Virus record (IMG/VR): IMGVR_UViG_3300036852_000134
Location: 1-64,000 of that record
Reading direction: 5' to 3' (one strand)
Length of the DNA stretch: 64,000 nucleotides
DNA from: a virus
Of the stretch, positions 1 to 64,000 are shown in pieces. The notes under the pieces were generated by a model. That model did not search any database and had not been told where the DNA came from. It worked only from the letters and a program-made list of their open reading frames with translations. The number at the start of each line of letters is the position of its first letter. The first letter of the stretch is position 1. Made by a program: the position numbers and the translations under genes.

Positions 1-1151
1 AGCCGGCCTAGAAGGGTCTCGACAGGCAGAATATCCGTCATGCCTGGGCCGATGCCCAGAAGGCCGGCGGCAATGATCTGCTCTTGCGTGAGCCCTGGAC
101 GCCCTGCCGCGCGTTCGGCCTGATCGAAGCGTACCGCCCGCTGCGTGGCCTCACCCATACCCATCGGGCCGAAGACCAAGGCGCCACCGGCTGGACCACC
201 TATCCACGTCGCCGGCAAGCCGGTGATCATCGAGCCTAGGCCGCGCCCCAACTGTACTGAGAACGACTGCTCAGTGTAGCCTTCGGGAAGCGGAATTAAC
301 GTCCGCCCGTATTCCTGAACCGCTGCGCCTGCGCTATACAGCGTCCGGTCCTGAATCGGTGTCGGGTTGAAGGCGGCGATCTCGGCTTGGATCTCGGTAC
401 GCAGGAGCGCGCGCTGTTCAGGTGTGGCCCGCTGGTAGCGGGCAATTAGCATCCGGCGCCGATCGTCTTCCTGTGGGTCGCCCTGTCCTCCGCCAGCTCT
501 TGGCGGCAGGCTTGTGAATGCAACGGGCTCGCCTCTGTCGATTGCACCCATGGCGCCAAGCAGCCATAGGCGCGACGCCTGGCCCGCGTGCTGCGCACCT
601 GAGACCACGACATCAGGCGCCTGCAATACACTGCCGACACCGCTGATGGCGCCGCCTGGGATCTGCGACGCCGCTACGCCAGCGCCACGGCCAACCTCAT
701 AGAGGTCACCCGCACCAGGAGCCCACATGCCGGGCATTCCCGTCGGGGCTTGCGGTCCTGTCAGCGTCTCCGGCTGGATGAACAGGCTCGGGAAGCCACC
801 AGGCGTGGAGGGCGGAGTCAGAGGTTCCGCTTGCTGGTCGGCGTTCTGCTCACCTCTGCCCTTCGGCGCCGGCTCAGGCGGTGCGCTCGCCTGCGATCTC
901 CTGATCGCCTCTTGGCGCTCCTGCTCTACCCGTGCGGCATGCGCCGTCTCCAACTGGCCAAACCAGCCGGACTGATCCAGTTCTTGAGCAAGCGGGCTCA
1001 CGCCGACAGGCGGCTCGGCTGGCGCACCCTGAGGTGCTTCCAAGCCGTTCTCTTCCCGGATCTTGCGTAGCTCTGCCTGGAAGGTGTCGGCCTCGGACGC
1101 GCCAGCGTCCTGCTCAGGCATTGCTGCCGGATCAGTGTAGTCGTCTACCAT
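1..1151 (-). CDS. Large internal virion protein, 3' end beyond window
   Basis: This minus-strand reading frame starts at the ATG at 1149-1151 and stays open to the left window edge, so at least 383 residues are visible and the C-terminus is missing. The first 130 residues are rich in Ala, Glu, Gln and Pro with no clear fold. A Gly-rich hydrophobic stretch follows (about residues 300-345, including GLGSMITGLPATWIGG). It lies downstream of the transglycosylase protein, where short-tailed phages keep the large core or ejection protein. That role is inferred from position and composition; no catalytic motif is visible in the part present. Confidence 0.65.
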   Translation of the reverse strand, partial: MVDDYTDPAAMPEQDAGASEADTFQAELRKIREENGLEAPQGAPAEPPVGVSPLAQELDQSGWFGQLETAHAARVEQERQEAIRRSQASAPPEPAPKGRGEQNADQQAEPLTPPSTPGGFPSLFIQPETLTGPQAPTGMPGMWAPGAGDLYEVGRGAGVAASQIPGGAISGVGSVLQAPDVVVSGAQHAGQASRLWLLGAMGAIDRGEPVAFTSLPPRAGGGQGDPQEDDRRRMLIARYQRATPEQRALLRTEIQAEIAAFNPTPIQDRTLYSAGAAVQEYGRTLIPLPEGYTEQSFSVQLGRGLGSMITGLPATWIGGPAGGALVFGPMGMGEATQRAVRFDQAERAAGRPGLTQEQIIAAGLLGIGPGMTDILPVETLLGR

Positions 1152-1205
1152 GTCGATTTTTGTCTCGTGTAGGCGGAGGTTTTGACGAAACGTCAAAAGC
1201 TGCGA

Positions 1206-4200
1206 TTACCGCCGTGGCGGTTGCGACTGACCCAGCAAGTTGAGGTAGTGAGCTGCAGTTCCAGGCCCGAAGGTGCGGTCGAACTCTTCCTGCATGGCCG
1301 GAAGCCGTGCAAGGCGAGAGATCATCTCAGGGGTAGGCCTTGGCCAAGCTTGCTGCGAGACGCCAGGAACGCCAGTTGCCCGCGGCGGCGGCGAGACTGG
1401 CAATGGTGCGCCTGACGGTCGAGCGCCTGGGGTGGGTGCGGGTCCAGGCAGTCCTGAGACCGGCCCGTAACCTGGGATGCCCGACATCGGCGCGAGGCCG
1501 TCAGACGGCGGCCCCATCGGCATCGCGCCCGGCAAGGGCTGCCCGAACTGAGAGCTGAACCCAACGGGCGGAGCCCCGATGCTCCACAATGCTTCCTCCC
1601 GGTCGAGTGCGGCAAGTCTGCGTCCCAGGGTTCCGCTCACGCCCTGAGCATCCTGGAGCCTTTCGCCACTCAGCCGCCGGAAGTGCAAGGCGGCGTCGAA
1701 TGCAGCGCGGGCATAGCGTGGCCCGAAGAGTTCCGTTGCACGGTCTGCCGCAGTGCGAAGATGCTGTGTGAACTCATTCGCTGACAGCCGCGCGAGATCC
1801 GCCGGAAGGCGGAGTATCTGCGCCGCCTCGTCACCCCGAAGGATGTACCGATCTCCCTCAGGAATACCCACCCTCGTCATGGCCGCAAGCCGCGCGTCGA
1901 TGATGAGTTGCCGGTCGGCAGGCCTGAGGCGCTGATCGGTGAGGAGTAGCCTCTGCGGTTGCGACTGCCCTTCACCAAGTGCTCCAGACTCTGGCCGATA
2001 GGTAATCTCTCCATCCTCGCCGATCTGGATCTGAAGGTGCGGGTAGCGACGTGCCAAGGCATCGTAGGCATCTTCCACCTCTCTTGCCGGACGGACCCTG
2101 AGGTCATCCTCCGCGGGCGTGGATGCAACGCTGCCGTCCTGATTATGCCTCGGCAGGCCGGCCTGCCCGAGTAGATAGGTGCCGGATGCCCACAACGACG
2201 GGTCAGTGCGGCGCAGTTGCTCGATGCGGGAGATTGCCCGCGCGGTAGCCTGCCGAACGCGCCCCGCCAAGGCGTAGTCCTCGCCATCGCCAACATTGGC
2301 CGTGTCTAGATCCTCAAGATGTTCTCCCATCTCCTGAGGTGACCTATCGCTCAAACCGTCGATCGCGCGGAAGCGAGCTTCGGCTTCGCGAATGCGGCGG
2401 GTATATTGGGCAAGCTGCATTGGGGTGAATATGCCGGCCCGCCGTGCGCGCTCTAGCCAAGTTGTGCCGTCCGGGAGCGGTCGAGGCCGACCGGTGGTCG
2501 TAATGGAGGCGATGTCGCTATCGATCCCAGCAGCCGTGTCTGTGCGCAAAGCTTGGCTCAACTCACGGATGAGCACCCGCCTGCGATCTGCCGGCAGTGA
2601 TGCATACCGGCCGGCAGGGGCATTGCCTTGAACAAGGTCGGCGAGCTCGGCGATACGGGGATCGGTGGACGGCGCGTCTGGAGACGCCTGGCCACCGGGA
2701 GCCGCGCCTTCAACGCGACCGCGCCAGTAGCCCATGAACTGCTGGCTTGTAACGTTCTCGATGCCGCCAAGCTGAGCCAGAACACGCGGCGGGAGATTCC
2801 CACTGATTGCCTGCCGCGCCCAGCGCTCTCCCCTCTGGCGTCCTTCACCAGTAGCGAGCATGCTCTGCCATGCCAGACGTTCCGGTTGCGCCATGTGCGC
2901 TGCGAACCCGCCAGCGCCCTGCTGATGAATCAAGTACAGTTCGCCGGCAGTCGGATCGCGGCCGTGCTGTTGCCGGAAGCTTGCAACGTGGCGGGCAAAA
3001 TTCGCGGCTGCTGCCTCGGCATTGTCGCCAGGGCTGAAAATGTCCCCGCGCCCGCCGAACTCCTGTTCTGACAGTTGGAAGAGACCGCGATAGCTCCCCG
3101 TTACGGCTCTGGGGTCTCCAGAACTCTCAATGGCCGCTATGCGTCGCATCAAGTCTGGATCGACTCCATGTCGTTCAGCCGCCGCTGCAATCGCAGAGTC
3201 CACCTCTGGTGCGAACCGTGGCACAGGCCGGCTCTGCCCTGGTGGAGGTGTTGTCGGCGACTGCCCACCCGGCGCCGGCTGCTCCATTGCCGTGAGCCCG
3301 CCAGGAGTCCGCATCGCCTGAGCCAGCGACGACAGCCTGCCCGGTCCCGAGCTGTTGACCGACGGCATAAGCTCTTGCAGCGCATCGGTCCCGCGTGCGA
3401 GACCAAAGCTGACGAGCGCATCATGCTGCGCTTGCGTGAGGCTGACGCCATCGCTCAGACCCTCGCGGATTAAACGAGAAACCTCTCCGGCCTGCGTGCG
3501 CAAGCCCGTCACAGCCGCCTGCAGCTCAGCCGGCGTCATGCCTGGGCGACGGGCCAACCGCTGCAACTGCGTATCCGAGATCTCTCCGGTGCTTGGAGCT
3601 CGAACGCGGGGATCGCCCGAGCGCAACTCCATGAGGGCGGAATAACCGTCCGGACGGGACAGGATATCCTGCTCGATCATCTGCCGAGCCGTCCCCCGAA
3701 GCCGCTGCTCGGTCTCTGTCGAGAAGCCGTAGGTCTGGCGACCGAGCGCGATTGTGCGCTCAGCGCTATCCAGAATGCGCTGCCTGGCTTCGTCATCCGG
3801 CGCAGCCATGTAGTCCTGCGTCAGGCCATTGAGCCTCTCCGTGGTCCACTGCTCGCCGTACGCGCCACGTTGGCCCATCTCTGCCGTAAAGGCACTGGAG
3901 TGGGCGCGGTCGCGTACGTCGGAAAGGCCATGAGCTAGACGTGTGAGTGCCCGCGGGCTTAGACCTGCTTCCTGCGCCCCCGCGAACACGCCGCGGCCAG
4001 CCTCAGTGAGACTGGCCACCGTCCTACCGGCAAAGCCTGCTGGGTCTCCGGTCAGGGTGCGCCGACTATCGTCAAGCGCGCGATGCTGCGCCTGCTCGAA
4101 TTCCAGAAGGCGCCGCCGGACGTCCAACTCCTCTTCCTGGTCGGCTCTCTGCTGAATTGACGCGCCGAGCGAGGTAATGCCCTCTCCAAGGGCGGCAGCG

Positions 4201-4322
4201 CCGCGACCAGTCGCAGTCACCGCGTCCATATCGATGCGACCACTGGGCCGCCCCGTACGCGCAGAGGGCATCTGTCCAAGATCGTCTCTGGAGGGCAGAA
4301 CTCCGGGAAGGCGTGCAGCCAT
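1206..4322 (-). CDS. Internal virion protein with lytic transglycosylase (SLT) domain
   Basis: A 1038-residue protein that probably enters the cell envelope with the DNA and opens peptidoglycan. Residues about 370-500 form a soluble lytic transglycosylase domain: AAIESSGDP holds the likely catalytic Glu (near residue 398) and GLFQLS is the usual following motif. The N-terminal third is charged and helical. The last 120 residues are Pro/Gly-rich and probably disordered. It sits between the small internal protein and the large virion protein, the order seen in T7-like ejection modules. It contains no DTG motif, unlike the tail-tube proteins. The SLT domain is sure; the virion location is inferred from neighbours. 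Confidence 0.88.
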   Translation of the reverse strand: MAARLPGVLPSRDDLGQMPSARTGRPSGRIDMDAVTATGRGAAALGEGITSLGASIQQRADQEEELDVRRRLLEFEQAQHRALDDSRRTLTGDPAGFAGRTVASLTEAGRGVFAGAQEAGLSPRALTRLAHGLSDVRDRAHSSAFTAEMGQRGAYGEQWTTERLNGLTQDYMAAPDDEARQRILDSAERTIALGRQTYGFSTETEQRLRGTARQMIEQDILSRPDGYSALMELRSGDPRVRAPSTGEISDTQLQRLARRPGMTPAELQAAVTGLRTQAGEVSRLIREGLSDGVSLTQAQHDALVSFGLARGTDALQELMPSVNSSGPGRLSSLAQAMRTPGGLTAMEQPAPGGQSPTTPPPGQSRPVPRFAPEVDSAIAAAAERHGVDPDLMRRIAAIESSGDPRAVTGSYRGLFQLSEQEFGGRGDIFSPGDNAEAAAANFARHVASFRQQHGRDPTAGELYLIHQQGAGGFAAHMAQPERLAWQSMLATGEGRQRGERWARQAISGNLPPRVLAQLGGIENVTSQQFMGYWRGRVEGAAPGGQASPDAPSTDPRIAELADLVQGNAPAGRYASLPADRRRVLIRELSQALRTDTAAGIDSDIASITTTGRPRPLPDGTTWLERARRAGIFTPMQLAQYTRRIREAEARFRAIDGLSDRSPQEMGEHLEDLDTANVGDGEDYALAGRVRQATARAISRIEQLRRTDPSLWASGTYLLGQAGLPRHNQDGSVASTPAEDDLRVRPAREVEDAYDALARRYPHLQIQIGEDGEITYRPESGALGEGQSQPQRLLLTDQRLRPADRQLIIDARLAAMTRVGIPEGDRYILRGDEAAQILRLPADLARLSANEFTQHLRTAADRATELFGPRYARAAFDAALHFRRLSGERLQDAQGVSGTLGRRLAALDREEALWSIGAPPVGFSSQFGQPLPGAMPMGPPSDGLAPMSGIPGYGPVSGLPGPAPTPGARPSGAPLPVSPPPRATGVPGVSQQAWPRPTPEMISRLARLPAMQEEFDRTFGPGTAAHYLNLLGQSQPPRR

Positions 4323-4328
4323 TGTCTA

Positions 4329-4838
4329 TCAACCCCAACCGAGATAGTTGTTGGCGCCAGCGCCAGGCGTACTTCCGGTGTTTCCGTACCGCGCAAGACC
4401 GCCGATGCCGCCAAGGATAGTGCCGGCCGCTCTGTAGTATGAGGCCGTTTGCGCGGCCTTGCCCGAGTAGCGTGCCATGTCAGCCTGTCCACGCAGTCCT
4501 GTGGCGCGATCCTCGCCACCGTATCGCGTCATACGCGCCTGCAGATCGCCGTGACTTCCGATTTCCTCGGCGAGATTCAATGCCGTCGGGTCGGTTGCGG
4601 AGAGCCCTGACGCCGCACCAACGGTCTGCAACCTGGACTGGGCCAGGTCTGCACGGCGCGAAACCTGCTCAGCTTCCCGCTGAGCGGCGGCGCGCTCGGC
4701 CATAGCCACGCGCTCATGCTCTCGGCCCTGCCACTGGCCGGCTTCTTTCGCCTGCTGGCCCGCAGCAAGCGTTCCCATTGCGGTCACGCCGGCGCCGGCA
4801 ACCTGCGCAACCATGGCGATCATTGGTAGTGCTGCCAT
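4329..4838 (-). CDS. Small internal virion protein
   Basis: A 169-residue protein with a hydrophobic, Ala/Gly-rich N-terminus (about residues 3-28) that could span a membrane, then a long charged helical region rich in Ala, Arg, Glu and Gln, and a Gly-rich tail. This resembles small core or ejection proteins of T7-like phages. Its start codon lies directly next to the stop of the GNAT-like gene, so the two are co-transcribed. Assignment rests on architecture and position, with no enzymatic motif. Confidence 0.65.
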   Translation of the reverse strand: MAALPMIAMVAQVAGAGVTAMGTLAAGQQAKEAGQWQGREHERVAMAERAAAQREAEQVSRRADLAQSRLQTVGAASGLSATDPTALNLAEEIGSHGDLQARMTRYGGEDRATGLRGQADMARYSGKAAQTASYYRAAGTILGGIGGLARYGNTGSTPGAGANNYLGWG

Positions 4839-5222
4839 TTAGGGTTTCCAGCGGTAGAAGTTCTCTGATCGTGGGTCCGGTTTGAACCCGATCCTTTCGA
4901 GCATCTTGTCGGCGAGTGGGAAGCGCATCTCAGCTTCCGAGTAGCAGAACCTGACGCCCTGCTTGCGCGCCTCGTCCATGACCATTCTAGCCGTGCGGAT
5001 GAGAGCCTTGCGGACGCTCATGTGAGCTTTGAGGAGCTCGCGTCCTTCCTCCGTTACGTCAAGGAATGCAATCCAGCGACCACCCATGTTTGCAAGGCCA
5101 CCCAAGGCCAAGGCCTTGCCGTCGATTTCACCGACCCAGCCGCGCAAGGTCGGCGCTTTCAGGCCACGCGCAAAGGTTGCGATGTCTTGCTTGTTGGCTG
5201 GGCGGACGGCGACGTGGATCAT
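4839..5222 (-). CDS. GNAT-like acetyltransferase-fold protein of the virion module
   Basis: A 127-residue protein with the look of a single GNAT fold: an N-terminal strand-helix (VAVRPANKQDI), a central beta region (GKALALGGLANMGGRWIAFL) and a C-terminal ERIGFKP segment typical of the last strand. T7-like phages carry a small acetyltransferase-like protein at the same place, between tail tube and internal proteins. The acetyl-CoA loop is poorly conserved, so it may be structural rather than catalytic. Confidence 0.65.
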   Translation of the reverse strand: MIHVAVRPANKQDIATFARGLKAPTLRGWVGEIDGKALALGGLANMGGRWIAFLDVTEEGRELLKAHMSVRKALIRTARMVMDEARKQGVRFCYSEAEMRFPLADKMLERIGFKPDPRSENFYRWKP

Positions 5223-5267
5223 TCTGGTTTTTGTTGCGGTGTTTACGTAGGATGCAGCGCTTAACAG

Positions 5268-5483
5268 ATGAGGATCGTCATGAGCATCTATAGGAGCTTT
5301 GAGAAGACCATCGGCCCGCTGCGTTTAACGCTCTCGCAACCACACCCACGCTGGCTTGAGATCGCCAACAACCGTGAGGATTGCCGCCTATTCGGGCTGA
5401 ACCTTGAAGAGGCGCGCGACCTACACTACGCGCTCGGACGCCTCATTGCTCAAGCGGACGAAGACGACACCAAGCGAAAGTGA
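5268..5483 (+). CDS. Small protein on the opposite strand inside the virion operon
   Basis: A 71-residue reading frame in the only gap between the GNAT-like and tail-tube genes, pointing against them. A second ATG at 5280 (MSIYRSF) has AGGA a few bases upstream and is the better start, giving 67 residues. The sequence is polar with a helix such as LNLEEARDLHYALGRL and looks protein-like, not a shadow frame. Function unknown. It would need its own promoter. Confidence 0.5.
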   Translation: MRIVMSIYRSFEKTIGPLRLTLSQPHPRWLEIANNREDCRLFGLNLEEARDLHYALGRLIAQADEDDTKRK

Positions 5484-5488
5484 CGACC

Positions 5489-8400
5489 TCATAGCCGCTC
5501 GTTCGTTTGTGGGGATGGGATGGCGGCGAGCACAGTCGCCGGCCTCGGCGCCTTCGCCCTAATGTGCGACCTGGGATCTGTCTTATGCGTCCCCGGCGTC
5601 GGGAAGGCGACCATGTCCAGCGTGGGGAATATGTGATCCTGATCTACGGTTGCGCCTTCGATGACGCGTGGCAGCGGATCGAGCGCACCGGTGTCGTCAC
5701 CCAAGAACAGGCCACGGGCATGCGTGTTGTAGAGCACCAGCGCCGTTTGCGCGACGCGCTTCATCTGAGCAAGGGCGGTGCCGGCCTGTGCGCCGTAGGC
5801 GAGCTTGCCGCTCCGCCAGTTTGCGTCAAAAGGCAAGCCTGCGACCGCGTGGTGGAGGCCGTCCGTCAGCCCGGTGAGCGTGATGTCGCCACCGGTGTCC
5901 GTCGTCCACAGCCTCTGCGAGAAGTCACTCCCCGTGTCCGGAGACATATCGACGTGCGGTGTAGATCCCGTGTCGAGACTTCCCCAAACGACGAGGCTCG
6001 TGCTCGGGAGGTGTGGGGCTATCGCGTGGAGGAAGGTGGTGCGCCCTGTATCCGTGAAGCTGACGCTGCAGTCAGCCAAGTAGTGAAGGCCGGTATCACC
6101 CTGGCACTCGCTCTCCTTGGCCCACTTCTCAAGGAAGCGCTTCGTGACTCCGTTGACGGTGCGCCTGACGTGGTAATAGACGGCGTCTTCATCGACGCCC
6201 GGTAGGCACATGACGCGCTCGACCGCACCTGAGCCTGAGGACCAGGTCGTCCAGCAGATCACCTCCTCGGCTGGCTCGTAGGTCAGGATCGCGACCTTGC
6301 CATCGGCAAGGGCCACATGAATTCTCGTGTCGGGCTGCCGCTGGACCGCAATCGATACGACGCCAGCCGCCAAGAGATCAGGCACCAGCACGGTCAGTTC
6401 AGATGAGCCATAGTCTCCGACTGCCGCTTGCGTGTCAGGCCCGACCATGAACACGCGCTTCCTCGATCGCTGGACGAAGATGCCCCTGCCGTCCACCTTG
6501 ATGGCGCGTAGGGGCGCCGTGCCCTGCGTAGAGAAGGTTGCGGCGCTGGAGTTGGTTGGGGTTAGCGGCTCGTCAAGGGACGAGGAGCGCAAGGTAAGCT
6601 CGGCGCCGGACGTGTGCACGATGAGGCGGAGCAGGGAGAGCAGCGTGTGGATACTATCGACCGGCCCTGATCCTAGCGTACGGATGATCGGGCCGGCATC
6701 TCCGGTTGTTGACTCATCGAAGCTTTGATAGTCATCGGCGACGGAGAGGAACAGGCTTCCGCCCTGAGCATGAGCCAGGCGCCCGCTGTGGAGCTGAACC
6801 GCCGTCGGGAACCCGCGTGCGTCGGACCAGTAGCCCTGTTGCCAGTTGTCGGAGGTGCCAGTGTCAGAGAAGCGGGAGAGCACCTCTATGCCAACTGAGG
6901 TGTTGGAGTTGTAGTCGGTGATGCGGGCGATGCCGGTCACACCTCCGCCACCGTAGGTGGCAGCGACGACTGCAACGCCAGAAGTGTATCCCCCTGCGCC
7001 TACTCCAGTATCCAGCGTGCTTCCCGTGTCAGCAACCCTGGCGCGATACCAAACTTTCAAGTTATCGTCTGTATCGGCTATGATCTTCGTAAAGGTCCCC
7101 GTATCACTGGCAGTCGTTCCAAACGATGGCGGAACCGGCTTGAACCCGATGTCCGGACCGTCGATAGAACGCTCTATCGTTATGCGTCCAGTCCACGTGC
7201 CGGACACTGAGAAAATGATGCGCCGTTCGTCATTCTCTGCCAGTGTCCCGGTATCCAAGATCCCAGTCATCGCGATCGGATCAGTGTAGGCGCCGGCCGC
7301 CCCAAGGCGCCACTGGCCGCTCTGTCCATCATGGAATGCGCGCACCAGCGCACCAACGTGCGTTGACTTGAAGAACGGAATATCAGAGTTGAGCGTCGTG
7401 TTGCCGAAGAAGTGGGAGACGGAGAGCTTGGCAGACGAGGACCGCGTTGGAAGGAATGGGCCATCATCCGGTGCGTAGTCCACCACGGACCAGGATCGCC
7501 CGGTTCCGCGACGCTCGATCATCTGCTGGCGCACGCCGTCGCAGTTGGCAAACACCACGTCCGCCGACTGGTCGTGGCGGATGTCGTCGAGGTTATCCGC
7601 TTCCCATGGCGTCGTGATCTCAACCGTGCCGCTGTCGCTGATCTCCAGCGAGGAGACGATGCGGTCGATGATGGCGTCCGACTGTAGCGTGATCCAGAAG
7701 TTGCCCTGAGGCGTGAAGGCAAGGTTGTGGTAGCCGGTGCCGATCGATGTCTCGGAGATGTAGTCGTCGTCGCCGTTGGTGGAACCGACACGCAAGGTGA
7801 CGGGGCCGCGTCCGACCTGGATGGCAAGCGCATGCTCCGTGCCCGTGTCGGAGACGATGACGCGCTTGGTGGCCTTGGCACGAGCGCCGATGGAGGTGGC
7901 GTTGAGGTACAACTGGCCGCTGGAGAACCGCGCCTGGTTGGCCGTCTGTGCATCGAACAGTTCGACCTCGGCAACGAACAATTCGTTGTCCCCAGCGGCT
8001 GTCGTGAAGAAGAACCGCCAATGCCGGCGCGCCGTTACAGTGCCAGTGTCGCCCTGATCCGTCGCGTAGGTGCGCCTTTCCGAAATGGCCCAGCCGGTCT
8101 GACTACTGCGCTCGTCTTCCAGCGTCCACTTTCCGGTGTCGGCGGCAAAGGTGCCGGTGTCAAAATTGCTCGCGATCAGGCGCCAGGCTGACGGGGCATT
8201 ATCCAAAAACCCAGACTGATCGGCCGCCCTGACCGAATACGATGTAACGGCCTTTCGATTCCCCGTGTCGCTCCCGAAATCGATGTTGAGCCACGACGGT
8301 AGAGTGCTGGCAGTGCCGCCCTCTTCGCTGGAGCCGCTAAGCCCCGTGTCGGCCCAAACGGACGAGGCGTCGTCGTCGGCTGCGCGCCAACCCTGCGCGT

Positions 8401-8890
8401 TGTTCTCAGCCTCTTCCGAGGAGGATGTGATCGTGACGCCGTTGGTCGTCGCCCCCGTCATGGTGGGTATGATGTCGTTGGGATCGCCGCTGACGACGGC
8501 CCCGCCCGTGCTGGCGTTTGTCCACCCCGTGTCGCTCAGGCTCACCGTCGTATCGACGGCCGGCCTGGACAGTAGGTCCAGATCGTGCGCGTCGTCGCCG
8601 AGCCAGATGCGCATGGCGCCACCAGCGCCGCCCGTGTCGTTGGCAAGCTCCAACAGCGCAACGTCATCCGTCGAGGCGATGAACTCTACCCAGTACGCGC
8701 CGGTGTCGCGGATTGAACTTCCCTTGTGCTTTGTGCCGGGGCGGATCGACATGCTTCCTTGTGTGGCGCAAATGAAATTGTTATAGACCTCGGCAGACAG
8801 CTTCACCCTGTCGAGATCGACGCGGGCGAGCGCCTTTGGGCTGATGAGACCGCGATTGAAAGCTACCAGACCCGCGTTGACACGGCTCAT
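5489..8890 (-). CDS. Tail tubular protein B-like, loaded with DTG tripeptides
   Basis: An 1133-residue structural protein. The N-terminus (RVNAGLVAFNRGLISPKAL) and C-terminal blocks (ALVLYNTHARGL, then LDPLP and APRPATVLAA) fit the large nozzle or stabilisation protein at the tip of short phage tails. Between them are beta-rich domains, including a galactose-binding-like stretch near residues 200-310. By hand count it holds 20 Asp-Thr-Gly tripeptides, at residues 62, 85, 120, 181, 208, 244, 251, 281, 348, 546, 596, 621, 627, 676, 932, 947, 973, 985, 998 and 1066, and one DSG at 419. About one would be expected by composition. Residues 677-931 have none. The family call is firm; the motif is unexplained. 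Confidence 0.85.
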   Translation of the reverse strand: MSRVNAGLVAFNRGLISPKALARVDLDRVKLSAEVYNNFICATQGSMSIRPGTKHKGSSIRDTGAYWVEFIASTDDVALLELANDTGGAGGAMRIWLGDDAHDLDLLSRPAVDTTVSLSDTGWTNASTGGAVVSGDPNDIIPTMTGATTNGVTITSSSEEAENNAQGWRAADDDASSVWADTGLSGSSEEGGTASTLPSWLNIDFGSDTGNRKAVTSYSVRAADQSGFLDNAPSAWRLIASNFDTGTFAADTGKWTLEDERSSQTGWAISERRTYATDQGDTGTVTARRHWRFFFTTAAGDNELFVAEVELFDAQTANQARFSSGQLYLNATSIGARAKATKRVIVSDTGTEHALAIQVGRGPVTLRVGSTNGDDDYISETSIGTGYHNLAFTPQGNFWITLQSDAIIDRIVSSLEISDSGTVEITTPWEADNLDDIRHDQSADVVFANCDGVRQQMIERRGTGRSWSVVDYAPDDGPFLPTRSSSAKLSVSHFFGNTTLNSDIPFFKSTHVGALVRAFHDGQSGQWRLGAAGAYTDPIAMTGILDTGTLAENDERRIIFSVSGTWTGRITIERSIDGPDIGFKPVPPSFGTTASDTGTFTKIIADTDDNLKVWYRARVADTGSTLDTGVGAGGYTSGVAVVAATYGGGGVTGIARITDYNSNTSVGIEVLSRFSDTGTSDNWQQGYWSDARGFPTAVQLHSGRLAHAQGGSLFLSVADDYQSFDESTTGDAGPIIRTLGSGPVDSIHTLLSLLRLIVHTSGAELTLRSSSLDEPLTPTNSSAATFSTQGTAPLRAIKVDGRGIFVQRSRKRVFMVGPDTQAAVGDYGSSELTVLVPDLLAAGVVSIAVQRQPDTRIHVALADGKVAILTYEPAEEVICWTTWSSGSGAVERVMCLPGVDEDAVYYHVRRTVNGVTKRFLEKWAKESECQGDTGLHYLADCSVSFTDTGRTTFLHAIAPHLPSTSLVVWGSLDTGSTPHVDMSPDTGSDFSQRLWTTDTGGDITLTGLTDGLHHAVAGLPFDANWRSGKLAYGAQAGTALAQMKRVAQTALVLYNTHARGLFLGDDTGALDPLPRVIEGATVDQDHIFPTLDMVAFPTPGTHKTDPRSHIRAKAPRPATVLAAIPSPQTNERL

Positions 8891-8896
8891 CGTCTC

Positions 8897-9541
8897 TTAC
8901 CCCGTCAGCCTGCCGCGCGACCCGCGATCACGCCCAGCACTTCGCCCCCAACGCGCCTGCGTCCAACTGCCAGGAGGCGGGAACTTGGGCTGCGCTTCAT
9001 TCATCGCGTCGATGTTCTTCGCAACCTTGCGCGCCTGGTCCCGCTCCTCGCCGATCTCCCGCCTCAAGCCGGCATTCTGCGTGAGCGCCATGCAGACGCG
9101 ATGTGCTAACTCTAGCTCGACATACCTGGAGAAGTTTTCAGGCCACCGACTGAGATCGAGCCCAAGCCCAGTGTCATTGGAGACATAGCGCGCATAGATC
9201 GGCGTGTTGTCCGCCGACCAGAAGCTGTCATCGTCGTAGTATTGGGTCAGCGGGTAGGCGAAATATTCGTCGAGCGAGACGGCGATAGTGCGGACCCAGT
9301 CGGACGGCTTGGCGAAGACCTCGGTGAAGCCGAACGAAGGCGTCACACCAGTGTCGGCATCGAGCTGCACCGTCTCCATGGCGAAGTTCCAGGAGCCGGA
9401 GGCGACGCATGTCGCCACGACCTTGTCGTAGACAGCCGTAAGCTCACGAGCGGCCTTTACCGGGTCACCCGTGTCGGACAAGCGCTCGCTACCGAGATCC
9501 TGCAAGGCAGAATTCCACAGGGCGAGTTTTGTCGTGCCCAT
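8897..9541 (-). CDS. Tail tubular protein A / head-tail adaptor
   Basis: A 214-residue protein of the gp11-type adaptor family. Visible family signatures are LALWNSALQDLGSERL at the start, then SGSWNFAMETVQ, AKPSDWVRTIAVS, YARYVSND and LSRWPENFSRYVE. It joins the portal or neck to the nozzle protein encoded just downstream (6-nt gap). It carries three DTG tripeptides (residues 23, 63 and 123), each in a place that looks like a loop between conserved segments. Well supported by family pattern and order. Confidence 0.87.
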   Translation of the reverse strand: MGTTKLALWNSALQDLGSERLSDTGDPVKAARELTAVYDKVVATCVASGSWNFAMETVQLDADTGVTPSFGFTEVFAKPSDWVRTIAVSLDEYFAYPLTQYYDDDSFWSADNTPIYARYVSNDTGLGLDLSRWPENFSRYVELELAHRVCMALTQNAGLRREIGEERDQARKVAKNIDAMNEAQPKFPPPGSWTQARWGRSAGRDRGSRGRLTG

Positions 9542-9542
9542 C

Positions 9543-10028
9543 TCAGTCTTCCACCTTCACGGGGTCAACCCAGGCCTTGCCGGTATTGAGATCGATCGGC
9601 CGCGCCACGCCGGTCTTGATGTCGATGCTCGGGCCGATGCAGATCAGATCGAGGCCGCAGGGGTTCCCCAGATTGTTGCGCACGATGCCACGGATGCGGA
9701 GGACGGCGGAGAACGAGCCGCTCTCAGTCTCCAGGAAGATCTTGGAGCCGATCTTGTCCACCGTGGTGTTGAGAGGGTTGCGCGCAACCCTTGCAGCGAC
9801 GTTGGCCCAGGCGACCGGGTTCATCACGTCGGCAAACGTCCACTCTTTCGGAGCGGTGGCCGTGAGAATTTCAGTCTCCCCGTAACCCAGGGGCTGCAAG
9901 CTGCTGGGGGAGAACTGCTTCGGCTGAACCTTGCGCAATAGTTCCACGGCGGGTTTCACCGAGGGCGCAACAGTTTCAGCAGTCTTGGAAGACTTCGCGG
10001 ACTTGGTAGCCACGGCAGCATCAGACAT
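9543..10028 (-). CDS. Hypothetical head/tail-region protein
   Basis: The likely start is the ATG at 10028, preceded by AAGGAAACC, giving 161 residues; an upstream ATG in the same frame would read through a terminator hairpin and is less likely. The first 40 residues are Ala/Lys/Ser-rich and probably disordered. The rest is a mixed alpha/beta domain ending DLNTGKAWVDPV. It has no DTG motif. Its stop nearly touches the start of the adaptor gene. Function not recognised. Confidence 0.7.
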   Translation of the reverse strand: MSDAAVATKSAKSSKTAETVAPSVKPAVELLRKVQPKQFSPSSLQPLGYGETEILTATAPKEWTFADVMNPVAWANVAARVARNPLNTTVDKIGSKIFLETESGSFSAVLRIRGIVRNNLGNPCGLDLICIGPSIDIKTGVARPIDLNTGKAWVDPVKVED

Positions 10029-10052
10029 ATTGGTTTCCTTGAGGTTGATATG

Positions 10053-10086
10053 AAAAAGGTGGGGCCGGCTTCGTGCCGGCCCCACC
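10053..10086 (-). terminator. Rho-independent terminator between two head genes
   Basis: Read on the minus strand, a 12-bp perfect G/C stem (GGTGGGGCCGGC paired with GCCGGCCCCACC) with a 5-nt loop is followed at once by TTTTT. It lies after the stop of the 103-residue head protein and before the next gene, and probably lowers expression of the downstream tail genes relative to capsid genes. Confidence 0.85.
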
Positions 10087-10096
10087 CCAGTTGAGA

Positions 10097-10408
10097 TCAC
10101 GACGTATCGCCGATAAGCACGCCGAGACCGACGGTGACCTGAGTCGCGCCGGTATCCTGCGCCTTCACGACGGTGAGGCCGTACTGCCGACGACCGCTCG
10201 TGTCGTTGGCGTTGTACGCGCCGGTATCGCCCTCGGTGAGGAACACGCGGTCACCCTTGCGCATGCCGCAGTCGTAGCCGGTGGTGAAGAAGCCCTCCAC
10301 CTCCTGCACGTCGGCAATCAGCACGCCCGTATCCCAGTAGTTGAAGGTACGCGGGCTGGCGATCGACTGGAACACGAGGGAGAGTCTGTCCTTATTGAAC
10401 GTAGCCAT
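10097..10408 (-). CDS. Small head protein, possible capsid decoration, with DTG motifs
   Basis: A 103-residue, beta-rich protein encoded directly after the major capsid protein, the usual place for a decoration or head-completion protein. It holds three DTG tripeptides (residues 26, 61 and 85) and one near-match, DTS at 69. That density (3 in 103) is far above chance and similar to the tail proteins. A strong terminator follows it. The decoration role is inferred from position and size only. Confidence 0.68.
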   Translation of the reverse strand: MATFNKDRLSLVFQSIASPRTFNYWDTGVLIADVQEVEGFFTTGYDCGMRKGDRVFLTEGDTGAYNANDTSGRRQYGLTVVKAQDTGATQVTVGLGVLIGDTS

Positions 10409-10421
10409 GGTTCACCCTCCC

Positions 10422-11255
10422 TTAGATGCCAGACGCATCATGCAGGAACTGCACGATACCGTTCTGCTGCAGCAACCGCGCGCCGGTGAACGACGAAGCG
10501 CGAGCATACGAATAGTCCTGCTCGTCGTCGTAGCCGATGGCGGTGTTGAGCCCCTCGCCGTTGTCGAAGGCACTTCCGATCGCATCGCGATGGTAGAAGT
10601 AGCACTTCTCCGAAGCGGTCCCGACGCCGGTCAGGTTAGGATGTTCAATCCAATTGAACCCAGCCCAACGCATGGTCCGACGGTTAGGACCCGTGAGGTA
10701 CTTCATATCGACGTAGTCGATCTTGGTAGCCTCAGGGAGCTGCATGATGTAGCCCATCACCGCGGGGGTAACGACGGCCCACATCTTGTCGATCTCAGAG
10801 GTTGGGACCTCGTTCTCACCCAGCGTTACTCTTGCCTTCGCAACCACGGCCAGAGAGAACGTGGTGGCACCTCCCAGGGCGTTAGTCGCCGTGTCGAGCT
10901 GAGCGATGATGTCAGCGTCAAGCCGGCGGTTCAGGACCTTCTTCGTCGTCTCCTGCATGAGACGGCGCTGATCGCCCTGAGACTGGAAGATGTTGAACCT
11001 AGTCTTGCGGACCAGGTCGTGCCACTCAACGAGCGTCGCGGTGGTCTGGGTCATATCGTCGGCGCGAGCCGGGATAAGACCGTTGATGCCGCGGGTCACA
11101 GCGGTAGCACCGCCGGAACCTGCGACGAGGAACGTGGCCTGGTTGCCCTTGATCACGGACTCAGTGACCGTGGTCTGGCGGAGCCAGGACATGCCTTCCT
11201 CAAAGGCCGCAACGAGCTCGTTGCGGTATTGAATCTGTGGTGCAGATTCAGCCAT
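10422..11255 (-). CDS. Major capsid protein
   Basis: A 277-residue protein with features of the P22-like coat superfamily: QIQYRNELVAAFEEGMSWLR at the start, KTRFNIFQSQGDQRRLMQET and NRRLDADIIAQL centrally, and MRWAGFNWIEHPNL near the C-terminus. It follows the acidic scaffold gene, as expected. A good ribosome site (AGGAGATGCCAAC) precedes the ATG. It has no DTG tripeptide although its neighbours do. The call is well supported by pattern and gene order. Confidence 0.85.
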   Translation of the reverse strand: MAESAPQIQYRNELVAAFEEGMSWLRQTTVTESVIKGNQATFLVAGSGGATAVTRGINGLIPARADDMTQTTATLVEWHDLVRKTRFNIFQSQGDQRRLMQETTKKVLNRRLDADIIAQLDTATNALGGATTFSLAVVAKARVTLGENEVPTSEIDKMWAVVTPAVMGYIMQLPEATKIDYVDMKYLTGPNRRTMRWAGFNWIEHPNLTGVGTASEKCYFYHRDAIGSAFDNGEGLNTAIGYDDEQDYSYARASSFTGARLLQQNGIVQFLHDASGI

Positions 11256-11463
11256 GTTGGCATCTCCTATTGAGATTGGGGATGCCGGTCGTTCAGGTTC
11301 TCCTTTTCCGATCGGTCACGGGTTGGCCTGCTACGGGAGCAAGCGCCGCTTCCGCATCCAAAGGCGCATCACGAACGGTGGGGTGCGGACGGATGTCCGC
11401 GGTTAGGTGGCCGTCTCTCCGGCGCCGGATTGCTCCGGGTTGGCCGGGTCTGACGACCGGGCA

Positions 11464-12525
11464 TCAAGCCCGTTGCCGGGCCTGAATCTTCTCGCGTGCC
11501 GCCAGCAGCTCGCCGTAGCGGTTCGCGTAGTCTCTGTCGTACCGACGACGGTCGGTACGCATGATGCCTTCGATCTCTTTGATCTCGTCGTCGATGCCCT
11601 TGCCACCGCGACTGGCGCCATCCTCGACAACCGTTGCTGCCGGGTTGATTTCACGCGCAAGGTTAGAAAAGAGCCGCACCATATTCGGGTCGTCGCCAAT
11701 CACCTTGCCATCAGAGGTGCGGCCTCCCATCAAGCGCGCATAATCTGACTTTGGGTTCTTGGGATCAGCTCCGCCAGAAGCCGTAGCAAACAGGCTTCCA
11801 ATGACGTTGGTGTGGCGTCTGAACGCCGCCCCCCATTCCTCCTTCAGCGCCGCCTCGGACTCGCGGCGGAAGGCCTCGTCGGCCTCGTCGATCTCCGCAG
11901 CCAACTGCTCCTGGCGCTGGTAGTACCAGTTGACAGTTGCGTTGACGGCCGCCGGCGGAGCGCCTGCCTTGTGCAGAGCCTCGGTGAAGCTGGTGAGCAT
12001 CGGCTTGTCGGCTTCGCCGATCACAGCGCCGCTCTCAAGCTTGATGTGCTCCATGTAGCCTTCGGGCTTCTCGGGCACGCCGAGGGCGGCATGGAAGGCC
12101 TTGACCTCCTCGGGCTTGGCGTCCTTCGCCGGAACCTTGACGAGTCCGCCACCGGTGAACCTGCCTTCAAGCTCACGATACATGCCGTAGACGCCGGCAG
12201 GATCGGTGATGCGCTGAAGGCGGGCGAGCTCCTTCTTGTATGCCTTCTTGTCGCCGGCGGAGGCGTGCTCGGCCCACTTCTCGCGCCAGTCGGCGGGCCA
12301 GTCGGTCTTAGCCGGCTTGGCCTCTTCCCCCTTGGCCTTGTCGTCAGTCTCGCTGTCGGCACCGGTGGCTATGGTCTTGCCAGCGGCGGGCTTGCCTTCT
12401 GCCGGCTTGCCCTCGGGTGATGCCACGGGCGGGGCTTGCGCTGCGGCTTTACCTTCGGTGGCTTCCGCACCCTCGGTATCAACCTCGGCCTCGGCATTCA
12501 GGTCGTCTGCTTCATCAGCGATCAT
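11464..12525 (-). CDS. Scaffolding protein
   Basis: A 353-residue, highly acidic protein. It begins with a disordered Ala/Glu/Pro/Lys-rich stretch (residues about 1-90) and ends with a charged helical segment (YDRDYANRYGELLAAREKIQ). This is the usual make-up of an internal scaffold, which binds coat protein through a helical C-terminus and leaves during maturation. It lies between portal and coat genes. A ribosome site (AGAGGACC) precedes the ATG. About 200 bp without a gene separate it from the capsid gene. Confidence 0.8.
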   Translation of the reverse strand: MIADEADDLNAEAEVDTEGAEATEGKAAAQAPPVASPEGKPAEGKPAAGKTIATGADSETDDKAKGEEAKPAKTDWPADWREKWAEHASAGDKKAYKKELARLQRITDPAGVYGMYRELEGRFTGGGLVKVPAKDAKPEEVKAFHAALGVPEKPEGYMEHIKLESGAVIGEADKPMLTSFTEALHKAGAPPAAVNATVNWYYQRQEQLAAEIDEADEAFRRESEAALKEEWGAAFRRHTNVIGSLFATASGGADPKNPKSDYARLMGGRTSDGKVIGDDPNMVRLFSNLAREINPAATVVEDGASRGGKGIDDEIKEIEGIMRTDRRRYDRDYANRYGELLAAREKIQARQRA

Positions 12526-12550
12526 AGGGTCCTCTTGTTGACGGGCAACA

Positions 12551-12574
12551 AAAAAGGCGGTCTGAAACCGCCTT
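12551..12574 (-). terminator. Rho-independent terminator upstream of scaffold gene
   Basis: On the minus strand a 7-bp stem (AAGGCGG with CCGCCTT) is followed by TTTTTT. It ends transcripts from the portal side before the scaffold-capsid pair, which may therefore have a promoter of its own, though I see no convincing one in the 75-bp gap. Confidence 0.78.
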
Positions 12575-12600
12575 GCGTGGTATGATCCGGGGAAAGCGGA

Positions 12601-12933
12601 TTACTCGCTCGGGAACATCTCCGGCTTCAGCTCCATGAGCTTCTTGATCTCTTTCGCCACAGAGCGCCGGCCATCGATCAAAGCGGCGACGCGGCCATGC
12701 GGGTCGTTACCTGCGGCCAAGCTCGCCATGGTTCCGTTCTCATGATCTTGGCACGCATAGAATATGATCCAATCGAGTGCCCTCTTCACGTCATGGGGCG
12801 TAGGAACCGGTGGCTCATCGCCTGGAGGCCACGGTTGCACGGCGCCTCTCGCGTAGCGCTCCAGCGTTTGAATGGCTCGGATATCGGCCTTCGTGTAAGG
12901 TGGTGAGTGCCAGATTTCGGGTCGCTTTGCCAT
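12601..12933 (-). CDS. Hypothetical protein between portal and scaffold
   Basis: A 110-residue protein starting one base after the portal stop. It has a Trp/Tyr-containing N-terminus, a Pro-rich stretch (QPWPPGDEPPVPTP) and a helical C-terminus ending KELMELKPEMFPSE-like. Not recognised; it is probably a small morphogenesis factor by position. Confidence 0.68.
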   Translation of the reverse strand: MAKRPEIWHSPPYTKADIRAIQTLERYARGAVQPWPPGDEPPVPTPHDVKRALDWIIFYACQDHENGTMASLAAGNDPHGRVAALIDGRRSVAKEIKKLMELKPEMFPSE

Positions 12934-12934
12934 T

Positions 12935-14662
12935 CTACCTCACGGGGGCCAGTCCAGCCGGGCGACGACGCGGCGCTGCCGCAGGCGCCGGCATAGCCTC
13001 AGGCGGCTGCATCATCGCACTAGCCCCCTGCGCCAGCGCACCGAGGCCCTTGCCGCTCTGCTCTGCAAGCTGGCCCGCTGTCCCGATGTCCTGCACCGTC
13101 TGCTGCGCCATCGCCTCTTCTTCCATCTGTGCCCGGCGCTCGCCCACTGCTTCCTTCGGCTTGAACCACTTCGCCTTGAAGCCCAAGGCACGGGCGGCAT
13201 CGCGTGTCGCTGTCGGCCAGTCGACGATCTCAGCAAGGGACGGATCGACCTCCATGGCCGGAGCGAAGATGCGGTCACGCACGTCGAGGAAGATCTCCGC
13301 TTCGTTCTGCTCTGCCAGGTCGTCGAGCGGAGACCGGAACTTGAACTTGATGTCCTTGTCCGCCAGCGACTCCGGCATCTGGTCACGCGGGAAGGCGTTG
13401 TTCTCCATCATCAGCTGGAACACGCCGTCGCAGAGCGGGTAGTTGTACTCCTGCTGAATGGGCTTGGAGATCGGCGCCGCGGCTCGGATGTGCTCCTGCA
13501 CACGGCGGCGCACCTCGGTGGCGGTCATCGCCCGCGTCGTCTCGGGAAGCTGGATCTTGTCCAGCATGAAGCCCTGGCGGATGTCCTCCTTCAGCGCCTC
13601 GACGATCTCCCTGCCGATGGGATAGCCGCTCTTGTCGCGGGTGATGGGGCGGAGCACGTCGGCAAGCTTGCCGTCGTACTCGATGTCGGAGGTGGTAACG
13701 CCACCCGGATACATGGCGATGTCGCCGCGGATGGCATCCATGAAGGCCAGCATCGGCGGGTTGACGTGCATCTCGCCGGCCTCCCTCAACGTGCGCATCA
13801 CGACCTGGATGGTACGCCCGTCGGGGAGAAGCACATCCGTCGCCATTGACACGCCGAAAACAGAGCCACTGACGCGCTGCCAGCGCGGGACGACGTAGGG
13901 GAAATGGCTTAGACCGACCTCCTCCAGAACCGTTTCTGACTCAACCTCGATGTAGAGCGAGACGAATGGAAATCGCTTGCCACCCTTGGTCTTGTATTCG
14001 TAGAGCCGCGACGGCATCACCACATGCAGGCAATCGAATTCCTTGTGTGGGTCTTTGTTGGGGCCGTCGCTGCAGGCCTTCTTAACGTTCTCGGATATCG
14101 TCTTTGGGAAGGTATCCATCAGCTGCCGTGCTGTGGGCTTCCATTTGCGGTAGAGGCAATCGATCTTCCTTGCAGAGTTCTCCGCCCAAACGCAGTCGCG
14201 CAAATGGTGGTTCAGGAAGAGGAGGGCGTCGCCAGTCTGATTGAGACCAAACCACAATACGCCGTTGCCGAAAGTGACGAGGTCGTTATCGACTTGGTTC
14301 GTTGCTGTCACGAGCTGAGCAATAGGGTCGCTCATCGCCCGCCACTGGGTCGTGGTCAAGTGCTCAAGGTAAGCCCGCTCATTGTCAGCCTCGTCGAGTT
14401 CCTCGTCGTCAACGTGAATGGAGAAGAACTTGTCGGGACGGAGGAACTCAGCCATCATGTTTGACAGTTCACGCCTAGCGATGACCGGGTACGACGAGAA
14501 CAGGTGGTCGGAGTACTCGTCCCCGTCATCGCGCGTAGTCGTAAAGGTTGCGCTCTTGGGATAGAAGTTGAGGGCTAGCTCCTGCCAGAGCGAGTCCACC
14601 GTCCTCTTGTCGCTGAATAGCTTGCTGCCGAGCCTGATGACAGAGCGTGCCCTGGAGTCCAT
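12935..14662 (-). CDS. Portal protein (head-to-tail connector)
   Basis: A 575-residue protein of the T7-like head-tail connector family. Signatures include DSLWQELALNFYPKSATF near the start, MMAEFLRPDKFFSI, and TFGNGVLWFGLN, followed by a long middle domain and a disordered Pro/Ala-rich tail from about residue 545. It forms the ring through which DNA enters and leaves and on which the tail assembles. It sits directly after the terminase genes, as expected. Confidence 0.92.
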   Translation of the reverse strand: MDSRARSVIRLGSKLFSDKRTVDSLWQELALNFYPKSATFTTTRDDGDEYSDHLFSSYPVIARRELSNMMAEFLRPDKFFSIHVDDEELDEADNERAYLEHLTTTQWRAMSDPIAQLVTATNQVDNDLVTFGNGVLWFGLNQTGDALLFLNHHLRDCVWAENSARKIDCLYRKWKPTARQLMDTFPKTISENVKKACSDGPNKDPHKEFDCLHVVMPSRLYEYKTKGGKRFPFVSLYIEVESETVLEEVGLSHFPYVVPRWQRVSGSVFGVSMATDVLLPDGRTIQVVMRTLREAGEMHVNPPMLAFMDAIRGDIAMYPGGVTTSDIEYDGKLADVLRPITRDKSGYPIGREIVEALKEDIRQGFMLDKIQLPETTRAMTATEVRRRVQEHIRAAAPISKPIQQEYNYPLCDGVFQLMMENNAFPRDQMPESLADKDIKFKFRSPLDDLAEQNEAEIFLDVRDRIFAPAMEVDPSLAEIVDWPTATRDAARALGFKAKWFKPKEAVGERRAQMEEEAMAQQTVQDIGTAGQLAEQSGKGLGALAQGASAMMQPPEAMPAPAAAPRRRPAGLAPVR

Positions 14663-14665
14663 CTC

Positions 14666-14866
14666 TTACGCTCCGAGCTTCTGACCACTGGAGCCGGTTG
14701 TCTCCCGCGTCTGGTCGGTCATGATGGTGGAGAGGCGGCCGGATCGGCGAAGGGCGTTCTCGCGCGCACGCAAGCCGGCGGCCCGGACCTCGGGGTCCAT
14801 CTCTGTCGGCATGCGCACGGGTTTCGGCGCCGGCGGAAGCTTCGGGCCGCTGAACAAAGAAGCCAT
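14666..14866 (-). CDS. Small protein between terminase and portal
   Basis: The ATG at 14866 gives 66 residues; an upstream ATG in frame would overlap the terminase gene and is unlikely. The protein starts MASLFSGPKLPPAPKPV, is Pro-rich and then basic-helical (RAAGLRARENALRRSGRL). Similar short Pro-rich proteins lie between terminase and portal in many podoviruses; function unknown. Confidence 0.7.
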   Translation of the reverse strand: MASLFSGPKLPPAPKPVRMPTEMDPEVRAAGLRARENALRRSGRLSTIMTDQTRETTGSSGQKLGA

Positions 14867-14871
14867 GTCAG

Positions 14872-16446
14872 TCACTTCCTTCGTGGCTGGTAGTGGGTCT
14901 TGGCCTTCGCGTAGGCCATGAGAACCTTGGGCGGGGAGCGGCGGATAGCTGCTCGCTTGACGGCATGATCCCCAGGCGCCAAGCACATGACGACAGCCTC
15001 ACCTCTGTCCGGCGAGCGCCCGATGCGCTTCTTGATGTCTTCCTTGGACTCGATCTGAATGCCGTTCGGCTTGAGCATCCAGCGGAAGGAGGCGAGGTCG
15101 GCCTTCAACTCAGGGTCAGGCGGCAGCGCGACGACCGAGCCGCCTTCCTGACCTGGGTCGAGAGCCTCGCGGAACTTCCAGATCGTCTCGGCGCGCTTGT
15201 TGACGAAGCGCAGCTTACCGTCGCGCGTCGTACCGCTGGACGGATCGAGCCCCATGTAGGTGACGACGGCAATGCCGTTGTCCTTGAGGGCAATCGCAGC
15301 GTCGCCGCCCCATCCACCCCCCATATCCACGACCACGGGGCAGTTGTCGCGTCGCAGCTTCACCACCGCTGCGGCTGTCAGGCGGCCGTCCTTGTCTTCC
15401 TCACGAGCCACATCGAGCGGAGGAAACCAACCACCGTATCTGGCGGCGATGACGCGCTTGTCGCCGCCGCCTGGTGCCACGTCCACCGCCATGGATGTCA
15501 TGGCGTAGCCATCTGGAGCACGAGTGGTCCAACGCTGTTGCGCAGCGTCAATCCACGCGGTCGGGATGCACTGCCAGTCGTCGTCTCTGAGGCCCACAGT
15601 GAAGTCGCCACCGCGGTAAACGCGCCGCAACTCTTCCGGCAAGCTTTCGAGACGATCGCCGTAGTTCGTGTCGGCTAGGTCTGGATTGTCCTCCAGCCTG
15701 GAGCGGATGAAGGTGCGCGACGACGCTCGCACCATCTTGCCGCGCACTTCATGAGGACCGGGGCCGTTGAATTCTACATCCTGATCATCGACCCTGATGT
15801 ACCAGCGCAACTCCCCGTCCTTGGCCGGGTTTGGGTGTTTCGGATCCAGCCAGGCTGCCCAGCGTCGCGTGATCCAGAGGCCCTCAGCCGTCGTTGGGCC
15901 GTTGGTTGCACCCACGACCCTGCAACGCTGCTTCGGATCGACAGAGCGGTTCCAGGTGTTGATGAAGACGTACTGGCTTTCGAGGAAGTCGGCGAGCTCG
16001 TCATAGCCGATGAAGTCCCGCGCCTTGCCTTTGTATCTCTGCTTGTCCCGCTCCAGTTCGCAGCCGCGGAACTCGATCATCTGACCGTCTGGTCCGCGCC
16101 AAGTTGCCGGATTGCGCGTAAAGCCGCTGTCATCATCTAGGATTTCAAGGAGACGATCGCCGAGTTCTGTGGCATCCTGATTTATGCGACGCAGGATGCG
16201 GGAGCGCTTGTGCTCGTTGTGTGCAAGACCTATCAGCAGATCCGACTTGCCGCCCCCAGCCTCGCCGCCGAACAGCAGCTCGTCCGCCTCGCAGTAGTAA
16301 GCCTTGGTTTGCGGGCCAGGGTTCGGCAGCCACTTGGGTTGTGCCAACTCTCTGGCGGCCTGCGCCCTGAGCTTAGAGATATCCTCGGGTGGCAGATGGC
16401 TTATGACACGGGCAAGAAGATCGTCGAGAACATTGCCGGACGACAT
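14872..16446 (-). CDS. terL: Terminase large subunit
   Basis: A 524-residue packaging motor. The N-terminal ATPase has Walker A GGEAGGGKSD at about residues 60-69 and a Walker B-like segment ending FIGYDEL near residue 150. The C-terminal RNase H-like nuclease includes the acidic strand TSMAVDVAPGGGD and VVVDMGGGWGG. It overlaps the small-subunit stop by one base and is followed by portal. The length and motif order match the family. Confidence 0.95.
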   Translation of the reverse strand: MSSGNVLDDLLARVISHLPPEDISKLRAQAARELAQPKWLPNPGPQTKAYYCEADELLFGGEAGGGKSDLLIGLAHNEHKRSRILRRINQDATELGDRLLEILDDDSGFTRNPATWRGPDGQMIEFRGCELERDKQRYKGKARDFIGYDELADFLESQYVFINTWNRSVDPKQRCRVVGATNGPTTAEGLWITRRWAAWLDPKHPNPAKDGELRWYIRVDDQDVEFNGPGPHEVRGKMVRASSRTFIRSRLEDNPDLADTNYGDRLESLPEELRRVYRGGDFTVGLRDDDWQCIPTAWIDAAQQRWTTRAPDGYAMTSMAVDVAPGGGDKRVIAARYGGWFPPLDVAREEDKDGRLTAAAVVKLRRDNCPVVVDMGGGWGGDAAIALKDNGIAVVTYMGLDPSSGTTRDGKLRFVNKRAETIWKFREALDPGQEGGSVVALPPDPELKADLASFRWMLKPNGIQIESKEDIKKRIGRSPDRGEAVVMCLAPGDHAVKRAAIRRSPPKVLMAYAKAKTHYQPRRK

Positions 16447-17027
16447 TAGTGCGGCTCAGCGTGACCGTTCGCCATAGCGCCGCGGTGCAGCTTCAGCGCT
16501 AGCCAACGGGCGAAGTCGCGGTCGGACATCTCGCGGGTTTCGATCGGGCCGCCGTCCTTGCCGGCAACCTCGTGCTTGTCGATGAACATGCCGAGATGCT
16601 TACCGAGCTTCTCCAAGGCATTCAGCTTGTCGTGAAGCTTGACGCGGATAGTGCCGCCCTTCTCGGTGACCGTCTGGCTCACCTCGGCGACGACAGAGCG
16701 CTGCTCAGGAGTGAGATCGGATTTGCTCTTGACGGTTACGCCGTCCGGTCCCCAGTCGAAGAAATCACCGGCATCGGCGAAGGCGATCTTGACGTACTCG
16801 CCTACGATGCGATCGACGGTGATCTCGTGGCGCTTTTGATGAGCGGCCTGGAGATCGGCGATCCTTAGGACAACCTTAGGATGTTTGAGCGTCTTGCTCG
16901 CCTGAACCGCGAGTGCGTTATCGCTGAAGTTCTTGGCGCTGTACGCACGCCTATAGGCCTCACTTGCGTTGCCGGTCTCGATGTAGGCTTTGGCGAACGC
17001 CTCCTGCTTAATGGTGAGCTTCGTCAT
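16446..17027 (-). CDS. terS: Terminase small subunit
   Basis: I take the ATG at 17027 (MTKLTIKQEAFAKAYIETG), giving 193 residues; the longer frame upstream is shadow sequence. The start is the typical helix-turn-helix of the Terminase_2 family, where AFAKAYIETGNASEAYRRAY recognises phage DNA. A central region (VDRIVGEYVKIAFADAGDFF) and an RVKLHDKLNALEKLGKHLG oligomerisation helix follow. It is coupled to terL by a one-base overlap. Confidence 0.92.
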   Translation of the reverse strand: MTKLTIKQEAFAKAYIETGNASEAYRRAYSAKNFSDNALAVQASKTLKHPKVVLRIADLQAAHQKRHEITVDRIVGEYVKIAFADAGDFFDWGPDGVTVKSKSDLTPEQRSVVAEVSQTVTEKGGTIRVKLHDKLNALEKLGKHLGMFIDKHEVAGKDGGPIETREMSDRDFARWLALKLHRGAMANGHAEPH

Positions 17028-17028
17028 A

Positions 17029-17217
17029 TCAGTAACTCTGCGTCTCACCGCCTGCGATGGTCGGCGCAGCAGGCCTGTCCTTCTTGCGCGGGAGGATCGA
17101 CTGTATGGCTCCCATGGCGAGCGGGGGCATCCTGCTGTCCCCGTCATCACGGCGCTTGAAGGCCATGGGGATGAGGCCGCCCATGCCACCAGACATTGAC
17201 TGAGCCAAGCCGGCCAT
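17029..17217 (-). CDS. Small protein at head of the packaging operon
   Basis: A 62-residue frame with a good ribosome site (AAGGAACT) and a stop one base before terS. It is Met/Gly-rich at the start and basic in the middle (MAFKRRDDGDSR). It appears to be the first gene of the minus-strand virion operon. Function unknown. Confidence 0.6.
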   Translation of the reverse strand: MAGLAQSMSGGMGGLIPMAFKRRDDGDSRMPPLAMGAIQSILPRKKDRPAAPTIAGGETQSY

Positions 17218-17397
17218 TGTGGAGTTCCTTAGGTAGAAGGTTGTCTGTGATCGGTGGTTGTGATAGCCACGGCACGTGGCTGCGGCACGGATGGACGTGC
17301 AGGTAGGCTAAGGGCTCGTGAGGGACTGCGGCTCTACTGAGACCCCGAAGGCCAAGGGGAGCCGGTTTCGAGTCCGGCACACTGACCATTACTCAGG

Positions 17398-17598
17398 ATG
17401 AATGCGATGGACCTCGGAAACCCTGTCACGCTTATTCTGATCATCGTGTGCGCGATCGGCGGTGCGTTCGCGCTCAGCCGATTGGAGACGTACCTTGGCG
17501 GATCAAGGTGGATCGATAGGACGGCCGGGTTCCTTGGCCTCGTGATCTTTACCGCGCTCGTGCTACTTGCTGGCGTTTACGCAGGAGTCGATCAGTGA
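17398..17598 (+). CDS. Two-helix membrane protein, holin candidate
   Basis: A 66-residue protein with two clear membrane segments (about residues 11-27 and 43-62: VTLILIIVCAIGGAFAL and GFLGLVIFTALVLLAGVYAG) joined by a short charged loop. It overlaps the next small membrane gene by GTGA. Size and topology fit a class II holin, but nothing in the sequence proves lysis function and no endolysin gene is adjacent. Confidence 0.62.
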   Translation: MNAMDLGNPVTLILIIVCAIGGAFALSRLETYLGGSRWIDRTAGFLGLVIFTALVLLAGVYAGVDQ

Positions 17599-17735
17599 CC
17601 ATCTCCCGCCTGCCCACTAGCAACTGGTACAAGATGCTTCCGCGATGGCAGCAGGTGGCGTTCGATACCTTCCTCATTGCGATGATCGCATGCGCCGTGG
17701 CTCTGGCGGTCGCAACGCTCATCTCGCTGACTTAG
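17595..17735 (+). CDS. Single-helix small membrane protein
   Basis: A 46-residue frame that starts with GTG overlapping the previous stop (GTGA). A polar N-terminus with NWYKMLPRWQQ leads into one membrane helix (FLIAMIACAVALAVATLISL). It is translationally coupled to the two-helix protein and may act with it. No family recognised. Confidence 0.6.
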   Translation: MTISRLPTSNWYKMLPRWQQVAFDTFLIAMIACAVALAVATLISLT

Positions 17736-17746
17736 GACGGGCTACG

Positions 17747-17788
17747 ATGGAACTCTCCCGCCGCTTCCTCATCACCGGCCTAGTTTAA
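17747..17788 (+). pseudogene. Severed start of a Tat-signal gene
   Basis: An ATG frame encodes only MELSRRFLITGLV before a TAA. It has the twin-Arg pattern of a Tat signal and resembles the first residues of the full gene at 18515-18898 (LGRRRFLIS). The frame ends exactly where the minus-strand cassette begins (its first gene ends at 17785). I read it as the 5' stump of a plus-strand gene cut off when the cassette was exchanged. Confidence 0.5.
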
Positions 17789-18054
17789 TGACCCCGCCTC
17801 GCAATGCCTTTTCCATGTAGATATAACATGAAGGCAGAGAGTATTTCGTCTCTCTCGTCTTGCGATTTGTCCCACCACTCTTCTAACCACTGCTCCCAAT
17901 CGCCTTTGTGTATTCCCCTGTCTGGGCCTGGCGGTCCGAATGTCCGGACCGCCTTTTGGTGGATTGCGAGAGCCACCAGGACCTCCCCCATAATCTCTTC
18001 TAAGGGGGCCCACCCTCTTGTCATCTCTTCAAGAACGTCTTTGGCGTTTGTCAC
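17785..18054 (-). CDS. Hypothetical acidic protein at cassette edge
   Basis: The GTG at 18054 overlaps the upstream stop as GTGA and gives 89 residues; it is preferred over the far upstream ATG. The protein has a hydrophobic helix (IMGEVLVALAIH) and a Trp-rich acidic stretch (DWEQWLEEWWDKSQDE). No family recognised. It is the last gene of the minus-strand accessory cassette. Confidence 0.6.
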   Translation of the reverse strand: MTNAKDVLEEMTRGWAPLEEIMGEVLVALAIHQKAVRTFGPPGPDRGIHKGDWEQWLEEWWDKSQDERDEILSAFMLYLHGKGIARRGH

Positions 18055-18545
18055 AGGTGTGACCAATCCTGACGCAACCGCTCCAAGTCCTCTCCCGCCA
18101 TCCCCTGGTCTATGAACCACTGCTCACTCCACGGGGGGGCCCACACGTGCCTCTCGTGCCTGACCACCGGCACCTCCTTGATCTCCAGTGCCAGAGCGCA
18201 GGCGACGCGGTGAGCTCCACCTAGAAGCTCACCGTTGGGGTCTACCGGGATGCGCCACTCTGGGATGTCGACGAAGCCTCTGTGGGCCATGGAGGCACAG
18301 ATGGCGGCGGCAGTCTCGATGTAGTGGTCCGTTCCGCTCTTGCCGTCCATACCGAGGTTGAGCTTGGCGTTGGAGGCCTTACGCGCTTCAAGATGCCACC
18401 GGTAGACGCGGACGGCGTCGGGATCATTGCCGGCCAACAGATGCCGGAACAGGCGCCATTTCACCGCTAAGTCGAAACGGCGTGCGGTCACCAATGATGA
18501 TGGCCGCACCCGCATCACTTCTTGTAGGCAGAGCTGCGTTGCCAT
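18051..18545 (-). CDS. ParB/sulfiredoxin-like fold protein
   Basis: A 164-residue protein with the segment PNGELLGGAHRVACALAL followed by IKEVPVVRHER near residues 105-130. This resembles the GxHRxxAA turn of ParB-like nuclease or sulfiredoxin-fold proteins, here with Gly-Gly-Ala-His-Arg. Related stand-alone proteins occur in sugar-related and phage accessory clusters. The fold assignment is moderate; no biochemical role can be stated. Confidence 0.55.
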   Translation of the reverse strand: MATQLCLQEVMRVRPSSLVTARRFDLAVKWRLFRHLLAGNDPDAVRVYRWHLEARKASNAKLNLGMDGKSGTDHYIETAAAICASMAHRGFVDIPEWRIPVDPNGELLGGAHRVACALALEIKEVPVVRHERHVWAPPWSEQWFIDQGMAGEDLERLRQDWSHL

Positions 18546-18898
18546 GTCGGCAGAAGCGCCTTGAAGTCTGCCGCCTCATCAACAGCAGGAACCCAACCGA
18601 AGCTCTTCACCCTATCGGTCGCACCGCGCCTGAGCAGAAGTGTGCTGCCGGTGGGGCGATGAAGGGCGAACATCGGAGTACGCCCAGGAGGAACAGAGAC
18701 GCCGAACCCGCCCATGGGGTATGTTCTGATTGCGAGCCCTTCAGGCAAACTCCAGAGGCGACCATCAGGTCCGTGGATGGCGATCTCGTCCAAGTCCCAC
18801 TGCCTGAACGGCATGAGCGAGGACGCGCGCACAATCGCAGGTGATGCAATCAGACTTGCAGCACTGATGAGAAAGCGGCGGCGTCCTAATTCAAGCAT
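18515..18898 (-). CDS. Tat-signal protein of phage accessory type
   Basis: A 127-residue protein beginning LGRRRFLISAASLIASPAIV, a twin-arginine export signal with an Ala-x-Ala-like end (VRASS). The mature part of about 100 residues is beta-rich and polar. Small Tat-signal proteins with the RASSLMP junction recur in alphaproteobacterial phages. Its role is unknown; it may alter the envelope. A truncated relative lies at 17747-17788. Confidence 0.65.
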   Translation of the reverse strand: MLELGRRRFLISAASLIASPAIVRASSLMPFRQWDLDEIAIHGPDGRLWSLPEGLAIRTYPMGGFGVSVPPGRTPMFALHRPTGSTLLLRRGATDRVKSFGWVPAVDEAADFKALLPTWQRSSAYKK

Positions 18899-18907
18899 TG
18901 CGCACCT

Positions 18908-19579
18908 TCACTGCCACCACGGGGGCGGAGATAGAATTTCGGTGCGGCAATCTATGCTTGTTCGCGCGGGCTCACAAGGCGGACGGTTGGCAAACGCGAG
19001 GAGCTGGGCTCTGGCGTCTTCAATTGGCTGGGTTGTATCGATCTCGATGACCGGAACACCTCGCTCATTCAGGACTTTCTTGGCAATTTCAATGGCAGGC
19101 ATCATCAAGCCCACCATCCTTGACCTGTCCTCGAACCTGGTCTCGCGCACCAGCCGGCGGGCTGCGTTGCGCTCCTCAACGATGTGCTGCGGGCACTTGG
19201 TGAAGGCCACACCGATAGACACCGGCATCAGCTCGAAGTAGTGGCGGAGCTCGTTGAGGTCCTTGCCCATGTCGTTCAGGCGCCAGCCGAAGCCTAGGCC
19301 GCGCTGGACGAGGCCGGTCTGGATGTAGGGGCTTTGGCCTTCCATCCGGGCTACGGTGGCCATCTTGCGCACCGAGCGGTTGACCATGCGCAGGGCGGCG
19401 CCGAATGTGGCGTGCGGCTTGATGAGGTGGAAGAGGCGCGTGCACTCGTTGCAGAAGTCGAGCCAAGAGGCCGGGGGTAGGCGGTTCTCAATGGTGATGG
19501 CGTGCGGGCCGTAGAGCGGGTCGCAGAGTGTTGACTTGCCACTCCCCGGCGGGCCGGCGCAGTCCAGCCAAGCGGTCAC
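18908..19579 (-). CDS. P-loop kinase-like protein
   Basis: A 223-residue protein with a perfect Walker A (GPPGSGKST, residues 9-17). A helical middle and an Arg-rich lid-like stretch (ERNAARRLVRETRFEDRSR) follow, then a strand PVIEIDTT. The pattern matches small-molecule or nucleotide kinases of the AAA_33/thymidylate kinase type. The substrate cannot be told. Its stop overlaps no neighbour, but it starts 4 nt inside the preceding gene's end, so it is part of one operon. Confidence 0.7.
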   Translation of the reverse strand: MTAWLDCAGPPGSGKSTLCDPLYGPHAITIENRLPPASWLDFCNECTRLFHLIKPHATFGAALRMVNRSVRKMATVARMEGQSPYIQTGLVQRGLGFGWRLNDMGKDLNELRHYFELMPVSIGVAFTKCPQHIVEERNAARRLVRETRFEDRSRMVGLMMPAIEIAKKVLNERGVPVIEIDTTQPIEDARAQLLAFANRPPCEPARTSIDCRTEILSPPPWWQ

Positions 19580-20007
19580 GCTGCCACCACCGTTCCGCCG
19601 AGCCCGCCGATCCCCTGCGTGTCATCGGCCCATGTGATGGTCTTCATATCGCCGTCGATGCCGCGGTGGTCGTAGAGGGTGTCTCTTACGTCCTTGGGCA
19701 TGATGCGGTCGCCGTTGTTGCGGCGGGCGTAGCCTTCGTGATCCACGTAGAAGTTGTGGGGGTTGGGCTTTGACTTGCGGGAAGGGAGGGTGGAGACGTT
19801 TGAGGCCGGCGGCGCGGCGCCGCGCCGCCGCGGAGCGTCGGCTGCCGTCAGGCGGGCCGCAGCATCGCCACCGTACAACGTGCCGAACGCCAGCGCCATG
19901 AGGTTAAGCCAGGCGATCTGCTTCTCGACAGGCCACTCTGTGTCACTGGGCGGCAGCTTCTTGATCAGCGCCTCAATGAGGGGATCGGCGGATTTCGGAC
20001 GGGCCAT
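19576..20007 (-). CDS. Hypothetical cassette protein
   Basis: The ATG at 20007 overlaps the stop of the methyltransferase by one base, giving 143 residues. There is an N-terminal helical part (WPVEKQIAWLNLMALAFGTLYGG), a linker with basic residues, and a segment HNFYVDHEGYARRNNGDRI that recalls phage proteins of unknown function. The C-terminus is Gly-rich. No motif gives a function. Confidence 0.65.
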   Translation of the reverse strand: MARPKSADPLIEALIKKLPPSDTEWPVEKQIAWLNLMALAFGTLYGGDAAARLTAADAPRRRGAAPPASNVSTLPSRKSKPNPHNFYVDHEGYARRNNGDRIMPKDVRDTLYDHRGIDGDMKTITWADDTQGIGGLGGTVVAA

Positions 20008-20678
20008 CAGGCTGCCTCCGGACGCAATTCTACGATCCGGTAGTCCTCGTGATACCCGGCCTGATCTCGTGCGACCGTCCAACCCTGGAGCGCGCTGGCT
20101 ATCAGGGCGTGGCTCACAGCGAACGGGTGGTTGCGAACCCGAGCCGTGAACACGATCCGCTGCCTCGCCAGTCGTTGCATCTCCTGCAACATGCGGACGA
20201 TGCCCTCGGGGCCGTGCTGCTGGATGATCCAGCGGGTGATGCGGCAGTTTACGGTTGCATCCACACACTTGCCTGGGAACTTGGACGCGAGCAGGTCACC
20301 ATGGAACAGCGCCCAGCGCGCGAGCGGCCCCTTCTCCGTGGCGATGGCCTCAGTGGGGTTATTCACCTTCCTGCCGGCGAGAGCCAGCATGTCGGCGGAG
20401 ATGTCAACGCCACGGACGACGAAGCCCTTGCGGTCGTAGAAGTCGAAGAAGCGGCCAGTGCCGCAGGGGGCGTCGATGACCCAGGAACCGCTGGGCATGT
20501 CGTCGAGGAAGCCCTCAATGATCTTCTGCTCGGCGATCCACTTGGGGGACTGCTCGCGCTTGGCGTCGTAGCCAGTGGCGACTTGGCCGGTGTACTTCAA
20601 GGCGCCACCCTGCTGGGGAGCCGGCTGCTGCGGCTGCGACCCGGCGGGGGGGAGGTATTCCATGAGGGGGTTGGGCAT
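20007..20678 (-). CDS. Class I SAM-dependent methyltransferase
   Basis: A 223-residue enzyme with motif I VIDAPCGTGRFF (residues about 67-78), motif II acidic strand VRGVDIS, and a post-motif segment typical of small-molecule or protein methyltransferases. The first 30 residues are Pro/Gln-rich. It is coupled to the downstream gene by a one-base overlap. The substrate is unknown; nearby glycosyltransferase and oxidoreductase genes suggest a shared modification job. Confidence 0.75.
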   Translation of the reverse strand: MPNPLMEYLPPAGSQPQQPAPQQGGALKYTGQVATGYDAKREQSPKWIAEQKIIEGFLDDMPSGSWVIDAPCGTGRFFDFYDRKGFVVRGVDISADMLALAGRKVNNPTEAIATEKGPLARWALFHGDLLASKFPGKCVDATVNCRITRWIIQQHGPEGIVRMLQEMQRLARQRIVFTARVRNHPFAVSHALIASALQGWTVARDQAGYHEDYRIVELRPEAA

Positions 20679-20681
20679 GCG

Positions 20682-21473
20682 TCAGCGCTCGTTTTGGATG
20701 ATCTCATAGACCTGCCGGTCCGTTATGTGGAACTGCCCGGCGATCACAGTCTTTGGAATCTTGGTAGCATGCAACCGCATGATCTCGCGATTTCGGGCTT
20801 CACGCGCCAATGCCTCTGCACTGCAACCCGTCTCTGATAATGCGTTTTCGAGCGACCACCCGTGTTCCACGAGGCGTTGCCGTACTTTGTGATATGAGAC
20901 CGTTGTTCCAGACAACTCCCCCGCCTTCTTGAGCGGCATCTGCTGTCCACCATATTCCACGACGCGACAACTGCGACGGTTCAGTGCCTGCTCCTTAGCG
21001 GTAGCCCACCTGCAATTACCGGGCTCGTAATTGCCGTCATTGTTGACGCGGTCGATGGTGAGCTTGTCAGGACACTCGCCCATGTCCTCTAGGAAGTTCT
21101 CGAACTTCTTCCAGCGCTCGCATACGGTGATGCCGCGGCCGCCATAAGCTGCATACTCAGCCACTCGGTCATTTGAGCACCGCTGGCACATGGCTTCCCA
21201 TGCACGATAAGCCCGTGATCGCCCCTTTCGGATCGATGACTGCCCGTGCGTCGTGAACCTCTTCGATGTACTCTCTTTCTGATAGCAGCCACAGCTGCTG
21301 ATTTGGCCCTTGCGCAAGTTCTGGCTCAGAGCGGTCGTCTCTTGACCGCAATCGCAGCGACATAGATAGCGCATCTTCTGTTGGCCGGATGGGAATATAT
21401 GGAGGCCTACTTCTGATATCACTATGAGCCGGCCGAACCGGTGACCGATGATGGGGATCGTAACGCCTCTCAT
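20682..21473 (-). CDS. HNH-type homing endonuclease, zinc-binding
   Basis: Starting at the ATG at 21473 (ATGA overlap with the glycosyltransferase stop) it has 263 residues. The N-terminal half has a zinc ribbon (LCRCDCG, then SCGC) and the segment DGNYEPGNCRWATAKEQALN, typical of phage-borne HNH/AP2-like endonucleases. The C-terminus holds a helix-turn-helix-like region (ITDRQVYEIIQ). It is one of six HNH genes in the window. It is probably a free-standing mobile gene, not part of the cassette's chemistry. Confidence 0.75.
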   Translation of the reverse strand: MRGVTIPIIGHRFGRLIVISEVGLHIFPSGQQKMRYLCRCDCGQETTALSQNLRKGQISSCGCYQKESTSKRFTTHGQSSIRKGRSRAYRAWEAMCQRCSNDRVAEYAAYGGRGITVCERWKKFENFLEDMGECPDKLTIDRVNNDGNYEPGNCRWATAKEQALNRRSCRVVEYGGQQMPLKKAGELSGTTVSYHKVRQRLVEHGWSLENALSETGCSAEALAREARNREIMRLHATKIPKTVIAGQFHITDRQVYEIIQNER

Positions 21474-22189
21474 TTGTAAAACCTGGATACCCACGGGTGG
21501 TCTATCTGAACCTGCGGCTGGCTCGGCTCACGCGCACCAGGGAAGCTGACGATGCAGGCGTTCTCGGGAAGCTCAGAGCCGACGCCCTTGCTACCCAATC
21601 TGCCTGCACCATAGATACCCCAGTTCGCGTCGAAATGCGCCTCGTTCCATTCGAGGCGCTCGGATATCCACGCTTGCTCTTTGCCGCCAAACCTCCAGTT
21701 GAACCAGCGGTCGGTTTGGCCTGGGATGAAATCGTCCCACAACTCCTGGCGGACGCCGGCTGAGAACAGCTGCACGCTCGACTGGTAGAAGGCGCGGCCC
21801 GGCAATCCGAAGTTGGGATTTCTCCAAAACACCGCCGGCTCCGTCCTAGCGGCGATGTGGTCGAGGCTTCCCGTGATGACCACGTCGAGGTCGAGGCTAA
21901 GGATGCGCTCCCCAAGATTGGCTCGCGCCCATTCCCCGTTGTGTTGCATCAGCCTTATGCAGACCGTGCCGGGGACGTGCCTGCGCCAGTCGAGGGGGAC
22001 ACAGTCGATGCCGTCGATCTTGTCGTCAGTGACGCACACGAAGCGATGAGGCAGGCTCAGATGGCGCGCCACCATCGATTTCAGAATGTGAACGTGCTCG
22101 TGACGAAACGTGTAGCCGCGGCGCTGGCTGTCGCGGGCTGGATCAGACCAGAAGTAGGTGCAGACGACCAATTCCATGGAGCTACTCAA
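21470..22189 (-). CDS. Glycosyltransferase, GT-A-like
   Basis: A 239-residue protein with a nucleotide-binding N-terminus, the acidic segment LSLDLDVVITGSLD (DxD type, about residues 95-108) and a C-terminal region PENACIVSFPG. The pattern fits phage and bacterial glycosyltransferases that use a metal-bound nucleotide sugar. The acceptor is unknown. It lies among methyltransferase, kinase and oxidoreductase genes and 2.2 kb from a DTG-rich virion-like gene, so protein or envelope-sugar modification are both possible. Confidence 0.72.
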   Translation of the reverse strand: MSSSMELVVCTYFWSDPARDSQRRGYTFRHEHVHILKSMVARHLSLPHRFVCVTDDKIDGIDCVPLDWRRHVPGTVCIRLMQHNGEWARANLGERILSLDLDVVITGSLDHIAARTEPAVFWRNPNFGLPGRAFYQSSVQLFSAGVRQELWDDFIPGQTDRWFNWRFGGKEQAWISERLEWNEAHFDANWGIYGAGRLGSKGVGSELPENACIVSFPGAREPSQPQVQIDHPWVSRFYK

Positions 22190-22499
22190 GGCCTAGTTCC
22201 TGGCTCACTGCAGTAAGCTCGTCCAACGCCCTTGCGCGATCAGTTACGACGCCAAAAGCTTCCAGCTCCATCTCCGTCCACTTGACCGCGGTGAACGGCC
22301 CCACGACATAGAGCCCCTTGTCGGTCTGCGGTATGCACCAGTAGCAGTCGTGGGCCGGCACATATCCAGCACGCCAGTTCGCCTTGTTGGCTATGAGCTT
22401 GGCGTAGAAGTCCTCGCCCATCTCTCTGATGTAGAGGGAGAGGCGGGACTCCGCGAGGTCGCGGAGCTTGGAGTGGAAGGCTTCGGTTTTAGCGACCAC
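22182..22499 (-). CDS. Hypothetical cassette protein
   Basis: A 105-residue protein with a GTG start at 22499. It has an N-terminal charged helix and a central beta region with HDCYWCIPQTDKGLYVVGPF. It overlaps both neighbours by a few bases, as in a tight operon. Not recognised. Confidence 0.62.
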   Translation of the reverse strand: MVAKTEAFHSKLRDLAESRLSLYIREMGEDFYAKLIANKANWRAGYVPAHDCYWCIPQTDKGLYVVGPFTAVKWTEMELEAFGVVTDRARALDELTAVSQELGLE

Positions 22500-22620
22500 T
22501 TCTTAGTTCCAGACTTTGGATGCGCTGCTCAAGCCGCCTAATGCGGCTAGTCAGATAGCCTATGACGAAAAATGCCATGGCCAGGAAACCATAGATGGCG
22601 ACTGCATCCCACTTGGTCAT
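22489..22620 (-). CDS. Tiny membrane protein with coiled-coil tail
   Basis: A 43-residue frame that starts ATGA-coupled to the oxidoreductase stop and overlaps the next gene's start. One membrane helix (AIYGFLAMAFFVIGYLTS) is followed by a short heptad stretch RIRRLEQRIQSLEL. The shape is like a membrane-anchored adaptor; function unknown. Confidence 0.6.
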   Translation of the reverse strand: MTKWDAVAIYGFLAMAFFVIGYLTSRIRRLEQRIQSLELRSGR

Positions 22621-23681
22621 GCGGCCTCGCGTTTCTCAACGAGGCCGATTATATCAACTACCTGCTGCGCTGCCACTGTGGCACAGCCTAGTTTCCCACT
22701 GAATATCCGGATGATGTTGTCGCCGATCAACTCGACTAAGGTTGGACGCCCATCGTCCGCATCTCGACCGGGAAGCACGGCGCGAACCGTCCACATAGAC
22801 CCCACGAATTCAGCATCCCTGAGACCCGGAATGAATTTCACCCCAGCCTCGATGAAATCCTGGACCCTTGTGTGCGCAGGGTTAACCACCAGCCCGCAAT
22901 TCAGGTAGCCCCTCAGTTGCCGAGGAATCGCTGGCCGGAGCCCGACGTTTGCATGGTGGATGGCATGCTTCACATGCCCCATGACATGCAGGTCGGTATT
23001 CCCGTAAGGGTCTAGGCAGCAGAACTCCCCGTCCATGACGACGATGCCGATGCCGCGGAACTTGGAAGGCATCCGCAGCAAGGGCTTCTCGACCACCTCG
23101 AACTGAAACGGCTCCACTCTTGCACCGAGGTCGAAAGCAACCGCGTTGGTGGAAGCGTAGGCGGCGACAACGATTGCATCGAACTTTGAACGCAAGGATC
23201 GTGTTGCCGACTTCAGGTGGACCGTTACACCGGACTCTTGCAGGCGCTGCGCAACGATTGCACGCAAGCGTTGGAGGTCGAGCCGCGCCTCGTCCACCGA
23301 GAGCACCACGTTGACAGCATCCGCGTTGATCATCGTCGGGCTGGCGTCCACGAAGGACAACCCGTGACGCATGCAGAAGGCGACATACTCCAGGCCTGAA
23401 ACCTTGCTGCCTTCCTTGGCGATGGCGTAGTAGTGGCGGCCACCGTCGATGATGGCGTCACCGTACTCAGCACGGAAAGAGGTGAGAGCGGCCTGGCATT
23501 CAGCGACGGTGGCCGCGCTCCTTGGGTAGTGGAATCCCTCATGGGTTCTGGCCTGGTTCACTGCCGATGCCGCGCCCATGACCTCATTGGGCTCGTAGAG
23601 GTGAACATCATGGCCAGCGCGAGCGAGATGGACGGCGGCGGTGCATCCAAAGAGGCCGCCCCCAGCAACACAGACCCGCAT
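22617..23681 (-). CDS. FAD-dependent oxidoreductase
   Basis: From the ATG at 23681 it has 354 residues. The N-terminus is a classic FAD-binding Rossmann motif (VCVAGGGLFGCTAAVHLARAG), then HEGFHYPRS, seen in amine-oxidase and DAO-like flavoproteins, including sugar-modifying enzymes. The substrate cannot be read from the sequence. It is one-base-coupled to the upstream gene. Its place beside a glycosyltransferase suggests action on a sugar or amino-sugar, which is inference. Confidence 0.72.
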   Translation of the reverse strand: MRVCVAGGGLFGCTAAVHLARAGHDVHLYEPNEVMGAASAVNQARTHEGFHYPRSAATVAECQAALTSFRAEYGDAIIDGGRHYYAIAKEGSKVSGLEYVAFCMRHGLSFVDASPTMINADAVNVVLSVDEARLDLQRLRAIVAQRLQESGVTVHLKSATRSLRSKFDAIVVAAYASTNAVAFDLGARVEPFQFEVVEKPLLRMPSKFRGIGIVVMDGEFCCLDPYGNTDLHVMGHVKHAIHHANVGLRPAIPRQLRGYLNCGLVVNPAHTRVQDFIEAGVKFIPGLRDAEFVGSMWTVRAVLPGRDADDGRPTLVELIGDNIIRIFSGKLGCATVAAQQVVDIIGLVEKREAA

Positions 23682-24382
23682 CACCACTTCCACTGCGGCA
23701 TGTCGAACAGGCAACTCTCACGGTTGGCGACCACCTTGATGCCGCGCTTCATCGCCTCATGGATGAAATACTGGATGCCGGGGCGCTGGTAGACGTACTC
23801 ATTCTCAGCAGCCTGCATGATGCCCCACAGGCCGATCATTGGAATGCCATCAGTCTCTGCGTCCACGATCGACTTCGCGAACATATAGGCGATGCTGCTG
23901 GTGAACTGGCACGGATCGAAGATGCCGTCATGGTTCGGGATCTCGGCGATCCTTTCGCCAACAATGGCCCCATCTGGTCCCTGGACCTTCACCTTCTGGA
24001 GCGTGGACGTGCCCCTGAGTTCCTTCTCGGGATAGAGCCGACCGCCCTTGAAGGACTTAAGCGCCTTCTGGTCTCGCAGCCACACGAACGGCTGCTCACT
24101 CAGATACTTGAGGTATGGGAAGGGCCGGCTCGGGTCCTCCAAGGGAAGGTGGACTTCGAAGACCTCGTCAACGCGCGGCAGCGCCGTCGCGTACTTGCTC
24201 ATTCCGTATGGCGTATTATCCGGAGAGCACGCCAGAATCTTCCAGCTCGCGTCTCCGTAGGGAGCAGCATCCTTAGTCGTCGGATTGCTGCCGACAATGG
24301 CCAAGCCACGAACGGCTGTCTTGGGTGCGGCCGGGAGGACATCCCCACCGGCCGCCTTGGTCTCTATGAGATCATCAAGCAT
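23681..24382 (-). CDS. Hypothetical Rossmann-like phage protein
   Basis: The ATG at 24382 shares its A with the stop of the DTG-rich gene upstream (TGATG), giving 233 residues. AVRGLAIVGSNPTT and WKILACSPDN suggest a Rossmann-like strand-loop pattern, and a later segment resembles phage proteins of unknown role. The clean coupling implies that it is made together with the 288-residue DTG protein. Confidence 0.65.
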   Translation of the reverse strand: MLDDLIETKAAGGDVLPAAPKTAVRGLAIVGSNPTTKDAAPYGDASWKILACSPDNTPYGMSKYATALPRVDEVFEVHLPLEDPSRPFPYLKYLSEQPFVWLRDQKALKSFKGGRLYPEKELRGTSTLQKVKVQGPDGAIVGERIAEIPNHDGIFDPCQFTSSIAYMFAKSIVDAETDGIPMIGLWGIMQAAENEYVYQRPGIQYFIHEAMKRGIKVVANRESCLFDMPQWKW

Positions 24383-25248
24383 CAGAGGCCCGTATCCCTC
24401 GGAGCTGACACGTTGACCCAGTCGATATCGAGAAGGCTGGCGCCCCCAGTGTCGTACCCATAGATGCACGGAGTAAGCGCGGTGGAACTATTGCAAGGAT
24501 CGCTGATGATCCCCTTAGGAACGCCGTCCACGTAGAACGTGACCGTTCCGCCCGTGTCGGAGCTGCTGCGGTGCAGCTCGGCTTCCAGGGTCACATAGGT
24601 GTTGTCGGTGGGGGTCACAGTCGTCAACTGCACCGATTGCAGTGTGTCGCCATCGACGGCAAAGCCGTGCCATCCCGTGGAGCCGCCGAGGTTCCAGCCG
24701 ATGCCAAAGGCATTGGTCGCGGCTGCGCCGTCAGCGCTGCCTCCAGTGTCGAATACCGGCATCTCGGCCGAAGTCGTATCGGTGAAGCCGACGAAGACGC
24801 CGTGCTCGCCGCCCGTGTAGATGGACTTCTTGATGCGCGCGCCAAAGCGCAGTCGGCCGGAATGGGCGCCAGGACCCTGGTTGGGTTTCCAGGACAGCTG
24901 AGGACCGACCATGCCGAATGTGGTACCCGCGACAGTTGTCGTGGTCGTGCTCTGCGACGGTGTGAACCTGAACACACCATTCGTGCCGGCGGTAATGAGA
25001 CCCGTCGTACCAGTATCACCTTTGCGGGTGATGAAATACTGACCGGCGGTTCCGGTGTCGCCGAGCAGATCGGCGCCGACACTTGCATAGAAGTCATCGA
25101 AGATGGCGGTGGTGTCAGGAGCGCCAGGCATGACGACTGCGGGCTTGCCATCACCGCCTGCGACGAAGCCGTACGGAGCCAGGACCTGGTCGTCATTGGT
25201 GAGGCCTAGCGCCCGTCGATGGATGCCCTTGAGCATGGACTTAGACAT
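24382..25248 (-). CDS. Virion-like beta-rich protein with six DTG tripeptides
   Basis: A 288-residue protein, mostly beta with Gly/Thr/Ser-rich loops. The central and C-terminal parts (GRLRFGARIKKS, LEAELHRSS, VTFYVDGVPKG) look like a concanavalin/LamG-type jelly roll. DTG occurs at residues 64, 78, 167, 231, 266 and 285, the last three residues from the end. No enzymatic motif. A good ribosome site (AAGGGAA) precedes the ATG. It is probably a surface virion protein, inferred from fold type and from sharing DTG with the tail tube. Confidence 0.65.
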   Translation of the reverse strand: MSKSMLKGIHRRALGLTNDDQVLAPYGFVAGGDGKPAVVMPGAPDTTAIFDDFYASVGADLLGDTGTAGQYFITRKGDTGTTGLITAGTNGVFRFTPSQSTTTTTVAGTTFGMVGPQLSWKPNQGPGAHSGRLRFGARIKKSIYTGGEHGVFVGFTDTTSAEMPVFDTGGSADGAAATNAFGIGWNLGGSTGWHGFAVDGDTLQSVQLTTVTPTDNTYVTLEAELHRSSSDTGGTVTFYVDGVPKGIISDPCNSSTALTPCIYGYDTGGASLLDIDWVNVSAPRDTGL

Positions 25249-25334
25249 TGCGGGGATTCCCTTGCTTAGTGCTTAGTGCTGTGGGAGGTTGCGGGTACGC
25301 ATACTCACGGCTCACAGGAGCCGGATTCAGTTGC

Positions 25335-25493
25335 CTAGTGCTTGGTTCTGGACGTCGTGCGGTCGGCCGGCAGTGGCAGAACGCCGTCGAGGGCGCAGCG
25401 TCCGGTGCGCAGCAGGGAGCGCTCGGGCTGGCCACGGCCGTGCTGAGCGCCGCCGATGTGGAGGCGGTCGTTGACGATCTCCAGCATGGTCAT
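25335..25493 (-). CDS. Possible small protein
   Basis: A 52-residue frame (MTMLEIVNDRLHIGG) with an AAGG ribosome site. The first 20 residues look like real protein, and the rest is Arg/Pro/Leu-rich. It lies in the gap between the DTG gene and the divergent methyltransferase. Support is thin. Confidence 0.35.
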   Translation of the reverse strand: MTMLEIVNDRLHIGGAQHGRGQPERSLLRTGRCALDGVLPLPADRTTSRTKH

Positions 25494-25545
25494 GCGGGCC
25501 TTGTCCGTGCTAGCTGAATGTTGAGACACCGGGGGAAGAACTACG

Positions 25546-26460
25546 ATGCGAGATCTGCCCAGGCTATCCGACGAGCAACGCTCCGACCTCGCCAATGCTC
25601 TTCGGCGCACTTACTTCACGGCGTTCGGGCTCACGTACCTCGGATCGCCAGCGTTCGCTGGCGACCTCGCCGACCACGTGGACGGTCGGTACCGACACTT
25701 CGCGGGAGACGTGGTGCCGTGGCTGCAGCGTCACCTCGCGGGCCTTGCCACCCATTCCGTCGCGGAGGTCGGCTCCGGCACCGGATCGTCCACGGCGGCG
25801 CTCGCGCCGCACGTGCGCGAGATCAGCACGTTCGAGATCGAAGAGAACTCAATCGCAGCCGCCAAGGCGCGCGCCGAGATCCTCGGCTACCGCAACGTCA
25901 CGCATTGCCGCAGCCTGTTTACTGCCGACGAGGCGATGCGGATTGGCGTCGTCGATGGGGTGATGCTGGCTGCAGTTCTTGAGCACTGCACGTTCGATGA
26001 GTGCATCGGCCTGCTCCGCGCCTCATGGGAAGCGCTCAAGCCGGGTGGATGGCTATGTGTGGTTGATACGCCGAACCGCCTCTGTCCGGTCGACTACCAC
26101 ACCTCGTTCCTGCCGTTCTACTCCATGCTGCCGATCGAGGTCCGCATCGCCTACGCTTGCCGCTCGCCGCGCCCCGAGTTCGGGCAGACGTTCCCCGGTG
26201 AGGATGACGCGATGCGCATGACCCGCTGGGGGTGCGGCATCTCCTACCACGAGTTCGAACTCGGCATTGGCCCTGACGTGCACAGCATGGTCATCGCCGA
26301 TGGTTGGGAGCGCGAGATAGAGGCCGCGATCGGCATCCTTCCCGAGGACGCCGCGGCCGAAGGGCAGATCAAGGCGTTCGCACCGAATGTAAACCGCGCC
26401 TTCGCCAGACGGACGTTTTACTTTGTACTGCGGAAGCCACTCACGCCGCCTCGTACATGA
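25546..26460 (+). CDS. SAM-dependent methyltransferase (moron, opposite strand)
   Basis: A 304-residue class I methyltransferase with motif I VAEVGSGTGSSTAAL (residues 72-86), a motif II-like acidic strand ISTFEIEE, and EALKPGGWLCVVDTPN (motif post-III). GGGGAAGAA gives a good ribosome site. It is plus-strand within a minus-strand region and ends 20 nt inside the tailspike gene, convergent with it, which suggests separate acquisition. The type resembles enzymes that modify sugars or small metabolites; the target is unknown. Confidence 0.78.
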   Translation: MRDLPRLSDEQRSDLANALRRTYFTAFGLTYLGSPAFAGDLADHVDGRYRHFAGDVVPWLQRHLAGLATHSVAEVGSGTGSSTAALAPHVREISTFEIEENSIAAAKARAEILGYRNVTHCRSLFTADEAMRIGVVDGVMLAAVLEHCTFDECIGLLRASWEALKPGGWLCVVDTPNRLCPVDYHTSFLPFYSMLPIEVRIAYACRSPRPEFGQTFPGEDDAMRMTRWGCGISYHEFELGIGPDVHSMVIADGWEREIEAAIGILPEDAAAEGQIKAFAPNVNRAFARRTFYFVLRKPLTPPRT

Positions 26461-29400
26461 AGTTGACGAACACCGTCTCGCCGTCTGCGATTGGCGTGTT
26501 GTTGTCGTAGTCGAGGCAGCCACCCAGCGTCGTGCTCATCGCAAAGGCGTGCTGCATGTTGCCGGCATTGAACGACCTGCCCACGCCGTAGGCCACATTC
26601 GACCCAGCTTGCGCCGTCACGGGAAGCGTAAACTGCAGGATGCCGGCGCCGGTGCCGGCGGTGGTGATGGTGATGGTCACCGTGCCCATGATCATCTTGC
26701 CGATCTGCAGAAAGCGGCCTGCTCCACTGGCCGACGTGAGAGTTCCAGTCTGGGCGCTAATCGTTGGCGTGAACGCGCTCCAGGCTGCAGCGGCGATGCC
26801 TCCATATGGCAGGCCTGTGCAATTGGTGAGCGTACCGCTGGATGGCGTTCCAAGAGCCGGCGTCGTCAGCGTCGGCGAGGTTAACGTCTTGTTGGTCAGC
26901 GTCTGGCCGCCACCTACCGTCACCACCGATGTGGCGTCGGCCCCCGCATTGGTGACGCGCAGATCGCCAGTGCCGACCGTCAGAATGCCGGAGGTGTGCG
27001 TGGCAACCCAGTTGCCGTTGGCAAAGTTGAACGTGCCGCCGGTCGCCAGGTGCAGGTCCGCCCAGCCAAGAGCCGTCGTGCCGAGCGCACTGCCGTCGTT
27101 GGTGACAGGGGACCACGCGCTGTCAGTCAGGACGACGCGAGCCGTACCGGCGGTGCGGAACCGTACCGGCTGGGCTGCCGTCACCGTCCCGATCTCCAGC
27201 ACAGCTGCGGTCGTCTGGAAGAAGTGGGTGCCTCCGAATGATCCTAACTTGGTGATGCTGCCAGACTGCCCCTGTAGCCCCAGGAGATCGGTATCCGATG
27301 CGGTGTTGGCGACATGCAGCTTCGCCTGCGTCAGATCGGTGGAGCCTATTGCGACGGCACCACCACGGGCGTAGATGCCAGCTGACGCCATGACGCTGTT
27401 GGTGCCGGCGAAGTCGAGGCAGCCCGCATTGGCGATCGACGTCGGCGAGGTAACGGCGCCGTTGGCGTTGACATTGACTAGACTTACAGGGCCGTTCACG
27501 TTCGCATCGGTTACGATGCCATGCTGCTGTGACGGTATCCCCTGCACGTCAATGGTTAGGATCTGAGCCGTAGCACCAGACAGAGCCGGCGATGGCGCAG
27601 GGAAGATCACCATCGCCGTATTCGAATTGACCTTCTGAACGTGATAGTAGGCGCCGCCTGCCTTGATCCAGGCCGCGCCCCTGATCTCGGTCGTGAAGGC
27701 CGTGCCGGAGCCGGTGACGGTGTTGCCTGAGGTTGAGATCGTTCCTGTCAGGCTGGTCAGGTTGCCGGTCTCCGAGAACGTCACGGAGCCAGTGGTCTCG
27801 ACTGTAGCCTCGTCGAGATTCAGCGCGACAACCCGCGCCGTAACGTCGCCTGAGCCGGTAGCGTTTACGAGCAACAGGTACTGACCGACTGCAACCTGAT
27901 CCGGGTCGATCAGCGCAATGTTGAAGCGGCTGGAAACAGTCGAGCCAGGGTTGAACGATGCCCCGTCTGTTTTGGTGAAAGTCTGCGTATCGCCCGCATA
28001 TATGTTGCTGATCGATACGCGATCTATGCCGCCCCCAGACGCATCCTCTATCATAGCGACACCGGCCCGGAATGTCGCACCGAGCGAGGTGTCCCAGCCG
28101 TTGTCCGAGTAGACGCCGCCGTTGACCTGGACCTGCGTTCCGGCCTCTATGATGAACCCGTCGAAGCCGTTGAATCGCGCCTGGCAATTATTGAGGATGA
28201 CGTTCTCGACGCGAGGCCGCGGCTGGCCAGGGAACCAGGCGGAATTGGTCTGGAACTCGCGCGTCTGGAACCCGTAAAAGCGGTTGGCGTTGGCAATGAC
28301 GTTGTCGAACTGAATGTTCGGGCTGGCGGTCAAGGCGCCGATCTCGCAGGCGACAACGGAGCCGTTGGATACCAGCACCTGCTTGGAGGGCGCGTTCGCC
28401 CGCGTGTCGAACTCGACGGCGTCGCCGTCGTTCTGGAACACGCCAGCAGAGATTAATCCAAGGCCGTAACCGTCGCTCGACGCGTGCGTCTTGAAGTCGC
28501 CGTTTATCGTGAACCCATCGAGCGTGCAATCAAGGGCGGTCGAGAACTCAATCCCCCAGAACACGTTCTGGAAGTGGAAGTCGGAGAACGAGGTGTTCTC
28601 TGCATTCGAGATTTGCGCGCCGTAGTTGCGCGTCTCGCTGCCGTCGTAGCCATCGAGGAACAGGCCGCTGATCTTGCAGTGGAACACACGCTCTATAGCG
28701 AAGGCGATCGGCCATGGATCAGTGCCCAACGCATCCGGCGTATACCCATCCACCCTAATATTGTCTATCGTGCAGCGTTCGAGCTGGCGGAATTCGAACG
28801 CATGCTGGTACATCGCCGTACCGTTGTTCGAGATGCTTTCGGCAAAGATGTCGCGGCACGTAGAGTTGTTCGTGAACTGGAATAGTACCGCCTTGCCACT
28901 GCTGGTGATGTGCAGGTCGCTGACATGATGGCCATCTCCGCTGGCCACCCACACCGCCCAGTTCACATGATTGCGGAACTTGACATCGCGCACCGTGATG
29001 CTGTCGGCAGTCTCAATGTAGATGCCGGGCCATTGGAAGTTGACGTTCGTGTAGGACGCGGCAAGCGAACTGCGGTTTCCATCAACGATGCCGCCTTCGA
29101 ATGTTGAGCCTTCCGACCCAGTCGTGAACGAGAGCAGCTTGGAATGTGCGCCGTCGGTTGCTGTGCGTCTCTTAATCACCGCCTCCGGGTGCATGATGAT
29201 ATGCACCGGGGTGGAGATCGTGATCGGGTCAATGAGATAGGTTCCCTCCGGCACGAACACGATGCCACCGGCATTGAAGGCGGTGGACAGAGCGGAGGTA
29301 TCGTTAGTAACGCCGTCTCCAGCCGCGCCACCCAACGTGTTGGCCTGTAGAAACGGCAGATCACTGAGTTGCAGCTTGCGCGAATTACTCCCGACGACGC

Positions 29401-29464
29401 CGTAGATATAGTCGGAGAGGCTCGGCGTGCTGGATGTGAGGTTTGATAGCGTCTTGTCGGCCAT
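26441..29464 (-). CDS. Tailspike / tail fibre with beta-helix domain
   Basis: A 1007-residue protein. The N-terminus (about residues 1-50) is a head-binding or tail-attachment segment. Residues about 45-75 carry the pectate-lyase-like start GGAAGDGVTNDTSALSTAFN, and residues to about 480 form a right-handed beta-helix. A Thr/Ser/Gly-rich region with GTPSSGTLTNCTGLP and a small C-terminal domain follow. Such proteins bind and often cut capsular or O-antigen polysaccharide. It has no DTG tripeptide, so the DTG load is not a general trait of fibre genes here. Confidence 0.85.
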   Translation of the reverse strand: MADKTLSNLTSSTPSLSDYIYGVVGSNSRKLQLSDLPFLQANTLGGAAGDGVTNDTSALSTAFNAGGIVFVPEGTYLIDPITISTPVHIIMHPEAVIKRRTATDGAHSKLLSFTTGSEGSTFEGGIVDGNRSSLAASYTNVNFQWPGIYIETADSITVRDVKFRNHVNWAVWVASGDGHHVSDLHITSSGKAVLFQFTNNSTCRDIFAESISNNGTAMYQHAFEFRQLERCTIDNIRVDGYTPDALGTDPWPIAFAIERVFHCKISGLFLDGYDGSETRNYGAQISNAENTSFSDFHFQNVFWGIEFSTALDCTLDGFTINGDFKTHASSDGYGLGLISAGVFQNDGDAVEFDTRANAPSKQVLVSNGSVVACEIGALTASPNIQFDNVIANANRFYGFQTREFQTNSAWFPGQPRPRVENVILNNCQARFNGFDGFIIEAGTQVQVNGGVYSDNGWDTSLGATFRAGVAMIEDASGGGIDRVSISNIYAGDTQTFTKTDGASFNPGSTVSSRFNIALIDPDQVAVGQYLLLVNATGSGDVTARVVALNLDEATVETTGSVTFSETGNLTSLTGTISTSGNTVTGSGTAFTTEIRGAAWIKAGGAYYHVQKVNSNTAMVIFPAPSPALSGATAQILTIDVQGIPSQQHGIVTDANVNGPVSLVNVNANGAVTSPTSIANAGCLDFAGTNSVMASAGIYARGGAVAIGSTDLTQAKLHVANTASDTDLLGLQGQSGSITKLGSFGGTHFFQTTAAVLEIGTVTAAQPVRFRTAGTARVVLTDSAWSPVTNDGSALGTTALGWADLHLATGGTFNFANGNWVATHTSGILTVGTGDLRVTNAGADATSVVTVGGGQTLTNKTLTSPTLTTPALGTPSSGTLTNCTGLPYGGIAAAAWSAFTPTISAQTGTLTSASGAGRFLQIGKMIMGTVTITITTAGTGAGILQFTLPVTAQAGSNVAYGVGRSFNAGNMQHAFAMSTTLGGCLDYDNNTPIADGETVFVNFMYEAA

Positions 29465-29769
29465 CAGAACGTCACTCTCTTGGTGATGATCGTTGCATCT
29501 GTCAGCGACACTTCATCGCCTTCGAGCAGCAGGTGTCCGTCTTCATCGCCCTCAAGCAGGAGCGCATCGGCGCCTCCGGTCTGCATGTCGCCTTCGAGCA
29601 GTAGAAATGAGATTCCAGATATGCCTGTCGTCTCAGCGATACGCTTGGTTTGTCCGCCAGCTGGCGTTCCCTGCACGCGCGCGGTCTGTCCACCGGATGC
29701 TGCACCTGATACCCGCTTGGTGGTGGTCGTGGCCACGTCAGCTCTTGATCCAGATGTAAAGTCTTCCAC
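29464..29769 (-). CDS. Small protein with LLLEGD repeats
   Basis: A 101-residue protein whose last 50 residues carry three spaced copies of LLLEGD (FLLLEGDM, ALLLEGDE, HLLLEGDE). The N-terminus has two copies of a GGQT-type segment (SGGQTARV and AGGQTKRI). Short LLLE-type repeats recur in phage tail-associated proteins. It shares its end with the tailspike start and overlaps the upstream DTG gene by 32 nt. The role is probably structural, inferred. Confidence 0.62.
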   Translation of the reverse strand: MEDFTSGSRADVATTTTKRVSGAASGGQTARVQGTPAGGQTKRIAETTGISGISFLLLEGDMQTGGADALLLEGDEDGHLLLEGDEVSLTDATIITKRVTF

Positions 29770-30130
29770 CGGTGAGCACGACGCCGGTATCGGCTGGCGC
29801 CACCCTGATCTTCAGGCGATCGCCAGCGAGAACCACGGGCACATAGCCCGTATCCGAAGCGTTCCCCGCGCCAGTAACGAAGCTCACGGCCTGCCGCGTT
29901 GCGCGCACGAACTGCGTGGCTAAGTTTGCCGCCGCTGCGTCATAGATCAGCCAGCCCACCCCCGTATCGAGCGTGTCAGGCAGCACGGAGACCTGGAGCG
30001 TGGCAACCTGGCCGGTGTCGGTGGAATGCCACCAGCGCAGCTGCTGGATTTCGCCCATCATATGCGGGCCAGTATCCTGGAAGGTGACACCTCCAGAGAC
30101 GTTCACGTCGAAACGCTGACGGGTGATCAT
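29738..30130 (-). CDS. Virion-like protein with five DTG tripeptides
   Basis: A 130-residue beta-rich protein (FDVNVSGGVTF, LQVSVLPDTL, LKIRVAPAD, GRLYIWI). DTG occurs at residues 19, 38, 55, 93 and 114, or five in 130 residues, the highest density in the window. Position just before LLLEGD and tailspike genes suggests a tail-associated protein. No family assignment is certain. Confidence 0.62.
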   Translation of the reverse strand: MITRQRFDVNVSGGVTFQDTGPHMMGEIQQLRWWHSTDTGQVATLQVSVLPDTLDTGVGWLIYDAAAANLATQFVRATRQAVSFVTGAGNASDTGYVPVVLAGDRLKIRVAPADTGVVLTGGRLYIWIKS

Positions 30131-30131
30131 G

Positions 30132-30224
30132 TCATTTCTTCTTGGGCTTGGGCTTCGGGGTTGACTTCACAGCCTTCACAGGCTTCTTACTGGCGTAGTG
30201 GGTGACGGGTGCGGATTCAGCCAT
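30132..30224 (-). CDS. 30-residue Lys/Pro-rich peptide
   Basis: A short frame (MAESAPVTHYASKKP...) ending in a Lys-Pro repeat tail of KPKPKKK type. It lies between two convincing genes and shares their strand. Such tails bind nucleic acid or membranes non-specifically. Short, so only moderate support. Confidence 0.45.
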   Translation of the reverse strand: MAESAPVTHYASKKPVKAVKSTPKPKPKKK

Positions 30225-30235
30225 TGATCTCTTTC

Positions 30236-30409
30236 CTACTGTCTCGCGATCTTTTCAATGTGCGACGCAGGGTGCAGGCGCAGGAGCGCACAGGACCCGT
30301 CGTCACGCTGGACGCCGAACTGTCGGGCTTGCTCGCGGTCTTCCACGGGGTCGCCAGATTCATCGAACATGGCGATCACGGTGACGATCTCACCGGAGGC
30401 GAGCTCAAT
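30236..30409 (-). CDS. Small protein with apparent ATT start
   Basis: A 57-residue frame (IELASGEIVTVIAMFDESG) with protein-like composition and GC-rich third positions. There is no ATG at its head. The upstream gene's stop reads TAATT, where neighbours use TAATG/TGATG-type overlaps, so an ATT start (or a weaker GTG/ATG about 10-14 codons in) is the likely reading. Function unknown. Confidence 0.5.
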   Translation of the reverse strand: MELASGEIVTVIAMFDESGDPVEDREQARQFGVQRDDGSCALLRLHPASHIEKIARQ

Positions 30410-31083
30410 TAGGAAGGGTGCCAGTCTGGTCTTTCTTTCGGGTCAGCGTAGGTGCCGTTGAGCGGGGTGGGTTGGTGAACTGATGGGGAATCCCCATTGC
30501 TTTCACCATTGCGCCGGAACAGATGCTGGTTGCCTTCCGCCCGCGCCTCGTAGTGCAGGCTCTCGAAGTCCGGCCGCTCAGTCATGACATCCCAGAAGGC
30601 TGGATCGGACCAGAGGATGCGGTTACTTGGGAACGCGCCGATGTGGCCGTTCTCAAGTCGGCAGAGGTGCAAGGTCTTGGACTGCGAGCTATCCTCGGAG
30701 AGCCCTGAACCTATGAACGCGATCGACCGGATGTACTGACCTTTTACCCGATCGGGTAAGATCTCGACCGCGCCGAGTTTCAGGAAGTCGAACTCATCAA
30801 CCGAGAACTGGTCAGATTGGCAATCCCAGGGCTGTAGGTAGGTCATGTCGTCCGGCATCGGACAAGGCTTGTCCACCAGGGCCTGGATCGGCACGTGCCA
30901 GAGGGCACCGCCGAGCGGGTCGAGGCAACTCACATAGAACCAGAGGCTGTTCCCCGGCTTGCAGGTGACGGCATGAGCGATGACTTGGACGAACTCGCCC
31001 TGGTAGCGCCGGCAGTCGGTCATGAACTCGCGCCTTAGGAGGCAGCGGAAGTACGGCTTGATGCTGCCGAAGATGTAGGACAT
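30409..31083 (-). CDS. Hypothetical protein heading the tailspike operon
   Basis: A 224-residue protein with Cys/Trp-containing N-terminal beta region (GNSLWFYVSCLDPLGGALWHV) and a disordered, polar C-terminus from about residue 180. AAGGGACA precedes the ATG. It is the first gene of a leftward operon leading to the tailspike. Not recognised. Confidence 0.68.
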   Translation of the reverse strand: MSYIFGSIKPYFRCLLRREFMTDCRRYQGEFVQVIAHAVTCKPGNSLWFYVSCLDPLGGALWHVPIQALVDKPCPMPDDMTYLQPWDCQSDQFSVDEFDFLKLGAVEILPDRVKGQYIRSIAFIGSGLSEDSSQSKTLHLCRLENGHIGAFPSNRILWSDPAFWDVMTERPDFESLHYEARAEGNQHLFRRNGESNGDSPSVHQPTPLNGTYADPKERPDWHPS

Positions 31084-31161
31084 TGTCCCTTTTCTGACAG
31101 TCAGTAACGATATTGTTACTTCCCGCGATCACTTTGTGACTTGATCCGACGTAGAACCGCC

Positions 31162-31189
31162 TTGCAGCGGCAGCCAGCCGTGCTATTAT
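31162..31189 (+). promoter_or_regulatory. Sigma-70-like promoter
   Basis: TTGCAG at 31162-31167 and TATTAT at 31184-31189 are separated by 16 bp. It would drive the structured leader and the membrane gene at 31414. Confidence 0.55.
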
Positions 31190-31199
31190 GTCCAATACG

Positions 31200-31385
31200 G
31201 ACGGTCTCTCAGACCATCCGCCTCCCCCAAAAATCTGACACGAAGCGCGAAGGGCACCAGCCCGACACGGTACGCGCGGAGCCGCAAGGCCTGTGATCGA
31301 GGTGAGAAGGGGGAGACCGGCGGAAACGGAACGACATCCGCCGGATGTTGCCGGAGGAGCGAGAGCCAACTCGCTCAACTCCGGC
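31200..31385 (+). ncRNA. Strongly folded 5' leader or small RNA
   Basis: Successive stems are visible in about 190 nt: GGTCT/AGACC near 31206, GGGC/GCCC near 31253, an 8-bp perfect stem CCGGCGGA (31317-31324) with TCCGCCGG (31337-31344), and a 14-bp stem at 31350-31385 (GCCGGAG+GAGCGAG with CTCGCTC+CTCCGGC, one 2-nt bulge). The last stem ends about 15 nt before the ribosome site of the next gene and lacks a U-tract, so it looks regulatory or a small RNA rather than a plain terminator. Confidence 0.5.
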
Positions 31386-31413
31386 TAGCTCTAACGCAAC
31401 TTGGAGATGCGTT

Positions 31414-32160
31414 ATGGCCTACTTCTTCTACCTCTTTCGCCGTCTCGTTGCAATCGCCCTTGGGCTGGCACTGACCGGTTACTCGGCTTGGTGCAGCTGG
31501 ACGCATCAGGGAGACCTGATCGGCCCGCTTGCAGCGATCTCGGCAGCCGCGCTGCTCGCGTTCTGCGAGTATGCGTGGCGCGACCGTCGCTACGTTCACT
31601 TCGGGCTGCTTGGGCTGCTCGGACTGGCGGCGGCAGCAATCTCCGGCTCGATCGTGCTTGAGCGGGTTTCCCACACGCAGGAAGCCAGTTCGCAAAAGGC
31701 GCGGTCGGCCAATCTGCCTCGGACCGAAGCCCAAAAGGCTCTCACTGAGGCGTCAGCCGAGCTCAAGGCGGCGCAAGCCGAGACGAGCAAAGCATGCAGC
31801 TCCGGGCGTGGCCCTGTGTGTAAGGGTCTGGAGCAGCGGGAGGACGCGGCGCGGAAGCGCGTCGAAGATGCCCGCTCCAAGCTGGTTGGACTTGGTGCAG
31901 AAACCGCCGTAGACCCAGCGGCTGGCGTCCTGGGTGCACACGCTGAAACGCTCCGACTGGCTACGCTGCTAGGCCTGCCTCTCTGGCTTGAATTGGCAGC
32001 TCCCGCCGTCCTCGCTTACGGATTCGCGCCGGCTCCCCGCAAGGTGGAGACGCCGAGGAAGAAGAGAAGGCGGCGTAAGGTGAAGCGGACCAAACCCGCA
32101 CCGCCATCTAAGGCGAAGCGCCCGCACGGCGCCCAGTTGAGGGTGGTGTCTTCTCGCTAA
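31414..32160 (+). CDS. Multi-pass membrane protein with coiled coil
   Basis: From the ATG at 31414 (GGAG nine bases upstream) it has 248 residues. There are three membrane helices in the first 80 residues, a charged coiled-coil region (ALTEASAELKAAQAE, about residues 110-165), one more hydrophobic helix (LGLPLWLELAAPAVLAYGF) and a very basic tail (RKKRRRRKVKR). This architecture matches the protein at 44356-45462, which ends instead in a winged-helix domain. Function unknown; the basic tail could contact nucleic acid. Confidence 0.7.
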   Translation: MAYFFYLFRRLVAIALGLALTGYSAWCSWTHQGDLIGPLAAISAAALLAFCEYAWRDRRYVHFGLLGLLGLAAAAISGSIVLERVSHTQEASSQKARSANLPRTEAQKALTEASAELKAAQAETSKACSSGRGPVCKGLEQREDAARKRVEDARSKLVGLGAETAVDPAAGVLGAHAETLRLATLLGLPLWLELAAPAVLAYGFAPAPRKVETPRKKRRRRKVKRTKPAPPSKAKRPHGAQLRVVSSR

Positions 32161-32164
32161 CCCA

Positions 32165-32189
32165 AGCCCCGCTTCGGCGGGGCTTTTTT
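32165..32189 (+). terminator. Rho-independent terminator
   Basis: AGCCCCGC (32165-32172), loop TTCG, GCGGGGCT (32177-32184) and a run of six T. It ends the plus-strand membrane gene and lies at the tail of the convergent minus-strand gene. Confidence 0.92.
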
Positions 32190-32457
32190 ATTTGTGCCGC
32201 CGCTTGATCGTAGGCTCTCGGCAGAGCCGCCTGATCGTCTCCATCAGGCTTGTATACACTCCACCATTTCGCAGAAGATGGAGGCGAAATTCAGCAACCG
32301 ACTGGAAGTGGTCACGCCACAGTTTCGGAGGCTGCTCTTGCCTTCCTTTCTCAAGATCTTCGAGCTGTTGCTGCACATACCGATTGCGGAGTACGTATGC
32401 TGCATCGGCAGTGCGTAAGATCTCTGGAATTGATATCCGCTTAGGGATGATGCTCAC
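32188..32457 (-). CDS. Hypothetical basic protein
   Basis: An 89-residue helical, basic protein (ISIPEILRTADAAYVLRNRYVQQQLEDLEK; segment shown in two parts of one helix pair). It ends RREPTIKRRHK-like. It is less GC-rich than its neighbours, which hints at a different origin. No family recognised. Confidence 0.6.
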   Translation of the reverse strand: MSIIPKRISIPEILRTADAAYVLRNRYVQQQLEDLEKGRQEQPPKLWRDHFQSVAEFRLHLLRNGGVYTSLMETIRRLCREPTIKRRHK

Positions 32458-32545
32458 AGCACCGAAACCGTTCCTGGGCTGACACTGCCTTATTGCAACC
32501 TAAGTGCGACCACAATTAATGCCACGTTCTACTTGTTCTGCTTGG

Positions 32546-32701
32546 TCATCCGCCAGTCTGCCGCAATGTTTGCACGACCCAACCGCCGACGATGACGATC
32601 GCTGCAATCATTGCAAGCACCCGGTCAAACCAGCGCGGCCGTTTCGGACAGCTCGCGGCCACATGCTTGTCTGAGAGACAAAGTGTGCAGAGCATCGTCA
32701 T
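32546..32701 (-). CDS. Small membrane protein with Cys motif
   Basis: A 51-residue frame with an excellent ribosome site (AGGAGCA before ATG), coupled by ATGA to the gene upstream. The N-terminus has CTLC plus a later His and Cys, and a membrane helix VLAMIAAIVIVGGWVVQTL follows. Function unknown. Confidence 0.6.
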   Translation of the reverse strand: MTMLCTLCLSDKHVAASCPKRPRWFDRVLAMIAAIVIVGGWVVQTLRQTGG

Positions 32702-32859
32702 TGCTCCTGGGGCTTTCCGCGTTCCTCCATTGGCCGTACCGCCTCTTTGCTCGTGATCGAGACTGGGTGTGTGCGGTCGTGGGCGATTGGGAGGAAAGCG
32801 AGAAGGGGAGCGGGGAGCCTAGCCTTTCGGCACCAGGACAGCACGTCTAGCTTAGCCAT
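32698..32859 (-). CDS. Small hypothetical protein
   Basis: A 53-residue frame from ATG 32859 (MAKLDVLSWCRKARLPAPLL), with a polar C-terminus. ATGA coupling with the next gene supports it. A longer frame upstream runs into the hairpin-dense region and is less likely. Confidence 0.45.
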   Translation of the reverse strand: MAKLDVLSWCRKARLPAPLLAFLPIAHDRTHPVSITSKEAVRPMEERGKPQEQ

Positions 32860-32949
32860 CCTGGCATTGGCCCCCGCATAACCCCAAGCAGAGGCCTTAC
32901 GGCGGGTCCGCTGGGGAAAAGAGGCCGACCCCAACGAGGGGGCCGGGGA

Positions 32950-33155
32950 CCTACGGCATGCCGTAGGCGGGGATAGGCTGAGCGGGCCGTGACCCGCTCA
33001 GTTGCTGCGGAAGACGGAACTGCCGCAGCGGGGAGGATTGCTCAAGGACCTAGGCAAAGCGCTCATTGAGCCAAGCCTTGAGGGGTAGGTAGGGTGAACG
33101 ACCTCGCGGCGCCGCGCAGATCACCCACCGTAGTCTGGCGCACGTCTACGCCAGA
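32950..33155. ncRNA. Six consecutive hairpins in a gene-free stretch
   Basis: Perfect inverted repeats follow one another: an 18-bp palindrome CCTACGGCATGCCGTAGG at 32950-32967; CTGAGCGGG/CCCGCTCAG at 32978-33001; GCTGCGG/CCGCAGC at 33004-33029; CTCAAGG/CCTTGAG at 33041-33082; GGGTGA/TCACCC at 33092-33126 enclosing the 12-bp palindrome at 33105-33116; and TCTGGCG/CGCCAGA at 33134-33155. No convincing gene covers it. The promoter at 33489-33517 could transcribe it leftward. A structured RNA is the simplest reading. Confidence 0.55.
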
Positions 33156-33169
33156 ATTCCAATATACCT

Positions 33170-33355
33170 CTATTGAAGCCGCGAGAAAATCTCGAAAGCC
33201 TTGGCGTCCACCGCCTTGACCCAGCGCTCGTATGCTTTGCGATCGTCGGGGACGCGGACCAGATCCGGGAGGAGCTCGCAAAGGGCGAGCCTCAGAGCCT
33301 GCTCCTGGCGCTGTTCGTCGGCCAGGATGATCTGATCTTCAAGCTCTTCGTGCAT
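33170..33355 (-). CDS. Small acidic protein
   Basis: A 61-residue, all-helical, acidic protein (MHEELEDQIILADEQRQEQA). It is the first gene downstream of the promoter at 33489-33517 and precedes the hairpin region. Not recognised; small early regulators often look like this. Confidence 0.6.
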   Translation of the reverse strand: MHEELEDQIILADEQRQEQALRLALCELLPDLVRVPDDRKAYERWVKAVDAKAFEIFSRLQ

Positions 33356-33488
33356 GAAAAGAAGGGCCGTGCCCTACCTCTTTTGCGGCTGCAGAGAACG
33401 GCCCGGAATTGAAGGAGGGTGCCCCGAAATGCAAAGCGCCGCCAGCGAGTTGCTGAGCGGCGCGGACAAATCGGGATCGTGGGAAAAA

Positions 33489-33517
33489 CATATACCCAGT
33501 TCGCGCGGCATAGTCAA
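33489..33517 (-). promoter_or_regulatory. Strong sigma-70 promoter, leftward
   Basis: On the minus strand TTGACT (33517-33512) and TATATG (33494-33489) have a 17-bp spacer. Just upstream, GTTTGTC and GACAAAAC (33541-33560) form a near-perfect inverted repeat that could be an operator. This is the best promoter-like sequence in the window. Confidence 0.7.
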
Positions 33518-33563
33518 CGCCAGAAGTCAAGTGCAATTGCGTTTGTCTCCGCGACAAAACGCC

Positions 33564-34220
33564 TCAGTCGTCGCCGAGCCTGAAGAACAATCGCAGGCGC
33601 CGCGCAACTTGCACAATCTCCTGCGTGCCGGCAGCAGACGCCGCGCTTGTTTCCGACCGATACGTGCTCAGGAACGCCCCGATCTTGTTCATGCTCCAGG
33701 CTTGATCGTCCCCCAGCAGGACGGGCTCCAGCGCCTGCCTGGCAGCTTCATCGCAAACCCACCGGCCGGATCGATCCTTTACACCGAAGGCGGCCATACG
33801 GGCTGCGTCGAAAATCCTTCTTGCCTGCAGCCGCTCGTCCGATGTGATGGACTTGCCCCAACTGGGCGCGGATCCGCCGCCATCGCCGTAGCGACCGACG
33901 CCAATGCTTGGCCCATCAGCCACGAAAGAGACCACCGCATAATACTGGATCGCGGTGCGCATGTTCGGCGTGATTCGGGGCGGCTCGGGATCCTTGCCCT
34001 TCCGCTCCTTCGACTTCGCGAGTTCCTCGATGCGAGGAACGATGGCGTGCGGCGATGCGAGGTGTGCCGCCATGCGAGACAACTCAACGCTGATCTTGCG
34101 GATCCGCTCTGGCGTCGGCGGCATCGCCGGATCCCCACGCCAGTTGAAGGGCTGGTCGGCGCCGCCGAGTTCGCGCTTGACGATCTTGTTGAGTGTGACT
34201 TCCCCTGCATCTCTCGTCAT
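33564..34220 (-). CDS. Hypothetical protein, end of the replication operon
   Basis: A 218-residue protein with a basic N-terminus (LNKIVKRELGGADQPFNWRG), a helical middle with SVELSRMAAHLA and SKERKGKD, and a C-terminal helix pair. It lies just before the promoter region, where lambdoid phages keep late regulators, but I cannot link it to a known antiterminator family. Confidence 0.62.
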   Translation of the reverse strand: MTRDAGEVTLNKIVKRELGGADQPFNWRGDPAMPPTPERIRKISVELSRMAAHLASPHAIVPRIEELAKSKERKGKDPEPPRITPNMRTAIQYYAVVSFVADGPSIGVGRYGDGGGSAPSWGKSITSDERLQARRIFDAARMAAFGVKDRSGRWVCDEAARQALEPVLLGDDQAWSMNKIGAFLSTYRSETSAASAAGTQEIVQVARRLRLFFRLGDD

Positions 34221-34261
34221 TCAGTCGAACCTCGCGATAGCCAAGTTTCGGCACGCGCACA

Positions 34262-34756
34262 TCAAGCCATCCTGCCCAATATTTCAAGCAGCCGATGCGA
34301 CCAATTTCTACCACTCCATATCGCATAAATAGTTGAAGTCGCCACCCCATACAGCCTTGCATAAGTCCGAGCTGGAAGCAGTTTCCTACGTATCTCCGCA
34401 ACTGCCACTTCTGAGAGAAGTGCTCGACCGTTCCTCTCACGTGGCGATGCGCAGAGATGTGCTCGCCCCTTCGCTTGGTGGTCGCGTCTATTGTCGAGGT
34501 TTGTGCCGAGGAACAGGTGATCAGGGTTCACGCAAGTCGGCGTGTCGCACTTGTGGAGGACGTGCAAACCACCCGCATCCCCGCGATACAGCTGCCAACT
34601 TACGCGATGTGCTTGCCGCGATACCCTTCTACCTATGCTGATGCGCCCGTATCCTTGGCGATCTCCATAGAGAAGCCAAAGCCAACACCCAGTATTCGGT
34701 TCAGGAGAAACCGCTTTCTCGAACCGCTGCCTAACTGTCTTAGAGAAAAACATCAT
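34262..34756 (-). CDS. HNH homing endonuclease
   Basis: The ATG at 34756 overlaps the upstream stop (ATGA), giving 164 residues. The core HKCDTPTCVNPDHLFLGT is the HNH_3 signature, followed by NLDNRRDHQAKGR. A C-terminal helix-turn-helix-like part (ARLYGVATSTIYAIWSGRNW) would bind DNA. The gene is less GC-rich than its neighbours, as is common for mobile endonucleases. Confidence 0.85.
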   Translation of the reverse strand: MMFFSKTVRQRFEKAVSPEPNTGCWLWLLYGDRQGYGRISIGRRVSRQAHRVSWQLYRGDAGGLHVLHKCDTPTCVNPDHLFLGTNLDNRRDHQAKGRAHLCASPRERNGRALLSEVAVAEIRRKLLPARTYARLYGVATSTIYAIWSGRNWSHRLLEILGRMA

Positions 34757-35244
34757 TCCGCAGCTTCCCTCACCGCCTGGATCCCAAGGGCTTCTGAGAT
34801 GTTGACGACCTGGATCTCGCCGCCCGAGTAAATGTCGATCTTGCACGCGATCTCAACGGCATGCCGCGCTGTCGCGTCGGCGACGAGAAGGCCGTAGATG
34901 TGCTGACCACCGGTCCCGAAGGCTTGGGGCAGCAGGAACTCCGTCGGGTAGGGCAATTGGGAGGCGATATAGACCTGCCGATGCGCCTCGATGACGATAA
35001 GCGTCCAGCTTGGCTGCTCACCGCCTGGCGGCACGTTCTTCGGGTCTGCCCCACCCTCATACCACTCGATCAGCGCCTGCCTCATGGCCGGCGTGCCGGC
35101 CATGGTGAAGATGCGGGCGGGCCGGTCCCCGATCGCCTCGCGCACCACGATCTTCTTGAAGTTGGTGCGGTGCCGGATATCACCGATGCAGGAGAGCCCG
35201 TCCGCTGCAATGGTGCCGAACTTGTCTATCGCGATCGTCGTCAT
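34753..35244 (-). CDS. HslV/proteasome-like Ntn peptidase
   Basis: A 163-residue protein that matches the HslV/20S-beta pattern. MTTIAID places a Thr directly after Met, the nucleophile once Met is removed. TIAADG supplies the conserved Asp, NFKKIV the conserved Lys, FTMAGTPA the Gly-rich strand, and FGTGGQHIYGLLVAD the equivalent of the GSGG helix turn. The length is close to HslV. No ATPase partner gene is seen here, so it may use host HslU or act alone. Its substrate could be a host or phage protein. Confidence 0.72.
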   Translation of the reverse strand: MTTIAIDKFGTIAADGLSCIGDIRHRTNFKKIVVREAIGDRPARIFTMAGTPAMRQALIEWYEGGADPKNVPPGGEQPSWTLIVIEAHRQVYIASQLPYPTEFLLPQAFGTGGQHIYGLLVADATARHAVEIACKIDIYSGGEIQVVNISEALGIQAVREAAE

Positions 35245-35573
35245 GCCCCCACCTCTTTCGCCAGCGTATCCAGCAGCATTCCGAGCGCTCCTTCTGGGTT
35301 TCCTTCTGCCGTTCTTGGCAGCGCAGTCCTGATTGCTTCGACTGGCGCTCCGTATTGGAGTGCGAAGGACAGGACGATGGCTGCCTCTTGAGCCTGGATA
35401 CTCACGTCGGTTCCCGCGCGGCCGGAGGTGAGGAAGACCTCGGCTAGGCGATCATCCGGGAACCTGCTGATCGACGCCGTGTAGGGGATGGAGTTGGTGC
35501 CGGAACGGGCGTAGGTCCTGAACTCCATCGTCTCGGAGCCGCGGCGGTTTTGGAGTCTGGTTCTGTTGCTCAT
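35241..35573 (-). CDS. TSCPD-domain protein
   Basis: A 110-residue protein resembling the TSCPD domain: YTASISRFPDDRLAEVFLTSG, then AQEAAIVLSFALQYGAPVEAI. In cells this domain sits at the C-terminus of class II ribonucleotide reductases or stands alone. Stand-alone versions in phages have no proven activity. It overlaps the HslV-like gene by 4 nt. Confidence 0.68.
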   Translation of the reverse strand: MSNRTRLQNRRGSETMEFRTYARSGTNSIPYTASISRFPDDRLAEVFLTSGRAGTDVSIQAQEAAIVLSFALQYGAPVEAIRTALPRTAEGNPEGALGMLLDTLAKEVGA

Positions 35574-35604
35574 TCTGCCTTCCCGGGTGTCTTGTTGCGG
35601 GCCA

Positions 35605-36090
35605 TCAGTCGGCCTTTCTGAGGCCGGTCCCAGCCAATGCCAGCTCGATGCCCTGAGCCATCTGCTGCGTCTTGTGCCAGAGCATCAGCGCGACGGCGTC
35701 GGAGAGCGCGTTATGCGGATGCTCAGGCTTGGGCTCACCATCTGGTGTGTTGATGAGTTTCATCGTGCATGGGACCATGAAGCTGGACGAATAGTCCGGC
35801 CCGCACATCAGGTGCATGAGGTGCTCAAAGTCGGCGGGCCAATCCGCCCAGATGGTACAATCTGGCCGGGCGCTGATGTACTCGTTGAGAGAAAACCGCA
35901 GCACGTTATGGTCGCCCTGGATCGTCGGCTTCATGGCGTAGAGCTTCGGCGCCACATGCTCAGCGACCCACTCGTTGCCGCAATAGGCATCGAATATGCC
36001 GTACCACTGAGAGCCGTCGTCTCCGACCAGAGCAAGTGAGACGAGGTTGCCACCGTGGCCATCGAACTCCGAGTCGAGATAGAGATTCAT
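35605..36090 (-). CDS. DEDDh 3'-5' exonuclease-like protein
   Basis: A 161-residue compact RNase H-fold exonuclease. LYLDSEFDG supplies the first Asp/Glu pair (residues 6 and 8), DFEHLMHL the middle region, and HNALSDAVAL the HxAxxD motif that defines the DEDDh group. It may degrade host nucleic acid or process phage RNA or DNA. It is in the replication/metabolism operon. Confidence 0.78.
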   Translation of the reverse strand: MNLYLDSEFDGHGGNLVSLALVGDDGSQWYGIFDAYCGNEWVAEHVAPKLYAMKPTIQGDHNVLRFSLNEYISARPDCTIWADWPADFEHLMHLMCGPDYSSSFMVPCTMKLINTPDGEPKPEHPHNALSDAVALMLWHKTQQMAQGIELALAGTGLRKAD

Positions 36091-36093
36091 GGG

Positions 36094-36627
36094 TCAATCC
36101 TCCTCCTTGTTGAGCGCTCGCGCCTCGACACGACAGGGCCGGGCTGTAATGTGACACCTGACGTGCCCAACCCCGATGAAGTCCTGGATCTTGCTACCCA
36201 CCGTGTCCGGAACTCCGGCTTGGGCGCAGGCGATGGTGGCGTCCTTGGCGTTGTCGATGCCGAGGTAGCGGTCGCCGAAGTGGAAGGCGACCTCGGCCTG
36301 CCAGGCGAGTAGAGCTCTACCCTTGGCGCTCTCCTCGGTTTGGGCCGCGCCTCCGGTGGCGGAGATCAGGCGATGGCACGTCGGGTCGCTGGGGACCACG
36401 TAGCGATGGTGGCGCGCATGGTGCTTCCGCCAGCGCCAGCGATCGCAGCCCTCAGCACGATATCTTCCGCCGCAGAAGTAGTGCTTGTAATACAAGTCGT
36501 TTTTGTACCACTTGTAGGTGAATGGCTCCGGCTCCGAGGCTCCGGCCCGCAACGGCCACAACGCCCACGCCACCGCCACCACAAGGAAGGTGGCGAAAGT
36601 CCATCGGAACATTCTATCCTGCGTCAT
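36094..36627 (-). CDS. Membrane-anchored or secreted protein, His/Arg-rich
   Basis: A 177-residue protein with a signal or anchor helix (FATFLVVAVAWALWPLRAGA) and a basic, His/Tyr-rich region (YYKHYFCGGRYRAEGC, then RKHHARHHRY). Four or more Cys suggest disulfides outside the cytoplasm. Not recognised. Confidence 0.62.
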   Translation of the reverse strand: MTQDRMFRWTFATFLVVAVAWALWPLRAGASEPEPFTYKWYKNDLYYKHYFCGGRYRAEGCDRWRWRKHHARHHRYVVPSDPTCHRLISATGGAAQTEESAKGRALLAWQAEVAFHFGDRYLGIDNAKDATIACAQAGVPDTVGSKIQDFIGVGHVRCHITARPCRVEARALNKEED

Positions 36628-36658
36628 GGCGCACCTTCGGTTTTGACGCGCACTCTGG

Positions 36659-37660
36659 TTATTCCGCAGCCTCTGTGATGGCGGCGAATAGATCAGCTGG
36701 TTTCGATTGCGTCTCGACTGATTTCAGATTGGCGACCGCCTGTCGAAAGTAGCTCGCTTTGAGTTCCGCACCGATCGCCTTTCGGCCCATCTCCACTGCG
36801 CAATAAGGCTCAGACCCGATGCCCGCGAATGGGCTGTAGACCGTATCGCCTGGATTGCTCCACAGATCGATGCAACGGCGGATTACGGTGAGCTGCAGTG
36901 GCGATATATGGCGCTCATCATCTTGCTCTCTCGCCATGCTGCGCGAGAGCACGTCGGACTGATTGATGTCGAGCCAAATGGGCTCTGCGTAGCGCTGCCA
37001 AACCGCGACAGAGTACCAGTTGTCGCCAGGATAGTTCTTGGTCTGCATCCGGCCCGTCTCCGTGACCAACGGCCCGCTAGGCGCCGCCTCGCTCCCGTAG
37101 TAGGCGTCGAAGGCGCCGGCGATGGGCTCAGGGTTGTCGCCCGGCTTGCGCATCGTCACGATGTAGTCTGCGACCGCCATGCGGGAGAGCGCCGAGTCCT
37201 TGCAAACCTGCTTGTGCAAGAGGCCGATGGACTTGGAACGCTGCATCGCGGCAACCGGGTCTTTCCTGATGCAGACCTCGCTGTGGTATATCCAGCCCGC
37301 GGCCTGGAACGCGCGGATGATCTCGCCGCGGAAGTCCCGCAACCCAATGAACCCGTCGCGTGTTTTGGACGTGGGCAGCTGCATGCAGTGCGTCGAGCAC
37401 AGCCGGCCCGGCATTGTCGCTCGGAACAGTTCCCGGATCAGGAATCCGTAGTGCTCCCAGAACGTCCCACTGTTCGTGCAATTCGACATATCGCGCGGAT
37501 GGTCCGAGAACGTGTAGAGGCTCTCGAACGGGGGCGAGTAGACCGTGTAATGGAGCTTCCCATCGGGGAGCCCGCGCGTCACGTCCACACAATCCCCGTT
37601 GTAGAGAACGAAGTTCTTCCCGATGGCTTGGTCTACGATTTTAACGGAATGATATTCCAC
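36659..37660 (-). CDS. DNA methyltransferase, beta-class order
   Basis: A 333-residue enzyme. Motif IV YSPPF follows the N-terminal NGDCVDVTRGLPD segment, and motif I FAGIGSEPYCA lies near the C-terminus with RKAIGAELKASYF after it, the order of beta-class N4-cytosine or N6-adenine methyltransferases. SPPF-type motifs favour N4-cytosine or phage-type adenine enzymes, not CcrM (DPPY). It could protect phage DNA from host restriction. No cognate restriction enzyme is seen. Confidence 0.85.
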   Translation of the reverse strand: MEYHSVKIVDQAIGKNFVLYNGDCVDVTRGLPDGKLHYTVYSPPFESLYTFSDHPRDMSNCTNSGTFWEHYGFLIRELFRATMPGRLCSTHCMQLPTSKTRDGFIGLRDFRGEIIRAFQAAGWIYHSEVCIRKDPVAAMQRSKSIGLLHKQVCKDSALSRMAVADYIVTMRKPGDNPEPIAGAFDAYYGSEAAPSGPLVTETGRMQTKNYPGDNWYSVAVWQRYAEPIWLDINQSDVLSRSMAREQDDERHISPLQLTVIRRCIDLWSNPGDTVYSPFAGIGSEPYCAVEMGRKAIGAELKASYFRQAVANLKSVETQSKPADLFAAITEAAE

Positions 37661-38087
37661 GGCGCACCTCGCTCATACGATTGATCCTGCCGTCTGCTGT
37701 CATGTGGCAACGACGGCATAGGAACTTGATATTTTCCGGGTTGTTGTTTGCGGTATCGCCGTCGACGTGATGTCGTTCCGGTCTCTTAGACGAACCACAG
37801 GACCCACACGGCTTCTTATCCGGGAACCATCTCAACGCTCGCGAACGCCCGCTGCGCTCACTCACATCATCGCCTTTCCATTTATGGTGGCGATCCCGCG
37901 ACTTGGCTTCGCCGATCTTTCTCAAGTGCTCCGGCGATTTTGGGCCGCGACCAAATGTTGAAAGCCTGCACTCCTGAGAGCAATATTGCGGTCCACGACG
38001 AGACGGCCGAACGTACCGTTCAAACGACCGGCCGCAGCACACACAGCTTCCGCTCCAATTTGGCGTGGCTTCGTGCTTCACAACCAT
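37641..38087 (-). CDS. HNH endonuclease with zinc fingers
   Basis: A 148-residue protein with paired Cys knuckles (CVCCG, YCSQEC, CGSCG) and the HNH core RHHVDGDTANNNPENIKFLC. It overlaps the methyltransferase start by 20 nt and the helicase C-half by 10 nt, as expected for a free-standing endonuclease that slipped between genes. One of six HNH genes here. Confidence 0.83.
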   Translation of the reverse strand: MVVKHEATPNWSGSCVCCGRSFERYVRPSRRGPQYCSQECRLSTFGRGPKSPEHLRKIGEAKSRDRHHKWKGDDVSERSGRSRALRWFPDKKPCGSCGSSKRPERHHVDGDTANNNPENIKFLCRRCHMTADGRINRMSEVRRGISFR

Positions 38088-38575
38088 GCTGGCAACTCCA
38101 TGCTGCGTTTCGGCTCATAGGTGGAAGTCGAGACACGCCCACCGCGAACTTCAACGCGGCACAGATCGATCATGTGGGCTGCCATGGCTTCGGCCATGGC
38201 CTCGTACTTGCGCTCTTTGTCCTGGAGGTTCTTGACCACCGCGCCCTCGATTTCCGAGGCGACCATGTAGACGTTGACCTCGCGGGCCTGCCCGAAGCGC
38301 CAGCAGCGGCGGACGGCTTGGAACACCCCCTCAAAGGAGTCGTTCAGCCCGCAGAACACCATTCTGTTGGCGACCTGCCAATTGAGACCGCGACCAAAAA
38401 TCGAAACCTTTGTGATCATGATAGGAACGTCCGTCGTGCGCCATTCGCGCTCCTTGCGTATCTTGTCTTCGTGGCTGTCTGCGCCACGGATCGACACGCA
38501 ACGCCCTTTAAATGCTTCCTCAAGAGCATCTTGCTCAGCGTTGAGGGTGCACCATATGACCCACTTCTCACGCAT
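38078..38575 (-). CDS. SNF2-type helicase, C-terminal half
   Basis: The ATG at 38575 (MREKWVIWCTLNAEQDALEEA) overlaps the HNH stop. It has 165 residues and contains the C-terminal RecA lobe: motif IV WVIWC, motif V ILSKVSIFGRGLNWQ-type strand (ITKVSIFGRGLN) and motif VI QAVRRCWRFGQ with the arginine finger. Alone it cannot hydrolyse ATP; it continues the fragment at 39013-39924. Confidence 0.85.
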   Translation of the reverse strand: MREKWVIWCTLNAEQDALEEAFKGRCVSIRGADSHEDKIRKEREWRTTDVPIMITKVSIFGRGLNWQVANRMVFCGLNDSFEGVFQAVRRCWRFGQAREVNVYMVASEIEGAVVKNLQDKERKYEAMAEAMAAHMIDLCRVEVRGGRVSTSTYEPKRSMELPAWL

Positions 38576-39026
38576 CCGCGTTCTCTCTTTCCTTGATGCG
38601 CCGAACAATGTCAGCCTTATCAAGATAAAGCGCAGCTTGCCGCAAGCGAGCAGCATCATCCTTGAAAGATCCAAGGGCTTGGTTGCATCTTAGGCACAGA
38701 ATGCCGCGCACGGTATTTGTGGAGTGGCAATGGTCGATGACCGGGAAGACATTCGGGTCAGACATGTCATCGTAACCGCATATTGCGCACTTGCCGCCCT
38801 GCTTGGTGAAGATTGCGTCGAACTCTTGCGTGCTAAGACCGTAGACGCGAGCTATTCTACGCCATCTCAACCTACTTCTTATTATGTCTCGATTTTTCTT
38901 TCTCCACTCAGCATCTGTTGCTTTGCGACGATCATCGGTCGGATAACGCGAGCGTCTCCGTGAGACAATGTCGTCTCTGTTTTGCCTATAGTATTCCCGC
39001 ATGTACGGCGCTTTATCTATGGCCAT
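38568..39026 (-). CDS. HNH endonuclease inserted within the helicase gene
   Basis: A 152-residue protein with a basic N-terminus and the HNH core GGKCAICGYDD followed by DHCHSTNTVRGILCLRCN. Its ATG lies inside the last codons of the helicase N-half, and its TGA overlaps the first codons of the C-half. It takes up the whole gap, leaving no room for an intron. The gene is markedly less GC-rich than the helicase, which supports recent insertion. Confidence 0.88.
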   Translation of the reverse strand: MAIDKAPYMREYYRQNRDDIVSRRRSRYPTDDRRKATDAEWRKKNRDIIRSRLRWRRIARVYGLSTQEFDAIFTKQGGKCAICGYDDMSDPNVFPVIDHCHSTNTVRGILCLRCNQALGSFKDDAARLRQAALYLDKADIVRRIKERENADA

Positions 39027-39924
39027 CAATTATCCCTTTCACCGCTTCGACGCGTTCTTTTATTGTATCACGCCTTGCGCCTAATCGTTCAGAAAGCGTA
39101 GAAGCTTCCGTGGGGAAAAGCATTCCATTAACGTGCGTGTTCTCCACTTGGACCGTGACCTGGTGCATGGTGAGCGGCGGCAGATCGTATCCGGAATCTT
39201 CGTACCCAAGTTCGCGCGGATGCCGGATCATGACGGCCCATGACGCAACCCAGCGCCAGAAGTCATCTTGGGCGTGGCCTTTGAGGCGCCATTCCTCCCC
39301 GTTCACATCAGCCCGCACGGCGCCGTCATGGACGAAGAACATCGCCAGCATTTCCTTGGCCGACATGACGCCAAGGAACTCGGCATGCTGGCCAAGTTCG
39401 GTCCAGTCGTTCGGCGCTGGCGTGGCGGAGCCGCACAGCAGATACGGAGTAGACCGGCAAGCCTCAGTCAGATCGCGCCGAGTCTTGCTGTCCTGGTCCT
39501 TGATGATGCCGCTTTCATCAAGGATGATGCCGGCGAACTTGGAGATATCGAACTTGTCGCGGCGGTCGTAGTTCGTGACGACGATAGGCGTCTTGGCGGC
39601 GCTCTGATCGGCCGCGTAGGCGACGCCCTTGATGCCGAACTTGGCGGCCTCATTGACGGTCTGCTCCGCGACCGCGAGCGGGGTGAACAGAAGGACTTGA
39701 GCCTTGGTGCGCCTGACGACCTGCTGCCCCCAGGCGAGTTCCATAATGGTCTTACCGAGCCCCGTGCCGGCAAAGATCGCGGCGCGCCCGCGGCGACAAG
39801 CCCAAGTCGTGATGTCTCGCTGGAACGGCTTCAACGCCGCCGGCAGCCTACCCGGATCAAAGCCGGACGGCGGCACTGCTACGACCTTGCGGGCAAGGAA
39901 GCCCTCATACTCGGTGTCAAGCAT
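39013..39924 (-). CDS. SNF2-type helicase, N-terminal half
   Basis: A 303-residue N-terminal RecA lobe. Visible motifs are I GTGLGKTIM, Ia LLFTPLAVAEQ, II LDESG (DEAx-like DESG) and III CGSATPAPNDW. The frame stops after VKGIIDGHR, where intact relatives would run straight into the REKWVIWC strand encoded 430 bp further on. The two halves probably assemble. Confidence 0.87.
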   Translation of the reverse strand: MLDTEYEGFLARKVVAVPPSGFDPGRLPAALKPFQRDITTWACRRGRAAIFAGTGLGKTIMELAWGQQVVRRTKAQVLLFTPLAVAEQTVNEAAKFGIKGVAYAADQSAAKTPIVVTNYDRRDKFDISKFAGIILDESGIIKDQDSKTRRDLTEACRSTPYLLCGSATPAPNDWTELGQHAEFLGVMSAKEMLAMFFVHDGAVRADVNGEEWRLKGHAQDDFWRWVASWAVMIRHPRELGYEDSGYDLPPLTMHQVTVQVENTHVNGMLFPTEASTLSERLGARRDTIKERVEAVKGIIDGHR

Positions 39925-40112
39925 TACGCCGCCTCCCCCATCTTCCCAGCCTCAGATGCAGCACGGGCGGAGGCCGCTTTGGCCATTTTCTGGCGCTTTA
40001 GGGTCCTCGCGGCCTTGATCGCGGCCGCCCGGCGGATCTGCGCCTTTGTTTTGATTGTAGGAAACTTGACCCACGGGAAACGTTGTATGAGCACCGACAG
40101 CTTCTGGCTCAT
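39924..40112 (-). CDS. Small Lys/Ala-rich protein
   Basis: A 62-residue basic protein, helical, with KAARTLKRQKMAKAASAR. It overlaps the helicase start by one base. Basic helices of this kind may bind DNA, but no family is recognised. Confidence 0.6.
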   Translation of the reverse strand: MSQKLSVLIQRFPWVKFPTIKTKAQIRRAAAIKAARTLKRQKMAKAASARAASEAGKMGEAA

Positions 40113-40444
40113 GATACGCTCTCCGGCCCCAAATTCGGCTCTGGGAGCCTTTCGGCATTAGCGGCATCGGAGATGGCGGCGGAGGAGAGAACGGGCGCCA
40201 CGGGCGAAATTTGGGGGGTTCCTGCGCGATCTAAGACGGCAGCCGACTGCTTGCACCCGGCGCTGGCTAAATCGACCACACAAGCTTCCACCCTGCTCAG
40301 GGTCTCGCCGATGCTGCGCCCGTGGGCGAATAGGCCCTTGATGTCCGTGGACTCCGCCATAAAGAGGCCGCACGCATGGCGCGTCACCTTCACGGTGAGC
40401 ACGCGCTCCCAGCCTGCTGGCTCCTGTTCCTTCGCTTCGCTCAT
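40109..40444 (-). CDS. HicB-like protein without a HicA partner
   Basis: A 111-residue protein. HACGLFMAESTDIKGLFAHG and SIGETLSRVEACV follow the HicB antitoxin strand-helix pattern. The C-terminus lacks a recognisable DNA-binding domain and no HicA-like toxin gene is adjacent. It may be a regulator or an orphan antitoxin. Confidence 0.6.
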   Translation of the reverse strand: MSEAKEQEPAGWERVLTVKVTRHACGLFMAESTDIKGLFAHGRSIGETLSRVEACVVDLASAGCKQSAAVLDRAGTPQISPVAPVLSSAAISDAANAERLPEPNLGPESVS

Positions 40445-40620
40445 CAGTGCAACCCCACGCTCATCTTGACCTGCTCAGGCATGGCCTCGTGGATGAAGTT
40501 CAACCAGCGCTCGGCGTCTTCGGCTCTCCGCCGCTGCCGGCGAGCTTCTGCGAGAGCGGCATCCAGCCGTTGCTGGAGGTTCGCCACCATCGCGTCTCTC
40601 GGAGTTCTGAGCTTCGTCAT
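40444..40620 (-). CDS. Small coiled-coil protein
   Basis: From the ATG at 40620 it has 58 residues. LQQRLDAALAEARRQRRRAEDAERW is a strongly helical, probably coiled-coil segment (shown in part). It is ATGA-coupled to the gene upstream. Function unknown. Confidence 0.6.
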   Translation of the reverse strand: MTKLRTPRDAMVANLQQRLDAALAEARRQRRRAEDAERWLNFIHEAMPEQVKMSVGLH

Positions 40621-41009
40621 GCCGCCACCAGCCTCTCTAACGAACGCTCGACTCTGTGCCGCGCGTGGGGCGAGGTCGGCTCGACCAGAATTTCCTCGGC
40701 AGCTTCCCGCAACTCGTCCCAGCGCCACGCCCATCCATTCGGTAATTCTCGATGGCGGTATCGGTAGCGCGGGCGCTTCCGAGGTGGTGCAAGCCGCGCA
40801 ACGCGGTAGCCCTTGGCGTGCAGCCGCCGGAGTCTCGCTGCCATGGCCCAGCGGATCAGACTCACAAGCGAGCGCCGCATCCACCCCAGGATCGCCAAGA
40901 TCACGCTGGCGGCGAAGTTGATGGCGAGCACGAGCAGCGTGATCTTGAGCCAGAGCCCGAAGAACGTCTCCCCATCGATGAGCAGGAAATGTTCGCCGAC
41001 GTGGATCAT
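40617..41009 (-). CDS. Membrane protein with basic tail
   Basis: A 130-residue protein with one membrane helix (ITLLVLAINFAASVILAIL), then a long Arg-rich stretch (RKRPRYRYRHRELP). Its location in a replication operon and the basic tail suggest that it could tether DNA to membrane, which is speculation. Confidence 0.6.
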   Translation of the reverse strand: MIHVGEHFLLIDGETFFGLWLKITLLVLAINFAASVILAILGWMRRSLVSLIRWAMAARLRRLHAKGYRVARLAPPRKRPRYRYRHRELPNGWAWRWDELREAAEEILVEPTSPHARHRVERSLERLVAA

Positions 41010-41650
41010 CTCCCCAGCACCTCCGCCCGGAGTTTCTCGCGCTTGGCGAGCATGGAGGAGCCGAGACCCTGGAGCGCCTCGGCGAACGCCATCGGCTTGA
41101 CGACCCCGTCAGCGTCGATCACTTCCCCGCGCAAGGTGGAGCGGTAGTCCTCGTCGAACTCGCGGGCGCTGCGCTTGCACTGGTCGATCTCGCGGCCGGT
41201 CGGCATCCGCCGGTTCTTCCGACAAAAGTTCCAGAGAGCCATGACCCAACAGGGATCGTCCTGGGCTGCCTGCCTACCCATGGCGGAGTGGACGAGTTCA
41301 TGGGCGAGTTTCTGGCGCTCCTTGGACCAGTCGTCGCTGGCGTCCTCGCGGAGAGCTGGCAGGACTTGCTGGCGCTCATCCGCCGCGACCCAGCGCTTGG
41401 CCTCTGCACAGAAAGCGGCGCATTCGCCCGGAGTAGGGGTGCTCCTGTCCTTGCTCGACGTGCTCTTGCGACTGCGCACCAGTTCTGTAAACGCGCGGTC
41501 AAGCACAGCCGGCGAGTAGCCGTCCAGCTCGCGGGTCATGATGGCCGACCAGGTTATCTCCTGGTCCTTGTCCCATTCCCGAAACGGCGGGTAGAGCTGA
41601 AGGCAGGTGTCCACGAAATCCGAGACTGAGTTGATGATCTTACTGCTCAT
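41006..41650 (-). CDS. Putative replication accessory protein (helicase-loader position)
   Basis: From the ATG at 41650 it has 214 residues. It follows the initiator gene with an ATGA overlap, the place of lambda P. The N-terminal half is helical with LYPPFREWDKDQEITW and YSPAVLDRAFTELVRS, reminiscent of lambda P-like loaders, but the match is weak. It has no P-loop. The role is inferred mainly from position. Confidence 0.6.
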   Translation of the reverse strand: MSSKIINSVSDFVDTCLQLYPPFREWDKDQEITWSAIMTRELDGYSPAVLDRAFTELVRSRKSTSSKDRSTPTPGECAAFCAEAKRWVAADERQQVLPALREDASDDWSKERQKLAHELVHSAMGRQAAQDDPCWVMALWNFCRKNRRMPTGREIDQCKRSAREFDEDYRSTLRGEVIDADGVVKPMAFAEALQGLGSSMLAKREKLRAEVLGR

Positions 41651-42618
41651 GAGTGCCCGCTCCACTTCTGCTTTTCGGCCCTGAGCTTTGCCTGAGCCTC
41701 TTCGACGTAGCCGCGGATGCGCTCCCGCCGGGTTGGTTGGGCGTCTTTGGCTGGCGCCGCAGCGCTCTTAGGCTCGGCCTTCATGCGCTGGGCGATCTTC
41801 GCCCAAGCCTGCAGAGGCTTGGCAACAAGGCCGCCGGTCACCAGATCGGTTTTCAGTTTGTGGTAACTCTGCGCGGTCACGTCCTGACCGAACGTTCGCA
41901 CCGTACTCGCCAGCCACTGCCGAGCGTTGGCCTTCGTGGCGGGAGGTTCCAGCCACTGCTGGATGTCGCCAATCATCAACTCAGCTGAGCCATTCAAGCC
42001 AGCCAGCTCGCCAGCAGGCTCATCGTTGGTTTCTGGGCGCAGACTGCTAGCTAGCCTTCTAGCTAGCTCTTCAGAAGTAATTATCTCCGAAGGAGATTCC
42101 TTATTCCCGTGCGAAGTTATATCCACGCGCGCAGGCGTATGCGCGGGCGCGTCTTGCGCAAGTTCGTCCGTAATTTCTACGGCAGCCACAGCCGTAATTT
42201 GCTCCTCTGATCCGTAGTCCTTACTGGCTTCGTCCGTAACTTTTACGGCTGGCGCCTCCGTAATTGTTACGTTCTGTTCTTTGCGGAACTTGTTCGGATT
42301 GCGCTGGAGCAGATCAGTAAAAGTTACGGGCGTCTCCTTGAAGGCAGGAGATACCTCTATCGTCGTCACGCGACCAATTGTGATCCGCTTGACGATCACC
42401 CACCCCTGCTCGGACAGGTAGCGCTTCCATTTGTTGTAGGTCTTATCGGCGACGCCCTTGGTGTCCATGCCGACGAGCACCGCCAGTTCCTCGTTGGAGG
42501 TGGCTTTGAAGGCGACGGCATAGATCGCCAGCGCGCGGGCCTGGTACGGCACGGCGCTCTCCGACATGCGGTAGAGCCATTCGGCTAGGGAGATGCGGAG
42601 TTCGTTGCTCTTGGTCAT
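41647..42618 (-). CDS. Lambda O-like replication initiator
   Basis: From the ATG at 42618 it has 323 residues. The N-terminal 95 residues form a winged helix (ALAIYAVAFKATSNEELAVLV, then KWKRYLSEQGWVIVKRITIGR), which would bind origin DNA. The middle (about residues 95-200) is acidic and low in structure; it is encoded by the iteron array. The C-terminal 120 residues are helical (QQWLEPPATKANARQWLASTV) and probably bind the helicase or loader. Gene order matches a lambdoid O-P pair. Confidence 0.78.
   Translation of the reverse strand: MTKSNELRISLAEWLYRMSESAVPYQARALAIYAVAFKATSNEELAVLVGMDTKGVADKTYNKWKRYLSEQGWVIVKRITIGRVTTIEVSPAFKETPVTFTDLLQRNPNKFRKEQNVTITEAPAVKVTDEASKDYGSEEQITAVAAVEITDELAQDAPAHTPARVDITSHGNKESPSEIITSEELARRLASSLRPETNDEPAGELAGLNGSAELMIGDIQQWLEPPATKANARQWLASTVRTFGQDVTAQSYHKLKTDLVTGGLVAKPLQAWAKIAQRMKAEPKSAAAPAKDAQPTRRERIRGYVEEAQAKLRAEKQKWSGHS
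42050..42330. repeat. Probable replication origin: iterons plus AT-rich tract
   Basis: Six copies of a partly palindromic 15-mer (consensus CCGTAAYTTTTACGG) start at 42168, 42192, 42212, 42234, 42258 and, in reverse sense, 42315. Spacing is 20-24 bp for the first five, about two helical turns. An AT-richer tract with CTAGCTAG repeats lies at about 42046-42120. The array is inside the initiator gene, as in lambda, where O binds iterons in its own coding sequence. Origin function is an inference. Confidence 0.72.
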
Positions 42619-43070
42619 TTCGCACCACCCCATTCCTCTGGAGTGCGTGCGTACTTACTCCAATTGCATCGCCCACAAGCTGGCGTCAGGTTCTCAACGT
42701 CATCGGTGCCACCTTGAGCATGGGGGATGACGTGGTCGATCTGGTAGCCGTTCCAAGCCGTACGGTCGAATGGGTTCAGCTGCTCGTTGCAGTAGGTGCA
42801 GAATCCGTTCGTCTTCTTCCAGACCTCCCAAGCGAACTGATCTGTTACCCTCCCCCGTTGTCCTACTGCTGGCTGCTCCAATCCCAGGAGCGCAGCCATG
42901 CCAGAGCACTTCTCTTTCGCCTTGATGTCCCTGCTCTTGACGATGTCCAAAATCGCCGCCAGCTTTGCTTCGTCACCCTGTGGATTGTGCGGGGATATCT
43001 TGACTTCTGTGCGGCTTTCATATACCACGGCATCACCTTTGTATGGGTCGGACTTCGCAGGTCTACTCAT
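42615..43070 (-). CDS. HNH endonuclease upstream of the initiator
   Basis: From the ATG at 43070 it has 151 residues. The HNH core is FCTYCNEQL followed by YQIDHVIPHAQGGTDD and NLTPACGRCN. The N-terminal 60 residues are unlike the other HNH proteins. It is ATGA-coupled to the initiator gene. It may be a nuclease of the phage proper (for example, in packaging or repair) or a mobile gene. Confidence 0.82.
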   Translation of the reverse strand: MSRPAKSDPYKGDAVVYESRTEVKISPHNPQGDEAKLAAILDIVKSRDIKAKEKCSGMAALLGLEQPAVGQRGRVTDQFAWEVWKKTNGFCTYCNEQLNPFDRTAWNGYQIDHVIPHAQGGTDDVENLTPACGRCNWSKYARTPEEWGGAK

Positions 43071-43145
43071 CACCACGCTCAGGCTGGCACCCCGAGCGAC
43101 ACTCTCCAGAAGGCTCCTACCGGCAAGTGGGAGCCTTCAATCATT

Positions 43146-43370
43146 TCAGGCCTCTCGATCCTCCCTATCCTCCCTCCTGGACCAGGCGAGCGCGTAGGCG
43201 CAGACGGCGACAATCCCGCAGCAGATGAGGTTGACGAGGCCCCACTTGAGATACTCCGGCCATAGGTCGAAGCCGGTGATGTCCCTGTAGGTGATGATGG
43301 CGACGGCGCCGTAGGTGGCGAGAAGGATGCCGCCTAGGAAGGCGATGTCCTTGAGGTGGCGGAGGGTCAT
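43146..43370 (-). CDS. Small two-helix membrane protein
   Basis: A 74-residue protein with two membrane segments (DIAFLGGILLATYGAVAII and WGLVNLICCGIVAVCAYALA) and a charged end (RREDREDREA). It overlaps the next gene by 4 nt. Function unknown. Confidence 0.65.
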   Translation of the reverse strand: MTLRHLKDIAFLGGILLATYGAVAIITYRDITGFDLWPEYLKWGLVNLICCGIVAVCAYALAWSRREDREDREA

Positions 43371-43585
43371 GACGTGCCCCTGTGCGTGTCTACTGTGATG
43401 CAGGTCTCAGCACGCTCACGGAGCCACTGGGCGGTGGCGCGCGGGGAGCCTCTGCGATCATCCCGGCCATTGGCGAAGCCGTGCCGGTAGCTGTAGCTGC
43501 GGTTGGCGGACGGCTCCGGCGCGTCACGGTCGTACCCGTCCATGAACCCCTGCATCATCTCGTCTTCGGCCTCCTTGCGGGTCAT
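43367..43585 (-). CDS. Small acidic/basic hypothetical protein
   Basis: A 72-residue polar protein with KEAEDEMMQGFMDGYDRD and SYSYRHGFANGRDD, a pattern seen in short phage early proteins of unknown function. It is coupled to both neighbours by 4-nt overlaps. Confidence 0.6.
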   Translation of the reverse strand: MTRKEAEDEMMQGFMDGYDRDAPEPSANRSYSYRHGFANGRDDRRGSPRATAQWLRERAETCITVDTHRGTS

Positions 43586-43680
43586 GACCTTCCCCTGATT
43601 TTGGCGACCAAGCTTCGGAGCCAGAATGCAAGCCGATCAAGATAGGGATCGAGGGGACGGGGCTTGAGGTAGTGGGTCAT
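43582..43680 (-). CDS. 32-residue peptide
   Basis: A short frame MTHYLKPRPLDPYLDRLAFW... that is ATGA-coupled at both ends, to 43677-43898 and 43367-43585. The two overlaps make it a likely real gene despite its length. It is amphipathic and basic. Confidence 0.5.
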   Translation of the reverse strand: MTHYLKPRPLDPYLDRLAFWLRSLVAKIRGRS

Positions 43681-43898
43681 GCGGCCTGCTCCTGCGCTGG
43701 AGAGGCTTCCTCGGATGGCGTCGGATCCAGAAGGTCGGCTGCGCGCTCGAACTCCGCAGCCCTGTCTAAGTAGCCTGCTGCGTCGCTTCTGGCCTCAGCT
43801 ACGCGCTGCCCCCACATCTCAGCGTCCCTATCCCTATCAACGGCCGCGCTGCGGAATGCGGCTGCTCTCTCCCTCAGATGCTTCGACGCTTGGTTCAT
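43677..43898 (-). CDS. Small helical protein
   Basis: A 73-residue Ala/Arg/Glu-rich, fully helical protein (HLRERAAAFRSAAVDRDRDAE in part). Probably a coiled coil. Not recognised. Confidence 0.6.
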   Translation of the reverse strand: MNQASKHLRERAAAFRSAAVDRDRDAEMWGQRVAEARSDAAGYLDRAAEFERAADLLDPTPSEEASPAQEQAA

Positions 43899-43912
43899 TG
43901 TCTTTCCCTTTC

Positions 43913-44003
43913 GCTTCAGGCGTCAGTGGAGCGGAGATGGACGAAGGCGGGTGCTGCAAAGCCCTAAACACCGCCCTCTAGTGCCCATCTCCGCACCGCT
44001 GAA
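43913..44003 (-). ncRNA. Nested stem structure between small genes
   Basis: GCGGAGATGG (43931-43940) pairs with CCATCTCCGC (43985-43994), a 10-bp perfect stem. Inside, GGCGG+GTG (43946-43953) pairs with CACCGCC (43969-43975) with one bulge. Outside, CTTCA pairs with TGAAG. It lies downstream of the gene at 44007-44171 in the sense of transcription. It could be a processed RNA or a regulatory element. Confidence 0.45.
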
Positions 44004-44006
44004 GCC

Positions 44007-44171
44007 TCAATTCGGCTTGACTTGATATTCTTCGGTCGAGCCGTCTGGATTGACTTTGAGGTGACGACACTTCGGGCAACCGGCCTCTGCGGCTTGGACG
44101 GCTGCATCGCCTTCCAGGTCGCATTCTGGCGGCCCAGCACAGACGATTACTTCCGGTCTCTCGTTGTTCAT
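44007..44171 (-). CDS. Small Cys-rich protein
   Basis: A 54-residue frame (MNNERPEVIVCAGPPECDLEG, first part) with four Cys, two in a CPKC knuckle, likely binding zinc. Protein-like codon use supports it. The ribosome site is weak. Function unknown. Confidence 0.6.
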   Translation of the reverse strand: MNNERPEVIVCAGPPECDLEGDAAVQAAEAGCPKCRHLKVNPDGSTEEYQVKPN

Positions 44172-44355
44172 TGGCGCTATCCCCGGCAGTGCCGGCTCAA
44201 CTCCGTAGAGTTGAACCGGCTACCGTCCTTTGTGGTGAACACGGTGCTTACTCACACGCTACCTACGGACCCCATTCTCATTCAGCCGGCACACTGGCGC
44301 GTCCGCACTCATCCAGACTAGGACCCGGCCAGCACCCATTGAGTGCGCCGGCAGA
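44172..44355. other. Gene-free stretch with a strong hairpin
   Basis: About 185 bp between two minus-strand genes. GCCGG+CAACTC (44191-44203) pairs with GAGTTG+CCGGC (44208-44220), with a 2x2 internal loop. GCCGGC copies near 44287 and 44347 with flanking CACT/AGTG could pair over 55 nt. There is no T-run for a terminator on either strand. Confidence 0.4.
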
Positions 44356-45462
44356 TCAGACCAGAGCGTGAAGGCCTCCATTCCTCCGCGGCGTGTAAGT
44401 GAGGGAGTTGGCGCGACCCTTGCGGTCGGCCTTCACCTTCCCCCTTCCCTTGAGCCTCTGGATGTCGCGAGAAACCTTGGCCTCTGAAACGCGCAGGGCG
44501 TCAGCGATGACCCTTTGGCTGGTCACGCTCGGGTTGGTTGCAAGGAACTCCTCGACGGAGGCGTACTTGGGTTGCAGGGTCAATGGAACGGTAGGCCTCG
44601 GGGCGGGCGCCGGTACTCGCGGCGGATCGCTACTCACTTTGTGCAAAGGTTCCGGGGCTGCCTGCAACTGTGGGGGAGCCGCGATCTTTGCAGGGAGATC
44701 GACAACGTTTTCACCCCTCGGTGCAATCGTTGCAGGCTGCGATTTGTCTTTGCCGCCAGAGCCTTCCGGAGAGCCTGCAAGCTTCCGCCCGTTCGGGGCC
44801 GTCGGTTCCGGGTTCCATGAAAGCAAGAAGCCTGCACCGGGGAAGCCTATCATTTTCAGGAAGATGATCAGGATTGCAAAGTAGGCCGAGCGGATCTGCT
44901 GGACCGTTTCAAGGCTCACTCCCAACTTCGATGCAATGATTTCAGCTCCGGCGTCGGGGGCGACGATGACTTTCACCTCAGCATCGCGGAAGGATTTGAT
45001 CGCCTCCTGCGAGCCGTAGATGAAATCCTCACGTGCCGCGCTCGTCTTTGCCTTGCCGGCAAAGGTTGCCATCTTGCCGACGCTGTCCCTTGCAAGCTTG
45101 TCGGCATCTGCGATGCGCTCATTGGTGGTGGCGCGCGTCTTGCTCGCTGAGATCGCCTCGGTTGCCTGGAAGCTGTAGACGGAGTTGGCGGACCAACCCG
45201 CGCTAGCCACTAGCGCTATCCCAAAGATGAAGGCCCAACCCCACCGGCGATTCCCAGCGCAGACGCCGGCCGCGAGCCCGCAGAACAGCAAGCCCATCAC
45301 GTCGATGGAGACAGAGCCGACGCTGTTGATGATCTTGCCGGCGACAGTCACGCCTTGGTGGCCGCCCTGGAACCAATTCGTCACACCAGTCAAGATCAGG
45401 AGGGCGATGCTGCCGGCCAGCACCCCCCAGCCGCAAATCCTGAATTTCAAAGTCTGCGACAT
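44356..45462 (-). CDS. Membrane protein with coiled coil and C-terminal winged helix
   Basis: A 368-residue protein from the ATG at 45462 (a GTG 9 nt upstream is possible). It has three membrane helices in the first 100 residues, a charged region about 105-170, one more hydrophobic helix (AYFAILIIFLKMIGFPGAGF), a Pro-rich linker, and a C-terminal winged helix (TSQRVIADALRVSEAKVSRD, then RLKGRGKVKADRKGR). A membrane protein with a DNA-binding end could sense envelope state or tether DNA. It is related in layout to 31414-32160. Confidence 0.68.
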   Translation of the reverse strand: MSQTLKFRICGWGVLAGSIALLILTGVTNWFQGGHQGVTVAGKIINSVGSVSIDVMGLLFCGLAAGVCAGNRRWGWAFIFGIALVASAGWSANSVYSFQATEAISASKTRATTNERIADADKLARDSVGKMATFAGKAKTSAAREDFIYGSQEAIKSFRDAEVKVIVAPDAGAEIIASKLGVSLETVQQIRSAYFAILIIFLKMIGFPGAGFLLSWNPEPTAPNGRKLAGSPEGSGGKDKSQPATIAPRGENVVDLPAKIAAPPQLQAAPEPLHKVSSDPPRVPAPAPRPTVPLTLQPKYASVEEFLATNPSVTSQRVIADALRVSEAKVSRDIQRLKGRGKVKADRKGRANSLTYTPRRNGGLHALV

Positions 45463-45522
45463 GCGCTGCACCTATGCTTGTTCTTGAACCTGTGGGGACG
45501 CAACGCACTCGACTTGGAAGGC

Positions 45523-46071
45523 TCACGCTGCCTCCAACTCTCTCTCGACAACTGGGGCAGGCGCGGAGACTGCTGGTGGCGTGCGCGGGCGCACGGGGGT
45601 GTACGCACGGGCGTGATGGCCGGCGCAGTAGGCCGACACCGGGATGCCCGGAAGCCCCATGCGGTCTAGGCCGCAGAATAGAGGCTCATGCGCGCCGACC
45701 GCTGCGGGGTCGCCAACTGGCCATTTGCAGTGCTTGAGATCCAGGTCGGCAAAGCTGATACGGGCCTTGTCGTCTGCCGCAGGCATGGGGAGTGGCGCCG
45801 GTTCCATCGGTGGACTGCGCACCATGTTGGGGGACGTGACGAAAACGAAGGGCTTACCCTTGCTTTTCGGCTTGGGCTGCCCCTTGGGTGGGACGCGGCG
45901 GCTGTATTTGATGCGTGACTTGGTGGCGCGGCCGGCGAGACCGAGGCGGTGGATCTTGCCAATCACGCCGTTGCGCGTCACGCCGCCCAGCCGGCCAGCG
46001 ATCTGGCTGCAGCTGAAGCCGTCGGCCCAGAGGCGCTTCAGGGCGGCGGTGCGCTCGTCATTCCACCTCAT
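45523..46071 (-). CDS. gcrA: GcrA-family cell-cycle regulator homologue
   Basis: A 182-residue protein starting MRWNDERTAALKRLWADGF, then SCSQIAGRLGG, TRNGVIGKIHRLGL. This is the GcrA N-terminal DNA-binding domain. In Caulobacter and relatives GcrA works with sigma-70 at promoters methylated at GANTC. The C-terminal half (CKWPVGDP, then CGL...GMPVSAYCAGH-like segment) fits GcrA's sigma-binding region. A phage copy could redirect host or phage promoters. The family call is firm; the effect is inferred. Confidence 0.88.
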   Translation of the reverse strand: MRWNDERTAALKRLWADGFSCSQIAGRLGGVTRNGVIGKIHRLGLAGRATKSRIKYSRRVPPKGQPKPKSKGKPFVFVTSPNMVRSPPMEPAPLPMPAADDKARISFADLDLKHCKWPVGDPAAVGAHEPLFCGLDRMGLPGIPVSAYCAGHHARAYTPVRPRTPPAVSAPAPVVERELEAA

Positions 46072-46406
46072 GACGCGCGAGCCTCCGCGCGGCGCTCGCA
46101 GTAGGCGCGCTGCGACTGCCTCCTGCGCTCGATGAATTCCGGGTCTGCCCGGTTCCGCTCACGGTACGCCCTGACTATTCGCTTCTTGCGTTCGCGGAAC
46201 TCCGGGTCGTTGCGGTAGCGCTCAACCTTGTATTTCCTATCCCGCGCGACGTCGCACGGCAGCTGCATCGGGTTGCCGCTAGGGCTTGTGTGCTGCCGCA
46301 CCCGGTGAACGTAGGCGTAACTGAACCCGGTAAGCCGCACGATCTCAGCGTTGCTGAGGTGCAGGAGCTTCCGGATCTGATCTGCTTTGCTGAGTTGCGT
46401 CGCCAT
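46068..46406 (-). CDS. HTH protein with basic tail
   Basis: About 112 residues. The N-terminal 40 (QLSKADQIRKLLHLSNAEIV, then RLTGFSYAYVHRVRQ) form a helix-turn-helix. The remainder is Arg/Glu-rich with two related copies of DPEFRERKKR/DPEFIERRRQ. It overlaps the GcrA gene by 4 nt, so the two may be one regulatory unit. Confidence 0.65.
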   Translation of the reverse strand: MATQLSKADQIRKLLHLSNAEIVRLTGFSYAYVHRVRQHTSPSGNPMQLPCDVARDRKYKVERYRNDPEFRERKKRIVRAYRERNRADPEFIERRRQSQRAYCERRAEARAS

Positions 46407-46508
46407 CACGATGCCCTAATCTGTCTCGATACTGACGCAACGCGGGGTCCGAAAGTGGGGAGAGCCTTTTGAACTCTCCCCCAAACGCAGTTAGGCGGCG
46501 CGGACTGA

Positions 46509-46682
46509 TTAGCTGGCGAACGATATGTCCACCCTCTCGGGCAGCCCTGCAGTACCAACCAGCGGCATCAGTCCTTCTCTTGAGGTGCGACCGCCACCGA
46601 ACATGGCCGCCCCATGGGAGAGGTACGCAGGGACCACGCCTTGCGGCGCCGCGATTTCGACGGGCAGCTCAGCGGAGATCAA
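46509..46682 (-). CDS. Small protein, probable TTG start, inside a stem-loop
   Basis: A 57-residue frame (ISAELPVEIAAPQGVVPAYL, first part) ending ERVDISFAS, with strong third-position GC, as in a real gene. No ATG is available; TTG at 46682 is the best start. In the transcript the start lies in the loop of the 16-bp stem 46778-46763/46665-46650, which could control translation. Function unknown. Confidence 0.45.
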   Translation of the reverse strand: MISAELPVEIAAPQGVVPAYLSHGAAMFGGGRTSREGLMPLVGTAGLPERVDISFAS

Positions 46683-46778
46683 CCCGCCTATCGGCTTGGC
46701 CTAGGTTCGGAGGCATCGTTGCCGGGCCGCCCCAGCTCATCCCCCTCGGTCTAGGCTTCGTCGCCCGTCGAAATCGCG
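46650..46778. repeat. 16-bp perfect inverted repeat
   Basis: CGCGATTTCGACGGGC (46650-46665) and GCCCGTCGAAATCGCG (46763-46778) are exact reverse complements with 97 bp between. As RNA it is a 16-bp stem; as DNA it could be a site for inversion or protein binding. Confidence 0.7.
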
Positions 46779-47023
46779 CCGACGCCAGGAAACTCAAACG
46801 CGACTTATGCTGACGTACTTGTCCACAACCGTTGTGCGCTGCCGATCAGAACCTTGACCGTCATACCCCCGTCACATTCCGCCTTGACGCTGCATCTTTA
46901 CTGTGCACAGTGCTTGCGCAGAGCTTCTGCGTGCGGGACGCTCAGGGGTGGGCAACAACAAACAACGTCGGCGCACTCGACATACGCGGGTAACTCGGGA
47001 TGCAACTGACACTGAGAGACTAC

Positions 47024-47323
47024 TTACGCAGCCGCGCGCTCGGATTGACGCTTAGGGCGCGGCTTCTGGCCTTGCTTACGTAGAGTTTCGTTGGCCTTGT
47101 GCAGGTCGCTCTCCGTGACTTCACAGGCCGACATAACGAAGCTCCAGTGCCGCTCAGGAATGCCAATCTCGAACCACGAGTAGATCGACTTCTCGGCGAC
47201 CGCCTGGTCTGGCCGTAGCTTCCTGCTGCGCACGAGTTCCCTCATGTGAGCATGCAGCCCCTTCGGGCCGCCTGCTCTCTGGATGATCTCGCGAACGTCG
47301 AGGGTGCTCATGCTTGTCACCAT
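47024..47323 (-). CDS. Cro-like DNA-binding protein
   Basis: About 99 residues from the ATG at 47323 (one at 47311 is also possible). MSTLDVREIIQRAGGPKGLH and EKSIYSWFEIGIPERHWSF read as a HTH-like protein that recognises DNA (YSWFEIGIP is the recognition-turn form seen in Cro/CII-like proteins). It is divergent from the repressor with a 76-bp gap, the layout of a lysis-lysogeny switch. Confidence 0.7.
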   Translation of the reverse strand: MVTSMSTLDVREIIQRAGGPKGLHAHMRELVRSRKLRPDQAVAEKSIYSWFEIGIPERHWSFVMSACEVTESDLHKANETLRKQGQKPRPKRQSERAAA

Positions 47324-47399
47324 AATCTGAGATTTTCGGAATTGCAAGCCGAGAAAATTGGAAGCATGGTGTCACGGTTAGCGGCTAAAGTCCGAACCC
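47324..47399. promoter_or_regulatory. Switch region between cro-like and repressor genes
   Basis: A 76-bp divergent gap. It contains an imperfect inverted repeat ATTTTCGG (47332-47339) and CCGAGAAAAT (47349-47358). The 7-mer TTCGGAA (47335-47341) recurs twice downstream of the repressor gene. This is the likely operator. Confidence 0.55.
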
Positions 47400-48023
47400 A
47401 TGAAATGGTGGGAACGACTAGGCCGCGTGGTGGAAGCACGCAAACTGTCCGTCGAGGAAATCTCGGCGCGCTCGGGCGTGCCTGTGAAGAGTGTGTACGG
47501 GTACATCAATGGTGACGTTGAGAATCCGCGTGGGGATGTCATCAAGAGACTGGCGGAAGCTATTGGTATGTCTGAGCAGGAGCTGCGCTACGGAAGTGGT
47601 CCCCAACACCTAGTCACAGCTAAACGCATCCCGTTGTTGGATATGCACAAATTGGGCAAGCTTAAGGTTGGAGAGAACCCTCTGTCACAGTGGGACGGGG
47701 TCTCTACGGCCGAAGTTCCTGTAGAGATTCCAGAGGGTTGCTTCGCCGTTCTCCTGGCTGACGAGAGCATGGAGCCAGAGTTCAAGAAGGGCTCAGTCAT
47801 CATCTGCGACCCGAACGCGCCCATCATTCCAGGCAAGTACGTCGTCGTCGTCATGCCCGATAGCGAGGATGCCTTGTTCGGCCGGTTCAGGCCTGTGGGC
47901 TACAAGGATCTCCGGCGCTTTACGCTCATCCGAACCGGTGAGGACTATCCCGAGATCGAGTTCGGCGCGAAGGTGAAGGGTTTCATCATCGCCCGCGCCA
48001 TCAAGCACGTCCGGGACATCTAA
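47400..48023 (+). CDS. CI-like repressor, S24 peptidase fold
   Basis: A 207-residue protein. Residues 1-65 are a HTH (LSVEEISARSGVPVKSVYGY). Residues about 85-207 are a LexA/CI-type domain with LADESMEPEFKKGS, where Ser123 is the normal nucleophile. At the place of the catalytic Lys (TVK/TFK in LexA and CI) the sequence reads ALFGRFR, with Gly161, so self-cleavage after RecA activation may not occur. It probably keeps lysogeny by binding TTCGGAA-type sites on both sides. Confidence 0.88.
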   Translation: MKWWERLGRVVEARKLSVEEISARSGVPVKSVYGYINGDVENPRGDVIKRLAEAIGMSEQELRYGSGPQHLVTAKRIPLLDMHKLGKLKVGENPLSQWDGVSTAEVPVEIPEGCFAVLLADESMEPEFKKGSVIICDPNAPIIPGKYVVVVMPDSEDALFGRFRPVGYKDLRRFTLIRTGEDYPEIEFGAKVKGFIIARAIKHVRDI

Positions 48024-48308
48024 ACCACCCTTACAACTTGTGCTGACAACCGTGGCCACAAAGCCACGGCTGACTTGCTGCGACGGGCGTTCTGAGTTTT
48101 TCGGAAGATTTTTATTGACGGTTCCCGGAAATTCGGAAATATTCAGAACAACACCGACACGGGTGTTCGGCTTCCACGCCGCTGACCGCAGGCTTCCCAG
48201 AGCGCCCTGCTCACTTGCGGCGCGGTCAGAGGGGTGAGGCGGCCCGCAGTCCCCTCCGCTAGCAGCGGCCCGTGTCGGTGCCGCCTTGGTTGAGGATGGA
48301 GAGATTGC
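48024..48308 (+). promoter_or_regulatory. Early promoter with operator repeats
   Basis: TTGACG (48115-48120), 17 bp, then AATATT (48138-48143) form a fair plus-strand promoter. TTCGGAA lies at 48100-48106 and again at 48132-48138 within the spacer and -10, so the repressor would block the polymerase. The next 150 bp up to the first early gene are GC-rich with short stems and no gene. Confidence 0.6.
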
Positions 48309-48521
48309 ATGCCACTCGACACCAGCTTTGAGACCTACGCGCCTCGTTTCGAGAAGTCGTCCGACCTCCTCTACTACCAGCTCAAGCTGGTCGAGTGCCG
48401 CCTCTCCGGAGATCGCCGCAACGTCCCCTGGTTCCTGCGCTGCGCCGCTAGCTACCGCGAGCGCGACGTGCACTCCGAGCCTCACGACCATGGTGATTGG
48501 CTCGATCGGTGCGGATGGTGA
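48309..48521 (+). CDS. First early gene, hypothetical
   Basis: A 70-residue protein with ETYAPRFEKSSDLLYYQLKL and a Cys/Arg-rich middle. GGAGAGA lies upstream of the ATG. The layout suggests it is the first gene of the rightward early operon. Not recognised. Confidence 0.6.
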   Translation: MPLDTSFETYAPRFEKSSDLLYYQLKLVECRLSGDRRNVPWFLRCAASYRERDVHSEPHDHGDWLDRCGW

Positions 48522-48526
48522 GCGCC

Positions 48527-48724
48527 ATGACCGTCTCCTTCTCCAAGACATTCCCCGACTACCGCGCTGCCGCCATGTGGTGCACCGCCCACGACTTTGA
48601 TGGCGCTGTGATCGCTGACGCCCCCAACGGCGGCGTGATCGTCACCCTGTACGACGCCAACGCGATTGCCGCCATTGAGGCGGAGACGCAGGCGAGAGCC
48701 AAGATGACACCGGAGGCTGCGTAA
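48527..48724 (+). CDS. Small early protein
   Basis: About 65 residues from the ATG at 48527 (an ATG at 48515 is also possible). TFPDYRAAAMWCTAHDFDGA and a C-terminal helix. Not recognised. Confidence 0.6.
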   Translation: MTVSFSKTFPDYRAAAMWCTAHDFDGAVIADAPNGGVIVTLYDANAIAAIEAETQARAKMTPEAA

Positions 48725-48725
48725 A

Positions 48726-49127
48726 ATGTCGCTCACAGTTGAAAGCTGGATCGAGGCGCTGGAGAGCGGGAAGTATGGGCAGGCGACTGGTCATCTTCGT
48801 GATGACGACGGCTTTTGCTGCCTAGGCGTTGCTTGCGATCTTGCTGACCCGAAGGGATGGGAGCCACACGGAGAATTCAGTTTCACGCATCATGACTCAG
48901 CAAGTTTCCTGCCCGACGACGTGCGCCTTTCCGTTGGGCTGGACACCGAATGCGGCGGGTTCGATTTCGAGAGCCTTCCGCAGGAACTCAGGCGCGAGAT
49001 TTGCAACTACACTCGTTATGGAGCTAGCGCGCTCTCGACGCTCAACGACCGCGGTGTTCCCTTCCCCCTCATCGCCAAGGTGATCCGCGCCCGCCCGAAG
49101 GGCTTGTTCCGGGAGGAAACCCCATGA
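48726..49127 (+). CDS. Phage early protein of unknown function
   Basis: A 133-residue protein with a conserved-looking core DDGFCCLGVACDLADP, then STLNDRGVPFPLIAKVI. This pattern (ALESGKY... GFCCLGVACD) is common to a family of small phage proteins without known function. Confidence 0.72.
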   Translation: MSLTVESWIEALESGKYGQATGHLRDDDGFCCLGVACDLADPKGWEPHGEFSFTHHDSASFLPDDVRLSVGLDTECGGFDFESLPQELRREICNYTRYGASALSTLNDRGVPFPLIAKVIRARPKGLFREETP

Positions 49128-49474
49128 CCGTCACCACATCCTCCGAGTATTGGACCACCGACATTGATCAGGTCCGGCAGACCCTGCGAAACATCGAGAA
49201 CCTAAAGCTGACTCTCCGGGTCGCGCCGCCCCGCCTCACCCATACCGACATCCTGATCCGTGAGGTCCAAGATCTGGACCGGGCGCTGGAACAGGTTCGG
49301 ACGCTCACTCACATCTTCGCCCTGACCATCTGCACCAGCTGCGTGGTCGGAGGCAGCATCGTCGGCGCCTTCACCCAAATTCCGACCCTGAATGTGGCGA
49401 CGGCCATTGGGCTGATCACATCCGGCATCGTCGCCCTCTGGGCCTGCATCACCTTCTCGCTTCGCAACGCGTAG
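49124..49474 (+). CDS. Membrane protein with two C-terminal helices
   Basis: A 116-residue protein: a charged N-terminal 65 residues, then IFALTICTSCVVGGSIVGAF and AIGLITSGIVALWACITF. It overlaps the previous stop by ATGA. Function unknown. Confidence 0.63.
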   Translation: MTVTTSSEYWTTDIDQVRQTLRNIENLKLTLRVAPPRLTHTDILIREVQDLDRALEQVRTLTHIFALTICTSCVVGGSIVGAFTQIPTLNVATAIGLITSGIVALWACITFSLRNA

Positions 49475-49483
49475 GAGTCACCC

Positions 49484-49933
49484 GTGACCGAAGCTGCGGC
49501 CATGTTCGATAAGAACTCGATAGAGCAAGCGGCCAAGTACCCAGGGCTTGGCCCGGCCTACTTCGAGGCTCGCGTCATCGTCGAACGCCAGATGGCGAAA
49601 TTCGAGGCGGAGCATTTCGAGCCGCTCCTCAAGAAGTTCACTGACGCCTTTCGCGAGAAGCTGTGGGACGACGTGCGCGACCACATGCTCGGCGACACCG
49701 AGATGAACCTGCAAAGCCACATCTACCACATGGTGGACTCCTGCATGCACGCGATCCTAGCCGGCGAACAGTGGGCAATCGAGCGGTACGCGCTGCAGAA
49801 GTACGACGCCAGGAAGGCGCGCGAGGCCATAGCCAAGCACATCCCGGCCGAATTACAGAACGCCCGGATCGCCGACATGGAGGAGGAGATTGCGCGCCTC
49901 CGCCGTGACCTAGAATTCTACCACCGCCGCTGA
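49484..49933 (+). CDS. Hypothetical helical protein
   Basis: A 149-residue, mostly helical protein with a GTG start at 49484. The C-terminus (IADMEEEIARLRRDLEFYHR) looks like a coiled coil. Not recognised. Confidence 0.63.
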   Translation: MTEAAAMFDKNSIEQAAKYPGLGPAYFEARVIVERQMAKFEAEHFEPLLKKFTDAFREKLWDDVRDHMLGDTEMNLQSHIYHMVDSCMHAILAGEQWAIERYALQKYDARKAREAIAKHIPAELQNARIADMEEEIARLRRDLEFYHRR

Positions 49934-49953
49934 TCAGTCCAAGGAGTTCCCCC

Positions 49954-50175
49954 ATGTCCCAAGACACGCAGTGCTACGACACGCCGGAGCGCATCAAAGC
50001 GAAGCGCAAGGTCTACCTGATCCCATGGGAGGTAACAGGGTTCGTGGAGGTTGTCGCCTTAAGCGCTCTGGATGCCGAGGCGATAGCCGAAGCGTGGACG
50101 CCAGAAGCGCTCATCGCCACCGGCAATTACGAGTTCGAGACCCTGCCTCCGATGGAGAAGGGTCAAGTGCAGTGA
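49954..50175 (+). CDS. Small early protein
   Basis: A 73-residue protein with KVYLIPWEVTGFVEVVALSA, a small beta-rich domain. AAGGAG upstream of the ATG. Not recognised. Confidence 0.6.
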   Translation: MSQDTQCYDTPERIKAKRKVYLIPWEVTGFVEVVALSALDAEAIAEAWTPEALIATGNYEFETLPPMEKGQVQ

Positions 50176-50507
50176 CCATCTCCATCACCCTCACCCACTA
50201 CGACCTCGGCCCGCTCAAGGTCCAGATCTGGGAAGAGGCGACGTGGCGCATGCGCCGCCGCATCTGGACGTGTCCCGATGATCCTGAGCTTGGGTCATTC
50301 GAGAACGGCGACTTCGAGGAAGCGCCCGTCACCATTGAGACGCTGTTGCTCGCGGCCCGCAACGATCAGATCGCGAGCGCAACTACCCTCCCCCACAAGG
50401 GGGAGGGTCCCCCTCCCTTGTGGGGGGAGCTGAGCTTCCAAAGAGGGCGTTTGGAAGATGCGGCGGACCCCAGCGGCAGCGAATTCCTCCTCGCTGCCGC
50501 TGGGTGA
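50172..50507 (+). CDS. Early protein extended by palindromic sequence
   Basis: A GTG start at 50172 overlaps the previous stop (GTGA), giving 111 residues. Residues 1-70 look like ordinary protein (HYDLGPLKVQIWEEATW). The last 40 are encoded by two palindromic elements (50388-50429 and 50469-50504), so the original C-terminus was probably lost on insertion. Function unknown. Confidence 0.6.
   Translation: MTISITLTHYDLGPLKVQIWEEATWRMRRRIWTCPDDPELGSFENGDFEEAPVTIETLLLAARNDQIASATTLPHKGEGPPPLWGELSFQRGRLEDAADPSGSEFLLAAAG
50388..50429. repeat. G/C-rich palindrome of rhizobial type
   Basis: CTCCCCCACAAGGG (50388-50401) and CCCTTGTGGGGGGAG (50415-50429) form an inverted repeat. Palindromes of the form CTCCCCACAAGGGGGAGG are scattered in Mesorhizobium and related genomes. 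Here it lies within a gene. Confidence 0.6.
50469..50504. repeat. 13-bp perfect stem at the gene end
   Basis: CCCAGCGGCAGCG (50469-50481) and CGCTGCCGCTGGG (50492-50504) with a 10-nt loop, directly before the stop codon at 50505-50507. There is no T-run, so it is not a standard terminator. Confidence 0.6.
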
Positions 50508-50613
50508 TGAAATTCAGGGTTGCCCGGCAACGGGCGAAACGGAGGCGGTTCGGTTGGCGCCCGCACCCCGGCTGGACCGCCTCCGGTCTCAACACGAGAG
50601 GAAATTGAGTGAG

Positions 50614-50844
50614 ATGGCTGACGAGTTTCCTGACGAGACGGTGTTGCCGGACGATTACCCGATCTATGGCGACTACCTCTACGTGACCGACGGCAAGCTC
50701 TATCGCTCTGACTGGCACGGCATCACTGTCCGTCAGTTGAAGCGCCACGAAGGCTTCACGGAGGTCCGCCGCTGCAACATCGAGGCGAGACGAGAGGAGC
50801 ACGAGAAACGGAAGGCTACGCAAGCGAACGGGGCTACGCCGTGA
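50614..50844 (+). CDS. Small acidic protein
   Basis: From the ATG at 50614 (GAGG and GAGTGAG upstream) it has 76 residues: acidic N-terminus, YIYGDYLYVTDGKLYRSDW-like beta region (IYGDYLYVTDGKLY), helical basic C-terminus. Not recognised. Confidence 0.62.
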   Translation: MADEFPDETVLPDDYPIYGDYLYVTDGKLYRSDWHGITVRQLKRHEGFTEVRRCNIEARREEHEKRKATQANGATP

Positions 50845-51098
50845 CCGATCTCTCTCCCCGCGTCCTTCCGTTCCCCAAGCAGCACCGCAAGGCAGACTGC
50901 CAAGGCGAGGTCCGCAAGGTCTCCCTCAGGTCCCCCACCATGAGTCAGCTTCTCCAGTCCATAGGCGTGGACCCCGCTAAGTGGTGGATCGAGAACGGGA
51001 CGGCAATGGTCAACCAAGGTCTCAAGGACATCGCAGCGAATGCCGACCGCGCCCATGTGCGCGAGCTGCTGCTGATGAAATTGGAGGAGTTCAAGTGA
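50841..51098 (+). CDS. Hypothetical early protein
   Basis: An 85-residue protein with a basic N-terminus and a helical C-terminus (DRAHVRELLLMKLEEFK). GTGA-coupled at the start and one-base-coupled at the end. Not recognised. Confidence 0.6.
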   Translation: MTDLSPRVLPFPKQHRKADCQGEVRKVSLRSPTMSQLLQSIGVDPAKWWIENGTAMVNQGLKDIAANADRAHVRELLLMKLEEFK

Positions 51099-51286
51099 TG
51101 GCCGAACCAGCACCCGAGCCCAAAGGCGTAGGGCCTCACTCCACCACCGAAGAAATCGAGGCCGCCATCGTCAGCATTTCAGAGGCGATGAAGGGGCCAA
51201 TGCCGAACACGGAGCGCATGCTGCTGCACGAGGACCGCAAGGAAATGCGGGCTGAACTGGCGCGGCGCAAGGAGCGTAAGCCATGA
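51098..51286 (+). CDS. Small helical protein upstream of the annealase
   Basis: A 62-residue protein with TTEEIEAAIVSISEAMKG and RMLLHEDRKEMRAELARRK. It couples to the ERF gene by ATGA. Its role in recombination is unproven. Confidence 0.6.
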   Translation: MAEPAPEPKGVGPHSTTEEIEAAIVSISEAMKGPMPNTERMLLHEDRKEMRAELARRKERKP

Positions 51287-52122
51287 CCCAACCAGTACCC
51301 GAGATCCAAGGCGAAGTTTTGGCGCCAGCGGCCAGGACGCGGAAGCGCGGGAATGGCAAGGCACTCGCTGTGGCAACTGAGGCTCCGCCGCCCGCGCCTG
51401 TCTCGGAGTCAGCGGCGTTTGCCGCCCTATTCGAGCGCTTGGCGCGCGACCCCGCAATTGACCCCGCCCGTATCCAGCAGTTCCTCCAGATGAAGCGGGA
51501 GGAGGAAGACCGCCAGGCGCAGCGGGCCTTCAACGCATCGATGGCCGCCGCACAAGCCGAACTGATCCCGGTGGCGCGCAACCGTCCGAATGATCAGACA
51601 CACTCCAAGTATGCCGACCTGGCCGCCATTGCGGAGGCCGCCATGCCCATCATCCACAGTCACGGCTTTGGGCTCGGGTTCAGCGAGTTCCAGTCCCACA
51701 AGGAAGGGCATATGGGCGTCGCCTGCAAGGTCTCCCATGCCGGGGGCTTCAGCGAGCGCTACGAGTTCCATGTGCCGATGGACGGCGCCGGCCTTCGCGG
51801 CAATGCCAACAAGACCGCGACACACGCCTACGGGTCTACGTTCAGCTACGGGCGCCGCTATGCTACGTGCGGTGTGTTCAACATCGCGACCAAGGACGAC
51901 AACGACGGCAACGCCCCAAAAGAAAAAGCCCCGGCAGAGCGCATCACGGCAGAACAGCTCGCCAACTTGAATGCGCTCCTGCAGAAGACCCAAGAGCCGG
52001 CCGCGAGCGTTCAGATCACCCTTCAACGCTTCAAGGTTGACAGTCTGACCGACCTGACTCCGAAGCAGTACGACCTGTGCGTCAAGAAGCTCAACGAGGC
52101 GATAGGGGCGCACAATGACTGA
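51283..52122 (+). CDS. erf: ERF-family single-strand annealing protein
   Basis: A 279-residue protein. Residues about 80-200 show the ERF pattern: AFNASMAAAQAELIPVA, HSKYADLAAIAEAAMPIIHS, VACKVSHAGGFSERYEF and ATHAYGSTFSYGRRYATCG. ERF proteins anneal single strands and, with an exonuclease, circularise or recombine phage DNA. The partner exonuclease gene follows with an 8-nt overlap. The C-terminal 80 residues are helical. Confidence 0.9.
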   Translation: MTQPVPEIQGEVLAPAARTRKRGNGKALAVATEAPPPAPVSESAAFAALFERLARDPAIDPARIQQFLQMKREEEDRQAQRAFNASMAAAQAELIPVARNRPNDQTHSKYADLAAIAEAAMPIIHSHGFGLGFSEFQSHKEGHMGVACKVSHAGGFSERYEFHVPMDGAGLRGNANKTATHAYGSTFSYGRRYATCGVFNIATKDDNDGNAPKEKAPAERITAEQLANLNALLQKTQEPAASVQITLQRFKVDSLTDLTPKQYDLCVKKLNEAIGAHND

Positions 52123-52762
52123 AGAATTGCAGCAGGGCTCGGCAGAGTGGATTGCAGCTCGGCTAGGCAAGGTCACGGCATCGCGCATTTCAGACGTGAT
52201 GGCAAAGACCAAGAGCGGCGCACCGAGTGAGATGCGTGCCAACTACATGGCCGATCTCATCACGGAAAGGCTAACCGGGAAGCAGGCCGAGCGGTATGTC
52301 AGCGCCGCGATGCAGTGGGGCACGGACACCGAGGCCGCAGCTCGCGCCTCCTACCAATTCGAGGCTGGCGTTCTGGTGCAGACTGTCGGCTTCGTGGACC
52401 ACCCGCGCATCTCGATGTCCGGCGCCAGCCCCGATGGATACGTCGGCTCCGAGGGGCTGATTGAGGCGAAGTGCCCAGAGACGAAGACCCACATCAACAC
52501 CTTGCTGGGCGCCTCCGTTGACGGCCGCTACGTCAAGCAGATCCAGTGGCAGCTTGGGACGACAGGCCGGAAGTGGTGCGACTTCATCTCATTCGACCCC
52601 AGGATGCCAGAGTCCATGCAGATCCACATCACCCGCGTCCACCGCGACGACAAGCTGATCACCGAGCTTGAAGCCCAGGTGCGCGAGTTCCTGTCCGAGC
52701 TGGACGCGAAGCTTGCAGCGCTCACGTCTCGGTACGGCACTCCTGTTCGCGAGGCCGCCTGA
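52115..52762 (+). CDS. YqaJ/lambda-exonuclease-type nuclease
   Basis: A 215-residue enzyme. LQQGSAEWIAARLGKVTASR opens the fold; GASPDGYVG and GLIEAKCP carry the PD-(D/E)xK catalytic Asp, Glu and Lys, and QIQWQL the QxxxQ-like helix. It would resect double-strand ends 5' to 3' for the ERF annealase encoded just upstream. Confidence 0.92.
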   Translation: MTEELQQGSAEWIAARLGKVTASRISDVMAKTKSGAPSEMRANYMADLITERLTGKQAERYVSAAMQWGTDTEAAARASYQFEAGVLVQTVGFVDHPRISMSGASPDGYVGSEGLIEAKCPETKTHINTLLGASVDGRYVKQIQWQLGTTGRKWCDFISFDPRMPESMQIHITRVHRDDKLITELEAQVREFLSELDAKLAALTSRYGTPVREAA

Positions 52763-52971
52763 TGCCCGCCATAGCCGAAGCCCTGAAGCGCGGGCAAGAG
52801 ACCTACATCTGCGCCGAGTGCGCCTACAAGGCCGGCGGGGTTTGGCCGCGAGGGCACGTCGCCACCTTTAGCGCAGGCCAATGCGCAGAGTGCGAGGAGG
52901 AGAAGTCAACCTGCGCCCTGTCCGATTGGAATTGGCCGGGGCGGAGGACGACGCTGGAGCGGGAAGTGTGA
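52762..52971 (+). CDS. Small zinc-binding protein
   Basis: A 69-residue protein with two Cys pairs (CAEC and CAEC) about 30 residues apart, a probable zinc ribbon. One-base overlap with both neighbours. Function unknown. Confidence 0.65.
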   Translation: MPAIAEALKRGQETYICAECAYKAGGVWPRGHVATFSAGQCAECEEEKSTCALSDWNWPGRRTTLEREV

Positions 52972-53138
52972 TGGCCAAGCCCGCGCCAACGAACCTGGAT
53001 CTCTGGTTCGAGGTCATGAAGCTGGCGAAGCGCGGGCTCGGGTACGAGGACTGCATCGTGAAACTCAAGATGCCGCGTGATCCAGAGACGCGCGATTGGG
53101 TGAGGCGCATCGTGCTGAACAAGGGATGGGAGAAGTGA
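52971..53138 (+). CDS. Small helical protein
   Basis: A 55-residue protein from the ATG at 52971: LDLWFEVMKLAKRGLGYEDC and RDWVRRIVLNKGWEK-like end. Resembles small phage DNA-binding proteins, but no firm family. Confidence 0.6.
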   Translation: MAKPAPTNLDLWFEVMKLAKRGLGYEDCIVKLKMPRDPETRDWVRRIVLNKGWEK

Positions 53139-53635
53139 GTAACTCAGACCACGCGCTCGCCAAGTCCAGAGCCCCGCAGGGCCGCGGTGACGGGCAAACG
53201 TGCCCGCATTGCAAGCAGCCATGGCAGCACCGCAGCGACGCCGATCACCGCATGTTCTGGAGCATTCTGGAACTCGCCTACCAGAACTGGCCCGAACATG
53301 AATTTCAGCCTCTCGGCAAGATGCACCTCTATGGGTGGCTCTTAATTGAGTCCGGATGGCACGAACCGCCGATCGAAATCGAGAGCCGCAACAAGGATTT
53401 CATCCGGGATATCGTTATGTCGTTATTTCCCGCACTGAAATCCAAGATCCACTGCATCAGGTTTTCACCGACTGCGAAAGGCGTGCGCGTCTTGATCCCC
53501 AAGAGCCTAGATTACAAGACAGCAGGAAAGCGGCAGTTTCAGGACGTGCGTGCAAAGGTTTACGAGGTGATTGAAAGCGTCCTGCAAGTTCCAGTGGAGA
53601 CGCTGAAACGGGAGTCGCGGCAGGAAGCCGCTTAA
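53135..53635 (+). CDS. Hypothetical early protein with zinc knuckle
   Basis: A GTG start at 53135 overlaps the previous stop (GTGA), giving 166 residues. CPHCKQPW near residue 25 may bind zinc. The middle has LELAYQNWPEHEFQPLGKMH and the C-terminus a helix YEVIESVLQVP. A relation to phage NinB- or DUF1367-type recombination proteins is possible but not shown. Confidence 0.62.
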   Translation: MSNSDHALAKSRAPQGRGDGQTCPHCKQPWQHRSDADHRMFWSILELAYQNWPEHEFQPLGKMHLYGWLLIESGWHEPPIEIESRNKDFIRDIVMSLFPALKSKIHCIRFSPTAKGVRVLIPKSLDYKTAGKRQFQDVRAKVYEVIESVLQVPVETLKRESRQEAA

Positions 53636-53646
53636 CGGAGGACATC

Positions 53647-54081
53647 ATGAAAATCCAAGGCATAGACGTGATCGACGCCAACGAGGAAATCGAGGTCACG
53701 ATCACGCCGAACGATATCAAGCTCGGCAAGAAGAAGAGCGCCCACGAGTGCGCCGCCGCTCGCGCCCTTTGCCGGGAGCATCACGCGGAAGCGGCAACCG
53801 TCCACCTCAGCCGCGCCTATATCAAGAAGAACGGCAAATGGTGGCGATACAGCGTTCCGCCAATGCTTCGTTCTGAGGTTGTGGCATTCGACCGTGGCGG
53901 AAACTTCGCGCCCGGAGATTACACGCTAAAGACCGTGCAGCCGACGGTTCGGCTCGACGCTCCGGTCAAGAGGAAATGGAAGAAACCGGCTAGTTCCAGG
54001 CCTCAAAATGGCAACCGCCCGAAGAAGCCCTATCACGTCGTGACTGGCGTTCGGGGCCAGATGGTCCCGGATTGGGAGTGA
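53647..54081 (+). CDS. Hypothetical early protein
   Basis: A 144-residue protein with SAHECAAARALCREHHAEAA and LSRAYIKKNGKWWRYSVP, then a basic, Pro-rich tail. A recurring phage protein type with no known function. GGAGGAC upstream of the ATG. Confidence 0.65.
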   Translation: MKIQGIDVIDANEEIEVTITPNDIKLGKKKSAHECAAARALCREHHAEAATVHLSRAYIKKNGKWWRYSVPPMLRSEVVAFDRGGNFAPGDYTLKTVQPTVRLDAPVKRKWKKPASSRPQNGNRPKKPYHVVTGVRGQMVPDWE

Positions 54082-54082
54082 C

Positions 54083-54460
54083 ATGACCGCTCCCCATCCT
54101 TGGCGCCACGAGCCGCGCAAGCGGCTCACAGACCAGCAGCGCGCGGAGATATTCTTGGAGCGTGGCGGGAAATGCCACCGCTGCGAGCGCAAGCTGAGGT
54201 CCGGCGACCGCTGGCAATTGGACCACATCATCGCCCTTGAGAATGGCGGCAAGGATGAGCCTGCCAATCTCGCTCCGTGCTGTGACTGGTGCCACAAGGG
54301 GAAGACGGCTGAGGATCATGGGAAGGCTGCCAAGGGGCGAGCTGTGGCGACCTCCTGCATCATTCCCACGAGCCAGAGGCAGAAGAAGGGTCGGCCGATG
54401 GCCGGCTCGAAAGCTTCCGGCTGGCGCAAGCGCATGGATGGAACGGTGGAACGACGTTGA
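54083..54460 (+). CDS. HNH endonuclease
   Basis: A 125-residue protein. RGGKCHRCERKL, LDHIIALENGGKDEPANL and CCDWCHKGK give the HNH core with its zinc Cys. It is short and is set within the recombination operon, so it may be a phage nuclease proper rather than a homing enzyme. Confidence 0.87.
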   Translation: MTAPHPWRHEPRKRLTDQQRAEIFLERGGKCHRCERKLRSGDRWQLDHIIALENGGKDEPANLAPCCDWCHKGKTAEDHGKAAKGRAVATSCIIPTSQRQKKGRPMAGSKASGWRKRMDGTVERR

Positions 54461-54669
54461 TGCAACCAGGGAAATCGCGCCGCAAGAACGCAAGAGTAAA
54501 ATTGCCGATCCGGCATGCGCACGAACTGGAGGCGACGCTTCACAACGTGCGGGAGTTCTGTGGGATGCACGGAGCCGGCGAGGAGCTGATGTCGCACATT
54601 CGCTCTTGCGAGCAGAACGTCAAACGGGCTGTCGCGGATCGAGACCGTGTGATCGGGAAGTCAGATTGA
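54460..54669 (+). CDS. Small basic protein
   Basis: A 69-residue protein from the ATG at 54460 (an in-frame TTG sits 3 nt upstream). HAHELEATLHNVREFCGMHG suggests a small helical fold. Not recognised. Confidence 0.6.
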   Translation: MQPGKSRRKNARVKLPIRHAHELEATLHNVREFCGMHGAGEELMSHIRSCEQNVKRAVADRDRVIGKSD

Positions 54670-54771
54670 GTTTCCTCTGACGCGGGGCAGAGGGGAAGGC
54701 GGCCGGCGCCGCTGGGTATCACAGAGGCCAATGTGATGGCGTCGGCCGCCTGAATTACATGGAGAGGGAAG

Positions 54772-54972
54772 ATGGGCGAGACCGTAACGATCAGTCTCAA
54801 AGAGGATCGCAAGTGCGCCGAGTGCGGCAAGGGCTGGGCGGCCCAAAGCGGCCTCTGCCTCAAGTGCGTCCACAAGGCCATGACGTTCACCAAGGCTATG
54901 AAGTCGGAGCTTGGGCGTGCTCTGCAGGCGCGCTACCGCAAGATATTCGGTAAGGCAGAGCGGGGAGGCTGA
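54772..54972 (+). CDS. Small zinc-ribbon protein
   Basis: A 66-residue protein with CAECGKGW and CLKC, a zinc knuckle pair, then a basic helix. A strong ribosome site (GGAGAGGGAAG) precedes the ATG. Likely a DNA- or RNA-binding small regulator. Confidence 0.63.
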   Translation: MGETVTISLKEDRKCAECGKGWAAQSGLCLKCVHKAMTFTKAMKSELGRALQARYRKIFGKAERGG

Positions 54973-54981
54973 GCTAGGGCC

Positions 54982-55323
54982 ATGGCCGAACCTGCCACTC
55001 TGATGACGGAGGCCGACTTGGCAACGCTGCTCAACTGCAGCCGCCAAAAGGTACGTCGCCTCCCGATCCGAGGTGTCTACCTCAAGCCGGACCGAAAGCG
55101 CGACAGGCGCTATAACCGGGAGGATGTGAACAAGTACCTGCGTAGCATCGGGATCAAGCCATGTCCATCGGAAGGCCCAAAAACTCGCCGTTCTATCACT
55201 ACGACTTCCGCATTCGCGGACACCGATTTCGCGGGAGCACTGGAGAGGCTACCGAGCGCCAGGCGAAAGCCTTCGAGCGATCAGAGAAAGAGCGCCGACG
55301 TGCTGAAATTAGAGCCGGCATAA
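54982..55323 (+). CDS. xis: Excisionase-like HTH protein
   Basis: The first 60 residues form a MerR/AlpA-type winged helix (TEADLATLLNCSRQKVRR, then RRYNREDVNKYL), usual for excisionases. The frame runs on for 163 nt over the integrase start in another phase, giving 113 residues. The tail is Arg/Ser/Pro-rich and may be incidental. Its place just before the integrase supports control of integration and excision. Confidence 0.72.
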   Translation: MAEPATLMTEADLATLLNCSRQKVRRLPIRGVYLKPDRKRDRRYNREDVNKYLRSIGIKPCPSEGPKTRRSITTTSAFADTDFAGALERLPSARRKPSSDQRKSADVLKLEPA

Positions 55324-56216
55324 CACAGGCGAATACCCCCACCATTGCTGGCGTGTTCGTTAGGTACTGGGAGGCTGAGGGCCACAAGAAGGGTTGGGCC
55401 TACGGCATACAGAAGCACATGCAAGGCATGCTGGCATTCTTCGGGAAGGATCGGTTGTTCGGGGAACTCGGCAACGCCGATGTGGCGTCTATGCTTGAAG
55501 CCTATGAGGCATCCACCGAGCGTAATAACCGTGGCGGGAAAACGACGCGTCCCGGTAAACCGACGCCGAGCACAGCCAATAGACGTCTCGCCGTGCTGCG
55601 TCGAATATATAATAAGGCGCGTATCGAATGGGAGTTGTCGGTCAAAACCATAAACTGGAAAGCGCACACACGCGCAGAACCGAAAGAGCGCGTGCGTCAC
55701 ATCACGGTCGAGCAGGCCAAGACGCTACTGGATCGTCTGCCAAACCACATCATGATCATGGTGGCCTGGTCGCTGGCGACGGGCTGCAGGTTGAACGAGA
55801 CAGAGACCTTGACGTGGGTGCGCGTCAACTTCGAGACGGTTCAGGCTGAGGTGCTGACCAAGGGCGGCGGAACAAGGTTCGTGACGTTGGGGCCTGATGC
55901 GCTCGCCGTGCTCGCCCTATGTGATCGCAACCGGGGCCACGTGTTCGACCGCACCAACCGACGCAAGCTGTGGGAGGCGGCAGTGAAGGCGGCAGGGCTA
56001 GAGGACTTCCGCTGGCACGATTTGCGCCACTGCTTCGCGGTGTGGGTCGGTAACGCCGGAGCTGACATCGCGGTCGTGCAGCAGCTCCTTGGTCACAGCA
56101 AGATCGAGACGACGCTGCGCTATAGGAAGGTCATCACGGCGGAGAGGGCACGGGCGGTGCAGAACCTGCCGACACTGATCGAAGGGACTGTGGTGCCGAT
56201 GAAGGTCAAGCAATGA
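55161..56216 (+). CDS. int: Tyrosine site-specific integrase
   Basis: A 351-residue enzyme. The catalytic set is visible: Arg210 (GCRLNE), Lys234 (TKGGG), His286-x-x-Arg289 (HDLRH), His312 (GHSK) and Tyr321 (TLRYRK). Residues 1-55 bind arm sites and 60-165 core DNA. The tRNA-His fragment at 57405-57443, 1.2 kb downstream, is the likely attP core. Confidence 0.95.
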   Translation: MSIGRPKNSPFYHYDFRIRGHRFRGSTGEATERQAKAFERSEKERRRAEIRAGITQANTPTIAGVFVRYWEAEGHKKGWAYGIQKHMQGMLAFFGKDRLFGELGNADVASMLEAYEASTERNNRGGKTTRPGKPTPSTANRRLAVLRRIYNKARIEWELSVKTINWKAHTRAEPKERVRHITVEQAKTLLDRLPNHIMIMVAWSLATGCRLNETETLTWVRVNFETVQAEVLTKGGGTRFVTLGPDALAVLALCDRNRGHVFDRTNRRKLWEAAVKAAGLEDFRWHDLRHCFAVWVGNAGADIAVVQQLLGHSKIETTLRYRKVITAERARAVQNLPTLIEGTVVPMKVKQ

Positions 56217-56225
56217 AGGAGCCTC

Positions 56226-56447
56226 ATGACCGATAACACAAAACAGGCCAATGGCCGACATGACTACCTAATGCAGTTCTTTGCCTATGCGCATCTCCCG
56301 CCGCATCTTCAGGAGATCAGCAAGCCGTTCGGAGAATTGGCGCAGCAGCTTGTTGATACGCTGCCGTCCAACCCCGAGCGCTCGGCAGGCCTGCGCAAAC
56401 TGCTGGAGGCCAAAGACTGCTTCGTGCGCGCGAAGCTGTTCAAATGA
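56226..56447 (+). CDS. Acb2/Tad1-like cyclic-nucleotide sponge candidate
   Basis: A 73-residue all-helical protein. FFAYAHLPPHLQEISKPF, then LAQQLVDTLPSNPERSAGLR and LLEAKDCFVRAKLF match the hairpin pattern I know from Acb2-type anti-CBASS proteins, small phage proteins that bind cyclic di- and trinucleotides and stop CBASS or Thoeris signalling. The match is by pattern memory only. The place beside the integrase, among accessory genes, fits an anti-defence role. Confidence 0.62.
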   Translation: MTDNTKQANGRHDYLMQFFAYAHLPPHLQEISKPFGELAQQLVDTLPSNPERSAGLRKLLEAKDCFVRAKLFK

Positions 56448-56451
56448 GGAA

Positions 56452-57297
56452 ATGTCAGCTGTGACGCCTCATGGCATTCAGGACGATATGGCCAAGCTGC
56501 GAACCTTGTTCGGCGAGAATCTGTTCGACAGATTCTCGCCCGAGGCGTGGCAACTGGCGGAGCACATGCTGGAGCGGTCCGTGGTGTTTGAGTACGGGCC
56601 GGCGACGCCATCGGTTGAGCACACCCAGTTCGGCAGCGACCTTTTCGACAAGCAGCTCTTCCGGCTCCCATTCAAGGCGGTGTTCTACATCGCCAACGCC
56701 ATCCCCAAGAGCGCGATACTCGCCTACGAGGCCGAGGAAGATGACGGCTACAAGCTTTGCATGATCACGTTCGGGCCTGTCGGCATCCAAGGTCACGACA
56801 CGTTCTTGGTGGCGCCGCTTCTGACGGCGCGCATGCGCTGGGATGCGGAGAAGGGTGGCTGGATCGACTGGAAGTCATGCACAGCCGGTCAGAGCCATCA
56901 CTCGCGCAAGACTGGGCGCAAGTGGGAAGAGGAAGACTACGAGGCCGCCATCGACCGCGTGATAAACTTCACGATGGGCGCAACCGCACTGCTGATGTCC
57001 AAAGAAGTGACGACGGATGTCGTGCCCGCACCTGATAGGCTGAACAAGCAGAGAGAGGCGAAGGGCCGGCTACCGATCCGGGAGAGGCGCGTCATCCGCA
57101 TCCGGCCAGAGTACAAGGTGGCACACGCTAGATCGGCGGAGGGCTTTAATAGCCGCTCCTCGCCTCGCATGCATTGGCGGCGAGGTCACTTCCGTCGCGT
57201 TCGAGAGGATTTGGTAATACCGATCGCACCCATGTTGATCAATGCGACGGAAGACGCCAAGCCGCTGGCGAAGAAATACGTGTTCTCGCAACCATAG
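56452..57297 (+). CDS. Hypothetical protein beside attP
   Basis: From the ATG at 56452 (GAGGAA upstream) it has 281 residues. The core is a mixed alpha/beta domain (FKAVFYIANAIPKSAILAYE, DTFLVAPLLTARMRW) followed by a basic C-terminus (RERRVIRIRPEYK, RMHWRRGHFRRVRED). No family recognised. It is preceded by the anti-CBASS candidate, so a defence-related role is conceivable. Confidence 0.65.
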   Translation: MSAVTPHGIQDDMAKLRTLFGENLFDRFSPEAWQLAEHMLERSVVFEYGPATPSVEHTQFGSDLFDKQLFRLPFKAVFYIANAIPKSAILAYEAEEDDGYKLCMITFGPVGIQGHDTFLVAPLLTARMRWDAEKGGWIDWKSCTAGQSHHSRKTGRKWEEEDYEAAIDRVINFTMGATALLMSKEVTTDVVPAPDRLNKQREAKGRLPIRERRVIRIRPEYKVAHARSAEGFNSRSSPRMHWRRGHFRRVREDLVIPIAPMLINATEDAKPLAKKYVFSQP

Positions 57298-57633
57298 TGA
57301 GGCCAACCAACCGACGCACGGATTTACCTCATAAGTACCCGCAGCGTTTCGTCTAGCTAGATAAGCACCAGTATTTACTAGCGTTTCTGAAGCAGGCCAC
57401 AGGTTCCACAATCTAGCGCTCTAACCAGCTGAGCTAAGGCGGCTTACCAATGAAATCAGGGGGTTCCTACCACGACATGGCCCGCAACGTCCATGCCCAG
57501 ATTCGCGCAGACGTATCGAGAACGGCTGCAGAGAGTCACCGCACAAGTTACCGCACCTGGTTCACGGTTTGATCCGAGTTGTATCGTCAGGCGCTCCTGC
57601 CTGACGGGGGATAAGGGAAATTGGAGGAGGAAG
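57298..57633. other. attP: attP region with tRNA-His 5' fragment
   Basis: A 336-bp gene-free stretch. On the minus strand 57443-57405 reads as the first 39 nt of a tRNA: 7-nt acceptor strand, TAGCTC, D-loop with GGTTAGAGC, anticodon stem CTAGA and loop TTGTGGA (anticodon GTG, His). It then departs from tRNA. Direct repeats ACCGCAC (57539 and 57552 region) may be integrase arm sites. This fits integration into a host tRNA-His gene with the crossover at the anticodon loop. Confidence 0.72.
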
Positions 57634-57849
57634 ATGAGCGAGCTGCACCACATGGACGAGCGACGATACATCGTTGAAGAGCCGGTGGGCCGTGTCCGGT
57701 GGGTCGAGCGTGATGGTTACCGCGTCCTGCAGCAACGCTGGGCAGTCAAGGAGTACGACGCCAAGCACAACTGCATCGGCGTGACCGGCGAATGGAAGGA
57801 CGTACCGGTTGAGGCCGACGAAGACTACCACCCTGGGGATCATCCATGA
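57634..57849 (+). CDS. Small early protein
   Basis: From the ATG at 57634 (GGAGGAGGAAG upstream) it has 71 residues, acidic and beta-rich (RRYIVEEPVGRVRWVERDGY). It is ATGA-coupled to the next gene. Function unknown. Confidence 0.65.
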   Translation: MSELHHMDERRYIVEEPVGRVRWVERDGYRVLQQRWAVKEYDAKHNCIGVTGEWKDVPVEADEDYHPGDHP

Positions 57850-58226
57850 CCCCCACATCAGAACCATCTCCACCGGGAGAGACGGAAAACATCGAAGCCG
57901 ATATCACGGAGAGACTCCAGCGTGCGGCTCCGTTCATGCGTGCGACGGGCAACGCGGGAATCGTCGGACAGCACGCGAACACATGCGAGGAAGCGGCGTC
58001 AGTAATTGACGACCTGCGCCGCCAGAAGACCGGCCTAGAGGCTCTCCTAGTCGATGCGCAGGAGGAGATCGCAGCGGCCGAAATGACAATCGCTGACCTC
58101 CAAGTCGCCCGAGAAGAGATGCGCGCCGCGCTACGGCCTTTCGCGAACGAGCACCGATGGGCGAGCATTGCCCCACGGGCGGCTTTCGCCAGAGCGGCCG
58201 AGCTCGTGCCGGAAGAGAACACCTGA
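57846..58226 (+). CDS. Coiled-coil protein
   Basis: A 126-residue protein. Residues about 55-95 are a coiled coil (QKTGLEALLVDAQEEIAAAE), then AALRPFANEHRWAS and AAFARAAELV. The C-terminal pattern AALRPFA...RAAELI also ends the protein at 63007-63267, so the two share a module. Confidence 0.62.
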   Translation: MTPTSEPSPPGETENIEADITERLQRAAPFMRATGNAGIVGQHANTCEEAASVIDDLRRQKTGLEALLVDAQEEIAAAEMTIADLQVAREEMRAALRPFANEHRWASIAPRAAFARAAELVPEENT

Positions 58227-58286
58227 TTTCGCGTCGAGTCTCCTAGTTGCGTACGTGTCTAAACTGAACCAACTCGGAGCATAAAA

Positions 58287-58898
58287 ATGCTACTTAGGGA
58301 CAAGATCGCCGCCGTGATCGCGGTGGCCATTCTCGCCGTCGGCTATTGCCACGATGCCTTCGCCGATGGGCCTACCAAGACCGCCTCCATCCTGCCTGAG
58401 ATCCCCGGCGTAACGGTGAAGGGTGGGTGGACCGGCTGCGGCGTTGGCGTCAGCGGTGCCGGGGTCATTGGTCAAGCTGACTTTGGCGCTCCCGTCAATA
58501 TCTCCTCGGAAGGCCAACTCGTCAGCGTCCTGCTCGCATGCGACGTGCAGGCGGGACAGATGGTGTTCGGCGGAGCCATTGAGCACGGCTGGTTCTTCGG
58601 CGATCTGAACAAGATCGGCCTCGATACCGATCTGACAATCCGGGGGCGGGCCGGGTTCCTTATCGCCCCCAACACGCTCCTGTTCGGTCACGCCGGCTGG
58701 TCTCGCGTCGAGACCACGGGCGCCGGCAGCATCGACGGTTGGAAGTTCGGTCCCGGAATCTCCATCAAGCTTCCGAACTCCTCTGCGTTCCTCGACTTCC
58801 GGTACGACTACGGAGTGTGGGACTCGCCTTTTAGCGGTGTTGATCTGACCTCGCATGCCGCAGTCGTTTCGCTGACGTTTAAGTTCGGCGCGAAGTAA
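58287..58898 (+). CDS. Outer-membrane beta-barrel protein (moron)
   Basis: A 203-residue protein. Residues 1-27 are a signal peptide with AVGYCHDAFADG. The rest alternates polar and hydrophobic residues in strands and ends with F (VVSLTFKFGAK), as in Omp25/OmpA-like barrels of Rhizobiales. It has its own terminator and lies at the edge of the prophage-type genes. Made by the lysogen, it could change phage adsorption or the host surface. Confidence 0.8.
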   Translation: MLLRDKIAAVIAVAILAVGYCHDAFADGPTKTASILPEIPGVTVKGGWTGCGVGVSGAGVIGQADFGAPVNISSEGQLVSVLLACDVQAGQMVFGGAIEHGWFFGDLNKIGLDTDLTIRGRAGFLIAPNTLLFGHAGWSRVETTGAGSIDGWKFGPGISIKLPNSSAFLDFRYDYGVWDSPFSGVDLTSHAAVVSLTFKFGAK

Positions 58899-58934
58899 GC
58901 GCGTTTCGCTCTTTCCCATCGTAGACGCAACAAA

Positions 58935-58962
58935 GGCGCCGCCTCACGACCGAGGCGGCGCC
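58935..58962. terminator. Bidirectional terminator hairpin
   Basis: GGCGCCGCCTC (58935-58945), loop ACGACC, GAGGCGGCGCC (58952-58962). It lies between the plus-strand barrel gene and the minus-strand operon, which converge here. On the minus strand TTTGTTG follows; on the plus strand TATATATA follows. Confidence 0.72.
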
Positions 58963-58994
58963 TATATATAGCAGGATTCCCGGATAACTGCTCC

Positions 58995-59093
58995 TCATCC
59001 CTCGTGGCCGATCATCCGCAGCCACTTGCGCAAATCACGCACCAGCCAGAACAGGTGCCACCGCACCATCAGTCGAGCCCAAATCCGGCGCAT
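58995..59093 (-). CDS. 32-residue Trp/Arg-rich peptide
   Basis: A short frame (MRRIWARLMVRWHLFWLVRD, first 20) with amphipathic, membrane-active character. Last gene of the right minus-strand operon. Short, so only moderate support. Confidence 0.45.
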   Translation of the reverse strand: MRRIWARLMVRWHLFWLVRDLRKWLRMIGHEG

Positions 59094-59104
59094 TGGTCGC
59101 TCCC

Positions 59105-59308
59105 TCACCTATCCAAGTACTTCCGCAACAGCACCGCCTCATGCTCTGGCAGCGGCGAGAAGATGCGCAGCACGTCGGCGCCCCTCATCGCCTTGGACTC
59201 ATCGACCGGGCGGCAGTCGCATGCCTTGCTGCGGTCCTGCACAAACGGGCACTTCACCGCATGGCGGAGACCGTCGATCACGTTGTCGGCCATGGCCTCC
59301 TTATCCAT
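59105..59308 (-). CDS. Small early-type protein
   Basis: A 67-residue protein (or 62 from the ATG at 59293) with CPFVQDRSKACDCR and LPEHEAVLLRKYLD. Cys-rich middle could bind metal. Not recognised. Confidence 0.55.
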   Translation of the reverse strand: MDKEAMADNVIDGLRHAVKCPFVQDRSKACDCRPVDESKAMRGADVLRIFSPLPEHEAVLLRKYLDR

Positions 59309-59519
59309 TCAGCGGATCGTGTCGAACGATGTTACCCGCGTCGTCGTACTGGTCGCCGTGGCTCGATTGCGTGCGCCCGATAGAAGCGTTCAGCGCATTA
59401 CTGATGCTCATGAAGCGCCCGCGAAGATAACCGTCCATGGCTGTCCCGAGCGTGGCCGCAATGTGTGCCGTTTGGTAGACGACACGCTTCAAGCGCTCGA
59501 CCTCTGCCTTGTCGTCCAT
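59301..59519 (-). CDS. Small hypothetical protein
   Basis: A 72-residue helical protein (VERLKRVVYQTAHIAATLG) in the chain of small minus-strand genes. GAGGAGCC precedes the start. Not recognised. Confidence 0.57.
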   Translation of the reverse strand: MDDKAEVERLKRVVYQTAHIAATLGTAMDGYLRGRFMSISNALNASIGRTQSSHGDQYDDAGNIVRHDPLNG

Positions 59520-59525
59520 GGCTCC

Positions 59526-59708
59526 TCACCCAACCTTGCGCTTGTCTGCCCGCGCGAAGAACTCGCGCTCCCACGCATCGAGCGCATCCCGGTACCGCCG
59601 ATCGGCGTCAAGGAATTGGGACTGCGCCCAGGACAGCCGCTCGCGCGCCTCTTCCATCGCTGCCTTCGCCCTCTGCACCCGCTCTGCGGTGTAGGTCGAT
59701 ACGCTCAT
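59526..59708 (-). CDS. Small coiled-coil protein
   Basis: A 60-residue, fully helical protein (AKAAMEEARERLSWAQSQFL). It resembles the protein at 60445-60657 (KAQSDLIHAQRRYNEASRAY) in layout. GGATGAGGAGCC precedes the start. Confidence 0.57.
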   Translation of the reverse strand: MSVSTYTAERVQRAKAAMEEARERLSWAQSQFLDADRRYRDALDAWEREFFARADKRKVG

Positions 59709-59709
59709 T

Positions 59710-59989
59710 GGCTCCTCATCCCTCTTGGTTCAGTAGCGCCCGTGCTCTCTTCAGCGCGTCGGCATGCGAGCCGCAGGAGTACACTACGCCGTCTACAGTG
59801 CTGAGGTCGGCGTACATGCACATCGCACGGAGCACCGCGCGCAGGTCATCAACTTCCTGGCGTGTGGTGTCGAGCGCTTCCTCCATCTTGACGAGGTCGT
59901 GACGCGCGGCTGCGAGGGCGACTTCGGCGTCTACCGCCCGCAATGCAAGGCGGGTGCTTCTCTCTTCCTGGGTCTCGGCCATTGGCTCG
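59710..59989. repeat. Left copy of a 280-bp direct repeat
   Basis: About 280 bp here match 62729-63008 with roughly 8-9 differences, including the ribosome-site linker GGCTCCTCATCCCTCTTGG. The two lie in the same sense 3 kb apart, around the radical SAM gene. Confidence 0.8.
59716..59979 (-). CDS. Small helical protein, copy 1 of a duplicated gene
   Basis: From the ATG at 59979 it has 88 residues: a long helix (ALAAARHDLVKMEEALDTTR) and a C-terminal domain with YSCGSHADALKRARALL. The gene at 62734-63000 encodes the same protein with about four changes. Function unknown. Confidence 0.62.
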   Translation of the reverse strand, partial: AETQEERSTRLALRAVDAEVALAAARHDLVKMEEALDTTRQEVDDLRAVLRAMCMYADLSTVDGVVYSCGSHADALKRARALLNQEG

Positions 59990-60253
59990 CTATCCTTGCT
60001 TGAGATTGCCAATCGTTAGGCCGCTCGCGGCCTTCACCGCTTCGAAGATGTGCGTAGCATCATCGCCTGTCGGCCCATGGTAGCTGTAGGCGCCAGGCAC
60101 GGTGCAAATGTCCCAACCCTTGATCGCTTCCCAGATCGCCTGCCAGACGGGGTCGGCATGCAGGCTCTTGATATACTCGGTGGAATACTCCTTGCGGCCC
60201 ATGGCGCGCTCCGTGCTGGCGACGGCTTCCTGCGGGTTGTCTGTCGGCATCAT
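59990..60253 (-). CDS. Small hypothetical protein
   Basis: An 87-residue protein (86 from the second ATG) with EYIKSLHADPVWQAIWEAIK and YSYHGPTGDDATHIFEAVKA, a compact alpha/beta pattern seen in small phage proteins. Not recognised. Confidence 0.6.
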   Translation of the reverse strand: MMPTDNPQEAVASTERAMGRKEYSTEYIKSLHADPVWQAIWEAIKGWDICTVPGAYSYHGPTGDDATHIFEAVKAASGLTIGNLKQG

Positions 60254-60262
60254 TTGTCTCTC

Positions 60263-60433
60263 CTATTCCTTCCTATCGAGTGCAGAGGCAATCACCGTCC
60301 AGGCGACAGACGCTGCCAGACCGACGAACAGCCCAAAAGCAATGTGCTTGGCCTCAAAGCCAAACCCGCTGAGCAGAGCCACCATCACGGCGCTAGAGCC
60401 AACCCCGAGTGTGAACCCAAGTCGCCATTCCAT
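60263..60433 (-). CDS. Small membrane protein
   Basis: From the ATG at 60433 (GGGAGCGAGCAG upstream) it has 56 residues and two membrane helices (FTLGVGSSAVMVALLSGFGF and GLFVGLAASVAWTVIASAL). Another holin-like candidate, with no lysis gene nearby. Confidence 0.55.
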   Translation of the reverse strand: MEWRLGFTLGVGSSAVMVALLSGFGFEAKHIAFGLFVGLAASVAWTVIASALDRKE

Positions 60434-60444
60434 CTGCTCGCTCC

Positions 60445-60657
60445 CTACGGACACATGTAGCGGTCAAAGAACCCGGCGATACCGGTGCGCGGTGGGTCAA
60501 GATAGCGAGCCGCATAGGCTCGACTTGCCTCGTTGTAACGCCGCTGCGCATGGATCAGGTCGGACTGCGCCTTCGCATAGCGTTCGCTCGCTTGGTCTAA
60601 CTCCTCCTTGGCTTGGCGGAGGTGCTCATCCGAGCCGGTCGCTACGGGCTTGCTCAT
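60445..60657 (-). CDS. Small coiled-coil protein
   Basis: From the ATG at 60657 it has 70 residues, with helix KEELDQASERYAKAQSDLIH and a C-terminus PRTGIAGFFDRYMCP. It is similar in plan to 59526-59708. Confidence 0.57.
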   Translation of the reverse strand: MSKPVATGSDEHLRQAKEELDQASERYAKAQSDLIHAQRRYNEASRAYAARYLDPPRTGIAGFFDRYMCP

Positions 60658-60665
60658 GGTGCTCC

Positions 60666-60929
60666 TCATCTCTTGCCGTTATGACGCACCAGGGCACTGA
60701 TGGCCGGCAACACGTCCGCCATCACCGCATGCGGGTCTCGATGCGAGAGGATCAGCCCAAGCACATCTGGACTGCTAACCCGCAAGCCGCCGTCCTCCCT
60801 GCGCTCGCACACGAGCGTGAACCTCTCCAAAGGCACGGCGCACCCGCACGTCTCCGGGTGCCCATAGCAGCTGTGGGGGTGATACGGGCATAGGCAATCA
60901 GCTGGCATCCCGGCTCTCCTCATCCTCAC
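60666..60929 (-). CDS. Small Cys/His-rich protein
   Basis: An 87-residue protein (80 from ATG 60908). CLCPYHPHSCYGHPETCGC near the start gives many metal ligands; the rest is a beta-alpha domain. GTGA-type overlap with the upstream gene. Not recognised. Confidence 0.58.
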   Translation of the reverse strand: MRMRRAGMPADCLCPYHPHSCYGHPETCGCAVPLERFTLVCERREDGGLRVSSPDVLGLILSHRDPHAVMADVLPAISALVRHNGKR

Positions 60930-61126
60930 AACCCGCCCAGCGCCGCACGGGCGCGCTCAGGTACGGCGTGGTCACAGCCCTCCATGCCCCGACAAATCGG
61001 GCACGGCAGCCATGGATACCCTGGGATCTTCCTCAACATCTCGGCTACGCGCTCTCGCTGGTCGGCATCGATCAATGCGATAATCTCGCGCCGAGATGTC
61101 TCTTTGAGACCGTCGATCAAACCCAT
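60926..61126 (-). CDS. Small helical protein with Cys pair
   Basis: A 66-residue protein with EIIALIDADQRERVAEMLRK and CPICRG. Zinc binding is possible. Not recognised. Confidence 0.57.
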   Translation of the reverse strand: MGLIDGLKETSRREIIALIDADQRERVAEMLRKIPGYPWLPCPICRGMEGCDHAVPERARAALGGL

Positions 61127-61136
61127 CTGCCTCTCC

Positions 61137-61430
61137 CTATCCTATTGGCTCGATACCTGGTTGCTTGGCGCACCACTCACACCACGCAACGTGCATTTCT
61201 AGCGGCACTCGAAACTCAGGCACTCGTATCTCGCCAAGGTGGTCGTGCCCCACAAGGCGACCTGGCAACCGCTCAACGAGCCCGTGGTTGACGAGCCATT
61301 CCAGCGTCGTCTCGTGGCAGGACGGCCGCTGACCCGTCGCGACGGCTTCAAAGGCCCTCACGTGACTGCGCCGCCCGCCAGCCTCTAATACCGGATGCCG
61401 CATATCAGCGCTCCCAGCCATCGGCTCCAA
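61137..61430 (-). CDS. Hypothetical protein upstream of radical SAM gene
   Basis: A 97-residue protein (shorter starts exist). TTLEWLVNHGLVERLPGRLV looks like a winged-helix recognition segment, and CEWCAKQ gives a Cys pair. It follows the radical SAM gene in the operon by 8 nt. Function unknown. Confidence 0.58.
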   Translation of the reverse strand: MEPMAGSADMRHPVLEAGGRRSHVRAFEAVATGQRPSCHETTLEWLVNHGLVERLPGRLVGHDHLGEIRVPEFRVPLEMHVAWCEWCAKQPGIEPIG

Positions 61431-61438
61431 ATCCTTGC

Positions 61439-62425
61439 TCAGGTTTCTGCAAATAGGTCCATCGTCTCGGTGTCCCGCTGCGATGGCCGCGTCGTCTTGA
61501 TGCTCGCGTCGTAGTCCTCAAACCGCACGGCCCGATAGAGCCCGGTCACCACCCAGCGCTGAAACCGCTTCAGGTCTTTGCGCTGGTGATCGTAGACCAT
61601 GGGGTAAGGCCGAATGCCCCGCTCGACCATCCGGTGGAAGCGGTGCCAGATGCGGTCCCAGGTCTCGCGTTTGTCGTAGCCGATCAGCATGTAGGCCATC
61701 AGCTGCCTGCCAGGCACGCCGACAGCCTCCAGGGTATCGACGCCGCGGAAGAACACCTCCTCGTCCTTGAGGTTGTCCCAGGCGGTGTAGAGCCGTCGCC
61801 GGCCGAAGCCGTCATCGCGATACTCGATACTGGCGATCGCCGCGGCGACCTCGGGCGTCATGGCCCGTACGTTGATGCCCTGTGTGAAGGACACCCGGAA
61901 ACCGCCAGCCCTGATCTCGGCCACGCGTTCACGCCACTCCGGCCCGCCGAAGAAGTCGTTGTCGAGCAGGTGCAGGTGCTTCGGCCACGGCACGCCACGC
62001 CAGATGCCGGCGATGGTGTTCTCGTGCCGCGGCTTGCCCTCCTTGGCCGGTACCACGCAGAACTTGCAGGCGAGACGGCACCCACGTTGCGTGAAGCCGA
62101 TGCTGGCGTCGAAATCAGGGTAGAGGCTGTAGTCGAGCGCCTGGCTCTCGCCCACGATCGGATCGACCGTCGCCGAGCTCGCCGTGCCGGTCCCGCCGAT
62201 GATGGCATCGGGAAACTCCAGTCGCATGCGCTCAACGCGAGCCTCGGAGAACTTGAAGATCGCGCTGGCGTAGACGTGCGCGTAGGCCGGCTCGTCGAGA
62301 TGCCGGTACGGCGTGCGCGTGAAGTGGATATCGTCACCCCGCGCACGATGGAAGCCGGCCAAGCGCATCAGCGCGAGGTTCGGCAGCTTTCCATCTAGCT
62401 GGGTGATGCGCACGGCTGGCACCAA
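61439..62425 (-). CDS. Radical SAM enzyme
   Basis: A 328-residue enzyme. The N-terminus (about residues 1-95) resembles a B12-binding-type Rossmann domain. Residues about 110-125 carry the iron-sulfur motif CRLACKFC (CxxxCxxC), then PAKEGKPRHENTIAGIW, LHLLDNDFFGG and FTQGINVRAM of the TIM-barrel core. This matches a widespread phage-borne group of unknown reaction. It lies between two near-identical copies of a small gene. A role in tRNA or protein modification is possible but not shown. Confidence 0.85.
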   Translation of the reverse strand: MVPAVRITQLDGKLPNLALMRLAGFHRARGDDIHFTRTPYRHLDEPAYAHVYASAIFKFSEARVERMRLEFPDAIIGGTGTASSATVDPIVGESQALDYSLYPDFDASIGFTQRGCRLACKFCVVPAKEGKPRHENTIAGIWRGVPWPKHLHLLDNDFFGGPEWRERVAEIRAGGFRVSFTQGINVRAMTPEVAAAIASIEYRDDGFGRRRLYTAWDNLKDEEVFFRGVDTLEAVGVPGRQLMAYMLIGYDKRETWDRIWHRFHRMVERGIRPYPMVYDHQRKDLKRFQRWVVTGLYRAVRFEDYDASIKTTRPSQRDTETMDLFAET

Positions 62426-62438
62426 CGGGCTCCCTTTC

Positions 62439-62726
62439 CTATGCCTTAGCCGCTGCAGTGCAGTCGCCCCTGCACTGGCTCAGCACGCGCACGAGAAGCT
62501 CGTCCTTCTGCGTCTCCAGTTCCCTGACGCGCGCCTCAAGCTTCTCTATCCGCTCGGCGGCCTCATGCTGAATGGGCGGCGCCTCGAACTGACGCCAGCC
62601 AAACTCGGGACGCCCATTCGGCAGGTGCGGGCCACTGGCGTACTTGCCGCGCAGACGGTCCACCAGGCGGTTGCTGACTTGCACGTCTTGCCCGGTGAAG
62701 GGATCGTGTACGGTCCTCGTCTCCAT
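62439..62726 (-). CDS. Small coiled-coil protein
   Basis: A 95-residue protein. VSNRLVDRLRGKYASGPHLP opens it and ERIEKLEARVRELETQKDEL is a coiled coil. GGATGAGGAGCC precedes the start. Not recognised. Confidence 0.6.
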   Translation of the reverse strand: METRTVHDPFTGQDVQVSNRLVDRLRGKYASGPHLPNGRPEFGWRQFEAPPIQHEAAERIEKLEARVRELETQKDELLVRVLSQCRGDCTAAAKA

Positions 62727-62728
62727 CG

Positions 62729-63008
62729 GCTCCTCATCCCTCTTGGTTCAGTAGCGCCCGTGCTCTCTTCAGCACGTCGGCGTGCGCGCCGCAGGAGTAC
62801 ACCACGCCGTCTACAGTGCTGAGGTCGGCGTACATGCACATCGCACGGAGCACCGCGCGCAGGTCATCAACTTCCTGGCGCGTGGTGTCGAGCGCTTCCT
62901 CCATCTTGACGAGGTCGTGACGCGCGGCTGCGAGGGCGGCTTCGGCGTCTACCGCCCGCAATGCAATGCGGGTGCTTCTCTCTTCCTGAGTCTCGGCCAT
63001 TGGCTCCT
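62729..63008. repeat. Right copy of the 280-bp direct repeat
   Basis: Partner of 59710-59989. Recombination between the two would delete 3 kb with the radical SAM gene and six small genes. Confidence 0.8.
62734..63000 (-). CDS. Small helical protein, copy 2 of a duplicated gene
   Basis: An 88-residue protein nearly identical to 59716-59979. Changes include Leu/Ile near residue 12, Val/Ala near 21, and Ser-His/Ala-His near 72. Both copies are intact, so both may be expressed. Confidence 0.65.
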   Translation of the reverse strand: MAETQEERSTRIALRAVDAEAALAAARHDLVKMEEALDTTRQEVDDLRAVLRAMCMYADLSTVDGVVYSCGAHADVLKRARALLNQEG

Positions 63009-63267
63009 ATTCCTTGATCAGTTCGGCGGCGCGGCGAAAGTCCTGCGGCGTGATCTCGCTTGCACAGAGAGAGCCGATGACGTTGGCGGTCACTCCCATG
63101 CCGAGCAAATCGCGGTATGCCTTCGCGAACGGCCGCAGCGCCGCCTCAAGCTCCACGATCCGATCCGCCATCCACACAGCCTTTCGGCCCAACGCCTCAA
63201 CATCTGCCTTCGTCTCAAGTTGGAGCTTTATGACATCCGCTAACTTCTGCTGTATGTCGTCGGGCAT
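63007..63267 (-). CDS. Small helical protein
   Basis: An 86-residue protein. IQQKLADVIKLQLETKADVE then ELEAALRPFAKAYRDLLG and DFRRAAELIKE. The C-terminal module is shared with 57846-58226. Confidence 0.6.
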   Translation of the reverse strand: MPDDIQQKLADVIKLQLETKADVEALGRKAVWMADRIVELEAALRPFAKAYRDLLGMGVTANVIGSLCASEITPQDFRRAAELIKE

Positions 63268-63279
63268 AATCCACCATCC

Positions 63280-63510
63280 TTAGACATCCCAGCCGTGCGA
63301 CCGTGCGCCGGCCATGTGCCATTCCTTGCGGCCTTTCGGGCCGCGTCCCATCCAATCGCAGAGCCGGTTCACGAACTCGACCGAGCCGAGCCGCCGCCCC
63401 TTCTCTAGGTCGCAGAGATACTGCGGCGTGAAGCCGAGCGCCTTGGCGAAGTCCGTTTGGGACATCTCCATCTCGGTGCGCACAGCAATCAGCATCTCGA
63501 CGAAGGTCAC
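63280..63510 (-). CDS. XRE-family HTH regulator
   Basis: A 76-residue protein: RTEMEMSQTDFAKALGFTPQ then YLCDLEKGRRLGSVEFVNRL is a standard Cro/CI-type helix-turn-helix. It probably binds its own operator and controls the right-hand operon. GAGCGGT precedes the start. Confidence 0.82.
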   Translation of the reverse strand: MTFVEMLIAVRTEMEMSQTDFAKALGFTPQYLCDLEKGRRLGSVEFVNRLCDWMGRGPKGRKEWHMAGARSHGWDV

Positions 63511-63519
63511 GACCGCTCC

Positions 63520-63843
63520 TCATGGTTTCTGAGGCAGTTCGGCAAACCTGCCATCGAAGAACTCCGTTGCGGGCCTGACCCACAAGGTTCCGTCCTGTCC
63601 CTCATAGACGACGGCCGGCGTCATGGTCTCCTCGATCACCGCGCGGTGCCGCAGTTGGTAAAGCCCGTCCGTTTTCCGGTGCTGGTGCGTTGGCTCCCAG
63701 TCGGTGTAGGCGCAGTCGGCGCATTGGATGGCGCGCTTGTCGCCCGTGAACGCCTCTTCGCAGACACGGCATGAGCACCAGTAGGTGCCCGGCGCCCAGT
63801 TCTTGCGCTTCGGCCTGCTGTCCTCTGGCTTGGCCCGCCTCAT
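63520..63843 (-). CDS. Zinc-finger-like protein
   Basis: A 107-residue protein with four Cys in two pairs (CSCRVC and CADC) near residues 22-45, a probable zinc ribbon, then a beta-rich C-terminus (QDGTLWVRPATEFF). Not recognised. Confidence 0.62.
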   Translation of the reverse strand: MRRAKPEDSRPKRKNWAPGTYWCSCRVCEEAFTGDKRAIQCADCAYTDWEPTHQHRKTDGLYQLRHRAVIEETMTPAVVYEGQDGTLWVRPATEFFDGRFAELPQKP

Positions 63844-63852
63844 GGGTGCCTC

Positions 63853-64000
63853 CTAATCCTTGTTCTCGTAGCGGAGCGGCACCCCAGCGAGCAGGCACAC
63901 GCCGCGCACGATCCTGATGGCGTCCTTGATGCGGTTTGCCATCTCATCGTCGTAGTCGGCCAACTCGCCGTTCGCGATCATCCGATCAAGTTCTCGCCCA
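63853..64000 (-). CDS. Hypothetical protein, 5' end beyond window
   Basis: A minus-strand frame open to the right window edge; the last 48 residues are visible, including MANRIKDAIRIVRGVCLLAG and the end RYENKD. It belongs to the chain of small genes. Function unknown. Confidence 0.55.
   Translation of the reverse strand, partial: GRELDRMIANGELADYDDEMANRIKDAIRIVRGVCLLAGVPLRYENKD

Follow-up and report, generated by a model that had tools for sequence, protein, structure and literature searches.

Genes rich in Asp-Thr-Gly

The window analysed here is a stretch of 64,000 nucleotides from an IMG/VR virus record, and five of its genes, all on the minus strand, encode proteins rich in the tripeptide Asp-Thr-Gly (DTG). 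Most copies, 20, lie in a T7 gp12-like tail nozzle protein of 1133 residues (5489–8890; phrog_376, E 3e-114), and Foldseek matched its AF2 model to the nozzles of Carin1, LME-1 and T7. This protein shares both fold and position with T7 gp12-type nozzles and belongs to their family, and it differs from them in being seeded with DTG; 16 of its 20 DTG threonines are in predicted loops. Three copies each are found in a 214-residue tail adaptor protein (8897–9541; phrog_394) and in head103, a small protein of 103 residues encoded beside the capsid gene (10097–10408; phrog_18004).

A preliminary description had listed these 26 copies in three adjacent virion genes. Its per-gene counts were exact, but the window total is 37: a 288-residue protein (24382–25248) with six copies and a 130-residue protein (29738–30130) with five had been overlooked and, by DTG count, are similarly rich. 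Nor are the first three genes adjacent, since a 185-residue gene without DTG (9543–10100) separates the adaptor from head103. The capsid, portal, scaffold, terminase and tailspike proteins of the window contain no DTG, as had been reported.

When residues were shuffled, a control that the preliminary description had proposed, the excess was clear for the nozzle (20 copies; shuffle mean 1.0, maximum 6), the 288-residue protein (6; mean 0.49, maximum 4) and the 130-residue protein (5; mean 0.11, maximum 3). For the adaptor (3; mean 0.09, maximum 3) and head103 (3; mean 0.15, maximum 4) the single-gene test is weak; the counts over relatives are decisive. A role for DTG as the active site of an aspartic protease was rejected: none of the five proteins has a Pfam protease match, and up to 20 copies are scattered along a chain.

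Enrichment among related phages

The same five protein families were counted over about 60 related IMG/VR loci, where DTG occurs at 19–33 times expectation. The nozzle family contains 493 copies (26.6 expected), the adaptor family 129 (3.9), the head103 family 129 (6.5), the 288-residue family 61 (2.9) and the 130-residue family 36 (1.1). Strong enrichment in these families is limited to the exact tripeptide; NTG, ETG, DTA and DTS show no enrichment, and no other DTx is strongly enriched.

The DTG-rich records fall in a single capsid clade of uncultivated phages, whose relatives are found mainly in Alphaproteobacteria. Homologous genes exist in sister phages, but without an excess of DTG, and distant relatives, checked for DTG at the same positions, are without it. 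One locus, L064, has DTG in head103 and none in the adaptor or nozzle. IMG/VR was scanned for triple DTG clusters; among the matches listed, the dense ones outside the clade were collagen-like GDTG or other low-complexity repeats. For DTG as a phage motif, the literature yielded nothing but one unrelated paper on a protease.

Within the clade, DTG sites partly shift while the copy number stays high. The nozzle family has 47 different sites in varied contexts, some of them common to all members, and many DTG sites have been gained and lost. The sites had been thought to arise by substitution more than insertion. This holds for the adaptor, where all three are of equal length in the sister clade, but the picture in the nozzle is mixed, several sites aligning within a clade-specific inserted region. 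The nozzle is some 200–300 residues longer than its sister-clade counterparts. It had also been suggested that the protein sequence is what is selected. The 37 copies in the window are encoded by 19 different 9-mers and thus do not stem from copying of a DNA repeat, and relatives keep the exact tripeptide at shifting sites; these sequence patterns support selection on DTG at the protein level. Where only the middle position has been replaced, Thr became Ser in 19 of 25 cases and never Ala. These serines may be mere losses, because DSG is not avoided in other proteins (24 observed, 28.6 expected).

Avoidance in the remaining proteins

Beyond what had been described before, the remaining proteins of the DTG clade avoid the tripeptide. 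Their conserved families contain 2 copies where 28.5 are expected, compared with 21 (17.8 expected) in the conserved families of the sister clade; anagrams of DTG number 13–30 in these other families of the DTG clade, near expectation. Counted as distinct sites, there are 2 in the DTG clade and 15 in the sister clade, and in whole gene sets the clade's remaining proteins have 5 copies against 23.9 expected. Such a combination, with chosen virion proteins enriched and the rest avoiding the tripeptide, is the hallmark of a sequon that is read in trans inside infected cells.

A gene module beside the terminase

Next to the terminase gene lies a module, also on the minus strand, comprising p164, a P-loop kinase-like protein, a methyltransferase and a GT-A glycosyltransferase. 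It is present in every DTG record complete at the locus and in none of the DTG-less podophage relatives searched, sister records included. The glycosyltransferase, GT-I (21470–22189; phrog_1962), is the candidate DTG-modifying enzyme and occurs in 10 of 10 records complete at the locus. Its predicted fold (AF2, pLDDT 91) matches GT6/GT8, glycogenin, GlyE and LARGE, and D100 and D102 of its DxD motif are invariant; fold, motif and phrog together place it among phage-encoded glycosyltransferases. At the family level (GT6, GT8 or other), Glyco_transf_8 matched 2 of 45 members. A sequence search found no solved structure, and the sequence resembles no enzyme with a known acceptor. Querying viral_contigs with an alignment recovered 31 loci with relatives of GT-I, and a single-protein query recovered none.

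The class I methyltransferase (20007–20678; Pfam Methyltransf_25/11) is conserved in the module. The kinase-like protein (18908–19579; weak AAA_33/AAA_18) is found in 14 of 15 DTG records searched and in 0 of 24 DTG-less relatives. A place for it in the hydroxymethyl-dU DNA kinase family was considered and rejected, Pfam giving weak generic AAA matches only. Thymine hypermodification of DNA was likewise rejected as the role of the kinase module: PF00303, the thymidylate-synthase-like dUMP hydroxymethylase, is missing from nine DTG records, a set that includes fragments. The p164 protein (18051–18545) has an invariant GxHRxxC in its alignment and no Pfam match. An FAD-dependent oxidoreductase of the DAO family (22617–23714; Pfam DAO, E 4e-16) is a frequent member, missing from G002, and p262 (23681–24469, on the same strand) is not DTG-specific, since it is also found in some DTG-less sister phages.

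The association of DTG with the module is essentially one evolutionary event, in one clade. About ten siphophage contigs carry the kinase and methyltransferase, and mostly p164 and the glycosyltransferase as well, without DTG; no convincing alternative enriched tripeptide was found in them, and a count of 2 DTG against 6.2 expected there may or may not mark avoidance. In the IMG/VR siphophages L126 and L131–L134, the related glycosyltransferase, the same methyltransferase, the kinase and p164 lie among head and tail genes, and Tetraselmis viridis virus S20, also a siphophage, has a related glycosyltransferase in a glycosylation-type cluster; neither shows DTG enrichment.

Interpretation and alternatives

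Three ideas had been offered for DTG: a modified residue, a surface ligand and a metal-binding loop. Judged on the sequences, a modified residue fits best, because Thr is nearly strict, DTG is avoided elsewhere and, within the phage family, the glycosyltransferase cluster is found only in the DTG clade; a ligand or metal loop would leave the avoidance unexplained. We consider it rather probable that DTG is a sequon for phage-encoded O-glycosylation of Thr in chosen virion proteins and has been purged elsewhere. The fuller proposal, that the lineage has its own protein-modification code with a strict DTG sequon, a phage O-glycosyltransferase, as many as 29 sites in a single chain and erasure from other proteins, seems to us evenly balanced.

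In outline, a phage-encoded enzyme would act in trans, in the infected cell, on the Thr of exposed DTG loops, most likely attaching a sugar, with the conserved GT-I as the catalyst. Accessory GT-II copies, the methyltransferase and the FAD enzyme could extend or trim that sugar. Seeding of DTG into the nozzle, adaptor, small head protein and fibre-like proteins would lead to their decoration, and purging from the capsid, portal, terminase, scaffold, module enzymes and the rest would spare these; the benefit may be a shielded or altered tail surface. We infer each of these parts (the modified Thr, the sugar, GT-I as the enzyme and the benefit), and for enzyme and chemistry that wording is deliberate, because the link between DTG and the module comes from one clade and siphophages have the module without DTG.

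Enrichment and avoidance would be accounted for equally well if DTG were a non-covalent tag, bound by a phage or host protein such as a decoration protein, lectin-like domain or assembly factor, and other proteins avoided DTG to escape binding; one region of the nozzle does weakly resemble CBM32 and F-type lectins in fold. We nevertheless think this unlikely, as a short loop at 47 nozzle sites in varied contexts is a poor fit to a specific protein–protein contact, and the clade-specific conserved neighbour genes resemble enzymes rather than binders. There is a slimmer chance that the Thr, or the Asp, carries something other than a sugar, for example a phosphate or nucleotide added by the P-loop protein, or that p164 and the kinase process a donor and the glycosyltransferase serves another role. 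Among podophages, the kinase, p164 and methyltransferase do share the glycosyltransferase's distribution over the DTG clade; however, the P-loop protein is only weakly similar to small-molecule kinases, and siphophages retain all three genes without DTG.

By established phage biology, virion proteins should fold, and be assembled, in the cytoplasm. Modification by a host enzyme that the phage exploits, leaving the module another role, would suit the presence of the module in DTG-less phages, but neither an excess nor an avoidance of DTG is seen in related phages from alphaproteobacterial and other genomes, and known sequon O-glycosylation targets exported proteins (PMC12871550) rather than virions, which presumably assemble in the cytoplasm; we regard it as improbable. 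That DTG is merely a favoured structural turn inherited in one lineage is very improbable: most sites are in loops and every member shares some of them, but many have been gained or lost, the near variants listed above are not enriched, and a turn offers no structural reason for the avoidance, which disfavours it. A DNA motif (a repeat, packaging or restriction-related site) can practically be dismissed, for although one strand has many GAYACNGG copies, third positions vary freely, the five genes carry their copies in frame and the opposite strand has no comparable clusters.

Comparison with known systems

We know of no strict tripeptide for mycobacteriophage virion glycosylation. That system shares phage glycosyltransferases with the one proposed here: as far as the account in PMC11256854 goes, mycobacteriophages Che8 and Rita encode such enzymes and carry covalent glycans on virion proteins (Freeman et al. 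2023); such glycans are putative here. In the same account the glycans are on the major capsid protein, whereas in the present phages the tag is kept off the capsid and sits on tail, adaptor and fibre-like proteins.

General protein O-glycosylation in Bacteroidota uses the sequon D(S/T)(A/I/L/V/M/T and others), with a slight preference for Ser and a third residue that is mostly hydrophobic and rarely Gly; it acts on exported proteins only, with a glycan from a lipid carrier, and avoidance of the sequon in proteins not meant for modification has been noted (PMC8729774, PMC12871550). Common to both are a short defined sequon, Asp before the acceptor Ser/Thr (a putative acceptor here) and avoidance elsewhere. 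Unlike the Bacteroidota system, the present one has strict Thr and Gly, virion proteins as carriers, a phage GT-A enzyme and relatives mainly in Alphaproteobacteria, and the lack of strong enrichment of DTA, DTS or any further DTx in the five families does not match a D(S/T)X motif.

Significance

Glycosylation of phage virions is a recent finding. According to PMC12871550, Bacteroidota are the only bacteria in which sequence-defined O-glycosylation is known. If the proposal is true, a phage's own strict sequon, under two-way selection throughout its proteome, would amount to a compact pair of enzyme and tag; glycosylated virions would be predictable from sequence alone, and the purpose of their glycans would become testable. 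The two-way signature, with substrates enriched and non-substrates purged, itself offers a general route to unknown modification systems in genomes.

DTG-bearing genes in the window

The window belongs to an 82,864-base virus record whose head and tail genes are of podovirus type; because an integrase gene is present (55161-56216, + strand, phrog_1), the phage is probably temperate. The preliminary description listed 20, 3 and 3 copies of Asp-Thr-Gly (DTG) in the products of three virion genes, the tail nozzle (5489-8890), the adaptor (8897-9541) and a 103-residue head protein, head103 (10097-10408), and a recount gives identical numbers. Two further genes, absent from that list, encode a 288-residue protein with 6 copies (24382-25248, - strand) and a 130-residue protein with 5 (29738-30130, - strand), for a window total of 37 across five genes. 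The 37 copies are encoded by 19 distinct 9-mers, whose codon choice broadly matches that of the remaining genes; thus, as had been proposed, it is the protein sequence that is maintained, rather than a copied 9-mer. The suspected excess is also borne out in the nozzle, where shuffling the residues yields 1.0 DTG on average and at most 6, versus 20 observed; for each three-copy gene alone, within a single genome, the shuffle test is indecisive. Outside the window, a reading frame at least 4325 residues long (69885-82862 of the same record, G000, - strand) runs off the record end and contains a single DTG.

The 1133-residue protein belongs to the T7 gp12-like tail nozzles (phrog_376), and its AlphaFold2 model (mean pLDDT 78) has fold matches to the Carin1, LME-1 and T7 nozzles and weaker ones to CBM32 and F-type lectin. 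DTG lies mostly in loops: predicted loops of this protein hold 16 of the 20 DTG threonines versus 53 of 101 others. In one related locus (L007, 10001-14044), the nozzle carries an insertion of ~210 residues, an additional domain that by eye is LamG-like.

Distribution among relatives

A search with the nozzle returned 13 related IMG/VR loci, all DTG-rich, and a capsid alignment brought in 80 loci plus 24 in bacterial genomes. At capsid identities of about 68% or higher (the DTG clade), the tripeptide fills all five families, with observed/expected counts of 493/26.6 (nozzle), 129/3.9 (adaptor), 129/6.5 (head103), 61/2.9 (288-residue protein) and 36/1.1 (130-residue protein). Relatives at about 42-63% identity (the sister clade) possess nozzle and adaptor homologs, and mostly a head103 homolog, without DTG excess (13/9.4, 1/0.9 and 0/1.1, respectively); DTG-less relatives were located mainly in alphaproteobacterial genomes. 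In the capsid tree, DTG-bearing rows form one clade with 100/100 support. The sole exception inside it, locus L064, has DTG in head103 and none in the adaptor or nozzle; its adaptor resembles the sister type, and it reads as a mosaic. Another DTG family, judged by eye to be fibre-like, has no PHROG match and was not observed in the window. It carries 9-29 copies per chain in G002, G007, L295, L296, L305, L306 and L321; its N-terminus 'GKRxxGxLTAASPGDT' is conserved (G007:C1 24429-26399, - strand).

Strong enrichment is limited to exact DTG; nozzle DSG is doubled, largely from one conserved site. Across 29 nozzle proteins, 47 distinct alignment column sets carry DTG, some in 29 of 29 and many in 1-10, and nearly full-length nozzles have about 10-22 copies each. 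The earlier suggestion of substitution over insertion holds for the adaptor, where sites are of equal length (SSLTE to SDTGE; NDASYG-like to NDTGLG), and fails for several nozzle sites, which lie in a region absent from sister phages. Among 25 replacements of Thr at conserved sites that keep D and G, 19 are to Ser and none to Ala; in background Thr columns, the counts are 98 and 53 of 302, respectively. Related sequences are included, so these figures are indicative only.

Avoidance of DTG in other proteins

The strongest new evidence, going beyond the preliminary description, is avoidance of DTG elsewhere. In fifteen other DTG-clade families (capsid, portal, terminase, scaffold, module enzymes and others; 109,846 residues, near-copies removed), DTG occurs 2 times versus 28.5 expected. 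In the same set, DSG occurs 24 times (28.6 expected), ETG 28 (29.9), NTG 15 (13.5) and DTA 42 (41.2), and DTG anagrams 13-30 times; in those of the families shared by the sister clade, DTG is observed 21 times versus 17.8 expected. Counting distinct alignment sites, meant to lessen the effect of descent, gives 2 for DTG in the DTG clade versus 15 in the sister clade (anagrams, 7-18 versus 11-19). In the non-decorated genes of ten DTG records, DTG occurs 5 times versus 23.9 expected (anagrams, 14-28); the whole-gene-set count for sister loci is 33 versus 36.1. The relatedness of the sequences makes naive Poisson values for the avoidance (1.8e-10 and 3e-6) too confident.

From these sequence patterns, DTG is very probably recognized in trans. 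Any accessible copy would be acted on by something in the producing cell, and the phage would have placed DTG where it is wanted and removed it elsewhere.

The gene module beside terminase

A conserved cluster beside terminase contains, in order, p164 (18051-18545, - strand), a P-loop kinase-like gene, a methyltransferase, the glycosyltransferase (GT) GT-I (21470-22189) and then, in most cases, an FAD enzyme, p262 and the 288-residue DTG protein. The p164 family has no Pfam match; its invariant G-x-H-R-x-x-C core is by eye reminiscent of ParB/sulfiredoxin-like folds. GT and kinase co-occur with DTG in records covering the region, and the DTG records without a GT match are, judged by locus coordinates, fragments ending short of the cluster. 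Neither gene was found in 9 sister virus records (13.6 to 55.6 kb), nor the kinase in 15 bacterial genomes bearing DTG-less relatives. Podophage enzymes form two groups in the GT tree; all 10 records with a complete locus have GT-I and from 0 to 2 copies of GT-II, which suggests a core enzyme and variable accessory enzymes. The GT-I model (pLDDT 91) has a GT-A fold, nearest to GT6/GT8 enzymes, with an invariant DxD.

In a kinase-based search, DTG proteins accompany the kinase in podophage contigs in which the DTG-bearing families are represented. About ten siphophage contigs (L126, L131-L134, L316-L320, L323) encode the kinase and methyltransferase, and mostly p164 and GT as well, in the midst of their head and tail genes and have no DTG proteins; thus, the module by itself is not DTG-specific, and its substrate in siphophages may be a different one. 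L133 and L126 have a nearby MptE-like domain, a domain known from flagellin glycosylation proteins. In the cultured Tetraselmis viridis virus S20, a GT relative lies between the head genes and the tail genes, alongside a methyltransferase and several genes annotated as glycosyl- and sialyltransferases.

Proposed modification

O-glycosylation of the DTG proteins is the reading we favor, with moderate confidence, and we give GT-I an even chance of being the responsible enzyme. Such a system would work like that in mycobacteriophages, for which a passage in PMC11256854 (citing Freeman et al. 2023) reports glycosylation of capsids by phage enzymes. It would also resemble the Bacteroidota system with the sequon D(S/T)X, in which the third residue is mostly hydrophobic, Gly fails when engineered and substrates are exported only (PMC8729774, PMC12871550), yet DTG does not fit that motif. 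Because DSG is not avoided, Ser probably serves poorly as an acceptor, if at all. In the proposed scheme, the Thr of DTG would be covalently changed by addition of a sugar; GT-I would start the modification, and GT-II, the methyltransferase and the FAD enzyme would elaborate the sugar. The benefit to the phage would be a shielded or altered tail and fibre surface.
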